NCBI RefSeq assembly: GCF_916619195.1
Contig: NZ_CAKAKL010000002.1
Span: 1,552,001 to 1,616,000, forward strand
Source of the DNA: Inquilinus sp. Marseille-Q2685
GTDB lineage: Bacteria > Pseudomonadota > Alphaproteobacteria > DSM-16000 > Inquilinaceae
Direction: 5' to 3'
DNA length: 64,000 nucleotides
Below are positions 1-64,000 of the stretch, one piece after another. A program made the position numbers and the translations under genes. Each line of letters starts with the position of its first letter. Positions within the stretch are counted from its first letter, which is position 1. The notes below the pieces were generated by a model. That model had not been told where the DNA came from and did no database searches. It saw only the letters and a list, made by a program, of their open reading frames with translations.

Positions 1-2
1 TC

Positions 3-641
3 GCCCTGGCCCGGGCGCTGGTGATCCGCCCCCGCATCCTGCTGCTGGACGAGCCGCTGTCCAACCTCGACGCCAAGCTGCGCGACGAGATGCGGATCGA
101 GATCCGCGAGATCCAGCAGCGGCTGTCGATCACCACCGTCTTCGTCACCCACGACCAGGTCGAGGCGCTGACCATGTGCGACGTGGTCGGCGTCATGTCC
201 GGCGGGCGGCTGGCGCAGCTGGGCACGCCGGAGGACATCTACGAGCGGCCGGCGTCGCGCTTCGTGGCCGAGTTCGTCGGCCGCACCAACACCCTGCCCT
301 GCGAGCTACTGGACCGCCGCCGGCTGCGGCTGGGCGGCGCCGTCTACCGCTGCGCCGCGACCGAGCAGTCGCCCGGCGCCGCCTGGGCGACGGTGCGGCC
401 GCACCGGATCAGCCTGACGCCGCATCGCGACCAGGCGCTGCTGAGCACCGCCACCAACGGCGCCCCCGGCCGGGTGCTGCGCGTCACCTATATCGGCGAC
501 CTGGTGCAGTACGACATCGACATCGGCGGCCCGGTGCTGAAGGTCGAGGCGCCCACCGCCGGTCATGGGGCCGCCCACCGGCCGGGCGACCGGCTGATGT
601 GCGAATGGTCGCCCGACGACATGCTGGTCTTCCCGGGCTGA
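3..641 (+). CDS. ABC transporter ATP-binding protein, Pot/Ugp type (5' end outside window)
   Basis: C-terminal part of a cytoplasmic ATPase that powers an importer for polyamines or a similar small solute. The frame is open from base 3, so the start and Walker A lie outside the window. Visible are Walker B and D-loop ([13 protein letters not shown]), the H-switch (FVTHDQVEA) and a C-terminal TOBE-like regulatory domain of about 110 residues typical of the PotA/UgpC/FbpC class. The stop is followed 3 bases later by the permease start, so the three importer genes form one operon. The substrate cannot be read from the ATPase; the putrescine/spermidine/iron class is suggested by the two PotB/PotC-like permeases. 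Confidence 0.93.
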
Positions 642-644
642 GCC

Positions 645-1538
645 ATGACCGCCGTCTCCGCCGACCTCGCCCCGGCCGCCCCGTCCCGCTCCCGCCGCGG
701 CCGCTTCGCCCTGATCGCCGCCGCCCTGCTGGCGCCGATGGCGCTGATCAACCTCGTCGCCTTCGTCTTCCCGGTGCTGCGGCTGGCCCAGATCTCGTTC
801 CAGGAAAGCCGCAGCAGCGGCGTCCTGACTGACGTCTACAGCTTCCGCAACTATCTCGGCTTCTTCACCGACAGCTTCAATCTCAGCCTGATCGCGAACT
901 CGCTGGCGATGAGCTTCGCCGTGACCCTGGCGACGCTGGCCTGCGCCTATCCGATCGCGATGTTCCTGCACCGGGCGCCCGCCCATTGGCGGAACATCCT
1001 GTTCGTGATCACGGTGTCGCCGCTGCTGGTCAGCAGCGTCGTCCGCACTTATGGCTGGATGGTGCTGCTGGGCGACCAGGGGCTGGTGAACAGGGCGCTG
1101 CTGTCGCTCGGCCTGGTCCAGTCGCCGCTGCGCCTGGTCAACAACATGACCGGCGTCTTCATCGGCCTGGTCGAGATCCTGATGCCGTACATGGCGCTGT
1201 CGCTGATGGCAGGGTTCGGCCGGCTGGAGGCGAGCTATGAGGAGGCTGCGGCCTCGCTCGGCGCCGGCCCCTTCACCCGGTTCCGCCGCATCGTTCTGCC
1301 GCTGACCCTGCCCGGGATCGCGCTGGGCTGCCTGCTGTGCTTCGTGCTGGCCATCAGCTCCTTCATCACCCCGAAGCTGCTGGGCGGCGGCCGGGTCTTC
1401 CTGCTGGCGACCGAGATCTACGACCAGGCGGTGATCCAGCTGCAATGGCCGATGGCGGCGACGATCTCGGTGATCGTTCTGATCATCTTCGGCTGCGCCC
1501 TCGCCGCCTATGCCCGCATCGTCCGGCGCTTCGACTGA
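645..1538 (+). CDS. ABC transporter permease, PotB-like
   Basis: Inner-membrane permease of 297 residues, the usual length for PotB-type subunits. It has an Arg-rich cytoplasmic N-terminus, then a first hydrophobic segment at about residues 24-45 and about five more. The EAA loop that docks on the ATPase is seen as EEAAASLGAGPFTRFRRIVLPLTLPG-type sequence near residue 200. It lies 3 bases after the ATPase stop and 14 bases before the second permease, so all three are cotranscribed. Substrate unknown. Confidence 0.93.
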   Translation: MTAVSADLAPAAPSRSRRGRFALIAAALLAPMALINLVAFVFPVLRLAQISFQESRSSGVLTDVYSFRNYLGFFTDSFNLSLIANSLAMSFAVTLATLACAYPIAMFLHRAPAHWRNILFVITVSPLLVSSVVRTYGWMVLLGDQGLVNRALLSLGLVQSPLRLVNNMTGVFIGLVEILMPYMALSLMAGFGRLEASYEEAAASLGAGPFTRFRRIVLPLTLPGIALGCLLCFVLAISSFITPKLLGGGRVFLLATEIYDQAVIQLQWPMAATISVIVLIIFGCALAAYARIVRRFD

Positions 1539-1552
1539 AGGAGGGAACCGCC

Positions 1553-2344
1553 ATGGTCGGAACCACGACTCTGCCCTTCAGGCTGCTGGTGCTGCTGCTC
1601 TACGCCTTCCTGCTGGCGCCGATCCTGATCGTCGTGCCGCTGTCCTTCAGCAACGACGCCTATCTCACCTTCCCGCCCTCGGCCTGGGGCACGCGCTGGT
1701 ACGCGGCGCTGGTCCAGAACAAGGTGATGATCCGGGCCTTCTGGGTCAGCCTCGGCATAGCGGCGCTGGTCACCGCCCTGTCGCTGGCGGCCGGCATCCC
1801 CGCCGCCTACGCCATCCGGCGCTTCCGGTTCCGCGGCAGCGAGGCGCTGATGAGCCTGTTCACAGCGCCGCTCTTGCTGCCCTCGATCGTGCTGGGGCTG
1901 GCGATCCTGCTGGTCTTCGTCGACCTGCGCCTGCTCAGCACCTATCCCGGGCTGGTGGCGGCGCATCTGATCGTCACCACGCCCTATGTGATCCGGATCA
2001 TGGCGACGGCGCTGGCCACCCTGCCGCCGGCGGTGGAAGACGCGGCCGCGACGCTGGGCGCCGCGCCCCTCACCGTGTTCCGCCGGATCACCCTGCCGCT
2101 GATGATGCCGGGCCTGGTCGCCAGCGCCGCCCTGGCCTTCCTGATCTCCTTCGACGAGGTGGTGATCTCGCTGTTCGTCACCGGCCCCGGCATCACCACC
2201 CTGCCGGTCGCGATGTTCAACTACGTCGAGAGCCGGACCGACCCGATGATCGCCGCCGTCTCGGTCGTCCTCGTCGCCGCCACGCTCCTCATCATCATCC
2301 TGGTCGAGCGCTCGCTCGGCCTGTCGAAAGCGATGGGCAAGTGA
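1553..2344 (+). CDS. ABC transporter permease, PotC-like
   Basis: Second permease of the importer, 263 residues from the ATG at 1553, which is preceded by an AGGAGGGAA ribosome site. The upstream in-frame extension belongs to the previous gene's region and is rejected. Six hydrophobic segments and the EAA loop (EDAAATLGAAPLTVFRR) are visible, and the domain length matches PotC. No solute-binding protein gene is inside the window, so it is probably upstream of base 1. Its stop overlaps a possible GTG start of the next gene, suggesting translational coupling with the catabolic genes. Confidence 0.93.
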   Translation: MVGTTTLPFRLLVLLLYAFLLAPILIVVPLSFSNDAYLTFPPSAWGTRWYAALVQNKVMIRAFWVSLGIAALVTALSLAAGIPAAYAIRRFRFRGSEALMSLFTAPLLLPSIVLGLAILLVFVDLRLLSTYPGLVAAHLIVTTPYVIRIMATALATLPPAVEDAAATLGAAPLTVFRRITLPLMMPGLVASAALAFLISFDEVVISLFVTGPGITTLPVAMFNYVESRTDPMIAAVSVVLVAATLLIIILVERSLGLSKAMGK

Positions 2345-2361
2345 CCCTCGCTCCCGCTGCC

Positions 2362-3117
2362 ATGGAGTCTCCGTCGAACATGGATCGTCTGGCCCTCTGG
2401 ATGTCGCATCCGCACTTCTCCTACGTGGAGATGGCGCATCTCTGCGGCTTCCGCACCCTCGTCATCGATGTCGAGCACGGCACCTTCGACCTGCCGGACC
2501 TCGACCGCTTCCTGGCTTTCACCAAGGCCAAGGGCATCTCGGTCCTGGCCAAGGTGCTGGCGCCGACCACGGAGGCGATCCAGCAGGTGCTCGACTTCGG
2601 CGCCGACGGCGTCGTCATCCCGCACCTCCTCGGGGTCGAGCACACCAGGGCGGTGACCGCCGCCGCGAAGTTCCCGATGCGCGGCATCCGCAGCTATTCC
2701 GGCGGCCGGCCGGCCGGATATGCCCGTCCGAGCAGCGCCTATTTCGACGAGGAGAACCGGCGCACCCGCTGCTACGCCATGATCGAGACCGCCGAGAGCC
2801 TGGCCGAGGTCGAAGGCATCCTGGGCCTCGACACGGTCGACGGGCTGTTCCCCGGCCCGTCCGACCTGGCGCTGGCGCGCGGCCGCGGCGCCTATGAATT
2901 CGGCGAATCCGACCGCGCCGACCTGGCCCGCTGCGCCCGTGCCGCGCGCGCCGCCGGCAAGCCCTGGATCATGCCCGCCTGGACCGCGGCGGAGCGCACA
3001 TTCGCCCTGGCCGAGGGGGCGGCCCAGCTGGTGGTCGCGACCCAGACCATGGTCGTCCGCCAGGGCTTGGCCGGGACGCTCGATGCGCTGAAGCGCGAAG
3101 CCGTGCTCGCCGCCTGA
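2362..3117 (+). CDS. HpcH/HpaI-type aldolase family protein
   Basis: About 251 residues with a class II pyruvate aldolase (HpcH/HpaI, CitE-like TIM barrel) pattern. Such enzymes cleave 2-keto-3-deoxy or 4-hydroxy-2-keto acids with a divalent metal. Visible are VIDVEHGTFD near the N-terminus, the ADGVVIPHL strand, the GIRSYSGGRPAGYA loop, the metal-binding glutamate in MIETAES and the GPSDLA signature. The strand that normally carries the catalytic Arg (usually VRVP) reads LAKVLAP, a Lys substitution, so activity is not assured. Starts at GTG 2341 (overlapping the previous stop) or ATG 2380 are also possible. It is followed by a nitrilase and an RraA-like gene. Confidence 0.85.
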   Translation: MESPSNMDRLALWMSHPHFSYVEMAHLCGFRTLVIDVEHGTFDLPDLDRFLAFTKAKGISVLAKVLAPTTEAIQQVLDFGADGVVIPHLLGVEHTRAVTAAAKFPMRGIRSYSGGRPAGYARPSSAYFDEENRRTRCYAMIETAESLAEVEGILGLDTVDGLFPGPSDLALARGRGAYEFGESDRADLARCARAARAAGKPWIMPAWTAAERTFALAEGAAQLVVATQTMVVRQGLAGTLDALKREAVLAA

Positions 3118-3144
3118 CCCCTTCCCTTCCTTCGGAGCCTTGCC

Positions 3145-3969
3145 ATGAAGATCAGCCTGATCCAGACCAACCCGCAGACCGACCGGGCCGAGAATCTCGG
3201 CAACACCAAGGTGCTGATGGAGCAAGCCATCCAGACCGACAAGCCGGACCTGCTGGTGCTGCCGGAATATTTCGAGCTCTATGGCGGCGGCATCGCCGAC
3301 AAGGTGGCGGCGGCCGAGCCGGCGCCGGGCGGCGCCGCCTATGCCATGGCGCAGGGCGTGGCCAAGGCCAACCGCGTCTGGGTCCATGCCGGCAGCATGA
3401 TGGAGCGCATCCCGGGCGAGAACCGGATCTACAACACCACGGTCGTGTTCGACCGCGACGGGCGCGAGGCCGCGCGCTACCGCAAGATCCACCTGTTCGA
3501 CATCGTCGCGCCGGACGGCACCGCCTATCGGGAATCGGCGACGGTGCGGCCGGGCGAGGACGTCGTCCTTTATGACCTCGAGGGGCTGAAGGTCGGCTGC
3601 GCCATCTGCTACGACGTCCGCTTCGCCGAGCTGTTCCTGGCGCTGGCGAAGCAGGGCGCCGACGTCATCGTGCTGCCCGCCGCCTTCACCCTGCAGACCG
3701 GCAAGGACCATTGGGAGGTGCTGGCCCGCGCCCGGGCGATCGAGACCCAGGCCTATGTCGCCGCCTGCGGCCAATGGGGGGCCTATGTCGCGAACGGCGA
3801 GAAGCGCCACACCTACGGCCATTCGCTGGTCTGCGACCCCTGGGGCCATGTCGTCGCCCGCGCCTCGGACGGCGTCGGCTTCGTCACCGCCCGGATCGAC
3901 CCGGAGCAGATCCGCCGGGCTCGCACATCGATCCCGATGAGCGACCACCGCCGCCTGGCCTGCGCGTGA
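3145..3969 (+). CDS. Carbon-nitrogen hydrolase (nitrilase superfamily amidase)
   Basis: 274-residue cytoplasmic hydrolase of the nitrilase superfamily, most like Nit/omega-amidase and carbamoylase members, which hydrolyse an amide or carbamoyl C-N bond. The catalytic triad is complete: Glu41 (LPEYFE), Lys114 (RKIHLFD) and Cys155 (CAICYDVRF). Length matches the family. A CGGAG ribosome site precedes the ATG. It sits between the aldolase and the RraA-like gene in one transcription unit, suggesting the imported compound carries an amide or carbamoyl nitrogen. The exact substrate is not identifiable. Confidence 0.92.
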   Translation: MKISLIQTNPQTDRAENLGNTKVLMEQAIQTDKPDLLVLPEYFELYGGGIADKVAAAEPAPGGAAYAMAQGVAKANRVWVHAGSMMERIPGENRIYNTTVVFDRDGREAARYRKIHLFDIVAPDGTAYRESATVRPGEDVVLYDLEGLKVGCAICYDVRFAELFLALAKQGADVIVLPAAFTLQTGKDHWEVLARARAIETQAYVAACGQWGAYVANGEKRHTYGHSLVCDPWGHVVARASDGVGFVTARIDPEQIRRARTSIPMSDHRRLACA

Positions 3970-3971
3970 GG

Positions 3972-4643
3972 ATGCCGATGTACACGATCAACGACATGCC
4001 GGCGCCGGTGCCGCCGGCCCATCTCGACCTGCTGTCCGGCGTCGAGACCGCGACCGTCGGCCACTGGCGCCTGTTCGGCTTCATGCATCACGGCATCCAG
4101 CCGCTGCTGCGCGGCAAGCGCGTGGTCGGCACCGCCGTCACCGTCGCCATCCCAGGGCCGGATTCGACCCTGCTGCACCATGCCACCGGCCTGCTGCGGC
4201 CAGGCGACATCCTGGTCGTCGACCGGCTCGGCGACGACCGCCACGCCTGCTGGGGCGGCGGCGTCACCGTGGCGGCCAAGGCGGCGGGCGCGGTCGCCGG
4301 CATCGTCGACGGCCCCTGCACCGACCTGGCGGAGATCGAGGACTCCGACTTCCCGATCTGGGCCCGCGGCATCTCGCCGATCACCACCCGGCTCTACGAT
4401 CTCGGCGGCGGCCTCAACATCCCGGTCGCCTGCGGCGGCGTGGTGGTGATGCCCGGCGATGCCATCCTGGCCGACGACAGCGGCGTGCTGGTGCTGCCGC
4501 GGGCGGAGGTCGAGGCGGTGGCGCGTGAGGCGCTGCGGCGGCAGGAGACGGGGCGCGAGCGCGAGCTGACGGTCAAGCACGGCGCCAAGCTGGGCGAGGT
4601 ATCGGGGGCCAGCCGCAAGGTGCTCGCCCGCGGCGCGGCCTGA
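3972..4643 (+). CDS. RraA-like protein (HMG/CHA aldolase-type fold, altered active site)
   Basis: About 223 residues of the RraA/HMG-aldolase family (swivelling beta-alpha-beta fold), members of which are 4-hydroxy-4-methyl-2-oxoglutarate aldolases, oxaloacetate decarboxylases or RNase E inhibitors. Seen are the GDILVVDRLGDDRHACWGG metal/substrate loop and the VDGPCTDLAEIE segment. In the aldolases this last segment normally reads G-x-x-R-D; here the Arg is replaced by Thr while the metal-binding Asp remains, so aldol cleavage may be lost or changed. ATG 3972 gives the longest form, but GAGG at 3968-3971 is better spaced for ATG 3978. It immediately follows the nitrilase stop. Confidence 0.82.
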   Translation: MPMYTINDMPAPVPPAHLDLLSGVETATVGHWRLFGFMHHGIQPLLRGKRVVGTAVTVAIPGPDSTLLHHATGLLRPGDILVVDRLGDDRHACWGGGVTVAAKAAGAVAGIVDGPCTDLAEIEDSDFPIWARGISPITTRLYDLGGGLNIPVACGGVVVMPGDAILADDSGVLVLPRAEVEAVAREALRRQETGRERELTVKHGAKLGEVSGASRKVLARGAA

Positions 4644-4722
4644 CACGGCCCTTTACGCGGGGCTCGCCGGCGCCCTCAATCAGGGTCCCTGCAGATCCTG
4701 GCCGGGGCGCCGCCGACCCGCC

Positions 4723-5640
4723 ATGAACATACGCTTCCTCGAGACCGCGATCTGGCTGTCGCGCCTGCGCAGTTTCCGGGCCACGGCCGAGCGCCTGAAC
4801 ATCACCCAGGCCGCGATCTCCAGCCGGGTCGCGGCGATGGAGCAGGAGCTGGGCTTCAAGCTGTTCGAGCGCGACGCCCGCGACGTGCGCCTGACCGCCG
4901 AGGGCCAGACCTTCGTCGACGGCGCGCAGGAGATCGTGGCGCGGTACCGCGAGCTGGTCTGCAGCCTGGATCCGACCTCGGCGATCAAGGGCGCGGTGCG
5001 GATCGGCCTGGTGCCGAGCATGGCCCTGACCCTCCTGCCCGACATCGCCGGCACGCTGCGCCGGCAATTCCCCAACGTCCGCTTCTCGGTCACCACCGAC
5101 GCCTCCCACACCATCCTGCAGAAGCTGTCGGACCGGGAGATCGACGTGGCGCTGGTCATCCGGCCGGACAAGGCGGACGGCCTCAAGATCCTCGACCTCT
5201 GCACCTACGGGATGTTCTGGATCTCCGGCCCCACCCTGCTGCCCCGCCCGGCCGATGAGACGCTGGGGCCCGAGGACATCGCCGCCCATGCCATCATCTC
5301 CTACGAACCCGGGGCGCATAACCATGCCCGGCTGCTGGACTATCTCGCCGGGGCCGGCGACCCGGTGCTGCACTACTCCAACTCGCTGTCGACCACGGTC
5401 AGCATGACCATCGCCGGCATCGGCATCGCCGTGCTGCCGCCGGTGGTGATCCAGCGCGAGCTGCGCGAGGGCATCCTGCACGTGCTCAAGGTGCACCCGC
5501 CCTTCCCCGCCACCCGCTATGCCGCTGTGCATCTCGACCCGCCGATGTCGCGCCTGCCGTCGCTGGTCGCCGCCATCGCCCGCGACGCGGCCGCCGCCTT
5601 CTGCTGCCTCTACGACGCCTCGCTCGCGCATCAGGGCTGA
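4723..5640 (+). CDS. LysR-family transcriptional regulator
   Basis: 305-residue LysR-type regulator, probably responding to the compound handled by the upstream importer/hydrolase genes. The N-terminal winged helix-turn-helix is at about residues 1-60 (ATAERLNITQAAISSRVAAMEQELG), followed by a linker and a two-lobed periplasmic-binding-like effector domain. It is encoded on the same strand as its presumed targets, 79 bases downstream of the RraA-like gene, which is atypical for LysR genes (usually divergent). It may be autoregulated as part of the unit. No strong ribosome site is seen before the ATG. Confidence 0.92.
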   Translation: MNIRFLETAIWLSRLRSFRATAERLNITQAAISSRVAAMEQELGFKLFERDARDVRLTAEGQTFVDGAQEIVARYRELVCSLDPTSAIKGAVRIGLVPSMALTLLPDIAGTLRRQFPNVRFSVTTDASHTILQKLSDREIDVALVIRPDKADGLKILDLCTYGMFWISGPTLLPRPADETLGPEDIAAHAIISYEPGAHNHARLLDYLAGAGDPVLHYSNSLSTTVSMTIAGIGIAVLPPVVIQRELREGILHVLKVHPPFPATRYAAVHLDPPMSRLPSLVAAIARDAAAAFCCLYDASLAHQG

Positions 5641-5704
5641 ACGCTCCCGCCCCAGCCCGAATCCCGGTACGGTCGGCACTCTCGGCGGCAGAGGGCTGGA
5701 TCTC

Positions 5705-6457
5705 ATGGAACAGGATCGTCTCTACCAGGATCCGGACCTGGCCGATTTCTACGACGTCGAGAACGCCTGGTCCGCGGACCGGGATAGCTGCCGGTCGCTG
5801 GCCGAGGGGTGCGCTTCGGTTCTCGACCTCGGCTGCGGCACCGGCTGGCTGGCCGCGACGCTGGCGGCCGAGGCGGAGCGCACGGTGTTCGGCGTCGACC
5901 CCGCCGGCGCCATGCTGGACATCGCCCGGGCGCGCCCCGGCGGCAACCGGGTGACCTGGGTCCAGGGCGACGGCCGCAGCGTCCGGCTGGGCCGTCGCTT
6001 CGACCTGGTGGTGCTGACCGGCCATGCCTTCCAGGTGTTCCTGACGCCCGGGGACCAGCTGGAGGCGTTGCGCACCATCGCGGCGCATCTGGCGCCGGAC
6101 GGGCGGTTCATCTTCGACAGCCGAAACCCGGCGATCGAGGAATGGCGGGAGTGGACGCCGGAGGCATCGGCCCGCCGGATCGACCATCCCCGCTTCGGCG
6201 CCGTGGACGCCTGGAACGATGTCGAGCACGATCCGGACACGGGCATCGTGACCTACGGCACCTATTACCGCATCGTCGCCGACGGCCGCCTGCTGTCCTC
6301 GCGCTCGCGCATCGCCTTTCCGCCCCGCGCGCAGCTCGAGGCCCTGATCGGCGAAGCCGGGCTGGCGATCGACACCTGGCTGGGCGACTGGACGGGCGCC
6401 CCCTGGACGCCGGGCTCCCGCGATCACATCCCGCTGGGACGGCTGCCGCGGAGCTGA
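5705..6457 (+). CDS. Class I SAM-dependent methyltransferase
   Basis: 250-residue protein with a Rossmann-type methyltransferase domain. Motif I is VLDLGCGTGW at about residues 40-49, a following acidic strand end (FGVDPAG) binds the SAM ribose, and a later strand reads FDLVVLTGHAFQVF. The C-terminal third is the lid region of Methyltransf_25/11 proteins. The ATG at 5705 was chosen over upstream in-frame codons because those lie inside the LysR gene. It stands alone between the LysR gene and a hairpin. The methyl acceptor is unknown. Confidence 0.88.
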   Translation: MEQDRLYQDPDLADFYDVENAWSADRDSCRSLAEGCASVLDLGCGTGWLAATLAAEAERTVFGVDPAGAMLDIARARPGGNRVTWVQGDGRSVRLGRRFDLVVLTGHAFQVFLTPGDQLEALRTIAAHLAPDGRFIFDSRNPAIEEWREWTPEASARRIDHPRFGAVDAWNDVEHDPDTGIVTYGTYYRIVADGRLLSSRSRIAFPPRAQLEALIGEAGLAIDTWLGDWTGAPWTPGSRDHIPLGRLPRS

Positions 6458-6501
6458 GGCGCCTCTACTCTCACGCGAATGCTGTTGACCGAAACGCCGC
6501 C

Positions 6502-6524
6502 ATCCCCCCTGATTGAGGGGGGAT
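6502..6524. terminator. Hairpin downstream of methyltransferase gene
   Basis: Perfect 9-bp inverted repeat, ATCCCCCCT / AGGGGGGAT, with a 5-base loop (GATTG), lying 45 bases after the methyltransferase stop. A second G-run and TTTT follow at 6528-6537. It may act as a terminator separating this gene from the FecR-fusion gene. It also resembles the C-run/G-run intergenic palindromes common in high-GC alphaproteobacteria. Confidence 0.5.
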
Positions 6525-6625
6525 CGAGGGGGATTTTCGCTTTATTGATCTGAATTGGCGCGGCCGGGATGCCGGGCGTTTTGCCGGATGCCCACCAGGG
6601 CTATTGACGGACGGAGACATATTCG

Positions 6626-9600
6626 ATGCACCGCCTCATTCTTCGGCGGATCCTGTTGGGCTCGCTGAGCCTGGTTGTCCCACTCTTCGGTTTCGATACG
6701 GCCGATGCCGCGGTGGTGCCGCGCGACGGCAGGGCCGCGGGCTCGATCGTCCAGGCCACGGGGCAGTCGGAAGTCCGGTTCACCGCCGCGGAGCTCTGGC
6801 AGGATGCGGAGGTGCAGCAGGTGCTGCTGGGCGGCGACGCGCTGCGCACCGGCCCTCTGGGCGGGCTGGCGATCCTGTTCGCCGACCAGACCCAGATCCG
6901 TGTCCACAACAACTCCCAGCTGCTGGTGCGCGAGGTCGGCGGCGACGGCGGCCCGGCACGGATGGACCTGAACTCCGGCGCGGTGTGGGCCCGGGCGGTG
7001 ACCGGCGGCAGCGGCGTCGAGATCACGACGCCGGCCGCGACCGCGGCGATCCGCGGCACCGACTGGTCGCTGGCGGTCGGGCCGGACGGCAAGACCACGC
7101 TGGTCGTGCTGTCCGGCGTGGTCGAGCTGAGCAACGAATTCGGCCGGGTCAGCGTCGGCCGCGGCGAGGCGGCGGTGGCGGCGGTCGGCAGTGCGCCGGC
7201 CAAGATCATCGTCACCACGCCGAAGGACCGGGAGCAGATGCTGTTCTGGCTGGCGCCGGGCAGCGTGTTCGACTCCTTCCCCGCCTCCCATACCGACGCC
7301 CGCAGCCGGCGCGAGGCGCATCGCCGCATCACCGCCGTGCCGGAAGCGCAGCGCTCGGCCGAGGACTGGCTGTCCCTGGCCGAGGCGGATCTCGATATCG
7401 CCGGTCCCGCGGCGGCGGCCGCCGATCTGGCCAGGGCCCGCGCCGCCGGGCCGCTGACGCCGGAGCAGGCGGTGCGGGCGGATCTGCTGGACGGCCTCCT
7501 GGCCGGCCGGGCCGGCCGCGAGGAGGACGCGGCCCGAGCCTTCGCCGCCGCCGAGGCCGGCAGCACCGGACGGTTGCGGCGGCGGGCCCGCCTCGGCCGC
7601 TTCTTCGCCGGCTCGGCCTCCGGCGAGGCTGTCGACGCGGCGGCGATGGAGCGCGAGCTCGTGGCCAGCGACGATCCTCTCGCGGTCGACGGGCTGGCCT
7701 GGCTGCAGGCGATCCGGGGCGACCTGCCGGCCGCCTATGCCACGCTGCAGGCAGGCGGCCGCCGCTTCCCCGGCGATCTCGACATCGCCGTCAGCGAGGC
7801 CATGGCGGCGCAGGTGCTGGGCGACCGCGAAGGGATGCGGCAAGCGGCCGATCGCGCCCTGGCGATCGACCCCGACGATCCGGAGGCCCTGCGCATGGCC
7901 GCCGACTACAAGGTCGCCTTCGCCAACGACCCGGACGGGGCGCTGACGCTGCTGCGCCGTGCCACCGGCGAGGCCCCGGGCGATGCCGAGAGCTGGAACG
8001 ATCTCGGCATGCTGCACGACATCCGCGGCGGGCTGGTCGAGGCCGACGCCGCGCTGGAGAAGGCCGCCGCGCTCGACCCCGACGCCGCCAACATCCGGGT
8101 CAACCAGGCGGTCCTCTACCTCGAGGCCGGCATGATTGACCGCGCCCGCGAGCTGCTGGGCCAGGCGCGGGAGATCGACCCCGATTCCGGCATCACCCTG
8201 ATCGGCGAAGGCATCCTGGCCTTCGAGACCGGCGACGTCGATGGCGCGCTGGAGAAGTTCCTGGCCGCCTCGGCCGCCAACCCCGCCTCCTCGGAGAACC
8301 TGCAGGGCCTGGCGGCGGCACAATACGCGCTCGGCGAGACCGGACAGGCGAAGCAGACGCTGGAGAACGCCGACCGGCTGGACCCGAACGACCCGATGGT
8401 CCCCAATCTGCGGACCATCATCGCGATCGACGAGGCCGAGGCCGACGAGGCGATCCGCAACGCGCGGGAGATCGCGGCCCGCAGCGGCCAGGGCAGCCTG
8501 GCGCTGAGCACCGCCAATCTGGGCAACCGGCTGGGGCCGCCGCTGCTGGCGGCCTATGCCAATCTCGGCCTGCTGGACTGGGGCCGCTACTACAATGACC
8601 GCACCGACGACCCGTTCAGCGCCGCCAGTTTTCTCGGCCGGTCGGTCATCACCCAGCCGACCGTGTTCGGCGCCGACCCTGCCGTGCCCGACGGCGTGGC
8701 TCTGTCGGAGGAGATCCAGGCCCTGCTGCTCGACCCCACCCTGGCCTCGTCGCGGCAGCGCCGCACCGACCTGCTGCCCCGGCCGTTCCTGGACGCGCAG
8801 CTGACCGGCGGCATCGTCGCCGTCGGCGACACGCTCGGCCACAGCGAGGGGGTCGACATCGACGCCTACACCGTCACGCCGATCCCGCTGGCCTTCCGGG
8901 CCAGCTTCGCCCGGATCGACAATGACGGCGACGACCATGGCGACGACAGCGACAGCTGGACCGGCTCCGCCCGCCTCGCCGGCCGCCTGGGTCTGGGCGG
9001 CAGCTTCGCGGTCTGGATCGATGGCGGCGAGGCCGGCAACGAGCTCGCTGGAACCTCGTTCGCGCCCACCCCCTTCGCCAGCGAACGCAGCCGGGCCGTG
9101 TCCGGCGGCCTGGCCTTCGGCTACCGCCTCGGCGAGCGCAGCCGCCTGACCGCCATGGTCCAGCACAGTCATGTCGAGCGCCGGGACTTCAACCGCACGC
9201 TGCTGTTCGACATCCCCGACCGGGATTTCCCGGAGTTCGTCAGCTACGACATCCGGGCCGACGACATCGTCAAGCAGCACAACGACACCACCATGGGCGG
9301 CCTGGCCCATGTCTGGGGCACGGGCGACATCACGGTCCAGTACGGCTTCGAGGTGCAGTCGACGCGGTCGACCCTGACCTTCGACGAGACCGTCTGGACC
9401 TCGATCAAGCTCTTCGGCCGGGAGGTGCAGTCCGACCGCGGCCACGAGACGGCCCGCAGCGAGATCGAGCAGACGCTGGGCCGCGTCTTCGCCTACGGCC
9501 GCTGGACGCCCACCCCCGACCTGCGGATCGATTTCGGCACCGGCATCGTGCGTGCCGGCGACGGCGGCCCCGTGCCCGACGTGGTGCTGGAGCCGCGGCT

Positions 9601-10294
9601 GGGCGTGGCGTGGTCCCCGGCCGAGGGGCACTGGCTGCGCGCCGCGGTCCAGCGCGGGGCGCAGACGCCGGGCAGCCTGACCCTGGCCCCGGTCGACACG
9701 GTCGGCATCGTGCCGGACACGCTGCCCCTCGCGACCGGCGGCGTCGCCACCAGCTATACCGCCCGCTGGGAGGCGGAGTGGACCTCGCATCTCTTCACCA
9801 GCCTGGAGGGCCAGCACCAGGAGCTGGAGAACCTGTCCTTCGCCTACCCCTCGGCCCAGCTGGTCTCGCTGGAGGTCGAGCGCGGCCGCACCGACCGGGT
9901 GACCGCCGCCGGCAACATCTGGTTCGACGGCGGGATCGGCGTCTACGGCTCGGCCTCGCTGATCCGGTCGGAGATCACCGAGGGCCTCGGCGAGGGCAAG
10001 CGGATCCCCTTCGTGCCGGACTGGACGGCGCGGATCGGCGCCGTCTGGGTGCACCCGCTGCAGATCCGGGCGCAGATCGAGCGGGTCTGGGCCGGGCCGC
10101 AGTCGAGCGGCCCGGGGCTGCCGGAGATCGACGGCTTCGGCAGCACCAACATCGCGATCAGCTGGGAGCCGCTGGACAAGCGCATCGCCCTGGGCTTCGT
10201 GATCCGCAACCTGTTCGACGAGGAGTACGACACCGCCTTCGGGGTCGAGGCGCCGGGCCGCCTGGTCGCCGCCACCGCTTCGATCCGGTTCTAG
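6626..10294 (+). CDS. FecR domain - TPR - outer-membrane beta-barrel fusion protein
   Basis: 1222-residue envelope protein of unusual architecture. Residues 1-28 form a signal peptide ending in ADA. Residues about 40-185 are a FecR domain, with ITTPAATAAIRGTDW and the preceding GDALRT and FADQTQIRVHNNS strands. Residues about 230-680 hold tetratricopeptide repeats with paired A-x-x-L-D-P motifs (ALAIDPDDPEAL, AAALDPDAAN, AREIDPDSG, ADRLDPNDP). Residues about 735-1222 are alternating aromatic/polar strands like a TonB-dependent receptor barrel, with FVIRNLFDEEYDT near the end and a terminal Phe (ASIRF) typical of BAM substrates. No plug domain or TonB box is apparent. An ACGGAG site precedes the ATG. 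The stop TAG directly abuts the next gene's ATG, so the two are coupled. Role inferred: an outer-membrane sensor or secretion component linked to cAMP signalling. Confidence 0.85.
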   Translation: MHRLILRRILLGSLSLVVPLFGFDTADAAVVPRDGRAAGSIVQATGQSEVRFTAAELWQDAEVQQVLLGGDALRTGPLGGLAILFADQTQIRVHNNSQLLVREVGGDGGPARMDLNSGAVWARAVTGGSGVEITTPAATAAIRGTDWSLAVGPDGKTTLVVLSGVVELSNEFGRVSVGRGEAAVAAVGSAPAKIIVTTPKDREQMLFWLAPGSVFDSFPASHTDARSRREAHRRITAVPEAQRSAEDWLSLAEADLDIAGPAAAAADLARARAAGPLTPEQAVRADLLDGLLAGRAGREEDAARAFAAAEAGSTGRLRRRARLGRFFAGSASGEAVDAAAMERELVASDDPLAVDGLAWLQAIRGDLPAAYATLQAGGRRFPGDLDIAVSEAMAAQVLGDREGMRQAADRALAIDPDDPEALRMAADYKVAFANDPDGALTLLRRATGEAPGDAESWNDLGMLHDIRGGLVEADAALEKAAALDPDAANIRVNQAVLYLEAGMIDRARELLGQAREIDPDSGITLIGEGILAFETGDVDGALEKFLAASAANPASSENLQGLAAAQYALGETGQAKQTLENADRLDPNDPMVPNLRTIIAIDEAEADEAIRNAREIAARSGQGSLALSTANLGNRLGPPLLAAYANLGLLDWGRYYNDRTDDPFSAASFLGRSVITQPTVFGADPAVPDGVALSEEIQALLLDPTLASSRQRRTDLLPRPFLDAQLTGGIVAVGDTLGHSEGVDIDAYTVTPIPLAFRASFARIDNDGDDHGDDSDSWTGSARLAGRLGLGGSFAVWIDGGEAGNELAGTSFAPTPFASERSRAVSGGLAFGYRLGERSRLTAMVQHSHVERRDFNRTLLFDIPDRDFPEFVSYDIRADDIVKQHNDTTMGGLAHVWGTGDITVQYGFEVQSTRSTLTFDETVWTSIKLFGREVQSDRGHETARSEIEQTLGRVFAYGRWTPTPDLRIDFGTGIVRAGDGGPVPDVVLEPRLGVAWSPAEGHWLRAAVQRGAQTPGSLTLAPVDTVGIVPDTLPLATGGVATSYTARWEAEWTSHLFTSLEGQHQELENLSFAYPSAQLVSLEVERGRTDRVTAAGNIWFDGGIGVYGSASLIRSEITEGLGEGKRIPFVPDWTARIGAVWVHPLQIRAQIERVWAGPQSSGPGLPEIDGFGSTNIAISWEPLDKRIALGFVIRNLFDEEYDTAFGVEAPGRLVAATASIRF

Positions 10295-12289
10295 ATGGCG
10301 CAGGGCCGGGTCCATGGGAGCCTGTGGCTGCCGGTCCTGCTGGCGGCGCTGCTCTTCGCCGGCCTCGTTCCCCTCGGCGCGTCGGACGGGTGGCAGGTGG
10401 TGGAGCATCGGGCCTTCGACCTGTTCTCGACCTACGACCCGCCGCGGCCGCCCGCGCACAGCGCCGTGGTGGTGGCGATCGACGAGCCGTCCTTCGCCGA
10501 GATCGGCCGGCAATGGCCGTGGCCGCGCAGCGTCCATGCCGGGCTGGCCCGGGCGCTGCGCGGCGCCGGCGCCGGGCCGATCGGATTCGACATCGTCTTC
10601 GCCGAGCCGTCGCAGCCGGCGGAGGATACCGCCCTGGCCGCGGCCCTGGCGGGCGACACCGTGCTGGCGGCCGACATCACCGCCATCGCCGACCAGCGCT
10701 TCGAACAGCGGATCCGGACCGAGCCGCTGGCGACGCTGCTGGCCGGCGGCGCCCGCTCAGGCGTCGCTTCGGTCGACCTGGATTCCGATGGCGTGCTGCG
10801 GCGCCTGCCGAACGTGCCCGATCCCTTCGCCGCGACCCTCGCGCGCCTCGCCGGGCATGAGGCCGCGCCGCCGCCCGGTGCCCTGCTGCAGTATTTCGGG
10901 CCGCCGCGCAGCTATCCGACCGTGTCCTACTATCAGGCGCTGCAGCCGGAGGGGATGCTGCCGCCCGGCTTCCTGTCCGGCCGGGCCGCGATCGTCGGCT
11001 TCAGCCTGCAGGCGGTGCCGACCGTCACCAGCGGCGGCGCCGACGCCTTCGTCACGCCCTATACGGTGAAGACGGGGCGCCTGACCGCCGGGGCCGAGGT
11101 GCAGGCCACCATCCTCGACAACCTGGTGCATGGGCTGTGGATCACGCCGGCGCCGCCCTGGTTGCCGCCCGTGGTGCTGGCCGCGCTGCTGCTGGTCGCG
11201 CTGTTCGGCACCCGCCGGCTGGGGCCGGTGCCGTCCCTCGCCGCCCTGGCGCTGCTGGCGATCGGCATCGCCGCCGGCAGCTATGCCCTGCTGCGCTTCG
11301 GCCGGGTCTGGCTGCCGCCGGTGCTGCCGATGCTGGGCACCACCGCCGCCATCATCGTCCAGGGCAGCTACGGCTTCGCCCGCGAGCAGGCGCAGCGCCG
11401 CCGCATCACCCGCGCCTTCGAGCACTACCTGGCGCCGTCGCTGGTGTCGCGCCTGGCGCAGGACCCGGGCCAGCTGCAGCTGGGCGGCGAGACCCGGGTG
11501 CTGACCGTGCTGTTCTGCGACGTCCGCGGCTTCACCACCCTGTCGGAGGAGATGAAGCAGGATCCCCAGGGCCTGACCCGCCTCCTGAACCGGATCCTGA
11601 CGCCGTTGTCCGAGGCCGTGCTGGCGACCGGCGGCACCATCGACAAGTTCATCGGCGACTGCGTCATGGCGTTCTGGAACGCGCCGCTGGACGACCCGGA
11701 CCACGCCGCCCATGCGGTCGAAGCCGCCCGCCGGATGCTCGCGGAGATCGCCGCGCTGAACGAGTCGCTGCGGCGGGAGGGTGTGGCCGTCCCGATCGCG
11801 ATCGGCATCGGCATCAACACCGGCACCTGCGTGGTCGGCAACATGGGCTCGGACCGGCGCTTCGACTATTCGGCGCTGGGCGACAGCGTCAACCTCGCCT
11901 CGCGCCTCGAAGGCGCCTGCAAGCGCTATGGCGTGGGCACGGTGATCGGGCCGGACACCGCCCTGGCTCTCGCCGGCCGGGCGCCGCTGATCGAGCTGGA
12001 CCGGCTGGTGGTCAAGGGCCGGACCGAGCCGGCGGCGGTCTACACGCTGCTCGCCCATCGCAGCGTCGGGGACGAAGCCTATCGGGCGCTGGCCGGCCGG
12101 CACGAGGCGGCGCTCGCCGCCTACCGCGCCCGCCGCTGGGACGAAGCGCGGACGGCCTTCCTGGAATGCCGGGACATCGAGCCGTCGCTGGCCGCCCTGT
12201 ACGACCTCTACGTCCTGCGCATCGCCGAGCACGAGCGCCACCCCCCGCCCGAGGCCTGGGCGGGGGAGACGATCGCCATGGAGAAATAG
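10295..12289 (+). CDS. CHASE2-domain class III adenylate cyclase
   Basis: 664-residue inner-membrane cyclase. A transmembrane helix at about 9-28 is followed by a periplasmic CHASE2 sensor domain (about 35-280), three membrane helices (about 288-358), a short linker and a class III nucleotidyl cyclase domain (about 398-580). Metal-binding Asp409 (FCDVRGF) and Asp455 are present. Lys451 (IDKFIGD) and Asp524 (RFDYSALGD) favour ATP over GTP, and Asn534/Arg538 (VNLASR) are the transition-state residues. A short helical tail follows the catalytic domain. It starts at the base after the stop of the FecR/TPR/barrel gene, so envelope input is probably transmitted through that partner to cAMP synthesis. 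The signal is unknown. Confidence 0.93.
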   Translation: MAQGRVHGSLWLPVLLAALLFAGLVPLGASDGWQVVEHRAFDLFSTYDPPRPPAHSAVVVAIDEPSFAEIGRQWPWPRSVHAGLARALRGAGAGPIGFDIVFAEPSQPAEDTALAAALAGDTVLAADITAIADQRFEQRIRTEPLATLLAGGARSGVASVDLDSDGVLRRLPNVPDPFAATLARLAGHEAAPPPGALLQYFGPPRSYPTVSYYQALQPEGMLPPGFLSGRAAIVGFSLQAVPTVTSGGADAFVTPYTVKTGRLTAGAEVQATILDNLVHGLWITPAPPWLPPVVLAALLLVALFGTRRLGPVPSLAALALLAIGIAAGSYALLRFGRVWLPPVLPMLGTTAAIIVQGSYGFAREQAQRRRITRAFEHYLAPSLVSRLAQDPGQLQLGGETRVLTVLFCDVRGFTTLSEEMKQDPQGLTRLLNRILTPLSEAVLATGGTIDKFIGDCVMAFWNAPLDDPDHAAHAVEAARRMLAEIAALNESLRREGVAVPIAIGIGINTGTCVVGNMGSDRRFDYSALGDSVNLASRLEGACKRYGVGTVIGPDTALALAGRAPLIELDRLVVKGRTEPAAVYTLLAHRSVGDEAYRALAGRHEAALAAYRARRWDEARTAFLECRDIEPSLAALYDLYVLRIAEHERHPPPEAWAGETIAMEK

Positions 12290-12299
12290 GCGCTTCGCG

Positions 12300-14242
<1,943 letters not shown>

Positions 14243-14282
14243 GCCCGCGCCCTCCCTGGGATCAGCTTTGTTGGCTGAGCTA

Positions 14283-14296
14283 ATATGACATCATAT
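14283..14296. promoter_or_regulatory. Candidate GntR operator upstream of uxuA-kdgD
   Basis: Inverted repeat ATATGA-CA-TCATAT in an AT-rich pocket between the uxuA start and the GntR stop. Its right part GACATCATAT recurs exactly at 15182-15191 before the ABC importer operon, on the other side of the GntR gene. A shared operator for this GntR regulator is the simplest reading. Confidence 0.55.
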
Positions 14297-14329
14297 GACT
14301 GATGACAAGCCGGAACGCGGCGGTGCCGG

Positions 14330-15070
14330 TCAGGATCCGGCGTCGGCCGGCAGCCCGCCCAGGGCGCGGTAGCGGCGCTGGCTTTCGGTCAGGTGATGAC
14401 GCATCGCCAGGCGGGCGCCGTCCGGGTCCTGGCGCTCGATCGCCTCGATGATCCGGGCATGCTCGACGATCACCTTGCGCAGATAGCTGGTCGTCGCCTC
14501 GGCCGATTCGCCCAGCCGGCTGCGCGGGATGGTTCGCTTGCCGAGATAGGTCAGGACATCGCTGTAGAAGTGGTTGTTGGTGGCTGCGGCGATCGCCAGG
14601 TGCAGCCCGAAATCGGCGTCGACGGCGCTGCCGCCGATGTCGACGGCGGCGATCATGCGGTCATGCGCCAGCAGGATCTCGGCCTCCTGCCGTGACGACC
14701 GGCGCAGCGCCGCCAGGCCCGCCGCCTCGATCTCCACCCCCATGCGGAACTCCAGCAATTCAAGGACTTCCGAAAGCCGGGTGAAGTCGCCGGACAGGAG
14801 GCCGGGCTCGGGCTCCGCCCCGGGCGTCACGAACACGCCCACCCCCTGGCGCGGCTCGACCAGCCCCCTGGCCCGCAGCTCGGCGATCGCCTCGCGCACC
14901 ACGGTTCGGCTGACGTTGAACTCGTCGATCAGGCGCTGTTCGGTCGGCAGCCTGGCGCCGACCTGCAGCGCGCCGTTGGCGATCCGCTGGCGCAGGGCCT
15001 CGGCAACCGCGACGGCCAGCTTCTCGCGGCGTCGTGGCGGTCCCGCTTCGGTTTCAGTTGGGTTCGGCAC
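14330..15070 (-). CDS. GntR-family (FadR/FCD) transcriptional regulator
   Basis: 246-residue regulator with an N-terminal winged helix-turn-helix (ALRQRIANGALQVGARLPTEQ through VSRTVVREAIAELRARGLVE, about residues 15-80) and a C-terminal FCD effector domain of about 150 residues. The start chosen is GTG at 15070, preceded by AGGAGG four bases away. A longer frame extends 107 codons upstream through the divergent promoter of the importer and is rejected. It is placed between uxuA-kdgD and the importer it probably controls. The ligand is probably a sugar acid or a pathway intermediate (inference from neighbours). Confidence 0.92.
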   Translation of the reverse strand: MPNPTETEAGPPRRREKLAVAVAEALRQRIANGALQVGARLPTEQRLIDEFNVSRTVVREAIAELRARGLVEPRQGVGVFVTPGAEPEPGLLSGDFTRLSEVLELLEFRMGVEIEAAGLAALRRSSRQEAEILLAHDRMIAAVDIGGSAVDADFGLHLAIAAATNNHFYSDVLTYLGKRTIPRSRLGESAEATTSYLRKVIVEHARIIEAIERQDPDGARLAMRHHLTESQRRYRALGGLPADAGS

Positions 15071-15134
15071 CGCTCCTCCTGATCGTCTTCGTGGGGGCGT
15101 GCCCTCCGCCCATTCGTCAATGGCAGTCACACAT

Positions 15135-15191
15135 TTGACACTTGCGAAGTCAAGATCGGCAATGATAGTCGTCAGACAACAGACATCATAT
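15135..15191 (+). promoter_or_regulatory. Divergent promoter/operator region before importer operon 1
   Basis: AT-richer stretch between the GntR gene and the first importer gene. It holds a TTGACA hexamer at 15135-15140, AATGAT at 15161-15166 (20-base spacing, longer than ideal) and the decamer GACATCATAT at 15182-15191 that also occurs in the uxuA operator. A repressor bound there would cover the region just upstream of the importer ribosome site (GGGAGG near 15200). Confidence 0.45.
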
Positions 15192-15212
15192 AAAGACAGG
15201 GAGGCTCGGACC

Positions 15213-16805
15213 ATGGGAAAGTGGAGTAGAAGGCTGCTGGCCCTGGCCGTCGCGCTGGCGCCGGCCGTTGGTTCCGCCGAGGCCAAGACGCCGGCCGACC
15301 AGTTGGTGATCGGCGCTTCGCTGGCGCAGGTGCTGTCGCTGGACCCCGGCCAGGCCACCGAATCCGGCTCCTGGATCGTCACCTCCAACATCTACGACCG
15401 GCTGGTCTCCACCGATCCGAACGACCCGACCAAGCTGGTGCCGCAGCTGGCCGAGAGCTGGGAGGTCGACGGCCGGTCGATCGTCTTCCATCTGCGCGAC
15501 GCCAAGTTCGCCTCCGGCAACCCGGTGACGGCCGAGGACGCGGCGTGGTCGCTGCGGCGGATGCTGAAGCTGAACCAGGCCGCCGCATCGCTGTGGAAGC
15601 CCTACGGCTACGACGAGACCAACATCGACAGCTTCCTCGAGGTGGTCGACCCCAAGACCTTCCGCCTGAAGCTGCCGGAAGGCACGATCGCGGAGTTCGT
15701 GCTGTTCGCCCTGTCCGGCAACAACGGCGCCGTGATCGACAAGGTCGAGGCCACCAGGCACGAGGCCAACAACGACTTCGGCAATGCCTGGCTGCGCGCC
15801 AATTCGGCCGGGTCCGGCCCCTTCGTGCTGCGCCGCTGGTCGCCGAACGAGATCATCCTGATGGACCGGAACGACGCCTTCTGGGGCGGCGCGCCGGCGA
15901 TGAAGCGGGTGGTGCTGCGCCACGTCGCGGAAAGCCAGGTGCAGCGCCTGCTGCTGGAGCGCGGCGACATCGACGTGGCGACGGCGCTCGCCGCCTCCGA
16001 CATCACCGCCTTCGACGGCAAGCCCGGCTTCGTCACCCAGCGGGTGCCGACCGGCGGCTTCTACGTGCTGGCGATGAACACCCAGAACAAGTACCTGGCC
16101 AATCCGGACGTCCGCCGCGCCATCGCCTGGGGCCTGGACTATGCCGGCATGCAGAAGACGATCATGGGCCCCTATGGCCGGGTGCGCCAGGTGCCGGTGC
16201 CGGAGAACTACCCGACCGCCCTGCCCGATCCGGGCTACACGCTCGACGTCGCCAAGGCCAAGGAGCTGCTGGCCAAGGCCGGCTTCCCGGACGGCTTCCC
16301 GCTGACCCTGAAGACGATCGCCGAGACCCCGCGCGTCGACCTGGCCACCGCCATCCAGGCCTCGCTGGCCCAGATCGGCATCAAGGTCTCGATCGAGCAG
16401 GGCAACGGCAGCCAGATCATCGCCGCCCACCGCGCCCGTGAGTTCGACCTGCTGATGCCGCTGACCGGCGGCGGCAACATGGCCGATCCGATCGGGTCCC
16501 TGCAGAACTTCACCTACAACCCGGACAACAGCCCGAACGGAAATTCCGGCTACTTCACCTGGCGGTCCGCCTGGGACATCCCGGAGCTGACCAAGCTGAC
16601 CGTCCAGGCCCGCGGCGAGGAGGACCGCGCCAAGCGCGAGGCCCTCTACACCGAGATCCAGAAGCAGTTCCTGGCCAGCGGCCCGGCCATCCTGCCGATG
16701 TTCGAGCGGTTCTCGCCGGTGGTGGTGTCGGCGGATGTCGAGAACTTCATCGGCCAGGGCTTCCGCGGCGTCCGGCTGGACATCGTCAAGAAGAAGGCCG
16801 AGTGA
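15213..16805 (+). CDS. ABC transporter substrate-binding protein, family 5 (importer 1)
   Basis: 530-residue periplasmic solute-binding protein of the dipeptide/oligopeptide/nickel (SBP_bac_5) family. A signal peptide covers about residues 1-25 (Lys/Arg start, Ala-rich core, VGSAEA). Family hallmarks include SLDPGQATESGSW, LVPQLAESWEVDG and the SGNPVTAEDAAW region. A central segment (ANSAGSGPFVLRRW and WGGAPAMKRVVLRHV) closely matches the SBP of the facing operon at 23948-25531. Neighbours point to a sugar acid or oligouronide rather than a peptide, but this is inference. First gene of a five-gene importer operon. Confidence 0.93.
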   Translation: MGKWSRRLLALAVALAPAVGSAEAKTPADQLVIGASLAQVLSLDPGQATESGSWIVTSNIYDRLVSTDPNDPTKLVPQLAESWEVDGRSIVFHLRDAKFASGNPVTAEDAAWSLRRMLKLNQAAASLWKPYGYDETNIDSFLEVVDPKTFRLKLPEGTIAEFVLFALSGNNGAVIDKVEATRHEANNDFGNAWLRANSAGSGPFVLRRWSPNEIILMDRNDAFWGGAPAMKRVVLRHVAESQVQRLLLERGDIDVATALAASDITAFDGKPGFVTQRVPTGGFYVLAMNTQNKYLANPDVRRAIAWGLDYAGMQKTIMGPYGRVRQVPVPENYPTALPDPGYTLDVAKAKELLAKAGFPDGFPLTLKTIAETPRVDLATAIQASLAQIGIKVSIEQGNGSQIIAAHRAREFDLLMPLTGGGNMADPIGSLQNFTYNPDNSPNGNSGYFTWRSAWDIPELTKLTVQARGEEDRAKREALYTEIQKQFLASGPAILPMFERFSPVVVSADVENFIGQGFRGVRLDIVKKKAE

Positions 16806-16836
16806 CCGCGATGCGGGCCGGCGGACAGGAGACGAC

Positions 16837-17862
16837 ATGACCCGCGACCTGCCGCTGAAGCTGCTGCGCCGCGTCTTCAGCCTGCTGCTCAGCCTGTTCG
16901 TCCTGCTCTGCCTCACCTTCGTGATCGGACGGCTAATGCCGTCCGATCCGGTGGGCGCCATCGTCGGCGAGCTCGCGGATCCCGCGGCCTATGCCGCGAT
17001 GCGGGCCAAGATGGGCCTCGACCTGCCGATCCCGCAGCAGTTCTGGGTCTATCTGACGAACCTGCTGCACGGCGACCTGGGCACCGCTGTCCTGACCGGC
17101 AACCCGGTGGTGTCGGACCTGGCCGCCGCCTTCCCGGCGACGCTGGAGCTGGCGACGCTGGCCATCATCCTCAGCGTCGTCGTCGGCGTGCCGCTCGGCC
17201 TCCTGGCGGCGCTGTACCGCGACACGCTGTTGGACCAGATCGCCCGGGTGATTGCCCTGCTGGGCCATTCCCTGCCGGTGTTCTGGTTCGGCATCGTCGG
17301 GCTGATCGTGTTCTATGCCGGGCTGCAATGGGTCGGCGGGCCGGGCCGGATCGACGTGTTCTACGAGGGCATCGTCGAGCCGCGCACCGGCGCCATCCTG
17401 ATCGACAGCCTGCTGGCCGGCGAGAACGAGATCTTCTGGAACGCGCTCGGCCACCTGATCCTGCCGGCCAGCATCCTGGCCTATGCCGCGATGGCCTATA
17501 TCGTCCGCATGACCCGCAGCTTCACGCTGGAGCAGCTGGGCCAGGACTACATCATCGCCGCCCGGGCCAAGGGGCTGCGGCTGCCGGCTGTGGTCTGGGG
17601 CCACATCCTGCCGAACATCGCGGTGCAGCTGGTCACCATCCTGGCCATCTCCTACGGCCATCTGCTGGAGGGGGCGGTGCTGGTGGAGATCGTGTTCTCC
17701 TGGCCCGGCATCGGCCAGTACATGACCAACGCGCTGATGATCGGCGACATGAACGCCATCCTGGCCTGCACGCTCCTGATCGGCCTGATCTTCATGATCC
17801 TCAACCTCCTGGCCGATGCCGCCTATCTGGCGCTCGACCCCCGCACGCGGGAGGCCCGCTGA
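16837..17862 (+). CDS. ABC transporter permease, DppB-like (importer 1)
   Basis: 341-residue inner-membrane permease of the DppB/OppB family, starting at ATG 16837 after a GGAGAC ribosome site. The N-terminal membrane helix is followed by the conserved RLMPSDPVGAIVGE segment and a periplasmic loop. Later helices include the EAA-type loop (YIIAARAKGLRLPAVVWGHILPN). Its stop overlaps the next permease's ATG (TGATG), so translation is coupled. Confidence 0.94.
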   Translation: MTRDLPLKLLRRVFSLLLSLFVLLCLTFVIGRLMPSDPVGAIVGELADPAAYAAMRAKMGLDLPIPQQFWVYLTNLLHGDLGTAVLTGNPVVSDLAAAFPATLELATLAIILSVVVGVPLGLLAALYRDTLLDQIARVIALLGHSLPVFWFGIVGLIVFYAGLQWVGGPGRIDVFYEGIVEPRTGAILIDSLLAGENEIFWNALGHLILPASILAYAAMAYIVRMTRSFTLEQLGQDYIIAARAKGLRLPAVVWGHILPNIAVQLVTILAISYGHLLEGAVLVEIVFSWPGIGQYMTNALMIGDMNAILACTLLIGLIFMILNLLADAAYLALDPRTREAR

Positions 17863-18758
17863 TGTCGTCGATGCAGGCACAGCAGCCGATGACGCCGGCC
17901 GCGGCGGAACCGGCGGCCGGCGGCGCCTTCTCCGCCCAGCTGCGCCGCTTCCGGCACGAGCCGCTGGGCATCGCCGGGCTGGCCTTCATCGGCCTGCTCG
18001 CCGTGGTCGCCCTTCTGGCCCCCTGGATCGCACCCTACGACCCGACGGTGCAGAACCTGAACAACGTGCTGCAGCGGCCGGACTGGGTGCATCTCGCCGG
18101 CACCGACGAGCTCGGCCGCGACATCTTCAGCCGCCTGGTCTGGGGCAGCCGGATCACGCTGCAGATCGTCGGCACGGTCACGCTGATCATCGGGCCGATC
18201 GGCCTGCTGATCGGTGTCGTCGCCGGCTATTGCGGCGGACGCGTCGACGCCGTGCTGATGCGGGCCACCGACATCGTCCTGTCCTTCCCCTCGCTGGTGC
18301 TGGCGCTGGCCTTCGCCGCGGCGCTCGGCGCCGGGCTGGGCACGGCGATCGTCGCCATCTCGCTGACCTCCTGGCCGTCGATCGCCCGGCTGGCGCGGGC
18401 CGAGACGCTGGTGGTGCGCCAGGCCGAGTACATCGCGGCGGCGCGGCTCTACGGCGCCTCGCATCTGCGGCTGATCGGCCTCTATGTGATGCCGATGTGC
18501 ATCCCGTCGGTGATCGTGCGCCTGCCCCTGTCGATGGCCGGCGTGATCCTGACCGCGGCGGGCCTCGGCTTCCTCGGCCTCGGCGCCCAGCCGCCGGCGC
18601 CGGAATGGGGGGCGATGATCTCCAGCGGCCGCAAGTTCATGCTCGACGCCTGGTGGGTCTCGGTGATGCCCGGCCTGGCGATCCTGGCGACCGGCCTGGC
18701 CTTCAACCTGCTGGGCGACGCCCTGCGCGACGTGCTGGACCCCCGCCATGCCCGCTGA
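17862..18758 (+). CDS. ABC transporter permease, DppC-like (importer 1)
   Basis: 298-residue DppC/OppC-type permease. It has a cytoplasmic N-terminus of about 40 residues, a first membrane helix (IAGLAFIGLLAVVALLAPW), the hallmark GTDELGRDIFSRLVWGSR periplasmic segment, and the EAA loop (EYIAAARLYGASHLRLIGLYVMP). The ending LGDALRDVLDPR is typical of the family. It overlaps the following ATPase gene by 11 bases. Confidence 0.94.
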   Translation: MSSMQAQQPMTPAAAEPAAGGAFSAQLRRFRHEPLGIAGLAFIGLLAVVALLAPWIAPYDPTVQNLNNVLQRPDWVHLAGTDELGRDIFSRLVWGSRITLQIVGTVTLIIGPIGLLIGVVAGYCGGRVDAVLMRATDIVLSFPSLVLALAFAAALGAGLGTAIVAISLTSWPSIARLARAETLVVRQAEYIAAARLYGASHLRLIGLYVMPMCIPSVIVRLPLSMAGVILTAAGLGFLGLGAQPPAPEWGAMISSGRKFMLDAWWVSVMPGLAILATGLAFNLLGDALRDVLDPRHAR

Positions 18759-19610
18759 TGCCACGAACGGCGCGCCGATGCTGCAGGTCGAGAACCTGTC
18801 CGTCACATTCGGCCATGGCAGCTACGAGGTCCGGGCCGTCCGCGACGTCGGCTTCGCGCTGGGCCGCGAGCGGCTTGGCATCGTCGGCGAATCCGGCTCC
18901 GGCAAGTCCACCGCCGGGCGGGCCATCATGCGGCTGCAGCCCAAAGGCGCGCGGGTCGCAGCCGACGCCCTGCGCTTCGCCGGCCGCGACCTGCTGTCCC
19001 TGTCCGAGCGGGAGATGACCCGGATCCGCGGCCGCGACATGGCCCTGATCCTGCAAGACCCGCGCTATTCGCTGAACCCGGTGAAGCCGATCGGGGCGCA
19101 GATCGCGGAATCGGCGCGGGTGCACCTGAAGCTGGGGGCACGGGCGGCACGCAAGGCGGCGCTGGAGATGCTGGGCCATGTCCGGATCCGCGATCCGGAG
19201 CGGACCATGGCGCTGTACCCGCACGAGATCTCGGGCGGCATGGGCCAGCGCGCCATGATCGCGATGATGCTGCTGAACAAGCCGAAGCTGGTGATCGCCG
19301 ACGAGCCGACCTCGGCGCTGGACGTCAGCGTGCGTCAGGACGTGCTGACCCTGCTGGACGGGCTGGTGCGCGAGAACGGCTCCGGCCTGATCCTGATCAG
19401 CCACGACATCCGCATGGTCGCGCGCTTCTGCGACCGGATCCTCGTCATGTATGCCGGCCGGGTTGTCGAGGAGCTGCGCTCGCTCGATGAGGCCCGGCAT
19501 CCCTACACGCGCGGCCTGATCGCCTCGATGCCCGGCTTCGACGGCCCGCGGCCGAAGCGGCTGCCGGTGATCGACCGGGCGAGCCTCGCCGCCTTCGAGG
19601 AGGCCGCCCG

Positions 19611-19614
<4 letters not shown>
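18748..19614 (+). CDS. ABC transporter ATP-binding protein, DppD-like (importer 1)
   Basis: 288-residue cytoplasmic ATPase. Walker A is GESGSGKST at about residues 50-58, the signature is SGGMGQRAMIAMM, Walker [13 protein letters not shown] and H-loop LISHDIRMV. The C-terminal oligopeptide-transporter tail (HPYTRGLIASMPG) marks the DppD/OppD class. It pairs with the DppF-like gene that it overlaps by 4 bases. Confidence 0.94.
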
Positions 19615-20366
<752 letters not shown>

Positions 20367-20370
20367 CCGG

Positions 20371-21119
<749 letters not shown>

Positions 21120-21123
<4 letters not shown>

Positions 21124-21977
21124 CGCGTTCCTCCCGCTCCGGCCAACCAGGCCGGGTCACGGCGCAGCACCGGCAGCCGGTCCTGGACACGGTGGATCGA
21201 GGGCAGCGAGGCCAGGAGGCCGCGGGTGTAGGGATGCTCGGCCCGTTCCAGGTCGGCAGCGGGCAGGATCTCCATCACCCGGCCGGCATACATGATCACC
21301 ACCCGGTCGCAGAAGCGGCGGACCAGGTTGAGGTCGTGGCTGATCAGGATCAGGCCGAGGCCGCGGCTCTCGATCAGCTCGTCCAGCAGGTGCAGCACCT
21401 CGAGCCGCACGGTGACGTCGAGCGCCGAGGTCGGCTCGTCGGCAATGACCACGTCCGGGCCGGCGATCAGCATCATCGCGATCATGACGCGCTGGCCCAT
21501 CCCGCCCGAGATCTCATGCGGGTATAGTCGCGCCACCCGGGCAGGGTCGCGGATCTTCACCGCCTCCAGGATCGCCAGGGTGCGCTCCTTCGCCTCGCGG
21601 GCCGGTCCCCTGTGATGCAGCCGCCAGGCCTCGGCGATCTGCTCGCCGACCGGCACCACCGGGTTCAGCGAGTATTTCGGGTCCTGCAGGATCAGCCCCA
21701 TGCGCCGGCCGCGCAGCTCCATCATCTGTTTCTCGCTCGCGGCCAGCAGGTCGGTGCCGCGGAAGGCCAGCCGGTCGGCGGTGACCCGGGCGGCGGGCGG
21801 CAGCAGCCGCATCAGGGCGCGGCCGACGGTGGACTTGCCGGCGCCGGATTCGCCGACGATGCCGAGCTTCTCGCGCCCGAGGGTGAAGGACACGCCGCGC
21901 ACCACCGGCACGGCGCCGGCGCCGCGGCCGAAGGCGATGCCGAGGTTGCGGACCTCGATCAGCGGGGCATCGCTCAT
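21120..21977 (-). CDS. ABC transporter ATP-binding protein, DppD-like (importer 2)
   Basis: 285-residue ATPase. Walker A is GESGAGKST, signature SGGMGQRVMIAMM, Walker [13 protein letters not shown] and H-loop LISHDLNLV. The tail HPYTRGLLASLPS marks the DppD class. It overlaps both neighbours by 4 bases (ATGA), so expression is strictly coupled within the operon. Paralogous to the importer-1 gene at 18748-19614. Confidence 0.94.
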
Positions 21978-22897
21978 TCGCCGGACCTCGGGTCGAGCAC
22001 GTCGCGCAGCGCGTCGCCGGCGAGGTTGAAGGCCAGACTGACCACGGCGATGGCGATGCCGGGGGCGGTGATCACCCAGGGGCAGTCGATCATGAACTCA
22101 CGGCCCGTGGAGACCATGGCGCCCCATTCCGGCAGCGGCGGCTGCGCCCCGAGGCCGAGGAAGCCGAGGCCTGCGGCGGTCAGGATGATGCCGGCCATGT
22201 TCAGGGTCAGGCGCACCACCACCGAAGGCAGGCACATCGGCAGGATGTGGCGGGTGATGATCCGCGCCTTCGACGCGCCCTGAAGCCGCACCGCGGCGAT
22301 GAAATCGGCCTTCCGCAGGCTCAGCGCCTCGGCCCGGGCCAAGCGGGCCATCGGGGGCCAGGCGGTCAGGGCGATGGCGATGATGGCGTTGGTGATGCCG
22401 GGGCCGAGCGCCGCGGCGAAGCCCAGCGCCAGCACCAGGCCGGGGAAGGACAGGAAGATGTCCGTGACCCGCATCAGCACCTCGTCGGCCCAGCCGCCGA
22501 GATAGCCGGCGCAGGCGCCGATCAGGAGCCCGATCGGGGCGACGATCACGGTGACCAGCAGGATGATGTAGATCGTCGTCCGCGCGCCGTAGACGACGCG
22601 GGCGAAGACGTCGCGACCGAACTCGTCGGTGCCGAACCAGTGTGCCGCCGAGGGCGGCTGCAGGCGGTTGACCATGTCCTGCGCGACCGGGTCGTGCGAC
22701 GTCAGCCAGGGCGCGGCGACCGCCGCCACGATCAGCAGCAGGATGACGCCGAGCCCGGCGACGCCGAGCGGATGGGCGGCGAAGCGCAGCCAGCCGCGAT
22801 AGAGCTGCTGCATCGCCGACTGGAAGACAGTGCGCGGCGCGTCCGTCTTCAGCCAGGCACGCAGGCTGCCCTGGGGAGCGCTGAGGGTGGCGGTCAT
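21974..22897 (-). CDS. ABC transporter permease, DppC-like (importer 2)
   Basis: 307-residue DppC-type permease starting at ATG 22897, which overlaps the stop of the DppB gene; the longer open frame upstream is inside that gene. It has a cytoplasmic N-terminus of about 45 residues, a helix (LGVAGLGVILLLIVAAVAAPW), GTDEFGRDVFARVVYGAR and the EAA loop (DFIAAVRLQGASKARIITRHILPM). It ends in LAGDALRDVLDPR. Confidence 0.94.
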   Translation of the reverse strand: MTATLSAPQGSLRAWLKTDAPRTVFQSAMQQLYRGWLRFAAHPLGVAGLGVILLLIVAAVAAPWLTSHDPVAQDMVNRLQPPSAAHWFGTDEFGRDVFARVVYGARTTIYIILLVTVIVAPIGLLIGACAGYLGGWADEVLMRVTDIFLSFPGLVLALGFAAALGPGITNAIIAIALTAWPPMARLARAEALSLRKADFIAAVRLQGASKARIITRHILPMCLPSVVVRLTLNMAGIILTAAGLGFLGLGAQPPLPEWGAMVSTGREFMIDCPWVITAPGIAIAVVSLAFNLAGDALRDVLDPRSGE

Positions 22898-23940
22898 CGG
22901 GTGCGCGGGTCCAGGATGCGGTAGAGGCGGTCGGAGATGATGTTGATGGCCAGGAAGACGATGCCGATCAGCAGCACCGCGCCCATCACCACGTTCATGT
23001 CGTTCATCTTCAGCCCCCGGGTGAGGTATTGGCCGAGGCCGGGCCAGCCGAACACGGTCTCGACCAGCACCGCGCCGTCCAGCAGCCCGCCGAAGGTCAG
23101 CGCCAGGACGGTGAGCAGCTGGACGCGGATGTTCTTGAAGGCGTGGGCCCAGATCATCCGCCGGCGCGACACGCCCTTGGCCCGGGCGGAGACGATGTAT
23201 TCCTGGCCCAGCTGCTCCAGCATGAAGCTGCGGGTCATGCGGCTGATATAGGCCACCGAGTAGTAACCGAGGATCGCGCCGGGCAGGATGATGTGGTCGA
23301 GCGCGTCGCGGAACACCTCCCACTCGCCCTGCAGCGCGGTGTCGAGCAGCAGGAGCCCGGTGATCGGCGGCACCAGCCCCTCGTTCAGGATGTCGATCCG
23401 GCCGGAGGCCGCGACCCATTGCAGCTTGGCGTAGAACACGATCAGCGCGATCAGGCCGAGCCAGAAGATCGGCACCGAATGGCCGGCCAGTCCGATCACC
23501 CGGGCCACGTGGTCGATCGGCCGGCCGCGGTTGACCGCGGCGACGACGCCGAGCGGCACCCCGACCAGCGTGCCGCACAGGATGGCGACGAGGGCGAGCT
23601 CGATCGTCGCCGGGAAGACGCTGAGCAGGTCGGCCGAGACCGGCTGGCCGGTGGTCAGCGACCGGCCCATGTCGCCGGTGACGACCCGGCCGACATAGGA
23701 CAGGAACTGCTGCCAGACCGGCTGGTCGAGGCCGAGTTCCTGGTACACGCGGTCATAGGTCGCCTTGTCGACCTCCGACCCGGTCACCGCCAGCACCGGG
23801 TCGGCCGGCAGCAGCCGGCCCATGGAGAAGGTCAGCAGCATCAGCCCGACCAGGGTGACGACGACCGACAGCGTGCGGCCCGACAGGCGCCGCATGCGCA
23901 GGAAGCGTGCGGGCCGATTGAACGCGTCGACCGTCGTCAT
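22894..23940 (-). CDS. ABC transporter permease, DppB-like (importer 2)
   Basis: 348-residue DppB-type permease. It has a basic N-terminus, a first helix, the RLLPADPVLAVTG segment, a long periplasmic loop, and the EAA loop (EYIVSARAKGVSRRRMIWAHAFKN). It lies 7 bases after the solute-binding protein gene and overlaps the DppC-like gene by 4 bases. Confidence 0.94.
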   Translation of the reverse strand: MTTVDAFNRPARFLRMRRLSGRTLSVVVTLVGLMLLTFSMGRLLPADPVLAVTGSEVDKATYDRVYQELGLDQPVWQQFLSYVGRVVTGDMGRSLTTGQPVSADLLSVFPATIELALVAILCGTLVGVPLGVVAAVNRGRPIDHVARVIGLAGHSVPIFWLGLIALIVFYAKLQWVAASGRIDILNEGLVPPITGLLLLDTALQGEWEVFRDALDHIILPGAILGYYSVAYISRMTRSFMLEQLGQEYIVSARAKGVSRRRMIWAHAFKNIRVQLLTVLALTFGGLLDGAVLVETVFGWPGLGQYLTRGLKMNDMNVVMGAVLLIGIVFLAINIISDRLYRILDPRTR

Positions 23941-23947
23941 CGGCCCC

Positions 23948-25531
23948 TCAGTTCTTCTTCACGTCGTGCCAGCGCGTCGACCAGGTCGGGTTGCCGACAT
24001 AGCCGGTGACGCCCTGGCGGATGACATAGGGGTCGGTGCGCTGCAGCACGATGACCAGCGGCGGCACCATCTCCTTGAACTTGCGGTCGATCTCGGAGAA
24101 CAGCTGCGCCCGCCTGGCCGGATCGGTCTCGGACTTCGACGCCTCGACCATTTTGGTCAGCTCCGGCGCGTCGAGCGCGGTGCGCCACAGGTAGTAGCCG
24201 CCGAGCTTCGCCTCGTCCCGATTGTCCGGGTTATAGGCATACTGCACCAGCGTGCCGAACGGGTCCGGCAGGCGCGTGCCGGAATTGCCGACCAGCACCT
24301 GGTACTTCCGAGCGCGGAAATCCGGTGTGTGCTCGCCCGGCACGACCTCGAACTCGACGCCCGCCTTCTTGGCGCTGGCCTGCAGCGCCACCGCCATCTT
24401 CAGCAGCGCGTCGCCCGATGGGTACAGCGTCTTCTTCAGCCCGTCCGGATAGCCGGCCTCGGCCAGCAGCTTCTTGGCCAGCTCGGGGTCGTACTCATAG
24501 CCGGTCGGCTCCCCTGTCGGCGCGCCGGGCATCCCCTTCGGGATGATCGACTGCCAGGGGAAGCCGTTGTAGTTCATCGTGGTCTCGGCCAGCGGCTTCC
24601 AGTCGATGATATGCTGGAAGGCCTCGCGCACCTTGGGCTTGGCGAGGTCCGGGTCCTGCGTGTTCATGGCCATGTAGTAGAAGCCCAGGCCCGGCCCGGG
24701 GTCGACGGTCGCACCCTTGGCCTTCAGCGCCTCGATGTCGCTGTTGGCCATGTACTGGCCGACATCGATGTCGCCGGCCTCGACCTGCAGCCGCAGGTTG
24801 CCGGATTCCGGCACGTGCCGCATGACCACGCGCTTCATCGCCGGCGCGCCGCCCCAATAGTCCGCCCGCGCGTCGCACAGCAGGATGTCGTTCGGCCGCC
24901 AGGTGGTCAGCTTGTACGGGCCGCTGCCGGCGCTGTTCGCCTTCAGCCAGTTCTGGGCCAGGTCGCCGTTCTGCTCGTGCTGCAGCGCCGTCTTCTTGTC
25001 GATGATGCCGAGCGAGGCGCCGGCCAGCGAATAGAGCACGAGGTCGGTCGACACCGGCTGCGGCAGGCTGATCACCAGGGTCCGCTCGTCCTTGGCCTGG
25101 ACCAGCTGGTCGACATTGTTCTTGGTGAAGCCCCAGAGGGCGATGTCGGTCGATCCGACCTGCCCCATCTTGACCACCCGCTGGATGGTCCAGGCCGCAT
25201 CCTCCGCCGTCACCGGATTGCCGGAGGAGAAGGTCGCGCCCTGGCGCAGCGTCATGGTGATGCTGCGCTTGTCGTCGGCGACAGTCCAGCTTTCGGCCAG
25301 CATCGGCCGGATCGTCTGCAGGTCGTCGGGCGCCACCATCACGAGGTTGTCGTAGAGGTTCGAGACGATCTCGGAGACGGTGCGGGCGTTGATCGCCGCC
25401 GGGTCGAGCGACGGCACGGCGCTGAGCTGGGTGCCGATCACCAACGCGTTTGCCGGCGATGCGGCCTGGGCGCCGGGCATGCCGAAGGCGAGCGCCAGGG
25501 CCGCGGTCGCGGCCAGTAGGGACAGTCTCAT
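23948..25531 (-). CDS. ABC transporter substrate-binding protein, family 5 (importer 2)
   Basis: 527-residue periplasmic binding protein of the SBP_bac_5 family. The start is ATG 25531, preceded by GGGAGGA, giving a clear signal peptide (MRLSLLAATAALALAFG to GAQA). It shares SGNPVTAEDAAW, WLKANSAGSGP and WGGAPAMKRVVMRHV blocks with the importer-1 protein. It is 44 bases downstream of the enolase-superfamily gene on the same strand, implying a joint transcript from the operator near 26816 and a sugar-acid-type substrate. Confidence 0.93.
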   Translation of the reverse strand: MRLSLLAATAALALAFGMPGAQAASPANALVIGTQLSAVPSLDPAAINARTVSEIVSNLYDNLVMVAPDDLQTIRPMLAESWTVADDKRSITMTLRQGATFSSGNPVTAEDAAWTIQRVVKMGQVGSTDIALWGFTKNNVDQLVQAKDERTLVISLPQPVSTDLVLYSLAGASLGIIDKKTALQHEQNGDLAQNWLKANSAGSGPYKLTTWRPNDILLCDARADYWGGAPAMKRVVMRHVPESGNLRLQVEAGDIDVGQYMANSDIEALKAKGATVDPGPGLGFYYMAMNTQDPDLAKPKVREAFQHIIDWKPLAETTMNYNGFPWQSIIPKGMPGAPTGEPTGYEYDPELAKKLLAEAGYPDGLKKTLYPSGDALLKMAVALQASAKKAGVEFEVVPGEHTPDFRARKYQVLVGNSGTRLPDPFGTLVQYAYNPDNRDEAKLGGYYLWRTALDAPELTKMVEASKSETDPARRAQLFSEIDRKFKEMVPPLVIVLQRTDPYVIRQGVTGYVGNPTWSTRWHDVKKN

Positions 25532-25575
25532 TCTCGTCCTCCCTGTCGGGGCGGATGCCCACCGTTCTTGGTTGC

Positions 25576-26772
25576 TTACGGAAACGCGCTCGATCCGTCG
25601 GGGCGGAGGCCGACGCGCCGCTCCCAATGGACGTAGCCGTCGGTCTTCAGCACCTCCTCGTCGATCTCGACGCCCCAGCCCGGCCGGTCGGGACGCAGCT
25701 CAAGATAGCCTTCGCGCGGGAGATACGGGTCCTTCACATACCAGGCGCCGGCCGAGGGATCGGCCTTCGCCCCGCCGCCACCCGCCTCGAAGGTGTAGTT
25801 GGGGCCGTGCGGCAGCCGGTACTCCAGGATGCGGAAGTTCGGCTGGGCAGCGGAGAAATGCAGGTTCACCGCCGTGGCCAGCGGTCCCATCGGATTGTGC
25901 GGCGCGACCGTGACGTAATGCGCCTCGGCGATCGCCGCGATCTTGCGCATCTCCAGCAGGCCGCCGACGACGCAGATGTCGGGCTGGATGATGTCGGCCC
26001 CGCGATGGGACAGGAGGCGCAGGAACTCGAAGCGGCTGTACAGCGACTCGCCGGTCGCCAGCGTGCAGGCCATCTGCCGCTTGATGTCGCCCCAGACCTC
26101 GACATTCTCCGGCCGGATCGGCTCCTCGAAGAACAGCGGGTCGTAGGGCGCCAGCGCGTTGCCGAGCTGCACCGCCTGGTGCGGCTCGAAGATGCGGGCA
26201 TGGGCGTCGAAGGCGATCTCGTAGTCGCTGCGCACCGTTTCCCGCAGCGACCGGAAGTAGTCGGCGCTGGTCCGCACCACCTCGCCCCAGCGGTTCTCGT
26301 AGATGTTGATGCGATAGGGGCTGAGCTTGAAGGCGGTCAGGCCCCAGGCCTCGTTCAGCCGGTCGAACTCCTCCCGCGCCGCAGGCGCATCGGGGGCGGT
26401 GTAGACGCCGGCATAAACGCGCACCCGGTCGCGGGCGTTGCCGCCGAGCAGCATGTAGACCGGGACGCCGAGCGCCTTGGCCGAGATGTCCCACAGGCAG
26501 TGGTCGATCGCCGAGATCGCCGCCAGCGTCAGCGCGCCCGGCGGGAAGCGGGTCTGCTGCATCAGGTACTGGACGATGTATTCGATGCGACGCGGGTCCT
26601 GCCCCTGCAGGAAGGTGAACAGGTACTCCAGCAGCGGCGCCAGCGCCCGGTCGGGCCCGTGGTTGTAGCACTCGCCCCAGCCGGTCAGGCCGTCATCGGT
26701 GTCAATGGCGACGAGCAGACGCGGGCGGTCCTTGTCGCGCGTCATATAGGTCCGCAGACGGTCGATCTTCAC
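25576..26772 (-). CDS. Mandelate racemase/muconate lactonizing enzyme family dehydratase
   Basis: 398-residue enolase-superfamily enzyme that abstracts the alpha proton of a sugar acid, usually dehydrating it. The N-terminal capping domain is followed by a barrel with DAHARI (metal Asp and catalytic His), FFEEPI and ATGES metal Glu residues, QPDICVVGG and VAPHNPMGP with the second His. These match the galactonate/mannonate dehydratase subgroup. The start is GTG 26772 with GGGGAGGA upstream. It leads the importer-2 transcript and is divergent from a GntR gene across a strong dyad. The exact sugar acid is not certain. Confidence 0.9.
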   Translation of the reverse strand: MKIDRLRTYMTRDKDRPRLLVAIDTDDGLTGWGECYNHGPDRALAPLLEYLFTFLQGQDPRRIEYIVQYLMQQTRFPPGALTLAAISAIDHCLWDISAKALGVPVYMLLGGNARDRVRVYAGVYTAPDAPAAREEFDRLNEAWGLTAFKLSPYRINIYENRWGEVVRTSADYFRSLRETVRSDYEIAFDAHARIFEPHQAVQLGNALAPYDPLFFEEPIRPENVEVWGDIKRQMACTLATGESLYSRFEFLRLLSHRGADIIQPDICVVGGLLEMRKIAAIAEAHYVTVAPHNPMGPLATAVNLHFSAAQPNFRILEYRLPHGPNYTFEAGGGGAKADPSAGAWYVKDPYLPREGYLELRPDRPGWGVEIDEEVLKTDGYVHWERRVGLRPDGSSAFP

Positions 26773-26814
26773 GCCGCCACTCCTCCCCTTGCCTTGGCGG
26801 TAGACTTAACCTCA

Positions 26815-26838
26815 TGAGACCTGATATATCAAGTCTCA
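26815..26838. promoter_or_regulatory. 24-bp dyad operator between enolase-superfamily gene and GntR gene
   Basis: Near-perfect inverted repeat: TGAGAC arm, a perfect TGATATATCA core (26822-26831) and GTCTCA arm, with a single mismatched pair (C26821/A26832). It lies 43 bases from the GTG start on the minus strand and 47 bases before the GntR start on the plus strand. Its AT-rich content in about 70% GC DNA and central position make it the best operator candidate for the GntR protein at 26885. Confidence 0.7.
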
Positions 26839-26884
26839 AGAAATCGCCGACGCCGGAATCCGCCGGAGGCAACGAGAGGACCAC

Positions 26885-27565
26885 GTGCACCGCCCCCTGC
26901 CATCGCTCGATCCGAACATGCTGAAGGGGCTGCGCGACCATGTTCACGAGCAGTTGCGCCAGGCCATCATCTCCGGCCAGCTGCCGACCGGATCGCTGCT
27001 GAACGAGCGCCAGGCGGCGGCACAGCTGGGCGTCAGCACCACGCCGGTGAAGGAGGCGCTGCGCCGGCTGGAGCTGGAAGGGCTGGTGCGGACCGAGCCG
27101 CGCCGCGGCATCCGCATCACCTTCGACGCCGCCCAGGCCGAGGAGATGGCGCTGGCGCGCGCGGCGCTGGAGAGCATGATCGCGCGCCAGGCGGCGACGC
27201 GGATCACGGATGAGACGATCGCGGAGCTGCGCGCGGTCGGCGAGGCCATGCGCCAGGCGACGGCGTCGGGCGCGGTGCGCCGGCTGATCACGCTGAACGA
27301 GACCTTCCACGAGACCATCCACGCCGCCTCGGGCTGCCGCTACCTGCAGCGCCTGCTTGCCGGACAGCTGGTCTACGACAAGGCGGCCCGCCGCTTCCTG
27401 CTCGGCGACCAGGAGGAGCGCGAGCGCGCTCTGGGCGAGCATCTGAGCATCCTCGCCGCCCTCGAGGCGCGGGACCCCGACGCGGCCGAACGGGCGATGC
27501 GCGACCACATCGTGCGGTCGGGCCGGCAACATGTGCAGACGGCGTTCGCGCGCCGGAAGGAGTAG
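26885..27565 (+). CDS. GntR-family (FCD) transcriptional regulator
   Basis: 226-residue regulator with a winged helix-turn-helix at about residues 15-80 (LPTGSLLNERQAAAQLGVS, TPVKEALRRLELEGLVRTEP) and an FCD domain carrying conserved metal/effector-binding His residues (NETFHETIH, later RDH). The start is GTG 26885 with GAGAGGA four bases upstream; ATG 26918 is a shorter alternative. It is followed after 6 bases by a DHDPS-like gene, so regulator and enzyme are cotranscribed opposite the importer-2 operon. Confidence 0.92.
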   Translation: MHRPLPSLDPNMLKGLRDHVHEQLRQAIISGQLPTGSLLNERQAAAQLGVSTTPVKEALRRLELEGLVRTEPRRGIRITFDAAQAEEMALARAALESMIARQAATRITDETIAELRAVGEAMRQATASGAVRRLITLNETFHETIHAASGCRYLQRLLAGQLVYDKAARRFLLGDQEERERALGEHLSILAALEARDPDAAERAMRDHIVRSGRQHVQTAFARRKE

Positions 27566-27571
27566 CTGAAA

Positions 27572-28474
27572 ATGGACAACCGGAACGGCCTGCGGCGCGC
27601 GCTGTGCGGCATCTCGGGCGTGCATGCGACCGCCTATACGGCCGAGGGCGGCGTCGACGCGGACCTCACCGGCCGCATCGTCGAGCGCATCGTCGCGGGC
27701 GGCATCCCCAATGTCGTTGCCGCCGGCAACACCGGCGAGTTCTACGCCCTGTCGCCCGACGAGGTGCGGCTGGTGCACGACACGGCGGTGGCCGCCGCCC
27801 GGGGCCGCAGCAACGTGATCGCAGCCGTCGGCCGGTCGCTGACCGAGGCGATCGCGCTGGGCCGCCGGGCCAGGGAGGCCGGGGCGACCGCGATCATGTC
27901 GCACCAGCCGCTCGACCCCTTCGCCGCGCCCCAGGCCCAGGCCGCCTATTTCCGGGCGATCGCGGATGCGGTCGACCTGCCGCTGGTCGCCTATGTCCGG
28001 TCCGACGCCATGGGCCTCAACGACCTGCTGTCGGTGGCCAACCACCCGAATGTCGTCGGCGTGAAGTTCGCCACCACCAACCTGATGCTGCTGGCCGAAT
28101 GCGTGCGGTCGAGCGACGCCGCCACCGCCGTCTGGGTCTGCGGCCTGGCCGAGGGCTGGGCGGCGCCCTTCTATGCCCTCGGCGCCCGCGGCTTCACCTC
28201 CGGCCTGGTCAATGTCGACCCGGCGCGGTCGCTGGCCATCCATGCGGCGCTGGAGGCGGGCGACTATGCCAAAGCCCGCGCCCTGGTCAACGAGATCGCC
28301 CGCTTCGAGACGCTGCGCACCCGCTACGGCAACGGCGCCAACGTCACCGTGGTCAAGGAGGCGCTGGGCCTGCTGGGCTTCCCGGCCGGCGCGGTGCGCC
28401 TGCCGGGCCTGCCGGCCCTGGACCCGGCGGACCGGGAGACGCTCGAGCGCGAGGTGTCGCGCTGGGGGCTTTGA
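27572..28474 (+). CDS. Dihydrodipicolinate synthase/N-acetylneuraminate lyase family protein
   Basis: 300-residue TIM-barrel class I aldolase or dehydratase, acting on 2-keto-3-deoxy sugar acids or related compounds. Visible are AGNTGEFYALSPDE (the family's GTTGE-like phosphate/carboxylate loop) and the Schiff-base Lys in VVGVKFATTN. The catalytic Tyr strand reads LVAYVRSDAMG, differing from both YNxP (DapA) and YNRDN (KdgD). It is therefore related to but distinct from the KdgD at 12300. AAGGAG lies 8 bases before the ATG. It probably acts after the enolase-superfamily dehydratase encoded divergently. Confidence 0.88.
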   Translation: MDNRNGLRRALCGISGVHATAYTAEGGVDADLTGRIVERIVAGGIPNVVAAGNTGEFYALSPDEVRLVHDTAVAAARGRSNVIAAVGRSLTEAIALGRRAREAGATAIMSHQPLDPFAAPQAQAAYFRAIADAVDLPLVAYVRSDAMGLNDLLSVANHPNVVGVKFATTNLMLLAECVRSSDAATAVWVCGLAEGWAAPFYALGARGFTSGLVNVDPARSLAIHAALEAGDYAKARALVNEIARFETLRTRYGNGANVTVVKEALGLLGFPAGAVRLPGLPALDPADRETLEREVSRWGL

Positions 28475-28486
28475 TCGCGGCCGGCT

Positions 28487-28604
28487 CCCCCTCACCCTCC
28501 CATTCGCCAACGCGAATGGGCCCCTCCCTCTCCCCGAGGGAGAGGGCATGTTCACCTCTCCTTGGGGAGAGGTCGAAATCGCGAAGCGATTTCGGGTGAG
28601 GGGG
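28487..28604. repeat. Cloverleaf-like palindromic intergenic element
   Basis: 118-bp element in the gap between convergent genes. Outer arms CCCCCTCACC (28487-28496) and GGTGAGGGGG (28595-28604) enclose four consecutive perfect hairpins. They are 28499-28520 (9-bp CCCATTCGC stem), 28526-28546 (9-bp CCCTCTCCC stem, 3-base loop), 28554-28573 (8-bp ACCTCTCC stem) and 28574-28594 (9-bp CGAAATCGC stem, 3-base loop). Similar C/T-rich palindromes are common intergenic repeats in proteobacterial genomes. It may also end transcription from both sides. Confidence 0.75.
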
Positions 28605-28652
28605 TGGCCCCGGGCCATCCATCTGCCTCGGCCCTCATCGCCGGGCGCCCTC

Positions 28653-29873
28653 TCACCGCCCGCTGAAATACGGCGCCCGCCGGAGGCGCGTCTGGACATA
28701 GACGTGCTCCCGGTGCGTGCCGGGCGCATAGGACCGGTCGGAGCCGGGCACGGCGACGTTGCGCTCGCTCGGGAAGCGCGCGACGAACTCCTCGTCGATG
28801 TCGCAGCCGAGGCCCGGCGCGTCGGGCACGGCGATCGAGCCGTCCTGCTGCAGTGGATGCGGCACCACGGTCCGGGCGCGGCCCGGCCAGTCGGCATCCA
28901 GCCGCTCCAGGATCAGCGCGTTCGGGATCGCGGCCAGCAGATGCAGCGCCGCATATTCGGCGACCGGGCCGAGCGAGCCGGAATGCGGCGCCATCATGAT
29001 GTGATGGGCCTCCGCCATCGCCGCGATCTTCTTCATCTGGGTCAGACCCCCGGCCCGGCCGGTGTCGGGCTGGATGACGTCGACCAGCTCGCGCTCGATC
29101 AACTCTCGCTCCCCGAAGATCGTCGCCATGCGCTCGCCCGCCGCCAGCGGTACATGGGCGGCGTCGCGGATGCGCCTGTAGCCGTCCAGGTTTTCGGGCG
29201 CGATCGGGTCCTCGATCCACAGCAGGTTGTAGGGTTCGAGCGCCCGCGCCAGCCGGGCCGCGTCGGCCGGGGTCAGCCAGGGCGGGCCGTGCAGGTCGAT
29301 GGCGATGTCGACCTCGTCGCCCACCGCCTCGCGCAAGGTCGCGACCTTGCGCACAGGATCGGCGACGCCGCCGCATTTGATCGTGCGGATGCCGTGGCTC
29401 TTCACCGCCAGCGCCGCCTCGGCCGTGTTGGCGTGGGAGTAGATCGGCACCCGGTCGCGCATCTTGCCGCCGAGCAGGTTCCACACCGGCACGCCGAGCG
29501 CCTTGCCCTTGATGTCCCACAGCGCGACGTCGATGCCGGTCATGGCGCCGGCGCCGACCGTGCCGAGCATGCCGTGCCCCATCGTCGCGACCTGCATCTT
29601 CTGCCACAGCCGCTCGATATGCGTCGGGTCCTCGCCGATCAGCAGGGCCTTCAGGTCCTGCACCGCGGTCTCGATCACCCGCGGCCAGCCGGAGCATTCA
29701 CCGATGCCGACGATGCCGGCATCGGTATAGACCTTGACGAACAGCCAGTTGCGGAAGCCGCCGAGCTTGCCCTCCGCGATCGCCGCGTCGCCGAGCCGGC
29801 CATCCGTCGCCCATTTGTCGGGGTCCGGCGGGCCCGCCTGCATCAGGAAGGTCCGGATGTCGGTGATCTTCAT
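28653..29873 (-). CDS. Mandelate racemase/muconate lactonizing enzyme family dehydratase
   Basis: 406-residue enolase-superfamily protein, a second sugar-acid dehydratase candidate. Barrel motifs are DLHGPP (metal Asp, His), WIEDPI, AAGERM (metal Glu), QPDTGRAGG and MAPHSGSLGP (His), in the order seen in the galactonate/mannonate dehydratase-like group. It differs clearly from the paralogue at 25576 (WIEDPI against FFEEPI). It is the last gene of the importer-3 operon, overlapping the fused ATPase gene by 4 bases, so import and first catabolic step are co-expressed. Confidence 0.9.
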   Translation of the reverse strand: MKITDIRTFLMQAGPPDPDKWATDGRLGDAAIAEGKLGGFRNWLFVKVYTDAGIVGIGECSGWPRVIETAVQDLKALLIGEDPTHIERLWQKMQVATMGHGMLGTVGAGAMTGIDVALWDIKGKALGVPVWNLLGGKMRDRVPIYSHANTAEAALAVKSHGIRTIKCGGVADPVRKVATLREAVGDEVDIAIDLHGPPWLTPADAARLARALEPYNLLWIEDPIAPENLDGYRRIRDAAHVPLAAGERMATIFGERELIERELVDVIQPDTGRAGGLTQMKKIAAMAEAHHIMMAPHSGSLGPVAEYAALHLLAAIPNALILERLDADWPGRARTVVPHPLQQDGSIAVPDAPGLGCDIDEEFVARFPSERNVAVPGSDRSYAPGTHREHVYVQTRLRRAPYFSGR

Positions 29874-31606
29874 CGGGCGAGGCTCCGCTCTTCGGTGTAC
29901 CGGATGCGGTTGTGGATGCTGCGGCGGCGCGGGTCGGGCCGCGGGACGGCGGAGATCAGCGCCTTGGTGTAGTCATGGGCCGGCGCCTCGCAGACCGCCT
30001 CGGCCTGCCCGATCTCGACCAGCCGGCCGCGATACATCACGCCGACGCGGTCGCACATGTAGCGGATCACGCCGATGTCGTGGCTGATGAAGATGTAGGC
30101 CAGGTCCAGCTCGTCCTGCAGCTTCAGCAGCAGGTCCAGCACCTGGAAGCGCAGCGAGACGTCGAGCGCCGAGGTCGCCTCGTCGGCGACGATGACGCGG
30201 GGGTTCAGCGCGATGGCCCGGGCGATGCCGATGCGCTGGCGCTGGCCGCCGGAGAAGGCGTGCGGGTAGCGCTCGCGCCAGGCGGGGTCGAGCCCGACCT
30301 GGCGCATCAGCCCGGCGACGCGCTCGTCGAGCTCCTTGCCCTTGGCGATGCCGTTGACCAGCAGCGGCTCGCCGATCACCTGGGCCACGGTCATGCGCGG
30401 GTTGAGCGAGGAGACCGGGTCCTGGAAAATCATCCGGATCTCGCGCCGGCAGGAGGCGAGCGTCGGCTTGTCAGCCTTGGCCAGGTCGACCACAGAATTG
30501 TCGGCACGGCGGTAGCGGATGGCGCCGCCGGTCGGATCGTAGACCCGCAGCAGGCAGCGCCCCATGGTGGTCTTGCCGGAGCCGGATTCGCCGACGATGC
30601 CGAGCGTCTCCCCTGCCCTCACCTGCAGCGACACGCCGTCAACGGCGGCAAAGGCGGCGCTGCCGGTGCCGAACTGCATGCGCAGGCCCTCGACCTCGAC
30701 CACCGGCGGGCGGGCGGCCGGCCGCGGCGGGCGCTTCAGCCGGATCTCGGCCTTGTCCTCGAGCTTGAGGACCGAGCCGATCAGCATCTTCGTGTAGGGC
30801 TCCTGCGGCGCGTGGAAGATGCGGTCGACCGAGCCGTGCTCCACCACCTTGCCGTGATACATGACCAGCACGTCGTCGGCGATCTCGGCCACCACGCCCA
30901 TGTCGTGGGTGATGAACAGCACCGCCATGCCGTATTCGGCCTGCAGCCGCTTGATCAGGTCCAGGATCTCGGCCTGGGTGGTGACGTCCAGCGCCGTCGT
31001 CGGCTCGTCGGCGATCAGCAGCTGCGGGTTGCAGGCCAGCGCCATGGCGATCATGGCGCGCTGGCGCATGCCGCCGGAGAACTCGAAGGTGTAGCGGTCG
31101 ACCGCCCGCTCCGGCCGCGGGATCTCGACCTGCTTCAGGAGCTCGATCGTCCGCGCCCGGGCCGCGGCCTTGCTCATCCCCAGATGCAGGCGCAGCACCT
31201 CGATGATCTGGTCGCCGACGGTGTGGATCGGCGACAGCGACGACATCGGCTCCTGGAAGATCATCGCGATCTCGCGGCCGCGCACCCGGCGGATGGCCCG
31301 ACCGCGCGGATGCAGCTTCGCCAGGTCGACGCTGCTGCCGTCGGCCCGGTTCAGCACCATCTCGCCGGAGACGATGCGCCCCGGCTGGTCGACGATCTGC
31401 AGGATCGAGCGGGCGGTGACGCTCTTGCCCGAGCCGCTTTCGCCGACGACGCAGAGGGTCTTGCCGCGCTCGACCGCGAAGGACACGCCGTCGACCGCCT
31501 TGACCAACCCGGCGCGAGTCGGGAAATGGGTCACCAGGTCGCGCACCGCCAGGACGGGCTTGGGACGGCCGGGGAACGGCACCGGGGGTGTCGACATCGA
31601 GGCCAT
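29870..31606 (-). CDS. Fused two-domain ABC ATPase, DppD-DppF (importer 3)
   Basis: About 578 residues carrying two complete ATPase domains. The N-terminal half has [36 protein letters not shown] and a tail with [10 protein letters not shown]. The C-terminal half has [36 protein letters not shown] and FISHDIGV. This YejF/GsiA-like fusion replaces separate D and F subunits. The start may be GTG 31609 (4-base overlap with the permease stop) or ATG 31606 (TGATG); ATG 31597 is less likely. Confidence 0.94.
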
Positions 31607-32730
31607 CACTTGTTGTAGGGGTCGGCCGCGTCGCGCAGGCCGTCGCCGAGCAGGTTGAGCGCCATCACCGCCAGCACCACGAAGGCGCCGGGTGCGAACA
31701 GCCAGGGGGCGGTGGCGATCGAGCGGATGTTCTGCGCCTCGCGCAGCAGCACGCCCCAGGAGATGGTTGGCGGCTGCAGCCCGAGGCCGAGGAAGGAGAG
31801 CGCCGTCTCGGCCAGGATCATGGCCGGGATCGCCAGGGTCACCGAGGCGATGATGTGGCTGAGGAAGCTCGGCATCATGTGGCGGAAGATGATCCGCCCC
31901 TCGCCGCAGCCGTCGAGCCGGGCGGCGGTGACGAACTCCTCGGTCCTCAGCGACAGGAAGCGGCCGCGGACGACGCGGGCCAGCTGGGCCCAGCCGGTCA
32001 GCGACAGGATCACGGTGATCATGAAGTACTGGGTGATGGCCGGCCAGTCCTGCGGCAGGGCCGCGGCCATGGCCAGCCAGATCGGGATCGTCGGCAGGGC
32101 CAGGACGAATTCGATCACCCGCTGGATCACGAAGTCCGGCCGGCCGCCGTAATAGCCGGAGATGCCGCCGAGGATCAGGCCGATGGCGAGCGACAGGAAC
32201 ACGCCGACCAGGCCGACCGACAGCGAGATCTGGGCGCCCTGCATGATCCGGCTCCAGACGCAGCGGCCGAGCCGGTCGGTGCCGAACAGGAATAGCGGCT
32301 GCTTCGGGTCGGCCGAGGCCAGGAGATGGATGTTCGTGGTGAACAGCCCCAGCACCGAATATTCATAGCCGCGGCCGAACAGCGAGACCGCGACCTTGCG
32401 GCTCGGGTCCTCCTTGTAGACCGCGGCCAGCGTCTCCGGGTCGCGGGTCAGCTTGTGCGGATGGAAGTACAGGCCGACCTGCAGGCCGCCGTCCTCGGCC
32501 CGGTCGAACAGGTGGATGCCCTGCGGCGGGTGGAAGGCGGCGCGGGCGTTCTGCTGGCTGGGGTCGTTGATGGCGAAGAATCCGGGCACGGCCGCGATCA
32601 CGTAGAGGATCACGACGATCACCAGCGAGGCCATGGCCAGCCGGTGGCGGCGGAAGGCCCACCAGATCAGCTGCCATTGCGAGGCGACGGCAAGCTGGCC
32701 GGCGGGCGCGACGGTCGCGAGGTCGGTCAT
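31606..32730 (-). CDS. ABC transporter permease, DppC/YejE-like with large periplasmic insert (importer 3)
   Basis: 374-residue permease, about 75 residues longer than ordinary DppC. After the first helix (about 35-57) comes an insert of roughly 100 residues (AFHPPQGIHLFDRAEDGG to YEYSVLGLFTTNIHLLAS) before the FGTDRLGRCVWSRIM motif. The remaining helices and the EAA loop (EFVTAARLDGCGEGRIIFRHMMP) are standard. Such inserts occur in the YejE/AgpC-type subfamily. It lies 8 bases after the DppB-like gene. Confidence 0.92.
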   Translation of the reverse strand: MTDLATVAPAGQLAVASQWQLIWWAFRRHRLAMASLVIVVILYVIAAVPGFFAINDPSQQNARAAFHPPQGIHLFDRAEDGGLQVGLYFHPHKLTRDPETLAAVYKEDPSRKVAVSLFGRGYEYSVLGLFTTNIHLLASADPKQPLFLFGTDRLGRCVWSRIMQGAQISLSVGLVGVFLSLAIGLILGGISGYYGGRPDFVIQRVIEFVLALPTIPIWLAMAAALPQDWPAITQYFMITVILSLTGWAQLARVVRGRFLSLRTEEFVTAARLDGCGEGRIIFRHMMPSFLSHIIASVTLAIPAMILAETALSFLGLGLQPPTISWGVLLREAQNIRSIATAPWLFAPGAFVVLAVMALNLLGDGLRDAADPYNK

Positions 32731-32738
32731 GAGCCCCC

Positions 32739-33725
32739 CTATTCGAGGCGGATGCGCGGATCGACCAGCGCCAACAGGATGTCGCTGATCAGGGAGCCAA
32801 TCAGCGTCAGCGCGCAGATCAGCAGCACGAAGGCGCCGGCCAGATACATGTCCTGCGCCATCAGCGACTGCAGCAGAAGGGGCGCCGCCGTCGGCAGGTT
32901 CAGCACGATCGCCACCACGATCGAGCCGGAGACCAAGTTCGGCAGCAGCCAGGCCAGGGTGGAGATGAACGGGTTCAGCGCCACCCGCACCGGATATTTC
33001 AGCAGCAGCCGGAACTCCGACAGGCCCTTGGCGCGCGCGGTGGTGACATAGGGCTTGTGGATCTCGTCCAGCATGTTCGCCCGCATCACCCGGATCAGGC
33101 TGGCGGTGCCGGAGACGGCCAGGATCAGCACCGGGATCCACAGGTGCTGCAGCAGGTCGATGGTCTTGGCGATGCTCCAGGGCGCCTTCTCGAACTCCGG
33201 CGAGAACAGGCCGCTGACGTCCTGCCCGAATTCGATGGCGGCGACATACATCAGCACCAGCGCCAGCAGGAAGGACGGGATCGCCAGCCCGGCGAAGCTG
33301 ATGCTGGTGACGATGTAGTCGCCGATCGAGTATTTGCGCACCGCGGAATAGACCCCGATCGGCAGCGCGATCGCCCACGTCGCGATCAGCGTCGCCAGGG
33401 TCAGCACCAGGGTCAGCGCCATCCGCTCCCAGATCAGGTCGCTGACCGGCTGCTGCCATTCGAAGGACAGGCCGAAATCGCCCCGGGTGATGATGCCGCC
33501 GATCCATTTGGCGTACTGCACCAGCATCGGGTCGTTCAGGCCGAAGCGCTCGCGCAGCGCCGCCGCGGCGTTCTGGTCGACGATCTCGTTCGAGGCGGCG
33601 AGCGTCGCGACATAGCTGGTCACGAAGTCGCCGGGCGGCAGCTGGATCAGGACGAAGGCGAGGAAGCTGACCGCGAAGAGCGCGGGCACCATCCACAGCA
33701 GGCGCTTGGCGATGAAGCGGAGCAT
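32739..33725 (-). CDS. ABC transporter permease, DppB-like (importer 3)
   Basis: 328-residue DppB-type permease. The first helix at about 9-29 is followed by the family segment IQLPPGDFVTSYVATLAAS. A long periplasmic stretch comes before the later helices, with the EAA loop near YVTTARAKGLSEFRLLLKYPV. A GAGGAGAG ribosome site precedes the ATG. It sits 61 bases downstream of the binding-protein gene. Confidence 0.93.
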   Translation of the reverse strand: MLRFIAKRLLWMVPALFAVSFLAFVLIQLPPGDFVTSYVATLAASNEIVDQNAAAALRERFGLNDPMLVQYAKWIGGIITRGDFGLSFEWQQPVSDLIWERMALTLVLTLATLIATWAIALPIGVYSAVRKYSIGDYIVTSISFAGLAIPSFLLALVLMYVAAIEFGQDVSGLFSPEFEKAPWSIAKTIDLLQHLWIPVLILAVSGTASLIRVMRANMLDEIHKPYVTTARAKGLSEFRLLLKYPVRVALNPFISTLAWLLPNLVSGSIVVAIVLNLPTAAPLLLQSLMAQDMYLAGAFVLLICALTLIGSLISDILLALVDPRIRLE

Positions 33726-33786
33726 CCGGGGCTCTCCTCGAAACGGACGCTGAGCGGCGGAGGAAGACCGGTGGCGGCGCCGGGCG

Positions 33787-35742
33787 TCAGCTCGAGAAGA
33801 AGAACTGCTGCGGCATCGCCGGGCCGGGATTCGGCCAGGTCCAGGAATCCGGCTCCTTCTCCGGCGCGTTGACGAGGTTGGTCTTGACCACGCCGAAGGA
33901 GTTGACAGCGAGGCAGATGCCGACCGTCTCGAAGGCCTCGGCGGTCAGGTCGAACAGCTGCTTCATGATCGCGCCGCGCTTGTCGAGGTCGGCGGTGCTG
34001 CGCGCCTCGTCGAACAGCTTCATGCGCTGCTTCTGGCTCTCGGGCGGCTCCTCGCCCTGCTTGCCGTTCGAGACGTACCACAGCGTCCAGGGAATGGCGT
34101 AGCGTGAGCCCTGCGGATGCTGGGCGAAGAAGTCGCGCGGGTCGAACATCGGGTCGAGGCCGCCCGGGCCCGGCCACACCTGCGCGTCGTGGTCGTTGCT
34201 GTCGCCGCGGGTGTAGTAGAGCGCGCGCTCGATGGTGTTGACCTTGATGTCGATGCCGATCGCCGCCCAGTGCCGCTTCACCAGCTCCAGCACGTCGACC
34301 AGGTCGGCATAGAGGGTCGGGATCACGTCGATCGCGAAGAAGATCTTGCTGCCGTCCGGATGCTGGCGGAAGCCGTCGGCGTCCTTCTTGTCGTAGCCGG
34401 CCTGGTCCAGCATCGCGCCGGCCTTGTCGGCGTCGAACTCGGTGAACTGCCGCGCCAGTTTCTCGTGATACCAGGGATGGCTCGGCCGCGGCCCGGTCTG
34501 GTACGGTTCGGACTGGCCGAAATAGACCAGCTCGATGATCTCCTGCCGGTCGATGCCGAGCGACAGCGCCTGGCGGACCTCCTTCCTGCCGAAGAAGGCC
34601 TTCAGCTTCGGGTCCTTGTGGCAGATGTTCAGGTAGATCTGGCACTGCTGCGCCGCGGAAGGCTCCAGCTCGATCAACCGGTAGCCGCCCTTCTCCCGGT
34701 TCTGCGACAGGGTCGGCTTGTTCTGCAGCAGGTTGACGTGCCGCTCCTGGATGTCGAGCTTGCCGGAGATGGCGTCGAGCAGCAGCGATTCGACATCCTG
34801 CGAGATGCCGAAATACAGCTCGTCGATATAGGGCAGTTGGTTGCCCTCGGTGTCGACCTGCCAGAAATAGGGGTTGCGCTTCATCACCACGCGGGTGGCG
34901 CCGCCGACATAGGGCTCGGCGACCACCCAGGGGTCGAGCGTCGGCTTCTCCGGATTGCTCCAGCGCTGCGGGATCTCGATGTCGCCGTTCCTGGCTCGGA
35001 ACAGGTCGGTCCAGTTCTGCAGGTTCGCCTGCTTCACCAGGTCGCCGACCTTGTCGTTGTATTTCGGGTGGAACTGGCTGGCGTAGTGCTTGGCGAACAG
35101 GGTCGGGTGCTGGCCCAGCGGGGTCGCCAGCGTCTCCAGATATGTCGCGTAGGGCGCGGCGAAGGTGAACTTCACCGTGGCGTCGTCGATCTTGCTGACG
35201 ACCACCGGCTTGCCGGCGATGGTCAGCTGCGACGGGACCGAGCCGTAGAGCTCGCTGTTCTTGGCGCAATCCTCGATCGAGAAGACGATGTCGTCTGCGG
35301 TGAAGGGATGGCCGTCCGACCATTTCGTGCCGCGGCGCAGATGGAACACGAACTCGGTGCCGTCGGGGTTGACCTCCCAGCTCTCCGCCAGGTTGGGCAG
35401 GGCCTTGGTGAAGCCGAGGTCCCAGCGCACCAGCCCCTGGTTGCCGACGACGCGCAGGATGCCGTTGTGGTCGGACGAGCCGCGCAGGCCGCGATGCAGC
35501 GTGCCGCCATAGGTGCCGACCCTGGTCAGCGGCTGCACCACCAGCGGGTTGGCCGGCAGCCGTTCGGCCAGGGGCGGCAGCTTGCCGTCCTTCACCAGCT
35601 GCGCCAGGCCGGGCGCTTCTCCCTTGGCGGCCTGGGCATGGGCGAGCCGGACCGCGAGCGGCATCGCCGCCACCCCGGCGAGCCCTTTCAGAACCATGCG
35701 TCGGGCGAACACGTGCGGCGAGGCGCTGAGCTTGTCGTCCAT
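33787..35742 (-). CDS. ABC transporter substrate-binding protein, family 5, Tat-type signal (importer 3)
   Basis: 651-residue binding protein, long for the family and of the size of YejA/AgpA-type proteins that bind larger or glycosidic ligands. The start is ATG 35742 with GGGGAGG upstream; a 25-codon extension is rejected. The N-terminus has a twin-arginine motif (ARRMVLKGLAG) followed by a hydrophobic run and AHA cleavage region, so export of a folded protein through Tat is likely. Family blocks include GTYGGTLHRGL, WEVNPDGTEFVFHLRRGTKWSDGHPFTADD and the WQVDTEGNQLPYID region. Neighbouring uronate dehydrogenase and sugar-acid dehydratase genes suggest a uronide ligand. Confidence 0.92.
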   Translation of the reverse strand: MDDKLSASPHVFARRMVLKGLAGVAAMPLAVRLAHAQAAKGEAPGLAQLVKDGKLPPLAERLPANPLVVQPLTRVGTYGGTLHRGLRGSSDHNGILRVVGNQGLVRWDLGFTKALPNLAESWEVNPDGTEFVFHLRRGTKWSDGHPFTADDIVFSIEDCAKNSELYGSVPSQLTIAGKPVVVSKIDDATVKFTFAAPYATYLETLATPLGQHPTLFAKHYASQFHPKYNDKVGDLVKQANLQNWTDLFRARNGDIEIPQRWSNPEKPTLDPWVVAEPYVGGATRVVMKRNPYFWQVDTEGNQLPYIDELYFGISQDVESLLLDAISGKLDIQERHVNLLQNKPTLSQNREKGGYRLIELEPSAAQQCQIYLNICHKDPKLKAFFGRKEVRQALSLGIDRQEIIELVYFGQSEPYQTGPRPSHPWYHEKLARQFTEFDADKAGAMLDQAGYDKKDADGFRQHPDGSKIFFAIDVIPTLYADLVDVLELVKRHWAAIGIDIKVNTIERALYYTRGDSNDHDAQVWPGPGGLDPMFDPRDFFAQHPQGSRYAIPWTLWYVSNGKQGEEPPESQKQRMKLFDEARSTADLDKRGAIMKQLFDLTAEAFETVGICLAVNSFGVVKTNLVNAPEKEPDSWTWPNPGPAMPQQFFFSS

Positions 35743-35812
35743 CCTGGGACCCTCCCCTGTGTGCTGGATCCGGCTTCGCCATGCGTGCCGGCCCGCTTCC
35801 CTTGCCGTCCCG

Positions 35813-35983
35813 GTCATATTACAAATATTGACAAATCACAACCGCAATGGCCTTGTTCCGGACGTTTTCTGTCGCCCGGAATTGCTGCAGCGCAAACAGC
35901 GCAAAGAACAGCAAGCCCGGACGGCAACGGATGAATTCGGCAGGAGGCCAGGCAGGTCGCGCCCGTGATCAATCTTGACAACT
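35813..35983. promoter_or_regulatory. Divergent promoter/operator region, importer 3 and FadR-like regulator
   Basis: AT-rich islands in the 263-base gap. TTGACAA occurs at 35828-35834 within a tandem ACAAAT repeat (35821-35826 and 35831-35836), and again at 35975-35981, just upstream of the regulator's ribosome site. TAATAT on the minus strand at 35816-35821 is a possible -10 for the importer, but no convincing -35 is spaced from it. The paired TTGACAA sites could be operators of the adjacent GntR protein. Confidence 0.4.
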
Positions 35984-36005
35984 TGCCGGCAGGAGGATGG
36001 CGGGC

Positions 36006-36734
36006 ATGAGTGGCACGGACGGCGATGCCGGCCTGATGCCGCGGGCCGGCGGACCGCCGGCCCGGCTGAGCGAGGTGGTCTATGACGGCATCGTGTCGCT
36101 GATCGCCCATGGCGACTTCGCCGTGAACAGCCGGCTGCCGTCGGAATCGGAGCTTTCGGCGCGGTTCGGCGCCTCGCGGCCGGTGGTGCGCGAGGCGCTG
36201 GGCCGGCTGCGGCAGGACGGGCTGGTCGTCTCGCGCCAGGGCTCCGGGTCCTATGTCCGGCGGCGGCCGGACCTCGCGGTGCTGCAATTCGCCCAGATGC
36301 GATCGCTGGCCGATGTGCAGCGCTGCTTCGAGTTCCGCGCCGGGCTCGAGGGCGTGGCCGCGGCCCTCGCCGCCGAGCGCTGGGAGGCGGAGGATCTCCG
36401 CGAGATCGAGGACGCGCTCGAGGCCCTGGAAGCGTGCCTCGGCAATGGCCAACTCGGCGCCGACGAGGATCGGCGCTTCCACGAGGCTGTCGCCCGGGCG
36501 ACGCGCAACCCCTATCACATCGCCGTGCAGTCCTCGCTGGCCTCGCATATCGCCGTCGGCATGAACATCACCCGCCATCTCAGCCGGATGCGGACGCCGG
36601 AGCGGATCCGGGCGGTGCAGGACGAGCATGTCGCGATCGTCGAGGCGATCCGCCGCCGCGACGCCGGCGCCGCGGCCGAAGCCATGCGCCGGCACATCCT
36701 GAATGCCCGGCAGCGGATGTTCGAAGGAGTCTGA
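36006..36734 (+). CDS. GntR-family (FadR/FCD) transcriptional regulator
   Basis: 242-residue regulator with a winged helix-turn-helix at about residues 15-85 (LSEVVYDGIVSLIAHGDF, LPSESELSARFG, RPVVREALGRLRQDGLV) and an FCD domain with conserved His-containing helices. AGGAGG at 35991-35996 touches ATG 35997 but is 9 bases from ATG 36006, so the latter is preferred. It is divergent from importer 3 and followed within one base by the uronate dehydrogenase gene. A uronate- or aldarate-responsive repressor is the likely role. Confidence 0.92.
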   Translation: MSGTDGDAGLMPRAGGPPARLSEVVYDGIVSLIAHGDFAVNSRLPSESELSARFGASRPVVREALGRLRQDGLVVSRQGSGSYVRRRPDLAVLQFAQMRSLADVQRCFEFRAGLEGVAAALAAERWEAEDLREIEDALEALEACLGNGQLGADEDRRFHEAVARATRNPYHIAVQSSLASHIAVGMNITRHLSRMRTPERIRAVQDEHVAIVEAIRRRDAGAAAEAMRRHILNARQRMFEGV

Positions 36735-36735
36735 A

Positions 36736-37614
36736 TTGACCTCAACCGTTCCGCCCGGTGGCAGCGCCGAGCCCGCGGCCTCCGCCAAGTCGATCGTGCT
36801 GACCGGCGGCGCCGGCAATGTCGGCCGGGTGCTGCGCCGCGCGCTGGTCGGCCGCATCGGCGCGGTGCGCATCCTCGACATCGCCGATCCCGGCCCGCTG
36901 GCGGAGCATGAGAGCTGGACCTCGGTCGACATCACCGACCTGGCGGCGCTGACCGCGGCGGTGGCGGGCGCCGACGCGATCGTCCATTTCGCCGGCTATC
37001 CGAACGAGCGCGCGGTCGAGGACATCCTGCGGGTCAACGTGCTCGGCACCCACAATGTCTACGAGGCGGCGCTCCGCGCCGGCATCGGCCGCGTGGTGCT
37101 GGCGTCGAGCAACCACGTCACCGGCTTCTATCCGCGCGACGCGCGGGTCGGGGTCGAGGACCAGATGCGGCCGGACGGCCTCTACGGTCTCAGCAAATGC
37201 TGGGGCGAGTTGGAGGCCGGGGTCTATTTCGAGAAGACGGGCATTCGCACTCTGGCAATCCGCATCGGCAACGCCGGCGAACGGCCCTTCGACGCCCGCG
37301 GCCTGGCGGTCTGGATCAGCCCGCGCGACCTGGCCCAGCTGGTGCTGATCGGGCTGGAGCATCCCGACATCGATTGCACCGCGGTCTACGGCATGTCGGC
37401 CACCGACGCCGCCTGGTGGGACAACTCGGTCGCGACCGCGCTGGGCTACCGACCGCAGGATCGCACCATCGACTTCGCCGCGCCCGGGGCCTTCGAGACC
37501 AGGCCGTCGGCGGAGCTGCCACAGGTGACCGACCACTTCCAGGGCGGGTGGTTCAGCGCGCAGGGCCATGACGGCGTGGTGCGCCGCCGCCGCGTCTGGC
37601 GGAAGAGAAGCTGA
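36736..37614 (+). CDS. udh: Uronate dehydrogenase (NAD-dependent, SDR-type)
   Basis: 292-residue extended short-chain dehydrogenase that oxidises D-galacturonate or D-glucuronate to the aldarolactone. The NAD loop GGAGNVG is at residues 24-30, and the catalytic YGLSK has Tyr150/Lys154. Blocks LASSNHVTGFYPR, GLYGLSKCWGE, IRIGNAGERPFDARGLA and VYGMSATDAAWWDN match known uronate dehydrogenases such as that of Agrobacterium. The start is inferred to be TTG 36736, because AAGGAG lies 6 bases upstream and the regulator's stop ends at 36734; an ATG at 36703 would lie inside the regulator. With kdgD and the sugar-acid dehydratases it outlines the oxidative uronate pathway. Confidence 0.88.
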   Translation: MTSTVPPGGSAEPAASAKSIVLTGGAGNVGRVLRRALVGRIGAVRILDIADPGPLAEHESWTSVDITDLAALTAAVAGADAIVHFAGYPNERAVEDILRVNVLGTHNVYEAALRAGIGRVVLASSNHVTGFYPRDARVGVEDQMRPDGLYGLSKCWGELEAGVYFEKTGIRTLAIRIGNAGERPFDARGLAVWISPRDLAQLVLIGLEHPDIDCTAVYGMSATDAAWWDNSVATALGYRPQDRTIDFAAPGAFETRPSAELPQVTDHFQGGWFSAQGHDGVVRRRRVWRKRS

Positions 37615-37637
37615 CCCCGAGCGTCACCGCCATCGCG

Positions 37638-38990
37638 TCACCCGGACGGGTCGAGCCGGGACCGGTCGATCCCCAGCCGCGCCATCTTCTCGTTCAGCGT
37701 CCGCCGCGGCAGGCCGAGGATCTCCATCGCCGCGGCGACCGACCCGCCGGTCTCGCGCAGCGCCGCCAGGATCAGGCTGCGCTCATAGGCGGCGACCCGC
37801 TCCGCCAGCCCGCCGCCCGTGTCCGCCGCCGGGTTCAGGATGTCCCCGGCTCCGGCGCCCGACAGGCCCATGGCGAAACGCTCGGCCGCCGCCTTCAGCT
37901 CGCGCACATTGCCAGGCCAGCCATGGCCCAGCAGGGCCGCGACCTCGGCCGACGACGGGCTGCGCCGGTCCAGCCCCAGCCGGTCGGCGGCGGCGCCGGC
38001 GAAGCGGCCGAACAGCAGCAGGATGTCGTCGCCGCGCTCGCGCAGGGGCGGGATCTCGATCTCCACCCCCGCCAGCCGGAAGAACAGATCCTCGCGGAAG
38101 GCGCCCGCCGCCGCCCGCTCGCGCAGGTCGGTCTTGGCCGCGGCGACCACCCGGATGTCGACCGGGATCAGCCGGTTCGATCCCAGCCGCTCCACCACCC
38201 GCTCCTGCAGCACGCGCAGCAGCTTGGCCTGGACCGAGGGCGGCATGCTCTCGATCTCGTCCAGCAGCACCGTGCCGCCGTCGGCATGCTCGAACTTGCC
38301 GATCCGGGCGGCGCGGGCGCCGGTGAAGGCGCCGGCCTCATGGCCGAACAGCTCGCCCTCGATCATCTCGGCCGGGATCGCGGCGCAGTTGATGGCGACG
38401 AAGGGCCGGTCGCGGCGCGGGCCGAAATCGTGCAGCGCCCGCGCCACCACCTCCTTGCCCGTGCCGGTCTCGCCGCGCACCACGACGTCGACCGGCAGCG
38501 CCGCCAGCTCGGCCACCAGCCGGCGCAGGCGGCGCATCGCCGGGGCGTCGCCGATCAGGGTGCCGGCCAGGGCGTCGTCCAGCCGGGTCTCCAGCTCGCT
38601 CACCCGGCGGCGCAGCCGGTGCTGCGAGGCGGCGTTGCGCAGCACCGCGGCGAGGTGGTCGGGCTCGTAGGGCTTGGTCATGAAGTCGAAGGCGCCGGCC
38701 TGCAGCGCCGCCACCGCCATCGGCACGTCGCCATGGCCGGTCAGCAGCACCACCGGCAGGCCCGGCCGCTCCGCCGCCAGCCGGCGCTGCAGCTCCAGCC
38801 CGCTCTCGCCCGGCATGCGGACGTCGGTCAGCACCGCGTCGGGGGCGAAGCCGTCGATCCGGCGCAGCGCCTCGGCCGCGGAGCGCGCGGTCTCGATGGT
38901 GAAGCCGCACAGGCCGAGCCACTGCTCGATCGACCCGGCGACCGACGGGTCGTCCTCGACGACCAGGATGCGGTGGGAGGTTTCGGTCAT
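37638..38990 (-). CDS. Sigma-54-dependent response regulator, NtrC/DctD type
   Basis: 450-residue three-domain activator. The receiver domain has phosphoacceptor Asp56 (LTDVRMPG) and Lys106. The AAA+ domain has Walker A GETGTGKE (173-180), the sigma-54-contacting GAFTGA loop (220-225) and Walker B VLLDEIE. The C-terminal Fis-type helix-turn-helix lies at about 405-445. It is overlapped by the upstream kinase gene (ATGA). The dicarboxylate-type kinase and adjacent permease suggest control of alpha-ketoglutarate or C4-dicarboxylate uptake. It converges with udh, leaving 23 bases. Confidence 0.94.
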   Translation of the reverse strand: MTETSHRILVVEDDPSVAGSIEQWLGLCGFTIETARSAAEALRRIDGFAPDAVLTDVRMPGESGLELQRRLAAERPGLPVVLLTGHGDVPMAVAALQAGAFDFMTKPYEPDHLAAVLRNAASQHRLRRRVSELETRLDDALAGTLIGDAPAMRRLRRLVAELAALPVDVVVRGETGTGKEVVARALHDFGPRRDRPFVAINCAAIPAEMIEGELFGHEAGAFTGARAARIGKFEHADGGTVLLDEIESMPPSVQAKLLRVLQERVVERLGSNRLIPVDIRVVAAAKTDLRERAAAGAFREDLFFRLAGVEIEIPPLRERGDDILLLFGRFAGAAADRLGLDRRSPSSAEVAALLGHGWPGNVRELKAAAERFAMGLSGAGAGDILNPAADTGGGLAERVAAYERSLILAALRETGGSVAAAMEILGLPRRTLNEKMARLGIDRSRLDPSG

Positions 38991-40828
38991 TCGGCGACGG
39001 TCTTCGCTTCGGCAAGCGGCAATGTCACGACAAAGGCGGTGCCGCCGAGATCGGACGGGCGATGGCTGATGCCGCCGCCATGGTCGCGGACGATGCGGTA
39101 GACGGTGGCGAGGCCCAGCCCGAGGCCGTCCCCCGCCTCCTTGGTGGTGACGAAAGGCTCGAACAGCCGGTCGCGGATCGCCGGATCGATGCCCGGGCCG
39201 GAATCCTCGACCGTCAGCCGGGCCGTGCCGCCACCGGTCTCGACCACAGCCCGGATCCGCCGCGTCTCGCGGCCGCGCACCGCGTCGATCGCGTTGCTGA
39301 CGAGGTTCATCACCACCTGGTCCAGCCGCCCGGCCTCGCCCATCACCACCGCCGGGCCGTCCCCCGTCCGCTCGACCGCGATGCCGAGATCGGCCAGGCG
39401 ATAGGCCAGGAGGCGCAGCACGCCGTCCAGCACCGCGGCCAGATCGACCGGCACGGAATCGTGCCCGTCGCGCCGGGCCAGGCGCTTCAGCTGGCCGGTC
39501 AGCCCGGCGACGCGGTCGACCGCCTCGGCCATCACGTCGATATTGGCGGCCACCTTCGCGGTCTCACCGCGGCCGGACAGCAGGCGGGTGCTGGCCAGAT
39601 AGGTCTTCAGCGCCGCCAGCGGCTGGTTGATCTCATGCGCCAGCCCGGCGAAGGCCTGGCCCAGAGCGGCCAACTTGGCGGCCTGGACCAGGTCGTCCCG
39701 GGTGCGGTGCAGTTCCGCCTCGGCGCGGCGGCGTTCCTCGATCTCGTCCTCCAGCCGCCGGTTGGCGGCGGTCAGCGCCTCGGTCCGCTCGGCCACGCGG
39801 CGTTCCAGCTCGTCCTTGGACCGGCGCTCCGCAATGCGGGCGCGGCGGCGGGCACGCCACAGCACGGCGGCCAGCACCACGACGATCACGGCCAGGCCGG
39901 CGGCTGCCGCGGCGACCAGGGCGTTGGTCCGGGCCGGCCCCGGATCGGCCACGGCGATCAGCGACCAGCCATGGTCGGGCAGCGGCAGGGTGAACAGCAG
40001 CAGGTCGCCGCCGGCGCCGGGATCCAGCAGCCGGACCGACCGGCCCTGGTCGTCGGCTTCCGTCCGGCTGCGGAAGATCGGCCGGGTGACGGAAGGCAGC
40101 CCGGCATAGCGCCGCTCCGCCAGGATAGAGGCCTGGGCGCGGCCGTCGAGGGCGAAGAGCGGGCGGTAGCGCCAGCCCGGTCGGGCGGCGAGGAACAGGA
40201 TGCCGTCGGCATCGGCGATGCCGAGCGTGGCGTCGGCCCCGGCCCATTCGCGCTCCAGCCCGGTGAGATCGACCTTGACCACGGCGATGCCGACCGGCGC
40301 GGGCCGGCCGCCCGGCCCCGGCGCGTCGATCCGGCTGGCCAGGAAGTAGCCGGGCTGCCCGGTGGTGGCGCCGATGCCATAGAAGCTGCCCTCGCCCGTC
40401 TCGATCGCCTCTCGGTAATAGGGCCGGTAGGCGTAGCCGTGCCCGATGAAGCTGCCGGGCGTGTCCCAGTTGCTGGCGGCGATCGCCGTGCCGTCGCGGT
40501 CGAGGACATAAAGCGCGGCCGCGCCCGCCGCGCCGCTGATCGCCTGCAGGTGGCGGTTCGCGGTGTCGATAGCGGCCGGGCCGGGCGGTGCGCCGTACAG
40601 GGCACGGATCTGCGGCGTCTGGCCGATCACCTGCGGCAGGTAGCGGAACCGGCCGATCGCCGCCTCGACGCTGGCGGCGGCGAGGGTCAGCCGCTCCCGC
40701 GCCTGGCCTTCCAGCGCCGCGAGGTTGTCGCGCAGCACCCAGCCCTGCACCGCCAGCGACAGGCCGGCCGCCGCCAAGCCGACGGCGGCGAAGAGCAGGA
40801 TCCGGCCCCGGCGGGCGGTGACGTTCAT
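38987..40828 (-). CDS. DctB-like sensor histidine kinase
   Basis: About 613-residue membrane kinase. A transmembrane helix lies near the N-terminus, followed by a periplasmic double-PDC/dCache sensor of about 270 residues (GYAYRPYYREAIETGEGSFYG resembles DctB sensors). A second helix (LVAAAAAGLAVIVVVLAAVLW) and a coiled coil precede HisKA, with the phosphoacceptor His in LAHEINQPLAALK (about residue 398). The HATPase has N-box NLVSNAIDA and G-boxes DSGPGID and DGLGLGLATV. GTG 40843 is an alternative start. It is translated together with the response regulator and probably senses an organic acid in the periplasm. Confidence 0.93.
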   Translation of the reverse strand: MNVTARRGRILLFAAVGLAAAGLSLAVQGWVLRDNLAALEGQARERLTLAAASVEAAIGRFRYLPQVIGQTPQIRALYGAPPGPAAIDTANRHLQAISGAAGAAALYVLDRDGTAIAASNWDTPGSFIGHGYAYRPYYREAIETGEGSFYGIGATTGQPGYFLASRIDAPGPGGRPAPVGIAVVKVDLTGLEREWAGADATLGIADADGILFLAARPGWRYRPLFALDGRAQASILAERRYAGLPSVTRPIFRSRTEADDQGRSVRLLDPGAGGDLLLFTLPLPDHGWSLIAVADPGPARTNALVAAAAAGLAVIVVVLAAVLWRARRRARIAERRSKDELERRVAERTEALTAANRRLEDEIEERRRAEAELHRTRDDLVQAAKLAALGQAFAGLAHEINQPLAALKTYLASTRLLSGRGETAKVAANIDVMAEAVDRVAGLTGQLKRLARRDGHDSVPVDLAAVLDGVLRLLAYRLADLGIAVERTGDGPAVVMGEAGRLDQVVMNLVSNAIDAVRGRETRRIRAVVETGGGTARLTVEDSGPGIDPAIRDRLFEPFVTTKEAGDGLGLGLATVYRIVRDHGGGISHRPSDLGGTAFVVTLPLAEAKTVAE

Positions 40829-40887
40829 CGGCAGTCGCGACACGGTTTACAGGCCCCGCCGCACCGTGCGGCGGGGCCTGGACCCTA

Positions 40888-42237
40888 TTACGGCTGCGTG
40901 CCGTCGTCGATCCTTGAGGCCGACTTGGTGTCGCGCATGAAGGCGTAGACCAGCAGCGAGCACAGGATGCAGCCGGTCACGTACCAGTAGAACCAGCTCT
41001 CATGCCCGATGTCCTTGAACCACAGCGCGATGTATTCGGCGGTGCCGCCGAAGATCGACACCGTCAGGGCATAAGGCAGGCCGACGCCCAGCGCCCGCAC
41101 CTCGGTGGGGAACAGCTCGGCCTTCACCACCGCGTTGATCGAGGTGTAGCCGGAGACGATGACCAGCGCCGCCACGATCAGGCCGAAGGCGGCCAGCGCG
41201 TCGGTCGTCTGCGCCAGGGTCGACAGGATCGGCACGGTCAGGACCGTGCCCAGCACGCCGAACCCGATCAGCAGCGGCCGCCGGCCGATCCTGTCGGAGA
41301 AGGCGCCGACCACCGGCTGCAGGCACATGAACAGGAACAGCGCCGCGGCCGACACCAGGGTCGAATCCGCCTTGCTCATGCCCACGGTGTTGACCAGGAA
41401 CTTCTGCATGTAGGTGGTGTAGGTGTAGAAGGCGACCGTGCCGCCCAGCGTCAGCCCGACCACGATCATGATCTCGCGCGGGTGGCGCAGCAGGGCCCGC
41501 AGGATGCTCTCCTTCCGCGGCTCGCGCCTGGACTTGGTGTAGGCCTCGGTCTCCGCCAGGTTGCGGCGCAGATACAGCGCCACCACGGCGCAGATCGCGC
41601 CGATGAAGAACGGGATGCGCCAGCCCCAGGCCTCCAGCTGCTCCGACGTCAGGAACACCTGCTGCAGCAGGATCAGCACCGCCAGCGCCAGCAGCTGCCC
41701 CATGATCAGCGTCACGTACTGGAAGCTGGAGTAGAAGCCGCGGTGCCGGCTGGTCGCCATCTCCGACAGGTAGGTGGCGCTGGCGCCGTATTCGCCGCCG
41801 ACGCTCAGGCCCTGCAGCAGCCGGGCCAGGACCAGCAGCACCGGCGCCGCGACGCCGATGGTCTCGTAGGTCGGGGTCAGGGCGATGATCAGCGACCCGG
41901 CGCACATCACCATCACCGACAGGGTCAGCCCGGCCTTGCGGCCGTGCTTGTCGGCATAGATGCCCATCAGCCAGCCGCCGATCGGCCGCATCAGGAAGCC
42001 GATGGCAAAGATCGCCGCCGTGTTCAGCAGCTGGGCGGTGGTGTCGCCGGCCGGAAAGAAGGCCTTGGCGAAGTACAGCGAGAAGGCGGCGTAGATGTAC
42101 CAGTCGTACCACTCGACCAGGTTGCCGACCGAGCCGCCGAAGATCGACACGATCCTCTGGCGCGTGCCGACCGGCTGGGCGACGGCGGGCGCGGGACGGA
42201 ATCGGCGCTGGCCGAGACCGGAAACGGCGTCTTCCAT
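40888..42237 (-). CDS. kgtP: MFS transporter, alpha-ketoglutarate permease-like (MHS family)
   Basis: 449-residue proton symporter with 12 predicted membrane helices. Near the N-terminus is the metabolite:H+ symporter motif GNLVEWYDWYIYAAFSLYFAKAFFP-like sequence. The loop motif GIYADKHGRKAG lies between helices 2 and 3 and repeats as DRIGRRPLL in the second half. The overall sequence resembles KgtP closely. The start is ATG 42237, as GGGGAG lies 6 bases upstream; ATG 42243 would touch it. A sigma-54 promoter lies about 60 bases upstream, and the adjacent kinase/regulator pair probably controls it. Transport of another dicarboxylate is possible. Confidence 0.88.
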   Translation of the reverse strand: MEDAVSGLGQRRFRPAPAVAQPVGTRQRIVSIFGGSVGNLVEWYDWYIYAAFSLYFAKAFFPAGDTTAQLLNTAAIFAIGFLMRPIGGWLMGIYADKHGRKAGLTLSVMVMCAGSLIIALTPTYETIGVAAPVLLVLARLLQGLSVGGEYGASATYLSEMATSRHRGFYSSFQYVTLIMGQLLALAVLILLQQVFLTSEQLEAWGWRIPFFIGAICAVVALYLRRNLAETEAYTKSRREPRKESILRALLRHPREIMIVVGLTLGGTVAFYTYTTYMQKFLVNTVGMSKADSTLVSAAALFLFMCLQPVVGAFSDRIGRRPLLIGFGVLGTVLTVPILSTLAQTTDALAAFGLIVAALVIVSGYTSINAVVKAELFPTEVRALGVGLPYALTVSIFGGTAEYIALWFKDIGHESWFYWYVTGCILCSLLVYAFMRDTKSASRIDDGTQP

Positions 42238-42295
42238 GAGCATCTCCCCGAACGGGCTTTCTTGACCGGCCGCGGCTGCGGCCGGCGGGGAGAGG

Positions 42296-42311
42296 TGCAA
42301 GCGGGATGCCA
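42296..42311 (-). promoter_or_regulatory. Sigma-54 (-24/-12) promoter of kgtP-like gene
   Basis: On the minus strand the sequence is TGGCATCCCGCTTGCA, matching the TGGCACG-N4-TTGCW consensus with the exact GG-to-GC spacing and only two consensus mismatches. It ends about 58 bases before the permease ATG. The neighbouring gene encodes an activator with the GAFTGA loop required at such promoters. Confidence 0.85.
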
Positions 42312-42370
42312 GGGCCGGGACGCCGCCGGAAATGGCGGAGTCCGGCCGTTTCGCGGAACCGATGCCGGCG

Positions 42371-42431
42371 CGGATCGGCGGAAATCCGCCGATCCGGCTT
42401 CCGCCGCCGGCAGGATTCCGCCGGCGGCGGA
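42371..42431. promoter_or_regulatory. Two tandem dyads, likely enhancer sites for the DctD-like activator
   Basis: The first dyad, 42371-42396, is a perfect 12-bp inverted repeat (arms CGGATCGGCGGA / TCCGCCGATCCG, 2-base centre). The second, 42400-42431, has perfect 11-bp arms TCCGCCGCCGG / CCGGCGGCGGA around a 10-base spacer. Both lie 60-120 bases upstream of the sigma-54 promoter, the usual place for NtrC-family upstream activator sequences. Confidence 0.6.
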
Positions 42432-42568
42432 TGCCGGTTGGTCACGGCCGGGCCGGTCTTCCTCCCTGCCCCGGTACCGATCGTCACAGGCGCGCGGCGG
42501 CGCTACGGTGCGGTGCCGGGGCTGGACGGGCATCGGCCGTTCGACGATGACGTGGAGGAGCAGAGCGC

Positions 42569-43423
42569 ATGACCGCCGTCCCGCAGGATCTCGATATCGA
42601 TCACCTGCGCTCCTGGATCGGGCGCGAGGAGGTGGCGGAGGACGTCGTCACCGCCGATCTCGTCCGCAAGTTCAAGGCGACGCTCGACCTTCCCGGCGGC
42701 CCGCCGCAGATCGGCGAGGTCGCGCCGCGCCTCATCCATTTCTGCCTGGCCCAGCCCGCCGCGCCGACGGCGGCGCTGGGCCCGGACGGCCATCCGCGGC
42801 GCGGCGGCTTCCTGCCGCCGGTGCCACTGCCGCGCCGGATGTGGGCCGGCGGCAGCGTGACCTTCCGGGACGACCTGCGGGTCGGGGATGCCGTGCGGCG
42901 CGTCTCCCGCATCGCCGATGTGGTGCTGAAGGAGGGCCGCACCGGCCGGCTGTGCTTCGTCACGGTCGACCATGCCGTCGAGGGAAACGGCCGGCCGCTG
43001 CTGCAGGAACGGCAGGACATCGTCTATCGCGGCCTCGACAGCGGCGGGGCGAAGACGGCCCCCGCCCCGGCCGAAGGCGGCCGCCACCGGCGCCGCCTCG
43101 ACGCGTCCCCGCCCCTGCTGTTCCGCTACTCCGCCCTGACCTTCAACGGCCACCGCATCCACTACGACCGCCGCTATGTCACCGAGGTCGAGGGCTATCC
43201 CGGCCTGATCGTCCACGGGCCGCTGCAGGCGACGCTGCTGTTCCATTTCGCGGCGGAGATCCGCCGCGCGCCACCGGCACGGTTCGACTTCCGCAGCCTG
43301 TCGCCGCTGTTCGACGACGACGGCATGGTGCTGCACGCCGAGGAGAACGGCGACGGGTTGAAGCTGTGGACGGCCCGGGAGAACGGCCCGGTGGCGATGG
43401 CGGCGGAGGCCGGCTGGGCGTGA
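42569..43423 (+). CDS. MaoC-type hydratase, mesaconyl-CoA hydratase-like
   Basis: 284-residue double-hotdog protein. The N-terminal half is a FAS1-type dehydratase domain (HPRRGGFLPPVPLPRRMWAGG, FRDDLRVGD). The C-terminal half has a MaoC-type segment (FRYSALTFNGHRIHYD then YPGLIVHGPLQATLL), in which the Asp/His pair of hydratase 2 enzymes is expected. Length and motifs match mesaconyl-C4-CoA hydratases, which hydrate mesaconyl-CoA to citramalyl-CoA. It is the only acyl-CoA gene in view, so its pathway is not evident here. It is divergent from the kgtP-like gene. Confidence 0.82.
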   Translation: MTAVPQDLDIDHLRSWIGREEVAEDVVTADLVRKFKATLDLPGGPPQIGEVAPRLIHFCLAQPAAPTAALGPDGHPRRGGFLPPVPLPRRMWAGGSVTFRDDLRVGDAVRRVSRIADVVLKEGRTGRLCFVTVDHAVEGNGRPLLQERQDIVYRGLDSGGAKTAPAPAEGGRHRRRLDASPPLLFRYSALTFNGHRIHYDRRYVTEVEGYPGLIVHGPLQATLLFHFAAEIRRAPPARFDFRSLSPLFDDDGMVLHAEENGDGLKLWTARENGPVAMAAEAGWA

Positions 43424-43466
43424 GCCTCAGCGTCGTCGCCCAGGCGAGAGCCGTCTGAGCGCCGCG

Positions 43467-44930
43467 CTATCCGACCACCGCCTCGGCCTCGATCTCGACC
43501 TCATAGTCGCCCACCAGGGCGCCGGCCTGGACCAGGGTGTTGGCCGGCTTGACCGCGCCGAAGACCCGGCCATGGGCGCGCGACACCGGCTCCCACATCG
43601 CGGCGTCTCGGAGATAGATGCGGGTGCAAACGACGTCCTCCATCGAACCGCCCAGCGCCGCGATCGAGGCGGCGATCTTGTCGAGGATGTAGGTGGCCTG
43701 CGCCCCGGGGTCGCCCGGTGCGACGCAGCGGTCGCCGCCATGGGTGGCGGTGGTGCCGGAGACGCGGATCGTGTCCTTCACCCGGACGGCGCGGCTGTAT
43801 CCCGCGATCGGCTCCCACACGCTGCCGGAGGAGACCCGCAGCCGGTCCGGCCGGCCGGGCACCGGCTCGGCCGTGAAGATCGACGGAAGGGCGTCGAGAT
43901 GGTGGCTGAGGTCGCCCGAGGCAGTGAGATAGGGCGGCCGCCGGTATTCGTCGCCGCAATCGCCCGGGATCGGCGTCGCCGCGGCGAAGGCCTCTTCGAG
44001 CCGCCCCCTGTCCTGGGCGTCGAGCGCGAAATCGAAGACCTTGAGGTTGTCGGCGCGATGCTCGCTCTCGCCCAGCCTTGCGCCGATGATGGCGGCGGCG
44101 ACCGCCTCGTGCTGCAGCACCCAGCGCGTGGCGACGTTGGAGAGGGAGACGCCATGCTTCCGCGCAACCTCGGCGGCGGCCTGCAGGATGCCCTGGAAGA
44201 CACTCCAGCCGCCCGCCGCGTCGATGAAGCGCTTGTATTTCGACCGGCTCCAATCCGGCATCGAAGCGGGCTCCGGCCGGCCGAGCCACGTGTCCGACAG
44301 GAAGCCGCCGCAGAGCGTGCCGTAGGCCAGCAGCTTCACGCCCCTGGCCCGGCACAGATCCGACAGCGCGCCGGCCGCGCGGCGATCGACCAGGGAGAAC
44401 GACACCTGGTTGGTCAGGACCGGCACGCCGTCTGCCAGGGCCACGGCCAGATGCGCGGCGTCGAAATTGGTGACGCCGATGGCGCCGATCAGCCCCTCCT
44501 CCCGCAGCCGCGCCATTTCGTGCAGCGCGTCGAGCCAGGCCGGATGCTCGAAGCTCCACCAGTGGAACTGCAGCAGGTCGACCCGGTCGACGCCCAGCCG
44601 GTCGAGCCGGTCCTGGACGCCGCGGCGGACCACCTCGGCCGTCATCGGCCCCGGCTCCGGGCACCATTTGGTAAAGGCGAGCGGCCGGCCTGCGCCCTTG
44701 CCGTGGCGGGCCAGCAGACGGCCGGCGATCAGCTCGGCGCTGCCGTAATGGTCGGCCATGTCGAAGCTGTCGAAGCCGGCCCGGACATAGGCGTCGAGGG
44801 CGTCGGCGCCGCGCTCGGGGTCGAGCGTCGCGCCGTCCTTCTCCAGGTCGGCCACCTGCCACAACCCGCAGACCAGCCGGCTGATCGAGAGGCCGGGACC
44901 GAGCTCGATGCGTTCAGGGGTTGCCGGCAC
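43467..44930 (-). CDS. Aldo/keto reductase fused to RidA-like domain
   Basis: 487-residue fusion. Residues about 1-325 are an aldo/keto reductase barrel with the full tetrad Asp57 and Tyr62 (SFDMADHYG), Lys88 (FTKW) and His123 (LLQFHWW). Residues about 345-487 are a RidA/YjgF/YER057c domain (RVSGTTATHGG, ILDKIAASIAALGGSMEDVV, VEIEAEAVV). In RidA deaminases the substrate carboxylate is held by Arg in PARS; here the position reads PANT, so imine hydrolysis is doubtful. It is the last gene of the liv operon, overlapping the LivM gene by 17 bases. A paralogous stand-alone reductase is encoded at 49576. Confidence 0.9.
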   Translation of the reverse strand: MPATPERIELGPGLSISRLVCGLWQVADLEKDGATLDPERGADALDAYVRAGFDSFDMADHYGSAELIAGRLLARHGKGAGRPLAFTKWCPEPGPMTAEVVRRGVQDRLDRLGVDRVDLLQFHWWSFEHPAWLDALHEMARLREEGLIGAIGVTNFDAAHLAVALADGVPVLTNQVSFSLVDRRAAGALSDLCRARGVKLLAYGTLCGGFLSDTWLGRPEPASMPDWSRSKYKRFIDAAGGWSVFQGILQAAAEVARKHGVSLSNVATRWVLQHEAVAAAIIGARLGESEHRADNLKVFDFALDAQDRGRLEEAFAAATPIPGDCGDEYRRPPYLTASGDLSHHLDALPSIFTAEPVPGRPDRLRVSSGSVWEPIAGYSRAVRVKDTIRVSGTTATHGGDRCVAPGDPGAQATYILDKIAASIAALGGSMEDVVCTRIYLRDAAMWEPVSRAHGRVFGAVKPANTLVQAGALVGDYEVEIEAEAVVG

Positions 44931-45918
44931 GGGACGTCTCCTCGGTGATGGTCCGGCCGGCGCCCGACAGCCGGCCGAGATGGCGCGACACCACGCGGTC
45001 CTCGCCCAGCATGCCGCGCGGACGCAGCAGCAGGACGGCGCAGAGGGCGACGCCGATCATGACGATCTGCAGCGCGGCCGCGCGCGCCTGCTGGTCGGGC
45101 GGGAACAGGGCCGAGATGGCGCCGCCCGAGGCCGCCCAGAGGCCCCAGACGAAGACCGCGCCCAGAATGGCGCCGAGATTGCTGCCCGAGCCGCCGACGA
45201 TCAGCATCGCCCAGACCTGGAAGGTCAGCCGGGGCAGGTAGTTGTCGGGCGCAATGAAGCCGATGAAATGCGCCTGCACGGCGCCGGCCAGCCCCATGAT
45301 GCCGCCGCCGATGGCGAAGGCCTGCAGCCGGAACGAGACGGCGTTCTTGCCCAGGGCCCGCGCCGCCGTCTCGTCCTCGCGGATCGCCCGCAGCACCCGG
45401 CCCCAGGGGCTGCGCACCAGGCGCTGCAGCGCCAGGTACAGGAGCAGCACGACCGCTGCGACCACGCCGAGATTGGCCAGGCCGAACAGCAGCGGGGCGC
45501 CGGCCAGGCCGGCGAAGGGCCGCGGGGTGAAGCCGATGCCGAAGGGGCCGCCGGTCACCGTGACGAGGTTGAGGGCGCAGAGCTGCACAGCCACGGCGAC
45601 GCCGAAGGTGGCGATGGCCAGGCAGTCGGCCCGCAGCCGGATGGTCAGCGCGCCGATCAGGAAGGACACCAGCGCCGTGGCCAGCGCCCCGCCCAGCCAG
45701 CCGGCCGGCATCGGCAGGCCGAAGCCGCCGAAGCGGTCTGCCGTCTCCGGCGTGGTCAGCAGCGCCGAGACATAGGCGCCGATCGCGACGAAGCCGGCGA
45801 CGCCGACATTGAACAGCCCGGTCTGGCCCCATTGCACGTTCAGGCCGAGGCACATGATCGCGTAGGTCAGCGCCATGGTCAGGAAGAAGCAGCCATAGGC
45901 GACCAGCTCGACGCTCAT
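44914..45918 (-). CDS. livM: Branched-chain amino acid-type ABC permease LivM
   Basis: 334-residue LivM-type permease starting at ATG 45918, which has GGGAGGG upstream and overlaps the LivH stop. About ten hydrophobic segments are visible, with the hallmark TYAIMCLGLNVQWGQTGLFNVG near the N-terminus and the GRVLRAIREDETAARALGKN EAA-type loop. It forms the translocation pathway with LivH. The substrate may be an amino acid, amide, urea-like compound or aromatic acid; the neighbours do not decide this. Confidence 0.93.
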   Translation of the reverse strand: MSVELVAYGCFFLTMALTYAIMCLGLNVQWGQTGLFNVGVAGFVAIGAYVSALLTTPETADRFGGFGLPMPAGWLGGALATALVSFLIGALTIRLRADCLAIATFGVAVAVQLCALNLVTVTGGPFGIGFTPRPFAGLAGAPLLFGLANLGVVAAVVLLLYLALQRLVRSPWGRVLRAIREDETAARALGKNAVSFRLQAFAIGGGIMGLAGAVQAHFIGFIAPDNYLPRLTFQVWAMLIVGGSGSNLGAILGAVFVWGLWAASGGAISALFPPDQQARAAALQIVMIGVALCAVLLLRPRGMLGEDRVVSRHLGRLSGAGRTITEETSRAGNP

Positions 45919-46826
45919 CCGGCCCTCCCGAACAGGCCCTGGGGGCGCAGCAGCAGCACCAGCACCAGCACGACGAAGGATACGGCGGCGCGCCATTCGC
46001 CGCCGACCAGCGGCACGGCCGCCGCCTCGGCCAAGCCGATGACGAGACCCGCCAGCATCGCCCCCGGGATGCTGCCGATGCCGCCGAGGATCGCCGCGGC
46101 GAACAGCGGCAGCAGCAGGTCGAGCCCCATCTGCGGCCGGATCTGGACCAGCAGGCCGGCGAAGATGCCGGCGACGGCGGCCAGCCCCGCCCCCAGCAGC
46201 CAGACGATGCGGATGACGCGGCGCACATCGATGCCGACGACGCCGGCCAGCTGCGGGTTCTCGCTGACCGCGCGCATCGCCCGGCCGGTCGCCGTCCGGG
46301 TCAGCAGCAGATGCACCGCCAGGACCAGGACGAGGACGACGCTGAGGGTCAGCAGCTGGTCGGGCGTGGCCCGCATCCCGCCGCCCAACTTCACGGCGAT
46401 CTGCAGCGCCTTGGTGTAGTAGGCCGGCTTGGAGGTGAAGATGAACTCCAGCAGGCTGCGCAGCGTCAGCGCTGCGCCGAAGCTGGCCATCACCAGGATG
46501 ATGACGGTGCTGCGCCGGTCGCGCAGGCGACCGAACAGCAGCGCGTCGACCAGCAGCGCCAGCCCGCCGGTCAGGGCCACGGCGACCAGCGCGCCGATCG
46601 GCAGCGCCCAGCCGAAGGAGAACGGCCCGATGGGGGCCAGCAGCCCGCCGGACAGGCTGCCGAGCGCGCCGGCGGCGGCCAGCGCGGCATAGGCGCCCCA
46701 GGACAGGAGCTCGCCATGCGCGAAATTGGCGAAGCGCAGGATCGAATAGGTCAAGGTCACGCCGATGGCGCCCAGCCCGATCATCGCCCCGGTGATCAGC
46801 CCATCCATGATCACCTGCGGGGTCAT
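45915..46826 (-). CDS. livH: Branched-chain amino acid-type ABC permease LivH
   Basis: 303-residue LivH-type permease. The N-terminal segment GLITGAMIGLGAIGVTLTYSILRFANFAHGELL is diagnostic in pattern, and the EAA-type loop reads GRAMRAVSENPQLAGVVGID. It overlaps LivF and LivM genes by 4 bases each. Standard length. Confidence 0.94.
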   Translation of the reverse strand: MTPQVIMDGLITGAMIGLGAIGVTLTYSILRFANFAHGELLSWGAYAALAAAGALGSLSGGLLAPIGPFSFGWALPIGALVAVALTGGLALLVDALLFGRLRDRRSTVIILVMASFGAALTLRSLLEFIFTSKPAYYTKALQIAVKLGGGMRATPDQLLTLSVVLVLVLAVHLLLTRTATGRAMRAVSENPQLAGVVGIDVRRVIRIVWLLGAGLAAVAGIFAGLLVQIRPQMGLDLLLPLFAAAILGGIGSIPGAMLAGLVIGLAEAAAVPLVGGEWRAAVSFVVLVLVLLLRPQGLFGRAG

Positions 46827-47572
46827 GGCGCGGCCCCGGGACGCCGGGCGCCGAGATAGAGATCGGCGACGATCGGGTCCTCGGCCAGCCCGATGGCCGG
46901 TCCCTCGTGGCGCACCTGCCCCTCGACCAGGATCACGGCGCGGTCGGCGATGGCCAAGGCCGCCTTCACATTCTGCTCCACCAGCACGATGGTGACGCCG
47001 GCGCGGTTGATCGCCTGCAGCCTGGCGAAGACCTCCGCCACGATCTTCGGCGACAGGCCGGCCGAGGGCTCGTCCAGGATCAGCACCGCCGGGTCGACGA
47101 TCAGGGCGCGGGCCACCGCCAGCATCTGGCGCTGGCCGCCCGACAGCTGGCCGGCCCGCAGCGACGGCCGCGCGGCCAGGTCGGGGAATAGGGCGTAGAG
47201 CGCCGCGATGCGCCCGGCGCGCCGGTCCTTCGGCAGGATGTCGGCCGCGGCGCGCAGATTGTCGTGGATCGACAGCGTGGCGAAGATGTTCTCGGTCTGC
47301 GGCACGAAGGCCAGCCCGTGGCGGATCTTCTCGTGCGCCGGCACCCCGGTGATGTCGGCCGCCCCCAGCGACGCCGTACCGGAATGGACCGGCACCAGCC
47401 CGGCGATCGCCTTGACCAGGGTCGACTTGCCGGCGCCGTTCGGCCCCAGCAGCACCACCAGCTCGCCCTGCGCCACCCGCAGGTCGACGCCGCGCACGAT
47501 CGGCAGGTCGGGCTCGTAGCCGGCGACAAGGCCCCGGGTCGACAGGGCGGCTGTCGTTTCCAGTGGGGGCAT
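46823..47572 (-). CDS. livF: ABC transporter ATP-binding protein LivF
   Basis: 249-residue ATPase of the LivF class. Walker A is GPNGAGKST, signature LSGGQRQMLAVARAL, Walker B VLILDEPSAGLSP and H-loop LVEQNVKAAL, the Glu-Gln variant usual for Liv ATPases. The start ATG 47572 overlaps the LivG stop by one base (TGATG); the longer frame upstream lies within LivG. Confidence 0.94.
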   Translation of the reverse strand: MPPLETTAALSTRGLVAGYEPDLPIVRGVDLRVAQGELVVLLGPNGAGKSTLVKAIAGLVPVHSGTASLGAADITGVPAHEKIRHGLAFVPQTENIFATLSIHDNLRAAADILPKDRRAGRIAALYALFPDLAARPSLRAGQLSGGQRQMLAVARALIVDPAVLILDEPSAGLSPKIVAEVFARLQAINRAGVTIVLVEQNVKAALAIADRAVILVEGQVRHEGPAIGLAEDPIVADLYLGARRPGAAP

Positions 47573-48372
47573 CACCCCACCCCGCCGAGATAGGCGTCGA
47601 CGACCGCCGGGTTGCGCGCGATCTCGGCCGGCGCGCCCTCGGTCAGGTGGCGGCCCGAGGCCATGACGACGACACGGCCGCACAGCCGGGCCACCATCTC
47701 CATGTTGTGCTCGATCAGCAGGATCGAGCGGCCCTGGCGATTCAGCTCGAGGATCCGGTCGATGATCAGCTCCAGCAGCGCCGGAGCGACCCCGGCCGCC
47801 GGCTCGTCGAGCAGGATCGCCTGCGGACCGGCCATCAGCACCCGCGCCAGCTCCAGCAGCTTGCGCTGGCCGCCGGACAGGATTCGCGCCGGCTCGTGCT
47901 GCAGATGCGACAGGGTGACGAAGTCGAGCAGCGCCCGCGCCTTCTCCACCGCCGCCCGCTCCTCCGCCGCGACCCGGCCGGGGGACAGGAAGTTCGGCCA
48001 GATCCGCTCGCCCGCCTGCTTCTGGCCGCCGGTCAGCACGTTCTCCAGCACCGTCATCTCGGCGAAGGGGCGTGGGATCTGGAAGGTGCGGGCCACGCCA
48101 TGGGCGATGCGCTGCTCCGCCCCCCGGTGCGACAGCGCGCGGCCGGCGATCCGGATCGTGCCGGCGCTCGGTGCCAGGCTGCCGGCCAGAAGGTTGAACA
48201 GCGTGGTCTTGCCTGCGCCGTTCGGGCCGATCAGCCCCAGCATCTCGCCCGGATGGAGCGCGATCGACATGCCGTCCACCGCCCGCAGGCCGCCGAACTG
48301 CCTGACCAGGTCGCGCCCCTCGATCACGGGCGCGCCGGCGGAAGCGTTCGGGGCATGTGCGGCTGGCTGCAT
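47572..48372 (-). CDS. livG: ABC transporter ATP-binding protein LivG
   Basis: 266-residue ATPase of the LivG class. Walker A is GPNGAGKTT, signature LSGGQRKLLELARVL, Walker B AILLDEPAAGVAP and H-loop LIEHNMEMV, with the insertion between Walker A and signature typical of LivG (PNFLSPGRVAAEERA). ATG 48372 with GAGG upstream is preferred; ATG 48453 would place the divergent operator inside the gene. First gene of the minus-strand liv operon. Confidence 0.93.
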   Translation of the reverse strand: MQPAAHAPNASAGAPVIEGRDLVRQFGGLRAVDGMSIALHPGEMLGLIGPNGAGKTTLFNLLAGSLAPSAGTIRIAGRALSHRGAEQRIAHGVARTFQIPRPFAEMTVLENVLTGGQKQAGERIWPNFLSPGRVAAEERAAVEKARALLDFVTLSHLQHEPARILSGGQRKLLELARVLMAGPQAILLDEPAAGVAPALLELIIDRILELNRQGRSILLIEHNMEMVARLCGRVVVMASGRHLTEGAPAEIARNPAVVDAYLGGVG

Positions 48373-48387
48373 CCGCCTCGGGCCAAT

Positions 48388-48411
48388 TTTGATCGGTGAT
48401 GTTTGATCAAA
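48388..48411. promoter_or_regulatory. Candidate operator in the divergent liv/GntR promoter region
   Basis: TTTGATC occurs twice, at 48388-48394 and 48402-48408, the second within the perfect palindrome TTTGATCAAA (48402-48411). It lies just upstream of livG and about 100 bases before the GntR start, in the only AT-rich pocket of the gap. This is a plausible binding site for the adjacent GntR regulator. Confidence 0.5.
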
Positions 48412-48514
48412 GTTTACAGCCGGCGGGATGGCAAGTAGAAAATTCGGGAGCATCTGGAGGGCCGATGCCCGATCGGGACGAGCGATACGCGGTGTCTTGC
48501 ATGGATGTGGCCGT

Positions 48515-49225
48515 ATGAGCCGCCGGCGCGCGCTGTCGCCGGTCGGGCGCGAGACGTTGCACGACCGGGTCTATGCCGAGCTGCGCCGGTCCCTGATCCA
48601 CGGCATGTTCGACGCCGGCGAGGTGCTGCGCATCGTCGAACTGGCCGAGACGCTGCGGACCAGCACCATGCCGGTGCGCGAGGCGCTGGGCCGCCTGGTC
48701 TCCGAACAGGCGCTGGAGGCGCTGCCCAACCGCTCCGTCCGGGTGCCGCTGATCACCCGCGAACGTCTCGACGATTTGGCCCGCGCCCGCTGCCTGATCG
48801 AGGGCCAGGTGACGGCGCTGGCGCTGCCAAACCTGTCGACAGAGGATTTCGCCCGGCTGCGGCAGCTGACGGTGGCGTGCGAGGAGGCCTTCCGCAGCGA
48901 CGATCCGGACAAGGCGCACCGGACGTCGGAGCTGAACCACGACTTCCACTTCGCCATCTACCGCGCCGCCGGCTCGGCCGTGCTGATCCCGATCGTCGAG
49001 AGCCTGTGGCTGCAGTCCGGCCCCTATGTCCGCGCCGCGGCGCAGATCCATGACGAGCAGCGGGACATCCCGGCCACCCATTACCACTGGGAACTGATCG
49101 AGGCGCTGGAGCGCGGCGATGCCGGAGAGGCGACCCGGGCGCTGACGAGCGACATCACCCGTTCTTTCCGCCTGATCCGCGGGCGGCTCGACGTCGAGGA
49201 TGCCGAGGAGAGAGCCTATGGCTGA
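48515..49225 (+). CDS. GntR-family (FCD) transcriptional regulator
   Basis: 236-residue regulator. The winged helix-turn-helix (LHDRVYAELRRSLIHGMF, RIVELAETLRTS, MPVREALGRLVSEQALE) spans about residues 12-75, with an FCD domain after it (ELNHDFHFAIYRAAGS with metal-type His residues). ATG 48515 is chosen; the frame stays open to 48428 but the extension has no helix-turn-helix content and crosses promoter DNA. It is divergent from the liv operon and leads the plus-strand set with the TIGR04076 gene, a reductase and the binding protein. Confidence 0.91.
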   Translation: MSRRRALSPVGRETLHDRVYAELRRSLIHGMFDAGEVLRIVELAETLRTSTMPVREALGRLVSEQALEALPNRSVRVPLITRERLDDLARARCLIEGQVTALALPNLSTEDFARLRQLTVACEEAFRSDDPDKAHRTSELNHDFHFAIYRAAGSAVLIPIVESLWLQSGPYVRAAAQIHDEQRDIPATHYHWELIEALERGDAGEATRALTSDITRSFRLIRGRLDVEDAEERAYG

Positions 49226-49568
49226 CGCACGCGACGACAGCTTCGAGCTGTACGACCTGCGGGTCGAAGTGGTGGCGCCCGAAGGCGGGAAGATCTATTG
49301 CGGCGCCAGGGTCGGCGATTATTTCGAGCTGCGCGGCGAGATGCTGCACCTGCCGCCGGGCCAGGGCTTCTCGATCTACTCGCTGGCGGCGCTGCTGCCG
49401 CTGCTGCCGGCCAAGCAGCGCCCGACCCATGCCAACGACTGGATGACGACGGACGCCGAGGTCGCCTGCCCCGACCCGAACTGCTCGTCGCGCTTCCGCA
49501 TCACCCGGACCGGCCGGCGCCGGTTCAGCCATGCCGCGACCACCGCGGTGCCGCTCCATGACGAGTGA
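49218..49568 (+). CDS. TIGR04076-family small protein
   Basis: 116-residue protein of unknown biochemical function resembling the TIGR04076 family: ELYDLRVEVV opening, CGARVGDYFELRG, FSIYSLAALLPLLPAKQR and a final block. The C-terminal part contains a Cys pair (ACPDPNCSSRF), which could bind a metal. The ATG overlaps the regulator's end by 8 bases and has GAGGAGAG upstream. It is cotranscribed with the following aldo/keto reductase. No function is assigned. Confidence 0.75.
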   Translation: MADARDDSFELYDLRVEVVAPEGGKIYCGARVGDYFELRGEMLHLPPGQGFSIYSLAALLPLLPAKQRPTHANDWMTTDAEVACPDPNCSSRFRITRTGRRRFSHAATTAVPLHDE

Positions 49569-49575
49569 GACGACC

Positions 49576-50625
49576 ATGCAGAGGATCCGGCTGGCCCCGG
49601 ACTACGAGATCTCGCGCGTGATCCGCGGCGGCTGGCAGCTGTCGAGCGGCCATAGCGAGGCCCGCAGCGGCGATCCCGTGGCCGACATGACGGCCTTCGC
49701 CGATGCCGGCATCACCACCTTCGACTGCGCCGACATCTACACTGGGGTCGAGGAGATGATCGGCCGGTTCCGGCGGCAGTATCGCGATCTGCGCGGGGCG
49801 GAGGCACTCGGCCGGATCAAGGTGCACACCAAATACGTCCCCGACCTCGACATCCTGCCGCGCATCCGCAAGGCCGATGTCGAGGCCGTGATCGACCGGT
49901 CGCTGCGGCGCCTGGGGCTAGAGCGGCTGGACCTGGTGCAGTTCCACTGGTGGGATTACGCGGCGCCGCGCTGGGGCGAGGCGGCGCTGTGGCTGGAGGA
50001 GCTGCGCCGCGCCGGCAAGATCCACAAGGTCGGCGGCACCAATTTCGATACCGACCATATGCTGGAGATCTTACGGGCCGGCGTGCCGCTGACCTCGATG
50101 CAGGTGCAGTATTCGCTGCTGGACCGCCGGCCGGAGCGGCGGATGGCCCGGGCCGCGGCCGAGCACGGCGTCTCCTTCCTCTGCTACGGCACCGTGGCCG
50201 GCGGCTTCCTGGGCGACCGCTGGCTCGGCGCCAGGGAGCCGGCGGAGCCTTTGGAGAACCGGTCGCTGGTCAAGTACAAGCTGATTATCGACGATCTCGG
50301 CGGCTGGGACCTGTTCCAGGCCCTGCTGCGGGCGCTGCGCCGGGTCGCCGACCGGCACGGCAGCGACATCGCCACGGTGGCCAGCGCCGCGATGCTGGAT
50401 CGGCCGGGCGTGGCCGCGGTGATCGTCGGCGCCCGCAACCGCGACCATCTGGCTGCCAACCTCGCCATTTCGGACATCGCCCTGACCGAAGAGGATCATG
50501 CGCAGATCGCCGGGGCGCTGGCGGGGGCGGGGGAGCTGGAGGGCGACGTCTACACGCTGGAGCGCGACCGCCACGGGCGCCATGGCGCGATCATGAAATA
50601 CAACCTGAACAAGGGCGCCGCCTGA
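49576..50625 (+). CDS. Aldo/keto reductase
   Basis: 349-residue NADPH-type aldo/keto reductase with Asp and Tyr in TTFDCADIYTG, Lys in VHTKY and His in VQFHWW, so the tetrad is complete. It is clearly paralogous to the reductase half of the AKR-RidA fusion at 43467 (shared QFHWW, KYK-x-x-ID-x-x-GGW and a C-terminal GAR motif) but has no RidA domain. ATG 49558 is an alternative start overlapping the previous gene. The two reductases bracket the liv genes, suggesting sequential or parallel steps on the imported compound. Confidence 0.9.
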   Translation: MQRIRLAPDYEISRVIRGGWQLSSGHSEARSGDPVADMTAFADAGITTFDCADIYTGVEEMIGRFRRQYRDLRGAEALGRIKVHTKYVPDLDILPRIRKADVEAVIDRSLRRLGLERLDLVQFHWWDYAAPRWGEAALWLEELRRAGKIHKVGGTNFDTDHMLEILRAGVPLTSMQVQYSLLDRRPERRMARAAAEHGVSFLCYGTVAGGFLGDRWLGAREPAEPLENRSLVKYKLIIDDLGGWDLFQALLRALRRVADRHGSDIATVASAAMLDRPGVAAVIVGARNRDHLAANLAISDIALTEEDHAQIAGALAGAGELEGDVYTLERDRHGRHGAIMKYNLNKGAA

Positions 50626-50683
50626 TCTTTGCAAGCAACGGCCGGCGGCGGATCGCCGGCCCAACCAAACAGGGAGAACAGCC

Positions 50684-51943
50684 ATGAAACGGATCCTTCT
50701 GACCACTGCCCTGATGGCGGCCGCCGCCGCGCCGGCCCTGCCGGCCGCCGCCTGCGACATCACCGTCGGCCTGGTGATGGAGCTGACCGGCCCGGCCGGC
50801 GCCTATGGCCAGGCCGGCGCGAAGTCGGTCGAGATGGCGTTCCGCGACGCCAACGAGGCCGGCGGCGCCGCGGGCTGCAAGCTGGTGACCGACACCCGCG
50901 ACAGCCAGAGCCAGGGCACCGTCGCCGTCGACCAGGCGACGCAGCTGGTCAACATCAGGAAGGTGCCGGTGGTGATCGGCGGCATCATCTCCTCGGTCTC
51001 GATCCCGATCCTGACCTCGGTGACGGCGCCGGCCGGCGTGGTGCAGGTGTCGCCCGCCTCCTCCTCGCCGACGCTGACCGCGCTGGGCCGGGACGGCAAG
51101 ACCAACGGCGTCTTCTTCCGCACCATCACCTCCGACGCGCTGCAGGGCACGGCGGCGGCGAAATTCGCGCTCGACCAGGGCCTGAAGAAGATCGCCATCA
51201 TCCACGTCAACAACGACTTCGGCGTCAACATCGTCCGCGAGTTCTCGGCCGCCTACACCAGGCTCGGCGGCACCATCACCTCGGCCACGCCCTATAACGA
51301 GCAGCAGTCGAGCTATTCCGCCGAGGCCAGCGCGGCCATGGCGGGCGAGCCGGAGGCGCTGTACCTGGTCAGCACCCCGGTCGACGGCGCCACCATCGCC
51401 CGCGCCTGGATCTCGGGCGGCGGCCCGCAGAAGCTGCTGCTCAACGACGGCATGAACTCCAGCGACTTCATCGAGGCCGTCGGCGCGCAGTACCTGAACG
51501 ACGCCTACGGCACCTCCTCCGGCACCACCAGGACGGCCTCGACCGACTATTTCTACGGCGCCTACGAGGCCTTCTCCGGCGGCATCAAGCCGGACGCGCC
51601 GGCGGCCGACCGCTCCTACGACGCCGGCGCCATCGTCGCGCTGGCCATCGCCAAGGCCGGCAAGGCCGACGCCGCGGCGATCAAGGCCGCGATCCCGCAG
51701 GTGGTGGCCGAGGACGGCACGCCGATCCACGCCGGCAAGGACGAGTTCGCCAAGGCGCTGCAGCTGATCAAGGACGGCAAGCCGATCAAATACGAAGGCG
51801 TGATCGGCCCGGTGAGCTTCGACCGGTACGGCGACATCACCGGCCCGTTCCGGCTGTGGCGCATCCAGGACGGCAAGGTCACGACGATCGGCGAGATGAG
51901 CGCCGCAGAGGTCGACAAGATCCGAGCCGAGCTGGCGAAGTAG
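50684..51943 (+). CDS. Branched-chain amino acid-type ABC substrate-binding protein (LivK/type I fold)
   Basis: 419-residue periplasmic binding protein with a signal peptide (MKRILLTTALMAAAAAPALPAAA). The first strand ITVGLVMELTGPAGAYGQAG and the ISSVSIPILTSV and VNNDFGVNIVREF segments are typical of Peripla_BP_6 proteins. It presumably feeds the LivFGHM subunits encoded across the divergent promoter. GGGAGAA precedes the ATG. Ligand unknown; the reductases and GntR context argue against plain leucine uptake. Confidence 0.92.
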   Translation: MKRILLTTALMAAAAAPALPAAACDITVGLVMELTGPAGAYGQAGAKSVEMAFRDANEAGGAAGCKLVTDTRDSQSQGTVAVDQATQLVNIRKVPVVIGGIISSVSIPILTSVTAPAGVVQVSPASSSPTLTALGRDGKTNGVFFRTITSDALQGTAAAKFALDQGLKKIAIIHVNNDFGVNIVREFSAAYTRLGGTITSATPYNEQQSSYSAEASAAMAGEPEALYLVSTPVDGATIARAWISGGGPQKLLLNDGMNSSDFIEAVGAQYLNDAYGTSSGTTRTASTDYFYGAYEAFSGGIKPDAPAADRSYDAGAIVALAIAKAGKADAAAIKAAIPQVVAEDGTPIHAGKDEFAKALQLIKDGKPIKYEGVIGPVSFDRYGDITGPFRLWRIQDGKVTTIGEMSAAEVDKIRAELAK

Positions 51944-51957
51944 GCCCGGGCGAGACG

Positions 51958-51982
51958 CCGCTCGGGCGCCACGCCCGAGCGG
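51958..51982. terminator. Strong hairpin after the Liv-type binding-protein gene
   Basis: Perfect 11-bp stem (CCGCTCGGGCG / CGCCCGAGCGG) with a 3-base loop, starting 15 bases after the stop. There is no T-run immediately after it, so it could be a terminator of the GC-rich type or an mRNA 3'-end stabiliser. Confidence 0.65.
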
Positions 51983-52031
51983 GCCGCCGCGCCACCCGGC
52001 TGTTGACCTTTTCGTCCGCCCGATCCAAAAC

Positions 52032-52048
52032 GTATGATATAACATTAC
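52032..52048. promoter_or_regulatory. Possible Zur-type (Fur-family) operator before importer 4
   Basis: GTATGATATAACATTAC lies 10 bases before the start of the importer-4 binding-protein gene. Its right half TATAACATTAC matches the enterobacterial Zur half-site TATAACATTTC at 10 of 11 positions; the left half is degenerate. It is an AT-only patch in a GC-rich region and overlaps the probable transcription start or -10 region. Confidence 0.45.
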
Positions 52049-52058
52049 GGAGATCGGG

Positions 52059-53582
52059 ATGCGGGTCGCACATCTTGTCGCCGCGGCGGGGCTGGCGCTT
52101 GCCCTCCTGGCCGGCACCGCTTCGGCGCAGGACCGGCCGCTGAAGGTGGTCGGCCCCTGGGAGATCGCCGGGATCGACCCGGCGCAGTCGGGCTACATCT
52201 CCAGCCGCATGCAGGTGGCCGAGACGCTGGTCACGGTCGATCCCGCAGGCCACCTGTCCCCGGCCCTGGCCAAATCCTGGTCCGCCGCCGACGACGGGCT
52301 GACCTGGCGCTTCCGGATCCGCGGCGGCGCCGTCTTCCACGACGGCACGCCGGTCACCGCCGAGGCGGCGGCGGCCAGCCTGCGGCGGGCCCGGGCCGGG
52401 GCCGGCATCCTGTCCCAGGTGCCGATCGCCGACATCGGCTATGACGGCGGCGACGTCGTCGTCCGGCTGGACCGGCCCTTCGCCGCCCTGCCCGCCTTCC
52501 TGGTGAATTACGGCGCGATCATCCTCGCCCCGGCCTCCTACGACGAGTCCGGCCGCGTCGCGCGGATCATCGGTTCGGGGCCCTACCGGGTGAAGGCGCT
52601 GACGCCGCCCCTGAAGCTGGAGCTCGAGGAGGCCGGCGGCTGGTGGGGCGGCGAGCCCGGCATCCGCGAGGTGCAGTATCTCGCCGTCGGCCAGGGCGAG
52701 ACTCGGGCGCTGATGGCGGAGAGCGGCGAGGCCGACCTCGCCTTCTCCATGCTGCCCGTCTCCGTGGCGCGGCTGAAGCGCGATCCGGATCTCGACGTGC
52801 GTGCGGCCACCATTCCCCGGACCCGCCTCCTGAAGCTGAACGCGGCCTCGCCCTTCTTCGACGACGTGCGGGAGCGCCGGGCGCTGAGCCTTGCCATCGA
52901 CCGCGCCGGCATCGCCAAGGCGATCCTGCGCAACCCCGACCTGGCCGCGACCCAGCTGTTCCCGCCCACCCTCGCCGGCTGGCACGTCCCCGACCTGCCG
53001 CCGCTGCGGCGCGACCCGGAGGAGGCGCGGCGGCTGCTGGCCGAGGCCGGATGGACGCCCGGCGGCGACGGCATCCTGGAACGGGACGGCCGCCGCTTCG
53101 CCCCGACGCTGATCACCTACGCCAACTGGCCGGAGCTGCCGCCGATCGCCACCGCCCTGCAGGCGCAGCTCCGGGAGGTCGGCATCGAGCTGAAGGTCTC
53201 GGTCGGCAACAGCTCGGAGATCGTCAGCCGGCACCAGGACGGCACGCTGGAGGTCGGCCTGGTCTCGCGCCTCTACTCCGTCGTCCCCGATCCGATCGGG
53301 GCGCTGGTGCAGGACTACGGGCCGAAGGGCGGAGACTGGGGCGCGATGGGCTGGTCCGACCCGGAGCTGCTGGGCATCGTCGACCAGCTGATGGCGGCCA
53401 GCGACCCGGACCGGCAGCAGCCGCTGCGCCGGCGCGCCGCCGAGATCCTGCAGGACCAATTGCCGGGCATCCCGGTCACCTGGTCGGAGCTCGCGGTTGT
53501 CGCCAACAAGCGCATCACCGGCGTGGAGGTCGATCCGCTGGAGGTGAATTACCGCCTCGCCTCGATCCGCTGGGCGGACTAG
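52059..53582 (+). CDS. ABC transporter substrate-binding protein, family 5 (importer 4)
   Basis: 507-residue SBP_bac_5 protein with a clear signal peptide (MRVAHLVAAAGLALALLAGTASA). Seen are IAGIDPAQSGYISSRM, LSPALAKSWSAADDGLTWRFRIRGG, FHDGTPVTAEAAAASLRRA and RERRALSLAIDRAGIAKAIL, the standard blocks. The ribosome site ACGGAG is inside or beside the possible Zur operator. The ligand could be a peptide, nickel or a metal chelate; the operator context favours the last but does not prove it. First of four tightly packed genes. Confidence 0.92.
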   Translation: MRVAHLVAAAGLALALLAGTASAQDRPLKVVGPWEIAGIDPAQSGYISSRMQVAETLVTVDPAGHLSPALAKSWSAADDGLTWRFRIRGGAVFHDGTPVTAEAAAASLRRARAGAGILSQVPIADIGYDGGDVVVRLDRPFAALPAFLVNYGAIILAPASYDESGRVARIIGSGPYRVKALTPPLKLELEEAGGWWGGEPGIREVQYLAVGQGETRALMAESGEADLAFSMLPVSVARLKRDPDLDVRAATIPRTRLLKLNAASPFFDDVRERRALSLAIDRAGIAKAILRNPDLAATQLFPPTLAGWHVPDLPPLRRDPEEARRLLAEAGWTPGGDGILERDGRRFAPTLITYANWPELPPIATALQAQLREVGIELKVSVGNSSEIVSRHQDGTLEVGLVSRLYSVVPDPIGALVQDYGPKGGDWGAMGWSDPELLGIVDQLMAASDPDRQQPLRRRAAEILQDQLPGIPVTWSELAVVANKRITGVEVDPLEVNYRLASIRWAD

Positions 53583-54521
53583 ATGAGACGACTTCTCCTC
53601 GCCCGGCTGGCCCAGGCCGGCCTGGTGGCGCTGGTCGTCGGCGCGCTGTGCTTCGCCCTGATGCGCGTCCTGCCCGGCGACCCGGCGATGCGGATCGCGG
53701 CCGGCCGCTACGGCCCCGACGCGATGAATGCGGAGGCCGCGGCCAAGGTGCGGGCCGAGCTCGGCCTCGATCGCCCCTGGCCGGCCCAGTTCGCCGACTG
53801 GATCGCCGACCTGGCCCGGCTGGACCTCGGCCGGTCCCTGGTGACCGGCGCGCCGATCGTCGAGGAGCTGGAGGTCCAGCTCGGCTATTCCCTCTGGCTC
53901 GCGGCCGCGGCGCTGGGGCTCTCGCTGCTGGCCGGGCCGGCGTTCGGCGTCGTCGCCGGCCTGCGGCCGCAGGGCTGGGTCGACCGGCTGGGGCTGGCCG
54001 GCTCGGTCGCCCTGCGGGCCCTGCCGCCCTTCGTGCTGGGTCTCGTGCTGATGCTGGTCTTCGCCATCCGGCTCGGCTGGCTGCCGCCCGCCGGCTTCGG
54101 GACGTGGCGCGAGATCGCGCTGCCGGCGCTGACCCTGGGCCTCGGCCTCGCCGCGGTGTCGAGCCGGGTGACGCGGGACGCGGTCGCCGGCGTCGTGTCG
54201 TCGCCCTGGTTCGCCTTCGCCCGCCACAAGGGGCTGTCCGAAGCGGTGGCGGTGCGCCGCCACGGCCTGCGCAACGCGGCGATCCCCGTCGTCTCCTATC
54301 TCGGCCTGCAGGCGATCTACCTGGTGGAGGGCGTCGTCGTGGTCGAATCGATCTTCGCCTATCCGGGGATCGGCCACGCCCTGGTCCACGCCATCATCGA
54401 GCGCGACGTCCCGATGGTCCAGGGCACCGCCCTGGTCATGGGCCTGATCTTCGTCGCCATCACCGCCGCGGTCGATGCCGCCGCCGCCTGGCTCGATCCG
54501 CGCCCGAGGCTCGCGCGATGA
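53583..54521 (+). CDS. ABC transporter permease, DppB/NikB-like (importer 4)
   Basis: 312-residue permease starting on the base after the binding-protein stop. The first helix is followed by RVLPGDPAMRIAAGRYG, the DppB/NikB segment. The EAA loop (FAFARHKGLSEAVAVRRHGLRN) and VVVVESIFAYPGIG are near the C-terminus. It overlaps the next permease by 4 bases. Confidence 0.93.
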   Translation: MRRLLLARLAQAGLVALVVGALCFALMRVLPGDPAMRIAAGRYGPDAMNAEAAAKVRAELGLDRPWPAQFADWIADLARLDLGRSLVTGAPIVEELEVQLGYSLWLAAAALGLSLLAGPAFGVVAGLRPQGWVDRLGLAGSVALRALPPFVLGLVLMLVFAIRLGWLPPAGFGTWREIALPALTLGLGLAAVSSRVTRDAVAGVVSSPWFAFARHKGLSEAVAVRRHGLRNAAIPVVSYLGLQAIYLVEGVVVVESIFAYPGIGHALVHAIIERDVPMVQGTALVMGLIFVAITAAVDAAAAWLDPRPRLAR

Positions 54522-55324
54522 CCCGCCCTCTCTCCGAACTGCGCCTCGCCGGCCCGCGTGCGGCGGGCGGCGCGCTGCTGCTGGCGCTGGCGGCCTTCGC
54601 CGCGCTCGGGCCGTGGCTGATCGAGGCCGATCCGGCGGGGCAGGATCTGGGCGCCAGCCTGGCACCGGCCGGCGGCGACTACCTGCTCGGCGCCGACCAT
54701 TACGGGCGCAGCCTGCTGGCCCGGCTGGCCCATGGCGCGCGGCTGTCCTTCGGCATGGCGTTCGTGACCATGGCGACGGCGGCCGTTCCCGGCGTCCTGC
54801 TCGGCCTCGCCGCCGCCTGGCGCGGCGGCTGGGTGGAGCGGCTGGCCGACCTCGCCTCGACCATCGTCCTCGCCCTGCCCGGGCTGATGCTGGTCCTTCT
54901 GCTGCTGGCCTTCGCGCCCGGCAATTTTGGGCCGCTCTATCTCGGCCTCGCGCTGACGCTGTGGGTCGAGTTCTACCGCGTCACCCGCGCCACAGCAGCA
55001 ACGGTCCTGAAGCAGCCGCATGTCGAGGCGGCGACCCTGCTCGGCTTCGGCCCGGCCTACATCCTCCGCCGCCACGTCCTGCCCGCGATCGCCCCGATGA
55101 TCGGCACGCTCGCGGCTTTCGCCATGGCGACGGCGATCATCGCCATCTCGACCCTCAGCGCGATCAGCGTCGGCCTGCAGCCGCCGACGCCGGAGCTGGG
55201 CAGCATGATCGTCGAGCTGCTGCCCTATTACGGGGAGGCGCCGGTGCATGTGCTGCTGCCCGCCGCCCTGATCGTCCTGCTCGTCCTCGGCCTGCAGCTC
55301 GTCGCCCAGAGGAGTTCCCGATGA
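54518..55324 (+). CDS. ABC transporter permease, DppC/NikC-like (importer 4)
   Basis: 268-residue permease, at the short end for DppC, close to NikC in size. The first helix is at about 13-32, then LLGADHYGRSLLARLAHGAR and the EAA loop (HVEAATLLGFGPAYILRRHVLPA). It overlaps the ATPase gene by 4 bases. Confidence 0.92.
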   Translation: MTRPLSELRLAGPRAAGGALLLALAAFAALGPWLIEADPAGQDLGASLAPAGGDYLLGADHYGRSLLARLAHGARLSFGMAFVTMATAAVPGVLLGLAAAWRGGWVERLADLASTIVLALPGLMLVLLLLAFAPGNFGPLYLGLALTLWVEFYRVTRATAATVLKQPHVEAATLLGFGPAYILRRHVLPAIAPMIGTLAAFAMATAIIAISTLSAISVGLQPPTPELGSMIVELLPYYGEAPVHVLLPAALIVLLVLGLQLVAQRSSR

Positions 55325-56736
55325 CCGACCTCTCCGTCTCCGGGCTCGGCGTCGCCTCGGCCGCCGGCCCCGTCGTCACGGATGTCTCGCTGTCGCTGCA
55401 GCCCGGCCGGCCGCTGACCTTGCTGGGCGAAAGCGGCTCCGGCAAGTCGCTGGTCGCCCAGGCGATCATGGGCACGCTGCCGCCGGAGCTGCGGGCCGCC
55501 GGCGCGATCAATCTCGACGGCACCGACCTGCTGGCCTTGCCAGCCACGGAGCGGCGGGGGCTCTGGGGCCGCACGATCTCGTTGCTACCGCCGGAGCCGT
55601 GGCTCGCCCCCGACCCGACGATGCGGGGCGGCGCCCAGGTGGCGGAGGTGCACCGCTTCGTGCATCGTCGCCCCCGGGCGGAGAGCGAGGCGCTCGGCGG
55701 GCAGCACCTGGCCGAGGTCGGGCTCGGCAACGCCGGCGCGCTCTATCCGTTCCAGATCTCGGGCGGCATGGGCCAGCGCGTGGCGATCGCCATCGCCCAT
55801 GCCGGCGGCAGCCGGCTGCTGATCGCGGACGAGCCGACCAAGGGCCTCGACGCCCAGCTCCGCGACAGCGTCGTGGCGCGGCTGAAGCGGGAGGTGGAGG
55901 CCGGCCGCCTGCTGCTCACCATCACCCATGACGTCGCGGTCGCCGAGGCGCTCGGCGGCACCGTCGGCGTGATGCTGGACGGCCGGATCGTCGAACACGG
56001 CGCGGCCGAGACGGTGCTGCGGGCGCCGGGCCACGCCTACAGCCGCGCCCTGCTCGCCGCCGATCCGCGGGGCTGGCCCGATCGGGCGCCACGGCCTTCG
56101 GGCGGCCCCGTCCTGCGCGGCCGCGGCCTGACCAAGGCCTTCGGCCCTCGCCGTCTGTTCGCGGGGATCGATATCGAGCTGCGGGCGGGCGAGATCGTCG
56201 CCGTCGCCGGCCCCAGCGGCTGCGGCAAGACGACGATCGGCAATATCCTGCTCGGGCTGGCCGCCCCCGACGCGGGCATGGTCGAGCGGCCCGGCGGGCA
56301 GCCGCGGCTCAGGTTCCAGAAGCTGTACCAGGACCCGCCAGCCGCCTTCGCGCCGCACCAGCCGATCCGCCGGGGCCTGCGCGACCTGGCCCGGCTGCAT
56401 CGGCAGCCCTGGGACCGGGTGGCCGGGCTGATGGCCCGGCTGCGCCTTTCGGATGGCCTGCTCGACCGCCTGCCGGGCCAGATCTCGGGCGGCGAGCTGC
56501 AGCGCTTCGCCCTGCTTCGGGCCCTGCTGCTCGACCCGGTGGTCCTGTTCGCGGACGAGGCGACCTCGCGCCTCGACCCGGTGAGCCAGCGGGAGGTGGT
56601 GGAGGTCCTGCTCCGGGTCGTGTCCGAGACCGGGCTGGCCGTGCTTCTGGTCACCCACGACCTTGCCCTGGCGGGGAAGCTCGCGACGACGGTTGTCCGG
56701 CTGCCGGGACCCTCCGAAACCGACAGTTTCAGATAA
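55321..56736 (+). CDS. Fused two-domain ABC ATPase (importer 4)
   Basis: 471-residue protein with two compact ATPase domains, more than 100 residues shorter than the importer-3 fusion. The N-half has [23 protein letters not shown] and [12 protein letters not shown]. The C-half has GPSGCGKTT, ISGGELQRFALLRAL and VLFADEATSRLD. The C-terminal oligopeptide tail is missing from the second domain, which ends soon after the H-loop (LVTHDLALA). Completes a four-gene importer. Confidence 0.92.
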   Translation: MTDLSVSGLGVASAAGPVVTDVSLSLQPGRPLTLLGESGSGKSLVAQAIMGTLPPELRAAGAINLDGTDLLALPATERRGLWGRTISLLPPEPWLAPDPTMRGGAQVAEVHRFVHRRPRAESEALGGQHLAEVGLGNAGALYPFQISGGMGQRVAIAIAHAGGSRLLIADEPTKGLDAQLRDSVVARLKREVEAGRLLLTITHDVAVAEALGGTVGVMLDGRIVEHGAAETVLRAPGHAYSRALLAADPRGWPDRAPRPSGGPVLRGRGLTKAFGPRRLFAGIDIELRAGEIVAVAGPSGCGKTTIGNILLGLAAPDAGMVERPGGQPRLRFQKLYQDPPAAFAPHQPIRRGLRDLARLHRQPWDRVAGLMARLRLSDGLLDRLPGQISGGELQRFALLRALLLDPVVLFADEATSRLDPVSQREVVEVLLRVVSETGLAVLLVTHDLALAGKLATTVVRLPGPSETDSFR

Positions 56737-56865
56737 ATAATACATCTATTTTATTGCATTTCTCTCAATATAACTTGAATCCCGCACCGATTTTCCGTGG
56801 GCATTTCAGAAACGAATCCTTTATCAGAAGAAATCGTCGATGCGCCGGGTGGGGAGGCTGCGACA
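56737..56865 (+). promoter_or_regulatory. AT-rich promoter region of the autotransporter gene
   Basis: The first 50 bases after the ATPase stop are strikingly AT-rich for this genome. They contain TATAAC at 56769-56774, TTGCAT at 56754-56759 and a small dyad TATTG (56752-56756) / CAATA (56766-56770). Hexamer spacing is not canonical, so the exact promoter is unresolved. GGGGAGG at 56851-56857 is the ribosome site for ATG 56866. Confidence 0.4.
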
Positions 56866-58653
56866 ATGCTGGGTGGCGTGGGGAAACGGCGTGCCGGACG
56901 GCACGTGGCCGCGGTTCTTTCGGGCGTGCTGGCGATCGGATGCGCCGCCCCGGCGCTGGCGCAGATGCTGCCGCTGCCGCCCGGCGACGTGCTGTCCGGC
57001 CTGGTCTACCGCAGGGACGGGTCCTCGGTCCCTTCGGTTCGGACCGGAGCCGACGCCAACGCCTACATCTTCAGCACCCCGCCGACCGAATCCTTCGTGA
57101 ACTCGGCCCCGGCGGCGGTGGTGCGGACCACGGCCGAGACGCAGTATGTCCGCGTCTACACCGAAGGCACCACCCGGCCGGTCGGCGGCTTCATCGCCGG
57201 CTCCGACACGGTGCGCGGGATGACGGCCGCGGAGATCAAGGACAGGCTCGCCCTGCCCTATCTGCCGGATTCCCTGACCATCGTCCGCGTGCCGGCGGGA
57301 ACCTGCATCCTGACCGGGACCGGCGCCCCGATCCTGGGCAACTTCCCCGCCAATCCCCCGTCGATCCCCGTCGGCGGCCCGTGGGGCAGCGGCGGCACGG
57401 CGCAGTCCCTGCTGATCGGGACCTCCGACGACCCGAACTGCGCCAACCCGCAATTCCTGCCGTCCGATGCCTACACCAACCGGCAGCTGATCGGGGACAA
57501 GGCCCTGGCCTATGCGCCGCGGGCCGGCGGCGGCAACGCCGGCGCGATCGCCGAGGCGCTGGACCGAGCCACGCCGCCGCAGCTGTTCGGCGACATGGAC
57601 CATGTCTACAACAGCCTCGACCTGCTGAACTACGGCGACGACGATCCGCTGCGCTCGGCCCTGCAGCAGCTGAGCGGCGAGATCTATGCCGACCTGCCGT
57701 CGGTCGAGATCGCCGGCGCCGAGGCCTTCCTGAACACCCTGCAGCAGCAGATGCGCCGGTCGCGGACCGGCGGCGCCGCGGCTGCCGGCGGGCCGGCTAT
57801 CGCAGGCCCCGGCGAGCCCGGCTCCACCAGCGCCTGGATCGCCGGGCTGGGCAGCTTCGGCCGGCTGTCGGGCGACGGCGACACGCATGACGTCGATTTC
57901 GACATCCTCGGCGTCGCCATCGGCTTCGACCATCGCCTGGACGACGCGCTGGCCGTCGGCGGCGCGCTGTCCCTGTCGACCAGCCGCTTCGACACCCGGA
58001 AGCTCTCGGGCGACGGTGACCTCACCTCCCTCTCCCTCGGCCTCTACGCCAGCTATTCGCCCGCCGCCTGGTATGTCGACGGCGCGCTGGGCTACGCCCA
58101 TGGCTGGGGCACGGTGAGCCGGGCGATCTCCTTCCCCGGCATCGACCGCTTCGCCGCCGCCGACACGGATTCGAACCTGTTCCTGTCCGGCATCGAGACG
58201 GGCTATCGCCTGGCGCTGGGCGACAGCACCGACCTCACCCCCTTCGCGGGGTTCCAGGCCATCGTCGTCGGGCAGGACGAGATCAGGGAGAGCGGGGCCG
58301 GCGCCGTCGATCTCCAGATCGGCGGCCGGACCGTCACCTCGGCCCAAGGCCTGCTGGGCGCGGAGCTGGCCCATCGCCTCGACATCGGCCTGGGCGCACC
58401 GCTCGGCCTGTCGCTGCGCGCGGCATGGAGCCACGACGTCGGCGACACCGACCGGTCCTTCGACGGGCGGTTCGAGGGCTCGGACGCGGAGTTCACCGTA
58501 GAGGGCGCCCACGCCCCGCGCGACCTCGCCAGGGTCGGCGTCGGCGTCACTCTCGCGGCGCAGGCGGTGAACCTGTTCCTGCGCTACGACGGCAGCTTCG
58601 CCGACGGCTATCGCAGCCAGGCCGCCACCGGAGGGCTGCGCGTCAGCTTCTGA
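56866..58653 (+). CDS. Autotransporter-type outer-membrane protein
   Basis: 595 residues from ATG 56866, which has GGGGAGG 8 bases upstream; an in-frame ATG at 56797 would add an unlikely 23-residue leader. The signal peptide (RHVAAVLSGVLAIGCAAPALA) ends in AQ. A small passenger of about 250 residues has two Cys (GTCILTG and DPNCANP). Next comes the helical linker LRSALQQLSGEIYADLPSVEIAGAEAF, a hallmark of type V autotransporters. A 12-stranded barrel of about 290 residues ends in GLRVSF. The passenger lacks the long beta-helix repeats of classical adhesins and its function is unknown. Confidence 0.87.
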   Translation: MLGGVGKRRAGRHVAAVLSGVLAIGCAAPALAQMLPLPPGDVLSGLVYRRDGSSVPSVRTGADANAYIFSTPPTESFVNSAPAAVVRTTAETQYVRVYTEGTTRPVGGFIAGSDTVRGMTAAEIKDRLALPYLPDSLTIVRVPAGTCILTGTGAPILGNFPANPPSIPVGGPWGSGGTAQSLLIGTSDDPNCANPQFLPSDAYTNRQLIGDKALAYAPRAGGGNAGAIAEALDRATPPQLFGDMDHVYNSLDLLNYGDDDPLRSALQQLSGEIYADLPSVEIAGAEAFLNTLQQQMRRSRTGGAAAAGGPAIAGPGEPGSTSAWIAGLGSFGRLSGDGDTHDVDFDILGVAIGFDHRLDDALAVGGALSLSTSRFDTRKLSGDGDLTSLSLGLYASYSPAAWYVDGALGYAHGWGTVSRAISFPGIDRFAAADTDSNLFLSGIETGYRLALGDSTDLTPFAGFQAIVVGQDEIRESGAGAVDLQIGGRTVTSAQGLLGAELAHRLDIGLGAPLGLSLRAAWSHDVGDTDRSFDGRFEGSDAEFTVEGAHAPRDLARVGVGVTLAAQAVNLFLRYDGSFADGYRSQAATGGLRVSF

Positions 58654-58779
58654 AGGCCCTAACCTTCGGCGCCGACCTCGTCCGGCTTCGAGCCCGAGCT
58701 GAACGCCCCTTATCTGGAGGGCCGTCCATCGCGATCGTCGCGGGGACGGTTCGCCGCCGCATCAAGCGCCGGTACGGCG

Positions 58780-59412
58780 TCACGCCAGCAGCTGCCGGAC
58801 GACGGGGATCAAGGCGAGCCCGATCGCCCGGGTGTTCCCGGCGTCGAGATGCACGCCGTCGACCGGCGATGCGGCCGCCACGCCCGCCGCGTCGAAGAAG
58901 GCGCAGCCGCCATACTCCGCCGCCTCGCGGTAGCGCGGCGCCAGCTTCTCTGATTCGGCAATGTTGCGCTGCCAGTCCCCACCCGCGGTCTCCCCGAGCA
59001 GCGGCGGCGCGACGATCAGCACCTTCGGGGCGGCTACGTCCTGGCCATAGGGGTAGGTCCTGGCGATCTCGACCAGCCGCTCGATCCCGGCGCCCGCGCC
59101 GGCGGCGCTGCCGCAGACATGCGGCTTCAGGTCGTTGGTGCCCAGCATGACGATCACGAGATCGAGGGGATGGTGACTGCCCAGCAGCGTCGGCAGGATC
59201 CGCGCGCCGTTCCGGTCGGCCGCCGCCCCGTGGTCGTCGAAGATGGTGGTCCGCCCGCCGAGGCCTTCGGCGATCACCCGGGCGGATCCGTCCAGCCCGG
59301 CCTCGAGCACGCTGGGCCAGCGGTCCTCGAAGCGATGGCGGCCGCCGCTCACGGGATCGGCGCCCCAGGTCAGGCTGTCGCCGAAGGCGAGGATGGTCTT
59401 CGTCCCGCTCAC
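58780..59412 (-). CDS. SGNH/GDSL-type hydrolase
   Basis: 210-residue esterase of the SGNH superfamily, similar to arylesterase/TesA-like enzymes. Block I is LAFGDSLTWG with nucleophile Ser13, block III is VMLGTNDL with the oxyanion Asn, and block V is DGVHLD with the catalytic Asp and His. No signal peptide is seen, so it is probably cytoplasmic. The start is GTG 59412 with GGAGGG six bases upstream; a longer frame (to 59631) runs into the neighbouring gene. It converges with the autotransporter gene. Confidence 0.88.
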   Translation of the reverse strand: MSGTKTILAFGDSLTWGADPVSGGRHRFEDRWPSVLEAGLDGSARVIAEGLGGRTTIFDDHGAAADRNGARILPTLLGSHHPLDLVIVMLGTNDLKPHVCGSAAGAGAGIERLVEIARTYPYGQDVAAPKVLIVAPPLLGETAGGDWQRNIAESEKLAPRYREAAEYGGCAFFDAAGVAAASPVDGVHLDAGNTRAIGLALIPVVRQLLA

Positions 59413-59476
59413 AACCGTCCCTCCGTCTGCGCCCGATCGATGGCCGGGCACCCTATCGCAATCCGATTGGCGGCCG

Positions 59477-61132
59477 CTACACCCCCCTCTCCGCATGCCG
59501 CGCCAGGAACATCGGGCCGACGCGGATGCCGGTGCGGCCCTCCCCGTCCCGGGCCGCCAGCTCCAGCGTCTCGCCCTCGTACAGGATGCCGTGCATGCGC
59601 CAGCTGCCGTCCGGCAGCTGCTCGCAGTCATGGGTGCAGAAATACTCGATCAGGCATTTCAGGCGGCCGTCGGCGTAGAAAAGATAGGTCGGGTTGAAGT
59701 CCGGGCCGTAGACGCCGAGATGGGGCGCCAGATCGGCCGGCGCGTCGGCGTGCACGGTGTTGCGCCGGGTCCACTCCTTGCCCTTCCATCCCAGCACGCC
59801 GTCGGCGCCGAAGGTCAGGTCGAGATGCGGATACTCCGCCTCTTCCCCATAGATCCGGCCGTCGATGGTGAAGGCGTCGCCGCCGCGCCATTTCAGCTCC
59901 AGCGGCACGCCCTCGCCCATCAGGTACAGCCGGCCGTCCTGGGCCCGCAGCTCCACGCTCTCGCTGCCGTCCGCGGCCTGGTAGAGGCCCGGCATCGCCG
60001 CCAGATGGGCCGCGGTCAGCGGCGGATGCTTCGCCGGCGGCGCTGGCGGCCGTCCCATCTTCCGCGACGCCAAGGCCAGCCGCAGCGCCCGCCGGGCCAG
60101 CCGCGTGCCGATCTGGTTGGTGAAATCGAGCGTGCCGAAGGTCAGCGCCGCCAGGCCGGCCTGCGGCAGCGCCATGAACTGGGTGGCATAGCCGTAGACC
60201 GCGCCGCCATGGCCGACCGAGGTCCAGCCGTCGAGGTCGCCGACGCCGAAGCCCAGCCCGTAGCCCCTGCTGCTGCTGTGGCCGACCGCCGGCCGGCCCA
60301 CCACCGTCCACATCTGCCTCAGGCTGGCGGGCGACAGGACGGACTGCCCGTCCGGGGCGAAACCGCCGCGCAGCATACAGGCCGCGAACTTCGCCATGTC
60401 CGGCACGGTGGAGACGATAGCGCCGGCCGGCGACCCGCCCAGGTCGAAGACCGGCGCCGGGAAGTCGCGGTCGACATCCCACATCCAGGCCGGGGCCAGC
60501 CGGTCCTGCAGCCCCGCCATCGGCCCCGCGCTGCTCTCGGTCATCCCCAGCGGATCGAAGATGTGGCGGGCGACGTAGTCGGCATAGCCCATGCCGCTGA
60601 CCCGCTCCAGCACCGCGCCGACCACGGCGATGGCGGCGTTGGAGTAGTGGACGATGCCGGCGCTGGGATCCTCCTTCAGCACCGAAGTCTTCAGCCCCTC
60701 GACCGTCACCGCCAGCCCCGGCCGCCGGTCGTCCAGGTAGTGGCCGTCCTTCGGCTCGCGCACCAGGCCGGAGGTGTGGCTCATCAGCTTGCGCAGCGAC
60801 ACCTGCGACCCGTACGGGCCGCTCTCGCGCCCGGCGAACGGGTTCACGGGGCGGAAGTCGGGGATGTAGGCGGACACGTCGGCATCGATGTCGACCAGCC
60901 CCTTCTCGGCCAGCTGCATGATACCGATCGCGGTGAACATCTTGGTCAGCGACCCGATGCGGAATAGCGAATGCCCATCCAGCCGGTGGCCGAGATCGGG
61001 CCGCACCACATGGCCCGCGGCCAGGAGGCCGTCGCGGTCGACCACGGCGTAGGAGATCGACGGGAGACGCTTGTCGGCGACCTCGTGAGTGATGGCTTCC
61101 TCCAGGCCGGCGGCCAGGGCACGCGTGTCCAT
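59477..61132 (-). CDS. Serine hydrolase, class C beta-lactamase/D-aminopeptidase family with C-terminal domain
   Basis: 551-residue hydrolase. The catalytic domain (about 1-350) has SLTK with Ser61 and Lys64 and the YSN motif at 163-165, as in class C beta-lactamases, esterases and D-aminopeptidases. A lipocalin-like beta domain follows (about 365-551, LYQAADGSESVELRAQDGRLYL). No signal peptide is evident. GAGGAG precedes the ATG. It is downstream of, and 14 bases from, the importer-5 permease, so it probably acts on the imported compound, such as a D-amino-acid peptide or ester. Confidence 0.88.
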   Translation of the reverse strand: MDTRALAAGLEEAITHEVADKRLPSISYAVVDRDGLLAAGHVVRPDLGHRLDGHSLFRIGSLTKMFTAIGIMQLAEKGLVDIDADVSAYIPDFRPVNPFAGRESGPYGSQVSLRKLMSHTSGLVREPKDGHYLDDRRPGLAVTVEGLKTSVLKEDPSAGIVHYSNAAIAVVGAVLERVSGMGYADYVARHIFDPLGMTESSAGPMAGLQDRLAPAWMWDVDRDFPAPVFDLGGSPAGAIVSTVPDMAKFAACMLRGGFAPDGQSVLSPASLRQMWTVVGRPAVGHSSSRGYGLGFGVGDLDGWTSVGHGGAVYGYATQFMALPQAGLAALTFGTLDFTNQIGTRLARRALRLALASRKMGRPPAPPAKHPPLTAAHLAAMPGLYQAADGSESVELRAQDGRLYLMGEGVPLELKWRGGDAFTIDGRIYGEEAEYPHLDLTFGADGVLGWKGKEWTRRNTVHADAPADLAPHLGVYGPDFNPTYLFYADGRLKCLIEYFCTHDCEQLPDGSWRMHGILYEGETLELAARDGEGRTGIRVGPMFLARHAERGV

Positions 61133-61146
61133 TCGGATGTCTCCTC

Positions 61147-62019
61147 TCAGGTCCGGAGGCGGGGGTCGAGGATGTCGCGCAGCGCGTCGCCCAGCAGGCT
61201 CCAGGACAGCACGAACAGGAAGATCGCGGCGCCGGGGAAGGCCAGCGTGTACCAGTAGCGGAACGGGCTGTCGCCGCGGCCGACGATCCAGTTGCGGGAA
61301 TAGCTGATCAGCTGGCCCCAGTCGGCGTAGCCGGGCTCGACCCCGACCCCGAGGAAGCTGAGGGCCGAGGCGGTCAGCACCATCGATCCCGTCATCATCG
61401 TGGCCAGCACCAGCACGGGGAAGAAGGCGTTCGGCAGGATGTGCCGCAGCAGCAGCCGGGCGTCGCGCGTGCCGTAGGACCGCGCGGCCTTGACGTAGTC
61501 CAGCTCCTTCACCCGCAGGATCTCGCTGCGGATGACGCGGGCGTAGTTCATCCAGCCGAAGGCGGTCAGCGCGATCGTCATCGGCCCGATGCCCTTGCCC
61601 AGCAGCGTGGTCAGCACCATCGCCGCGATCAGGAACGGCACGGCCAGGAAGACGTCGACGATGCGCATCAGCACCTCGTCCACCATGCCGCCGTAGAAGG
61701 CCGACACCGCCCCCACCGCGGCGCCGATCAGGGTCGAGATCAGGACGACGCCGAGGCCGATCTTGAAGGCGGTGCGGGTGCCCCAGACCAGGCCGTAATA
61801 GATGTCGAACTGCCCCTCGGTGGTGCCCAGCAGGGCGCGGGCCGACGGCGGCTGCGGCGTGGCGCGGAAGCCGCTGCGCGGGATCTCGTAGGGCGAGGTC
61901 TGGTACGGCTCCGGCGGCGCGATCACAGGAGCCAGCGTGGCGACGGCGACGAAGCCGGCCAGCACCAGGATGCCCAGCAGCGACAGCGGGTTGCGCAGCA
62001 GATACCCGATGATCCTCAT
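61147..62019 (-). CDS. ABC transporter permease, DppC-like (importer 5)
   Basis: 290-residue DppC-type permease starting at ATG 62019, which overlaps the DppB stop. The first helix (LLGILVLAGFVAVATLAPVI) is followed by a periplasmic segment of about 35 residues and then LLGTTEGQFDIYYGLVWGTR. This motif differs from the usual GTDxxGRDxxSR. The EAA loop (DYVKAARSYGTRDARLLLRHILPN) and the ending LGDALRDILDPR are standard. Confidence 0.92.
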   Translation of the reverse strand: MRIIGYLLRNPLSLLGILVLAGFVAVATLAPVIAPPEPYQTSPYEIPRSGFRATPQPPSARALLGTTEGQFDIYYGLVWGTRTAFKIGLGVVLISTLIGAAVGAVSAFYGGMVDEVLMRIVDVFLAVPFLIAAMVLTTLLGKGIGPMTIALTAFGWMNYARVIRSEILRVKELDYVKAARSYGTRDARLLLRHILPNAFFPVLVLATMMTGSMVLTASALSFLGVGVEPGYADWGQLISYSRNWIVGRGDSPFRYWYTLAFPGAAIFLFVLSWSLLGDALRDILDPRLRT

Positions 62020-63053
62020 GCCAGCCTCACCCGCGGGTCGAACAGGGGGTACAGCAGGTCCACCACCAGGTTGAGGACCACCAGCACCAGCGAGAAGTAG
62101 AGGGCGAAGCCCAGCACGGCCGGGAAATCCAGGTTCGAGGCCGCGTTCGCCGCGAACTGGCCGATGCCGTGATAGTCGAAGATGGTCTCGGTGATGACGA
62201 CGCCACCCAGCATCGCCGCCACCTCCATCCCCGCCAGCGTCATCACCGGCAGCAGGGCGTTGCGCCGGGCGTGCCGGTTCTGCACCACCCGCTCGCTGAG
62301 GCCCTTGGCCCGGGCGGTGCGGACATAATCCTGGCGCAGCGCCTCCAGCATCGAGGTGCGCATGATCCGGGTCATCGACGCCAGGTTGACATAGGTCAGC
62401 GTCAGCACCGGCAGCACCAGGTGGCGCAGGGAATCCAGGAAAACCTCGAGATTGCCGTTCAAGAGCGCGTCGACCGTGTTCAGCCCGGTCCAGCGCCGGA
62501 AGCCGTCGCCCCCGACCTCGACCACCGCCCATTGGCTCAGCCGCCCCGGCGGGAACCAGCCGAGCGAGCCGTAGAACACCATCAGCACCAGGAGGCCGAA
62601 GACGAAGACCGGGAACGACCAGCCGAGCACGGTGAACAGGCGGATGCCGTGGTCGACCGGCTTGTTCAGATGCACGCCGGCCCGGCTGCCCAGCCAGATC
62701 GCGCCCAGGATGCCCGGCACGAAGGCGAAGATCACCAGCTCCAACGTCGCCGGGAACAGCGAGACCAGCGCCTCGGCCACCGGCATCCTCGCCGTCTCCG
62801 ACCAGCCGAGATTGCCCTGCAGGATGTTGCCGATCCAGCGGCCGTACTGCTCGTGGAACGGGTCGTTCAGCCCGTATTTCTCGATCAGCGCCTGCACCTG
62901 CGCGGCGCCACCCTTCAGCGCGTCAGGGCTGCCGACATAGGTGATCACGCGCTGGGTGGGCGTCAGCATCATCTGCATCGCGAAGATCATCAGCGTCAGC
63001 GCGAAGAAGACGATCGGGATGAAGGACAGGCGTCGGATCGTGTAGGCGAACAT
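62016..63053 (-). CDS. ABC transporter permease, DppB-like (importer 5)
   Basis: 345-residue DppB-type permease. The first helix is followed by a periplasmic loop containing LIEKYGLNDPFHEQYGRWIGNILQGNLGWS. The EAA loop is DYVRTARAKGLSERVVQNRHARRNALLP, and the ending is LLYPLFDPRVRLA. It lies 83 bases downstream of the binding-protein gene. The longer frame upstream is rejected because it lies in that gap and gene. Confidence 0.93.
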   Translation of the reverse strand: MFAYTIRRLSFIPIVFFALTLMIFAMQMMLTPTQRVITYVGSPDALKGGAAQVQALIEKYGLNDPFHEQYGRWIGNILQGNLGWSETARMPVAEALVSLFPATLELVIFAFVPGILGAIWLGSRAGVHLNKPVDHGIRLFTVLGWSFPVFVFGLLVLMVFYGSLGWFPPGRLSQWAVVEVGGDGFRRWTGLNTVDALLNGNLEVFLDSLRHLVLPVLTLTYVNLASMTRIMRTSMLEALRQDYVRTARAKGLSERVVQNRHARRNALLPVMTLAGMEVAAMLGGVVITETIFDYHGIGQFAANAASNLDFPAVLGFALYFSLVLVVLNLVVDLLYPLFDPRVRLA

Positions 63054-63136
63054 GGAGCATCCCGGACCGGAAAGGAAAGGATCGGCCGGCGCCGGGCCAG
63101 GGACGCCGGCCCGGCGCCCCTGCCCGGCCGCCGCGC

Positions 63137-64000
63137 CTATTTCTCCTTTTTGGAGATCGGATAGAAGTCCCAGGCGCCGTACTCGATCATGTTGTGGACG
63201 TAGCCATCGACCCAGTCGCGGGTGACGATGAAGCCGTACTCCTCCCACAGGAACTGGGTGGTGGCGTATTCGTGGCTCATCTCCTGCAGCTTGGCGTAGA
63301 TCTTCTCCCGCTCGGCCGGGTCCACGGTGGTCCAGGCCTGCTTCAGCAGCGGGTCGAACTTCTCCCGCATCAGCCCCTGGTATCCCTTGCCGCTCATTCC
63401 CGCCACCAGGCCGGTGCTGGACAGGTAGTAGGTGGCGGCGCCCAGCGGCCCGCCCGGATCGGAATAGTCCGGCCCCCAGCCCATGATCGCCATCGGCGCG
63501 CTGGGATCCGCCGCGCCGGCGCCGGAATCCGCCGAGCCATAGACCTTGTCGGCGAAGGTGGAGGGCTGCAGCTGCTGGATCTTCAGCCTGAACTTCGGGT
63601 TGATGCGGGCCAGGTTCTGCTGCAGCACCGACAGCGCCGAATGATAGGCGGTATTGCCTTCGCTCATATAGGCGGTCAGCTCGAAGCCGTTCTCCCAGAC
63701 CTGGCCGCCCCAGGCCTTCTTGAAGTGCTCCGCCGCCTTCTCCGGGTCATAGGAATAGACCGGGCTGTCCGGCCGGTAGCCCATGATGCCGCGCACGGTG
63801 GGGCCTCGAAGCTGCACGGTCTTGCCCAGCAGCACGTCGTCCAGCAGCAGCTGGTAGTCCTGGGCGTAGTTGAAGCCCTTGCGCACGTCGATATCGGCGA
63901 AGAAGTCGGGCGGGACGCCCTTGCCGTCCAGCTTGCCGCTGCCGATCGCCGGATTGTCCACCGCGGCGACCGGCCAGATGTAGAAGATCGACCGGCCGAA
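63137..64000 (-). CDS. ABC transporter substrate-binding protein, family 5 (importer 5; 5' end outside window)
   Basis: C-terminal 287 residues of an SBP_bac_5 protein; the frame stays open to the last base, so the signal peptide and first half are missing from view. Visible are DIDVRKGFNYAQDYQLLLDDVL (the family's VRxAxxYAxDR-like block), YSYDPEKAAEHFKKAW, GWGPDYSDPGGPLGAATYYLSS and the C-terminal block YAKLQEMSHEYATTQFLW. A GTG at 63961 is an internal codon, not a start. It heads the importer-5 operon with the serine hydrolase at its end. Confidence 0.92.
   Translation of the reverse strand, partial: FGRSIFYIWPVAAVDNPAIGSGKLDGKGVPPDFFADIDVRKGFNYAQDYQLLLDDVLLGKTVQLRGPTVRGIMGYRPDSPVYSYDPEKAAEHFKKAWGGQVWENGFELTAYMSEGNTAYHSALSVLQQNLARINPKFRLKIQQLQPSTFADKVYGSADSGAGAADPSAPMAIMGWGPDYSDPGGPLGAATYYLSSTGLVAGMSGKGYQGLMREKFDPLLKQAWTTVDPAEREKIYAKLQEMSHEYATTQFLWEEYGFIVTRDWVDGYVHNMIEYGAWDFYPISKKEK

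Follow-up and report, generated by a model that had tools for sequence, protein, structure and literature searches.

A predicted NsrA-CyaK type receptor-cyclase pair in an Inquilinus-like bacterium

How can an outer-membrane receptor that works free of a sigma relay act on an enzyme of the inner membrane? To our knowledge, this is unsettled even for NsrA of Sinorhizobium meliloti. Two adjoining genes in the window (the whole 64,000-nucleotide stretch of DNA analysed here), which belongs to an Inquilinus-like genome, raise the question of what kind of system they form. The two genes and their parts are as follows.

6626..10294, + strand: NsrA-like outer-membrane receptor gene, 1222 aa, predicted order FecR, helical/TPR, linker, barrel (ORF list, Pfam, NsrA homology)
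6626..6712, + strand: probable signal peptide, residues 1-29 (by eye)
6839..7126, + strand: FecR domain, residues 72-167 (Pfam PF04773, E = 4e-12)
7271..8515, + strand: helical region and TPR solenoid, residues 216-630 (Pfam TPR models)
8516..8830, + strand: conserved linker at the place where a plug is expected, residues 631-735 (47.4% mean identity)
8831..10291, + strand: TonB-receptor-like beta-barrel ending SIRF, residues 736-1222 (PF00593, family profile)
10295..12289, + strand: CyaK-like CHASE2 cyclase gene, 664 aa (ORF list, Pfam, CyaK homology)
10361..11200, + strand: CHASE2 sensor domain, residues 23-302 (Pfam PF05226, E = 7e-39)
11501..12022, + strand: class III cyclase catalytic domain (Guanylate_cyc), residues 403-576 (PF00211, E = 5e-18)

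The sequence-only reading had described a single 1222-residue chain that joins FecR, TPR, and a plug-less barrel and is followed without spacing by a CHASE2 cyclase. The ORF list and Pfam bore out the chain, and the zero-spacing junction (...CGGTTC TAG ATG...) was confirmed, with the cyclase starting at 10295. The opposite strand also carries long overlapping ORFs (e.g., 6542-10537, 1331 aa), as expected at a GC content of ca. 73%; homology indicates that the real frame is 6626-10294 / 10295-12289 and not the antisense ORFs. The receptor showed 36.9% identity with S. meliloti NsrA (query 10-1222, 1235 aligned columns, E = 0.0), and the cyclase 51.9% identity with CyaK (residues 18-637, 628 columns). 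Both proteins are thus homologous to NsrA and CyaK over nearly their full length, and the FecR-TPR-barrel and CHASE2-cyclase architectures are common to both systems. The best solved match of the cyclase was 3r5g, which is named CyaB. The gene just upstream of the receptor encodes a methyltransferase. Pfam detected neither a sigma factor nor TonB in the ten flanking genes (645-15391), a range for which the earlier statement that no ECF sigma factor or TonB gene lies nearby holds. The classical FecI-FecR sigma relay was rejected for the window because an ECF sigma gene was absent from these ten genes, among which no polysaccharide-type gene was found either.

The barrel assignment was examined at several levels. 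PF00593 (TonB_dep_Rec_b-barrel) matched residues 777-1196 above the Pfam cut-off (E = 1e-10), and a family profile built from 20 sequences hit eight different sequences of solved structure within E up to 1 (best E = 3e-6). All eight are named outer-membrane receptors or transporters of the TonB-dependent kind, and they include 4aip, 4epa, FecA, and YncD. RF forms the C-terminal end in every close relative with a readable C-terminus. Counting against the assignment, Pfam recognised the barrel in only 11 of 20 homologues. The beta periodicity score of the barrel was no higher than that of the FecR part and is therefore weak support. No plug model was present among the Pfam matches listed at E up to 1 for the receptor; of the features of a TonB-dependent receptor, the sequence has the C-terminal barrel and not the plug. 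Several Pfam TPR models matched the receptor, with the best stretches at approximately residues 390-590. A search of solved chains with the profile of the FecR part (A5) gave nothing convincing (best E = 0.0093).

The combination of TPR and barrel would also suit a porin for polysaccharide export of the PgaA/BcsC kind, and the PgaA and BcsC models do match weakly. These matches (29.8 of 366.65 bits and 15.1 of 858 bits, respectively) cover TPR residues only and lie far below the cut-off, whereas the barrel profile matches TonB receptors and the ten scanned neighbours include nothing polysaccharide-like; such a function is scarcely credible here.

The sequence-only reading had proposed conserved linkage with CHASE2 cyclases among homologues as a check, and this linkage was found: of 25 close loci, the window among them, 24 have a CHASE2 cyclase directly downstream of the receptor. 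The 25 are the window, L004, L005, L019-L022, L027, L028, L034-L041, L043, and L070-L076, and L038 is the sole locus without a cyclase. L023 (a fragment at a contig end), L042 (Microvirga, a barrel remnant), L081 and L082 (the same places as L019 and L020), and short search loci falling on places already in the count were excluded, and five divergent loci (L033 and L077-L080) were told apart and kept out of the 25. Among the counted loci, L021 and L022 have no FecR end since their contigs begin within the receptor gene, and L022 includes just the first 76 residues of CHASE2. L035 is disrupted as deposited, and L004 and L005 represent different strains of the same species. The two genes overlap by one base in nine of the 24 linked loci and are separated by 318 bases in Inquilinus limosus (L021). 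The divergent relatives have an adjacent CHASE2 cyclase in three of five loci (L033, L077, and L080), where it can be upstream or convergent; L078 and L079 showed no nearby match to the window's CHASE2, a query that a distant CHASE2 would escape. In Sinorhizobium sp. RAC02, the receptor is intact and no cyclase match was found within 5 kb on either side. With L078 and L079, this indicates that the pair is not obligatory.

With its match to TonB-dependent receptors, the barrel could be taken for an ordinary nutrient or siderophore receptor that has the cyclase gene beside it by chance. Adjacency in nearly all close loci, the lack of a plug model among the listed Pfam matches (E up to 1), and the absence of a TonB or sigma gene from the ten scanned neighbours make this very improbable.

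The module is rare in its class and phylum. Using the profile of the FecR part (A2), we found it, divergent relatives included, in at least 4 of the 385 genomes searched from the class and at least 11 of the 398 from the phylum; at most eight candidates were scored per genome, and the counts may be low. A2 was used instead of the full-length profile A1, a poor query (at least 3 of 385 genomes when no more than two candidates per genome were scored). In the order of genome G122, represented by two genomes, only G122 matched. A contig scan with a single protein as query yielded five loci, and an alignment query would reach further. Among plasmid records, 86 had a receptor match (61 covering at least 80% of the query), 12 of which were taken for locus analysis, and 84 had a CHASE2 match; by tally these fall in the same genera, the two sets not being matched row by row. 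More broadly, of the 72 CHASE2 matches from 72 genomes, 21 lay no more than 6 kb from a FecR match (the window itself counted among the 21), compared with ca. 0.66 expected under crude random placement.

Receptor and cyclase trees were strongly correlated (r = 0.954, 20 pairs), and none of 2000 label shuffles reached this value, a null that ignores kinship. The comparison was rooted with one divergent pair (L033). The 20 pairs used for trees, identities, and lengths omit L005, L021, L022, and L035 of the 24 linked loci, and the 18-sequence identity set also omits L019 and L020, near-copies of the window. The best conserved receptor parts were residues 31-170, the FecR part, and 171-215 (60.9% and 61.7% mean pairwise identity, respectively), while the linker (631-735) averaged 47.4% and the barrel 38.5%. 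The coefficient of variation of length was ca. 1% for residues 31-630 and ca. 4% for the barrel. The conserved FecR end, variable barrel, and nearly constant arm fit a receptor that would span the periplasm and touch CHASE2; folding, rather than an interface, could be the cause of FecR conservation.

In S. meliloti, NsrA is, according to a 2018 paper, reportedly a beta-barrel outer-membrane protein. As reported in excerpts of PMC7529298 and PMC13001267, cells need NsrA to perceive, in a CyaK-dependent manner, a protein signal from outside. The former excerpt further states that receptor loss abolishes the cAMP-dependent response, that nsrA overexpression makes the bioassay more sensitive, and that signal activity occurs in plant, yeast, and bacterial extracts, purified Escherichia coli uL2 being active (PMC7529298).

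We consider it probable (roughly 0.85) that the two window genes encode a trans-envelope receptor of the NsrA-CyaK type, in which an outside ligand acts through FecR-CHASE2 contact on cAMP. The barrel in the outer membrane would bind the ligand, and the N-terminal FecR domain, carried on a periplasmic TPR arm of nearly fixed length, would contact CHASE2 in the inner-membrane cyclase, the product of the gene that follows. A bound ligand would alter this contact so that the cyclase makes cAMP, which may be read by a regulator of the Crp family, for instance a Clr-like protein whose gene lies elsewhere in the genome. For this organism, we infer the outer-membrane location, the direct contact, the direction of control, the ligand, and the cAMP output. 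The genome has 12 cNMP-binding matches; one of these, beside another CHASE2 cyclase, was searched, and its best solved match was S. meliloti Clr (7PZA). A neighbour of the genome's third CHASE2 gene (L015:7349-8101) looked FecR-like by eye and was rejected, having no Pfam support and an hhalign probability of 0.2.

Control could also have the opposite sign, with FecR holding the cyclase off until ligand on the barrel releases it. In the classical relay, FecR proteins act as sigma regulators, and adjacency and co-inheritance are compatible with either sign. Such inhibition is nevertheless unlikely, since the sensitising effect of nsrA overexpression and the need for NsrA in perception, as given in the PMC7529298 excerpt, point to a positive receptor.

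The pair is present in the Inquilinus-like genome and in Methylocystis, and the receptor in an algal-phycosphere isolate; these homologues outside legume symbionts suggest that the receptor may not have arisen for legume nodules. A more far-reaching idea, which we regard as doubtful, is that NsrA-CyaK is a general alarm receptor for released cationic debris (e.g., free uL2), acting through the FecR-TPR arm on CHASE2 with neither TonB nor a sigma factor involved, and later reused by legume symbionts. This distribution speaks for it, as do the active extracts and uL2 in the PMC7529298 excerpt and the excess of D/E over K/R in 19 of 20 family barrels (whole-barrel composition, family members only); the exception, the Methylocystis barrel (51 D/E, 55 K/R), speaks against it. 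The Inquilinus-like and Methylocystis homologues, far from the alfalfa symbiont, offer a natural comparison set, in which the periplasmic arm is near-constant, the FecR end conserved, and the barrel variable.

Several known systems resemble the window in part. The FecA-FecR-FecI relay also combines a FecR domain with a TonB-type barrel, but the window receptor lacks a plug model, has no sigma factor in the ten scanned neighbours, and carries FecR, after a probable signal peptide, in one chain with the barrel. In magnetotactic bacteria, mtxA is followed by a gene similar to adenylate cyclase plus CHASE2, and TPR is discussed; the available text of PMC4439547 describes no outer-membrane barrel and contains no occurrence of FecR, whereas the window has both. 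LysM-FecR genes cluster with CHASE2 histidine kinases in Burkholderiales and Pseudomonas (PMC5192318, excerpt), and in Campylobacterota a CHASE2 cyclase is accompanied by a phosphodiesterase, a TPR protein, and a FecR protein of the outer membrane (PMC9239204, excerpt). In both, as in the window, FecR and a CHASE2 sensor are genomic neighbours; these excerpts assign FecR and TPR to different genes and make no explicit mention of a barrel fusion, whereas the window protein is fused. The Campylobacterota FecR protein is perhaps nearer to NsrA, because PMC9239204, in the part available, calls it an outer-membrane protein and cites the NsrA paper.

The closest likeness is to S. meliloti, where nsrA lies directly upstream of cyaK on pSymB, the same order as in the window, with a one-base overlap instead of zero spacing. 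A DUF5706 gene precedes nsrA and its N. galegae homologue, in contrast to the methyltransferase gene of the window. Divergence between the two receptors is greatest in the barrel (31.6% identity over residues 771-1222), and the acidic excess of the window barrel (65 D/E, 42 K/R) is smaller than that of NsrA (74, 37). The hosts also differ: the window genome is Inquilinus-like, and nothing here points to plant signalling. The sequence-only reading had regarded the single-chain FecR-barrel fusion as unusual, a view that did not survive: Pfam finds FecR and TPR in NsrA too, its barrel is recognised weakly (OMP_b-brl_3, E = 0.085), and the two barrel regions align. The trans-envelope circuit it proposed stood as to kind, matching the S. 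meliloti genetics excerpted from PMC7529298 and PMC13001267, but the arrangement is not new. Judged by homology, the window pair is of the NsrA-CyaK type, a real but already known kind of system in another kind of bacterium, and its interest lies in this occurrence outside legume symbionts.

Pfam analysis of the receptor gene, the cyclase gene and the genes on either side of them gave the following features.

6626–10294, + strand: receptor ORF, 1222 aa
Receptor residues 72–167: FecR domain (Pfam)
Receptor, between about residues 390 and 590: best stretches of the TPR models (Pfam)
Receptor residues 777–1196: TonB-receptor barrel (Pfam)
10295–12289, + strand: cyclase ORF, 664 aa
Cyclase residues 23–302: CHASE2 (Pfam)
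Cyclase residues 403–576: class III cyclase domain (Pfam)
645–15391: flanking genes, namely two ABC permeases, an HpcH/HpaI aldolase, a carbon-nitrogen hydrolase, an RraA-like protein, a LysR regulator, a methyltransferase, a DHDPS-family enzyme, a UxuA-like enzyme and a GntR regulator

The sequence-only reading had described a single 1222-residue chain joining FecR, TPR repeats and a plug-less barrel, and Pfam bore this out; no plug model was listed at E values up to 1. Receptor residues 1–29 look like a signal peptide when judged by eye. As had also been read, the TAG of the receptor gene is directly followed by the ATG of the cyclase gene with no intervening base. The motifs FCDVRGFT, DKFIGD, and NLASRLEG were found in the cyclase. 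Neither a sigma factor nor a TonB gene was found by Pfam among the ten flanking genes scanned (645–15391), in agreement with the earlier statement.

Of 20 homologues, 11 gave a match to the barrel model PF00593 with E no higher than 0.01. A profile built from 20 sequences matched eight distinct solved sequences at E values up to 1 (best E, 3e-6), which were named as iron, pesticin, enterobactin, FecA, YncD, PQQ, or TonB-dependent receptors. The C-terminal residues were RF in every close relative whose C-terminus is readable. In a simple moment calculation, residues 736–1222 showed a beta periodicity of 0.87 vs an alpha periodicity of 0.57, and the linker showed more alpha (0.70) than beta (0.59). 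This lends weak support to the barrel, since beta also exceeded alpha in FecR (0.91 vs 0.64) and slightly in TPR (0.74 vs 0.70).

To examine the linkage between receptor and cyclase, we inspected the sequence surrounding 25 close loci, including the window, each with usable downstream sequence. The CHASE2 cyclase gene was located directly downstream on the same strand in 24 of them, so the linkage is conserved among these close loci. The genes overlapped by one base in L004, L005, L036, L040, and L071–L075 and abutted in the window, L019, and L020 (longest frames). In L021 of I. limosus, they were separated by 318 bases holding an inverted-repeat element with 45-nt inverted arms (L021:2821–3001); a 21-base piece of this element had no match in the window with up to three mismatches allowed. 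The sole exception was L038 on a plasmid of Sinorhizobium sp. RAC02, where an intact receptor gene (1224 aa) is followed by unrelated genes. This orphan receptor could perhaps serve unlinked CHASE2 cyclases, as the S. meliloti receptor NsrA does for CyaD1/D2. On a Microvirga ossetica plasmid, just the final part of an NsrA-like barrel, with RL at its C-terminus, was recognizable (L042:6770–7654), and no cyclase match was present in the stretch read; this locus is a decayed copy.

Among five divergent loci, three had an adjacent CHASE2 cyclase gene in arrangements differing from the close loci: upstream in L033, convergent in L077, and upstream of one of two copies in L080. No CHASE2 cyclase gene was seen next to the receptors at L078 and L079. 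In L080, from genome G482 of another class of the phylum, two divergent copies of FecR-TPR (4925–8293 and 11163–14525) share a strand and lie near the cyclase gene.

The general association of FecR with CHASE2 was assessed in 72 genomes of the class. Of their 72 CHASE2 matches, 21 lay no more than 6 kb from a FecR match on one contig, compared with ca. 0.66 pairs expected under random placement. Such neighbours were seen in 16 of the 34 genomes having CHASE2. The window's genome supplies two of the 21 pairs, the window pair and C2:408789. The latter lies in a second module (L014:3761–7375; about 408–411 kb of contig C2) in which a CHASE2 cyclase is accompanied by a Crp regulator resembling Clr and by a small divergent FecR protein. 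The top solved match of this regulator was 7PZA (E, 2e-36), given as S. meliloti Clr in the accessible part of PMC10127613. No FecR neighbour was detectable for the third CHASE2 gene of this genome.

Mean pairwise identities (18 pairs) were 60.9% and 61.7% for receptor residues 31–170 and 171–215, 40.9% and 49.1% for residues 216–380 and 381–630, 47.4% for the linker, 38.5% for the barrel, 56.5% for CHASE2, and 67.1% for the cyclase. In 20 sequences, residues 31–630 spanned 569–603 positions (coefficient of variation, ca. 1%) and the barrel 462–550 positions (ca. 4%). The receptor and cyclase trees agreed, with label shuffling as the control (r = 0.954; 0 of 2000 shuffles as high), and Inquilinus-type sequences were placed outside the named Rhizobiaceae sequences in both. 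Based on these regional identities, lengths, and tree agreement, the variable barrel would be the ligand-binding part, the TPR region a spacer with a set reach, and the conserved FecR end the part in contact with CHASE2. The linker, which is also conserved, may replace the plug. The FecR–CHASE2 contact, the sign of control, the ligand, and the cAMP output are presumed elements of this scheme.

The closest loci in the genome collection have Inquilinus limosus titles (L020–L023; best-segment identities, 87–90%). A record titled Mycobacterium sp. KBS0706 (L019; NZ_VCCH02000014.1) carries the locus at 90% identity; the title is probably a mislabel. The FecR part was present in 4 of 17 genomes of the order, all four from the window's own genus (4 of 6 genomes, the window's included). 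At the level of the class, its profile matched at least 4 of 385 genomes, the divergent G057 being one, and at the level of the phylum at least 11 of 398, three of these being divergent and outside the class; both counts are lower bounds, as scoring covered part of the candidates. CHASE2 matches occurred in 186 of the 385 genomes of the class.

A tblastn search of plasmid records gave 86 records matching the receptor, with Sinorhizobium at the top, and the best alignments spanned receptor residues ca. 18–1222. By genus, the receptor and CHASE2 were found in Sinorhizobium (67 and 66, respectively), Ensifer (9 and 9), Rhizobium (5 and 5), Methylocystis (2 and 2), and Neorhizobium (2 and 2), and the receptor in Microvirga (1); their pairing across plasmid records is read from these genus tallies. 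Six further CHASE2 records were from Paraburkholderia, Caballeronia, and Eleftheria, with identities below 30% in all four that are among the matches listed.

One matching plasmid record is annotated with nsrA followed by cyaK with a one-base overlap. The window receptor showed 36.9% identity with NsrA over 1235 columns, and the cyclase 51.9% identity with CyaK over 628 columns (BLASTP). By region, identity with NsrA was 56.5% for residues 31–200, 40.8% for the TPR part, and 31.6% for residues 771–1222. Pfam recognized FecR and TPR in S. meliloti NsrA and its barrel weakly; the NsrA barrel region was included in the alignment. According to the accessible text of PMC7529298, the signal activity of purified uL2 requires NsrA and CyaK, overexpression of nsrA gave a bioassay of higher sensitivity, and its authors suggested electrostatic contact with acidic barrel loops. 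An arrangement of the same kind as the one that had been considered unusual is already in print for S. meliloti NsrA, as far as the accessible text describes it. No description of the Inquilinus pair was found in the literature searched, which was accessible in part and covered few subscription papers. The NsrA-CyaK type is already known, and the Inquilinus pair is a further member of it.
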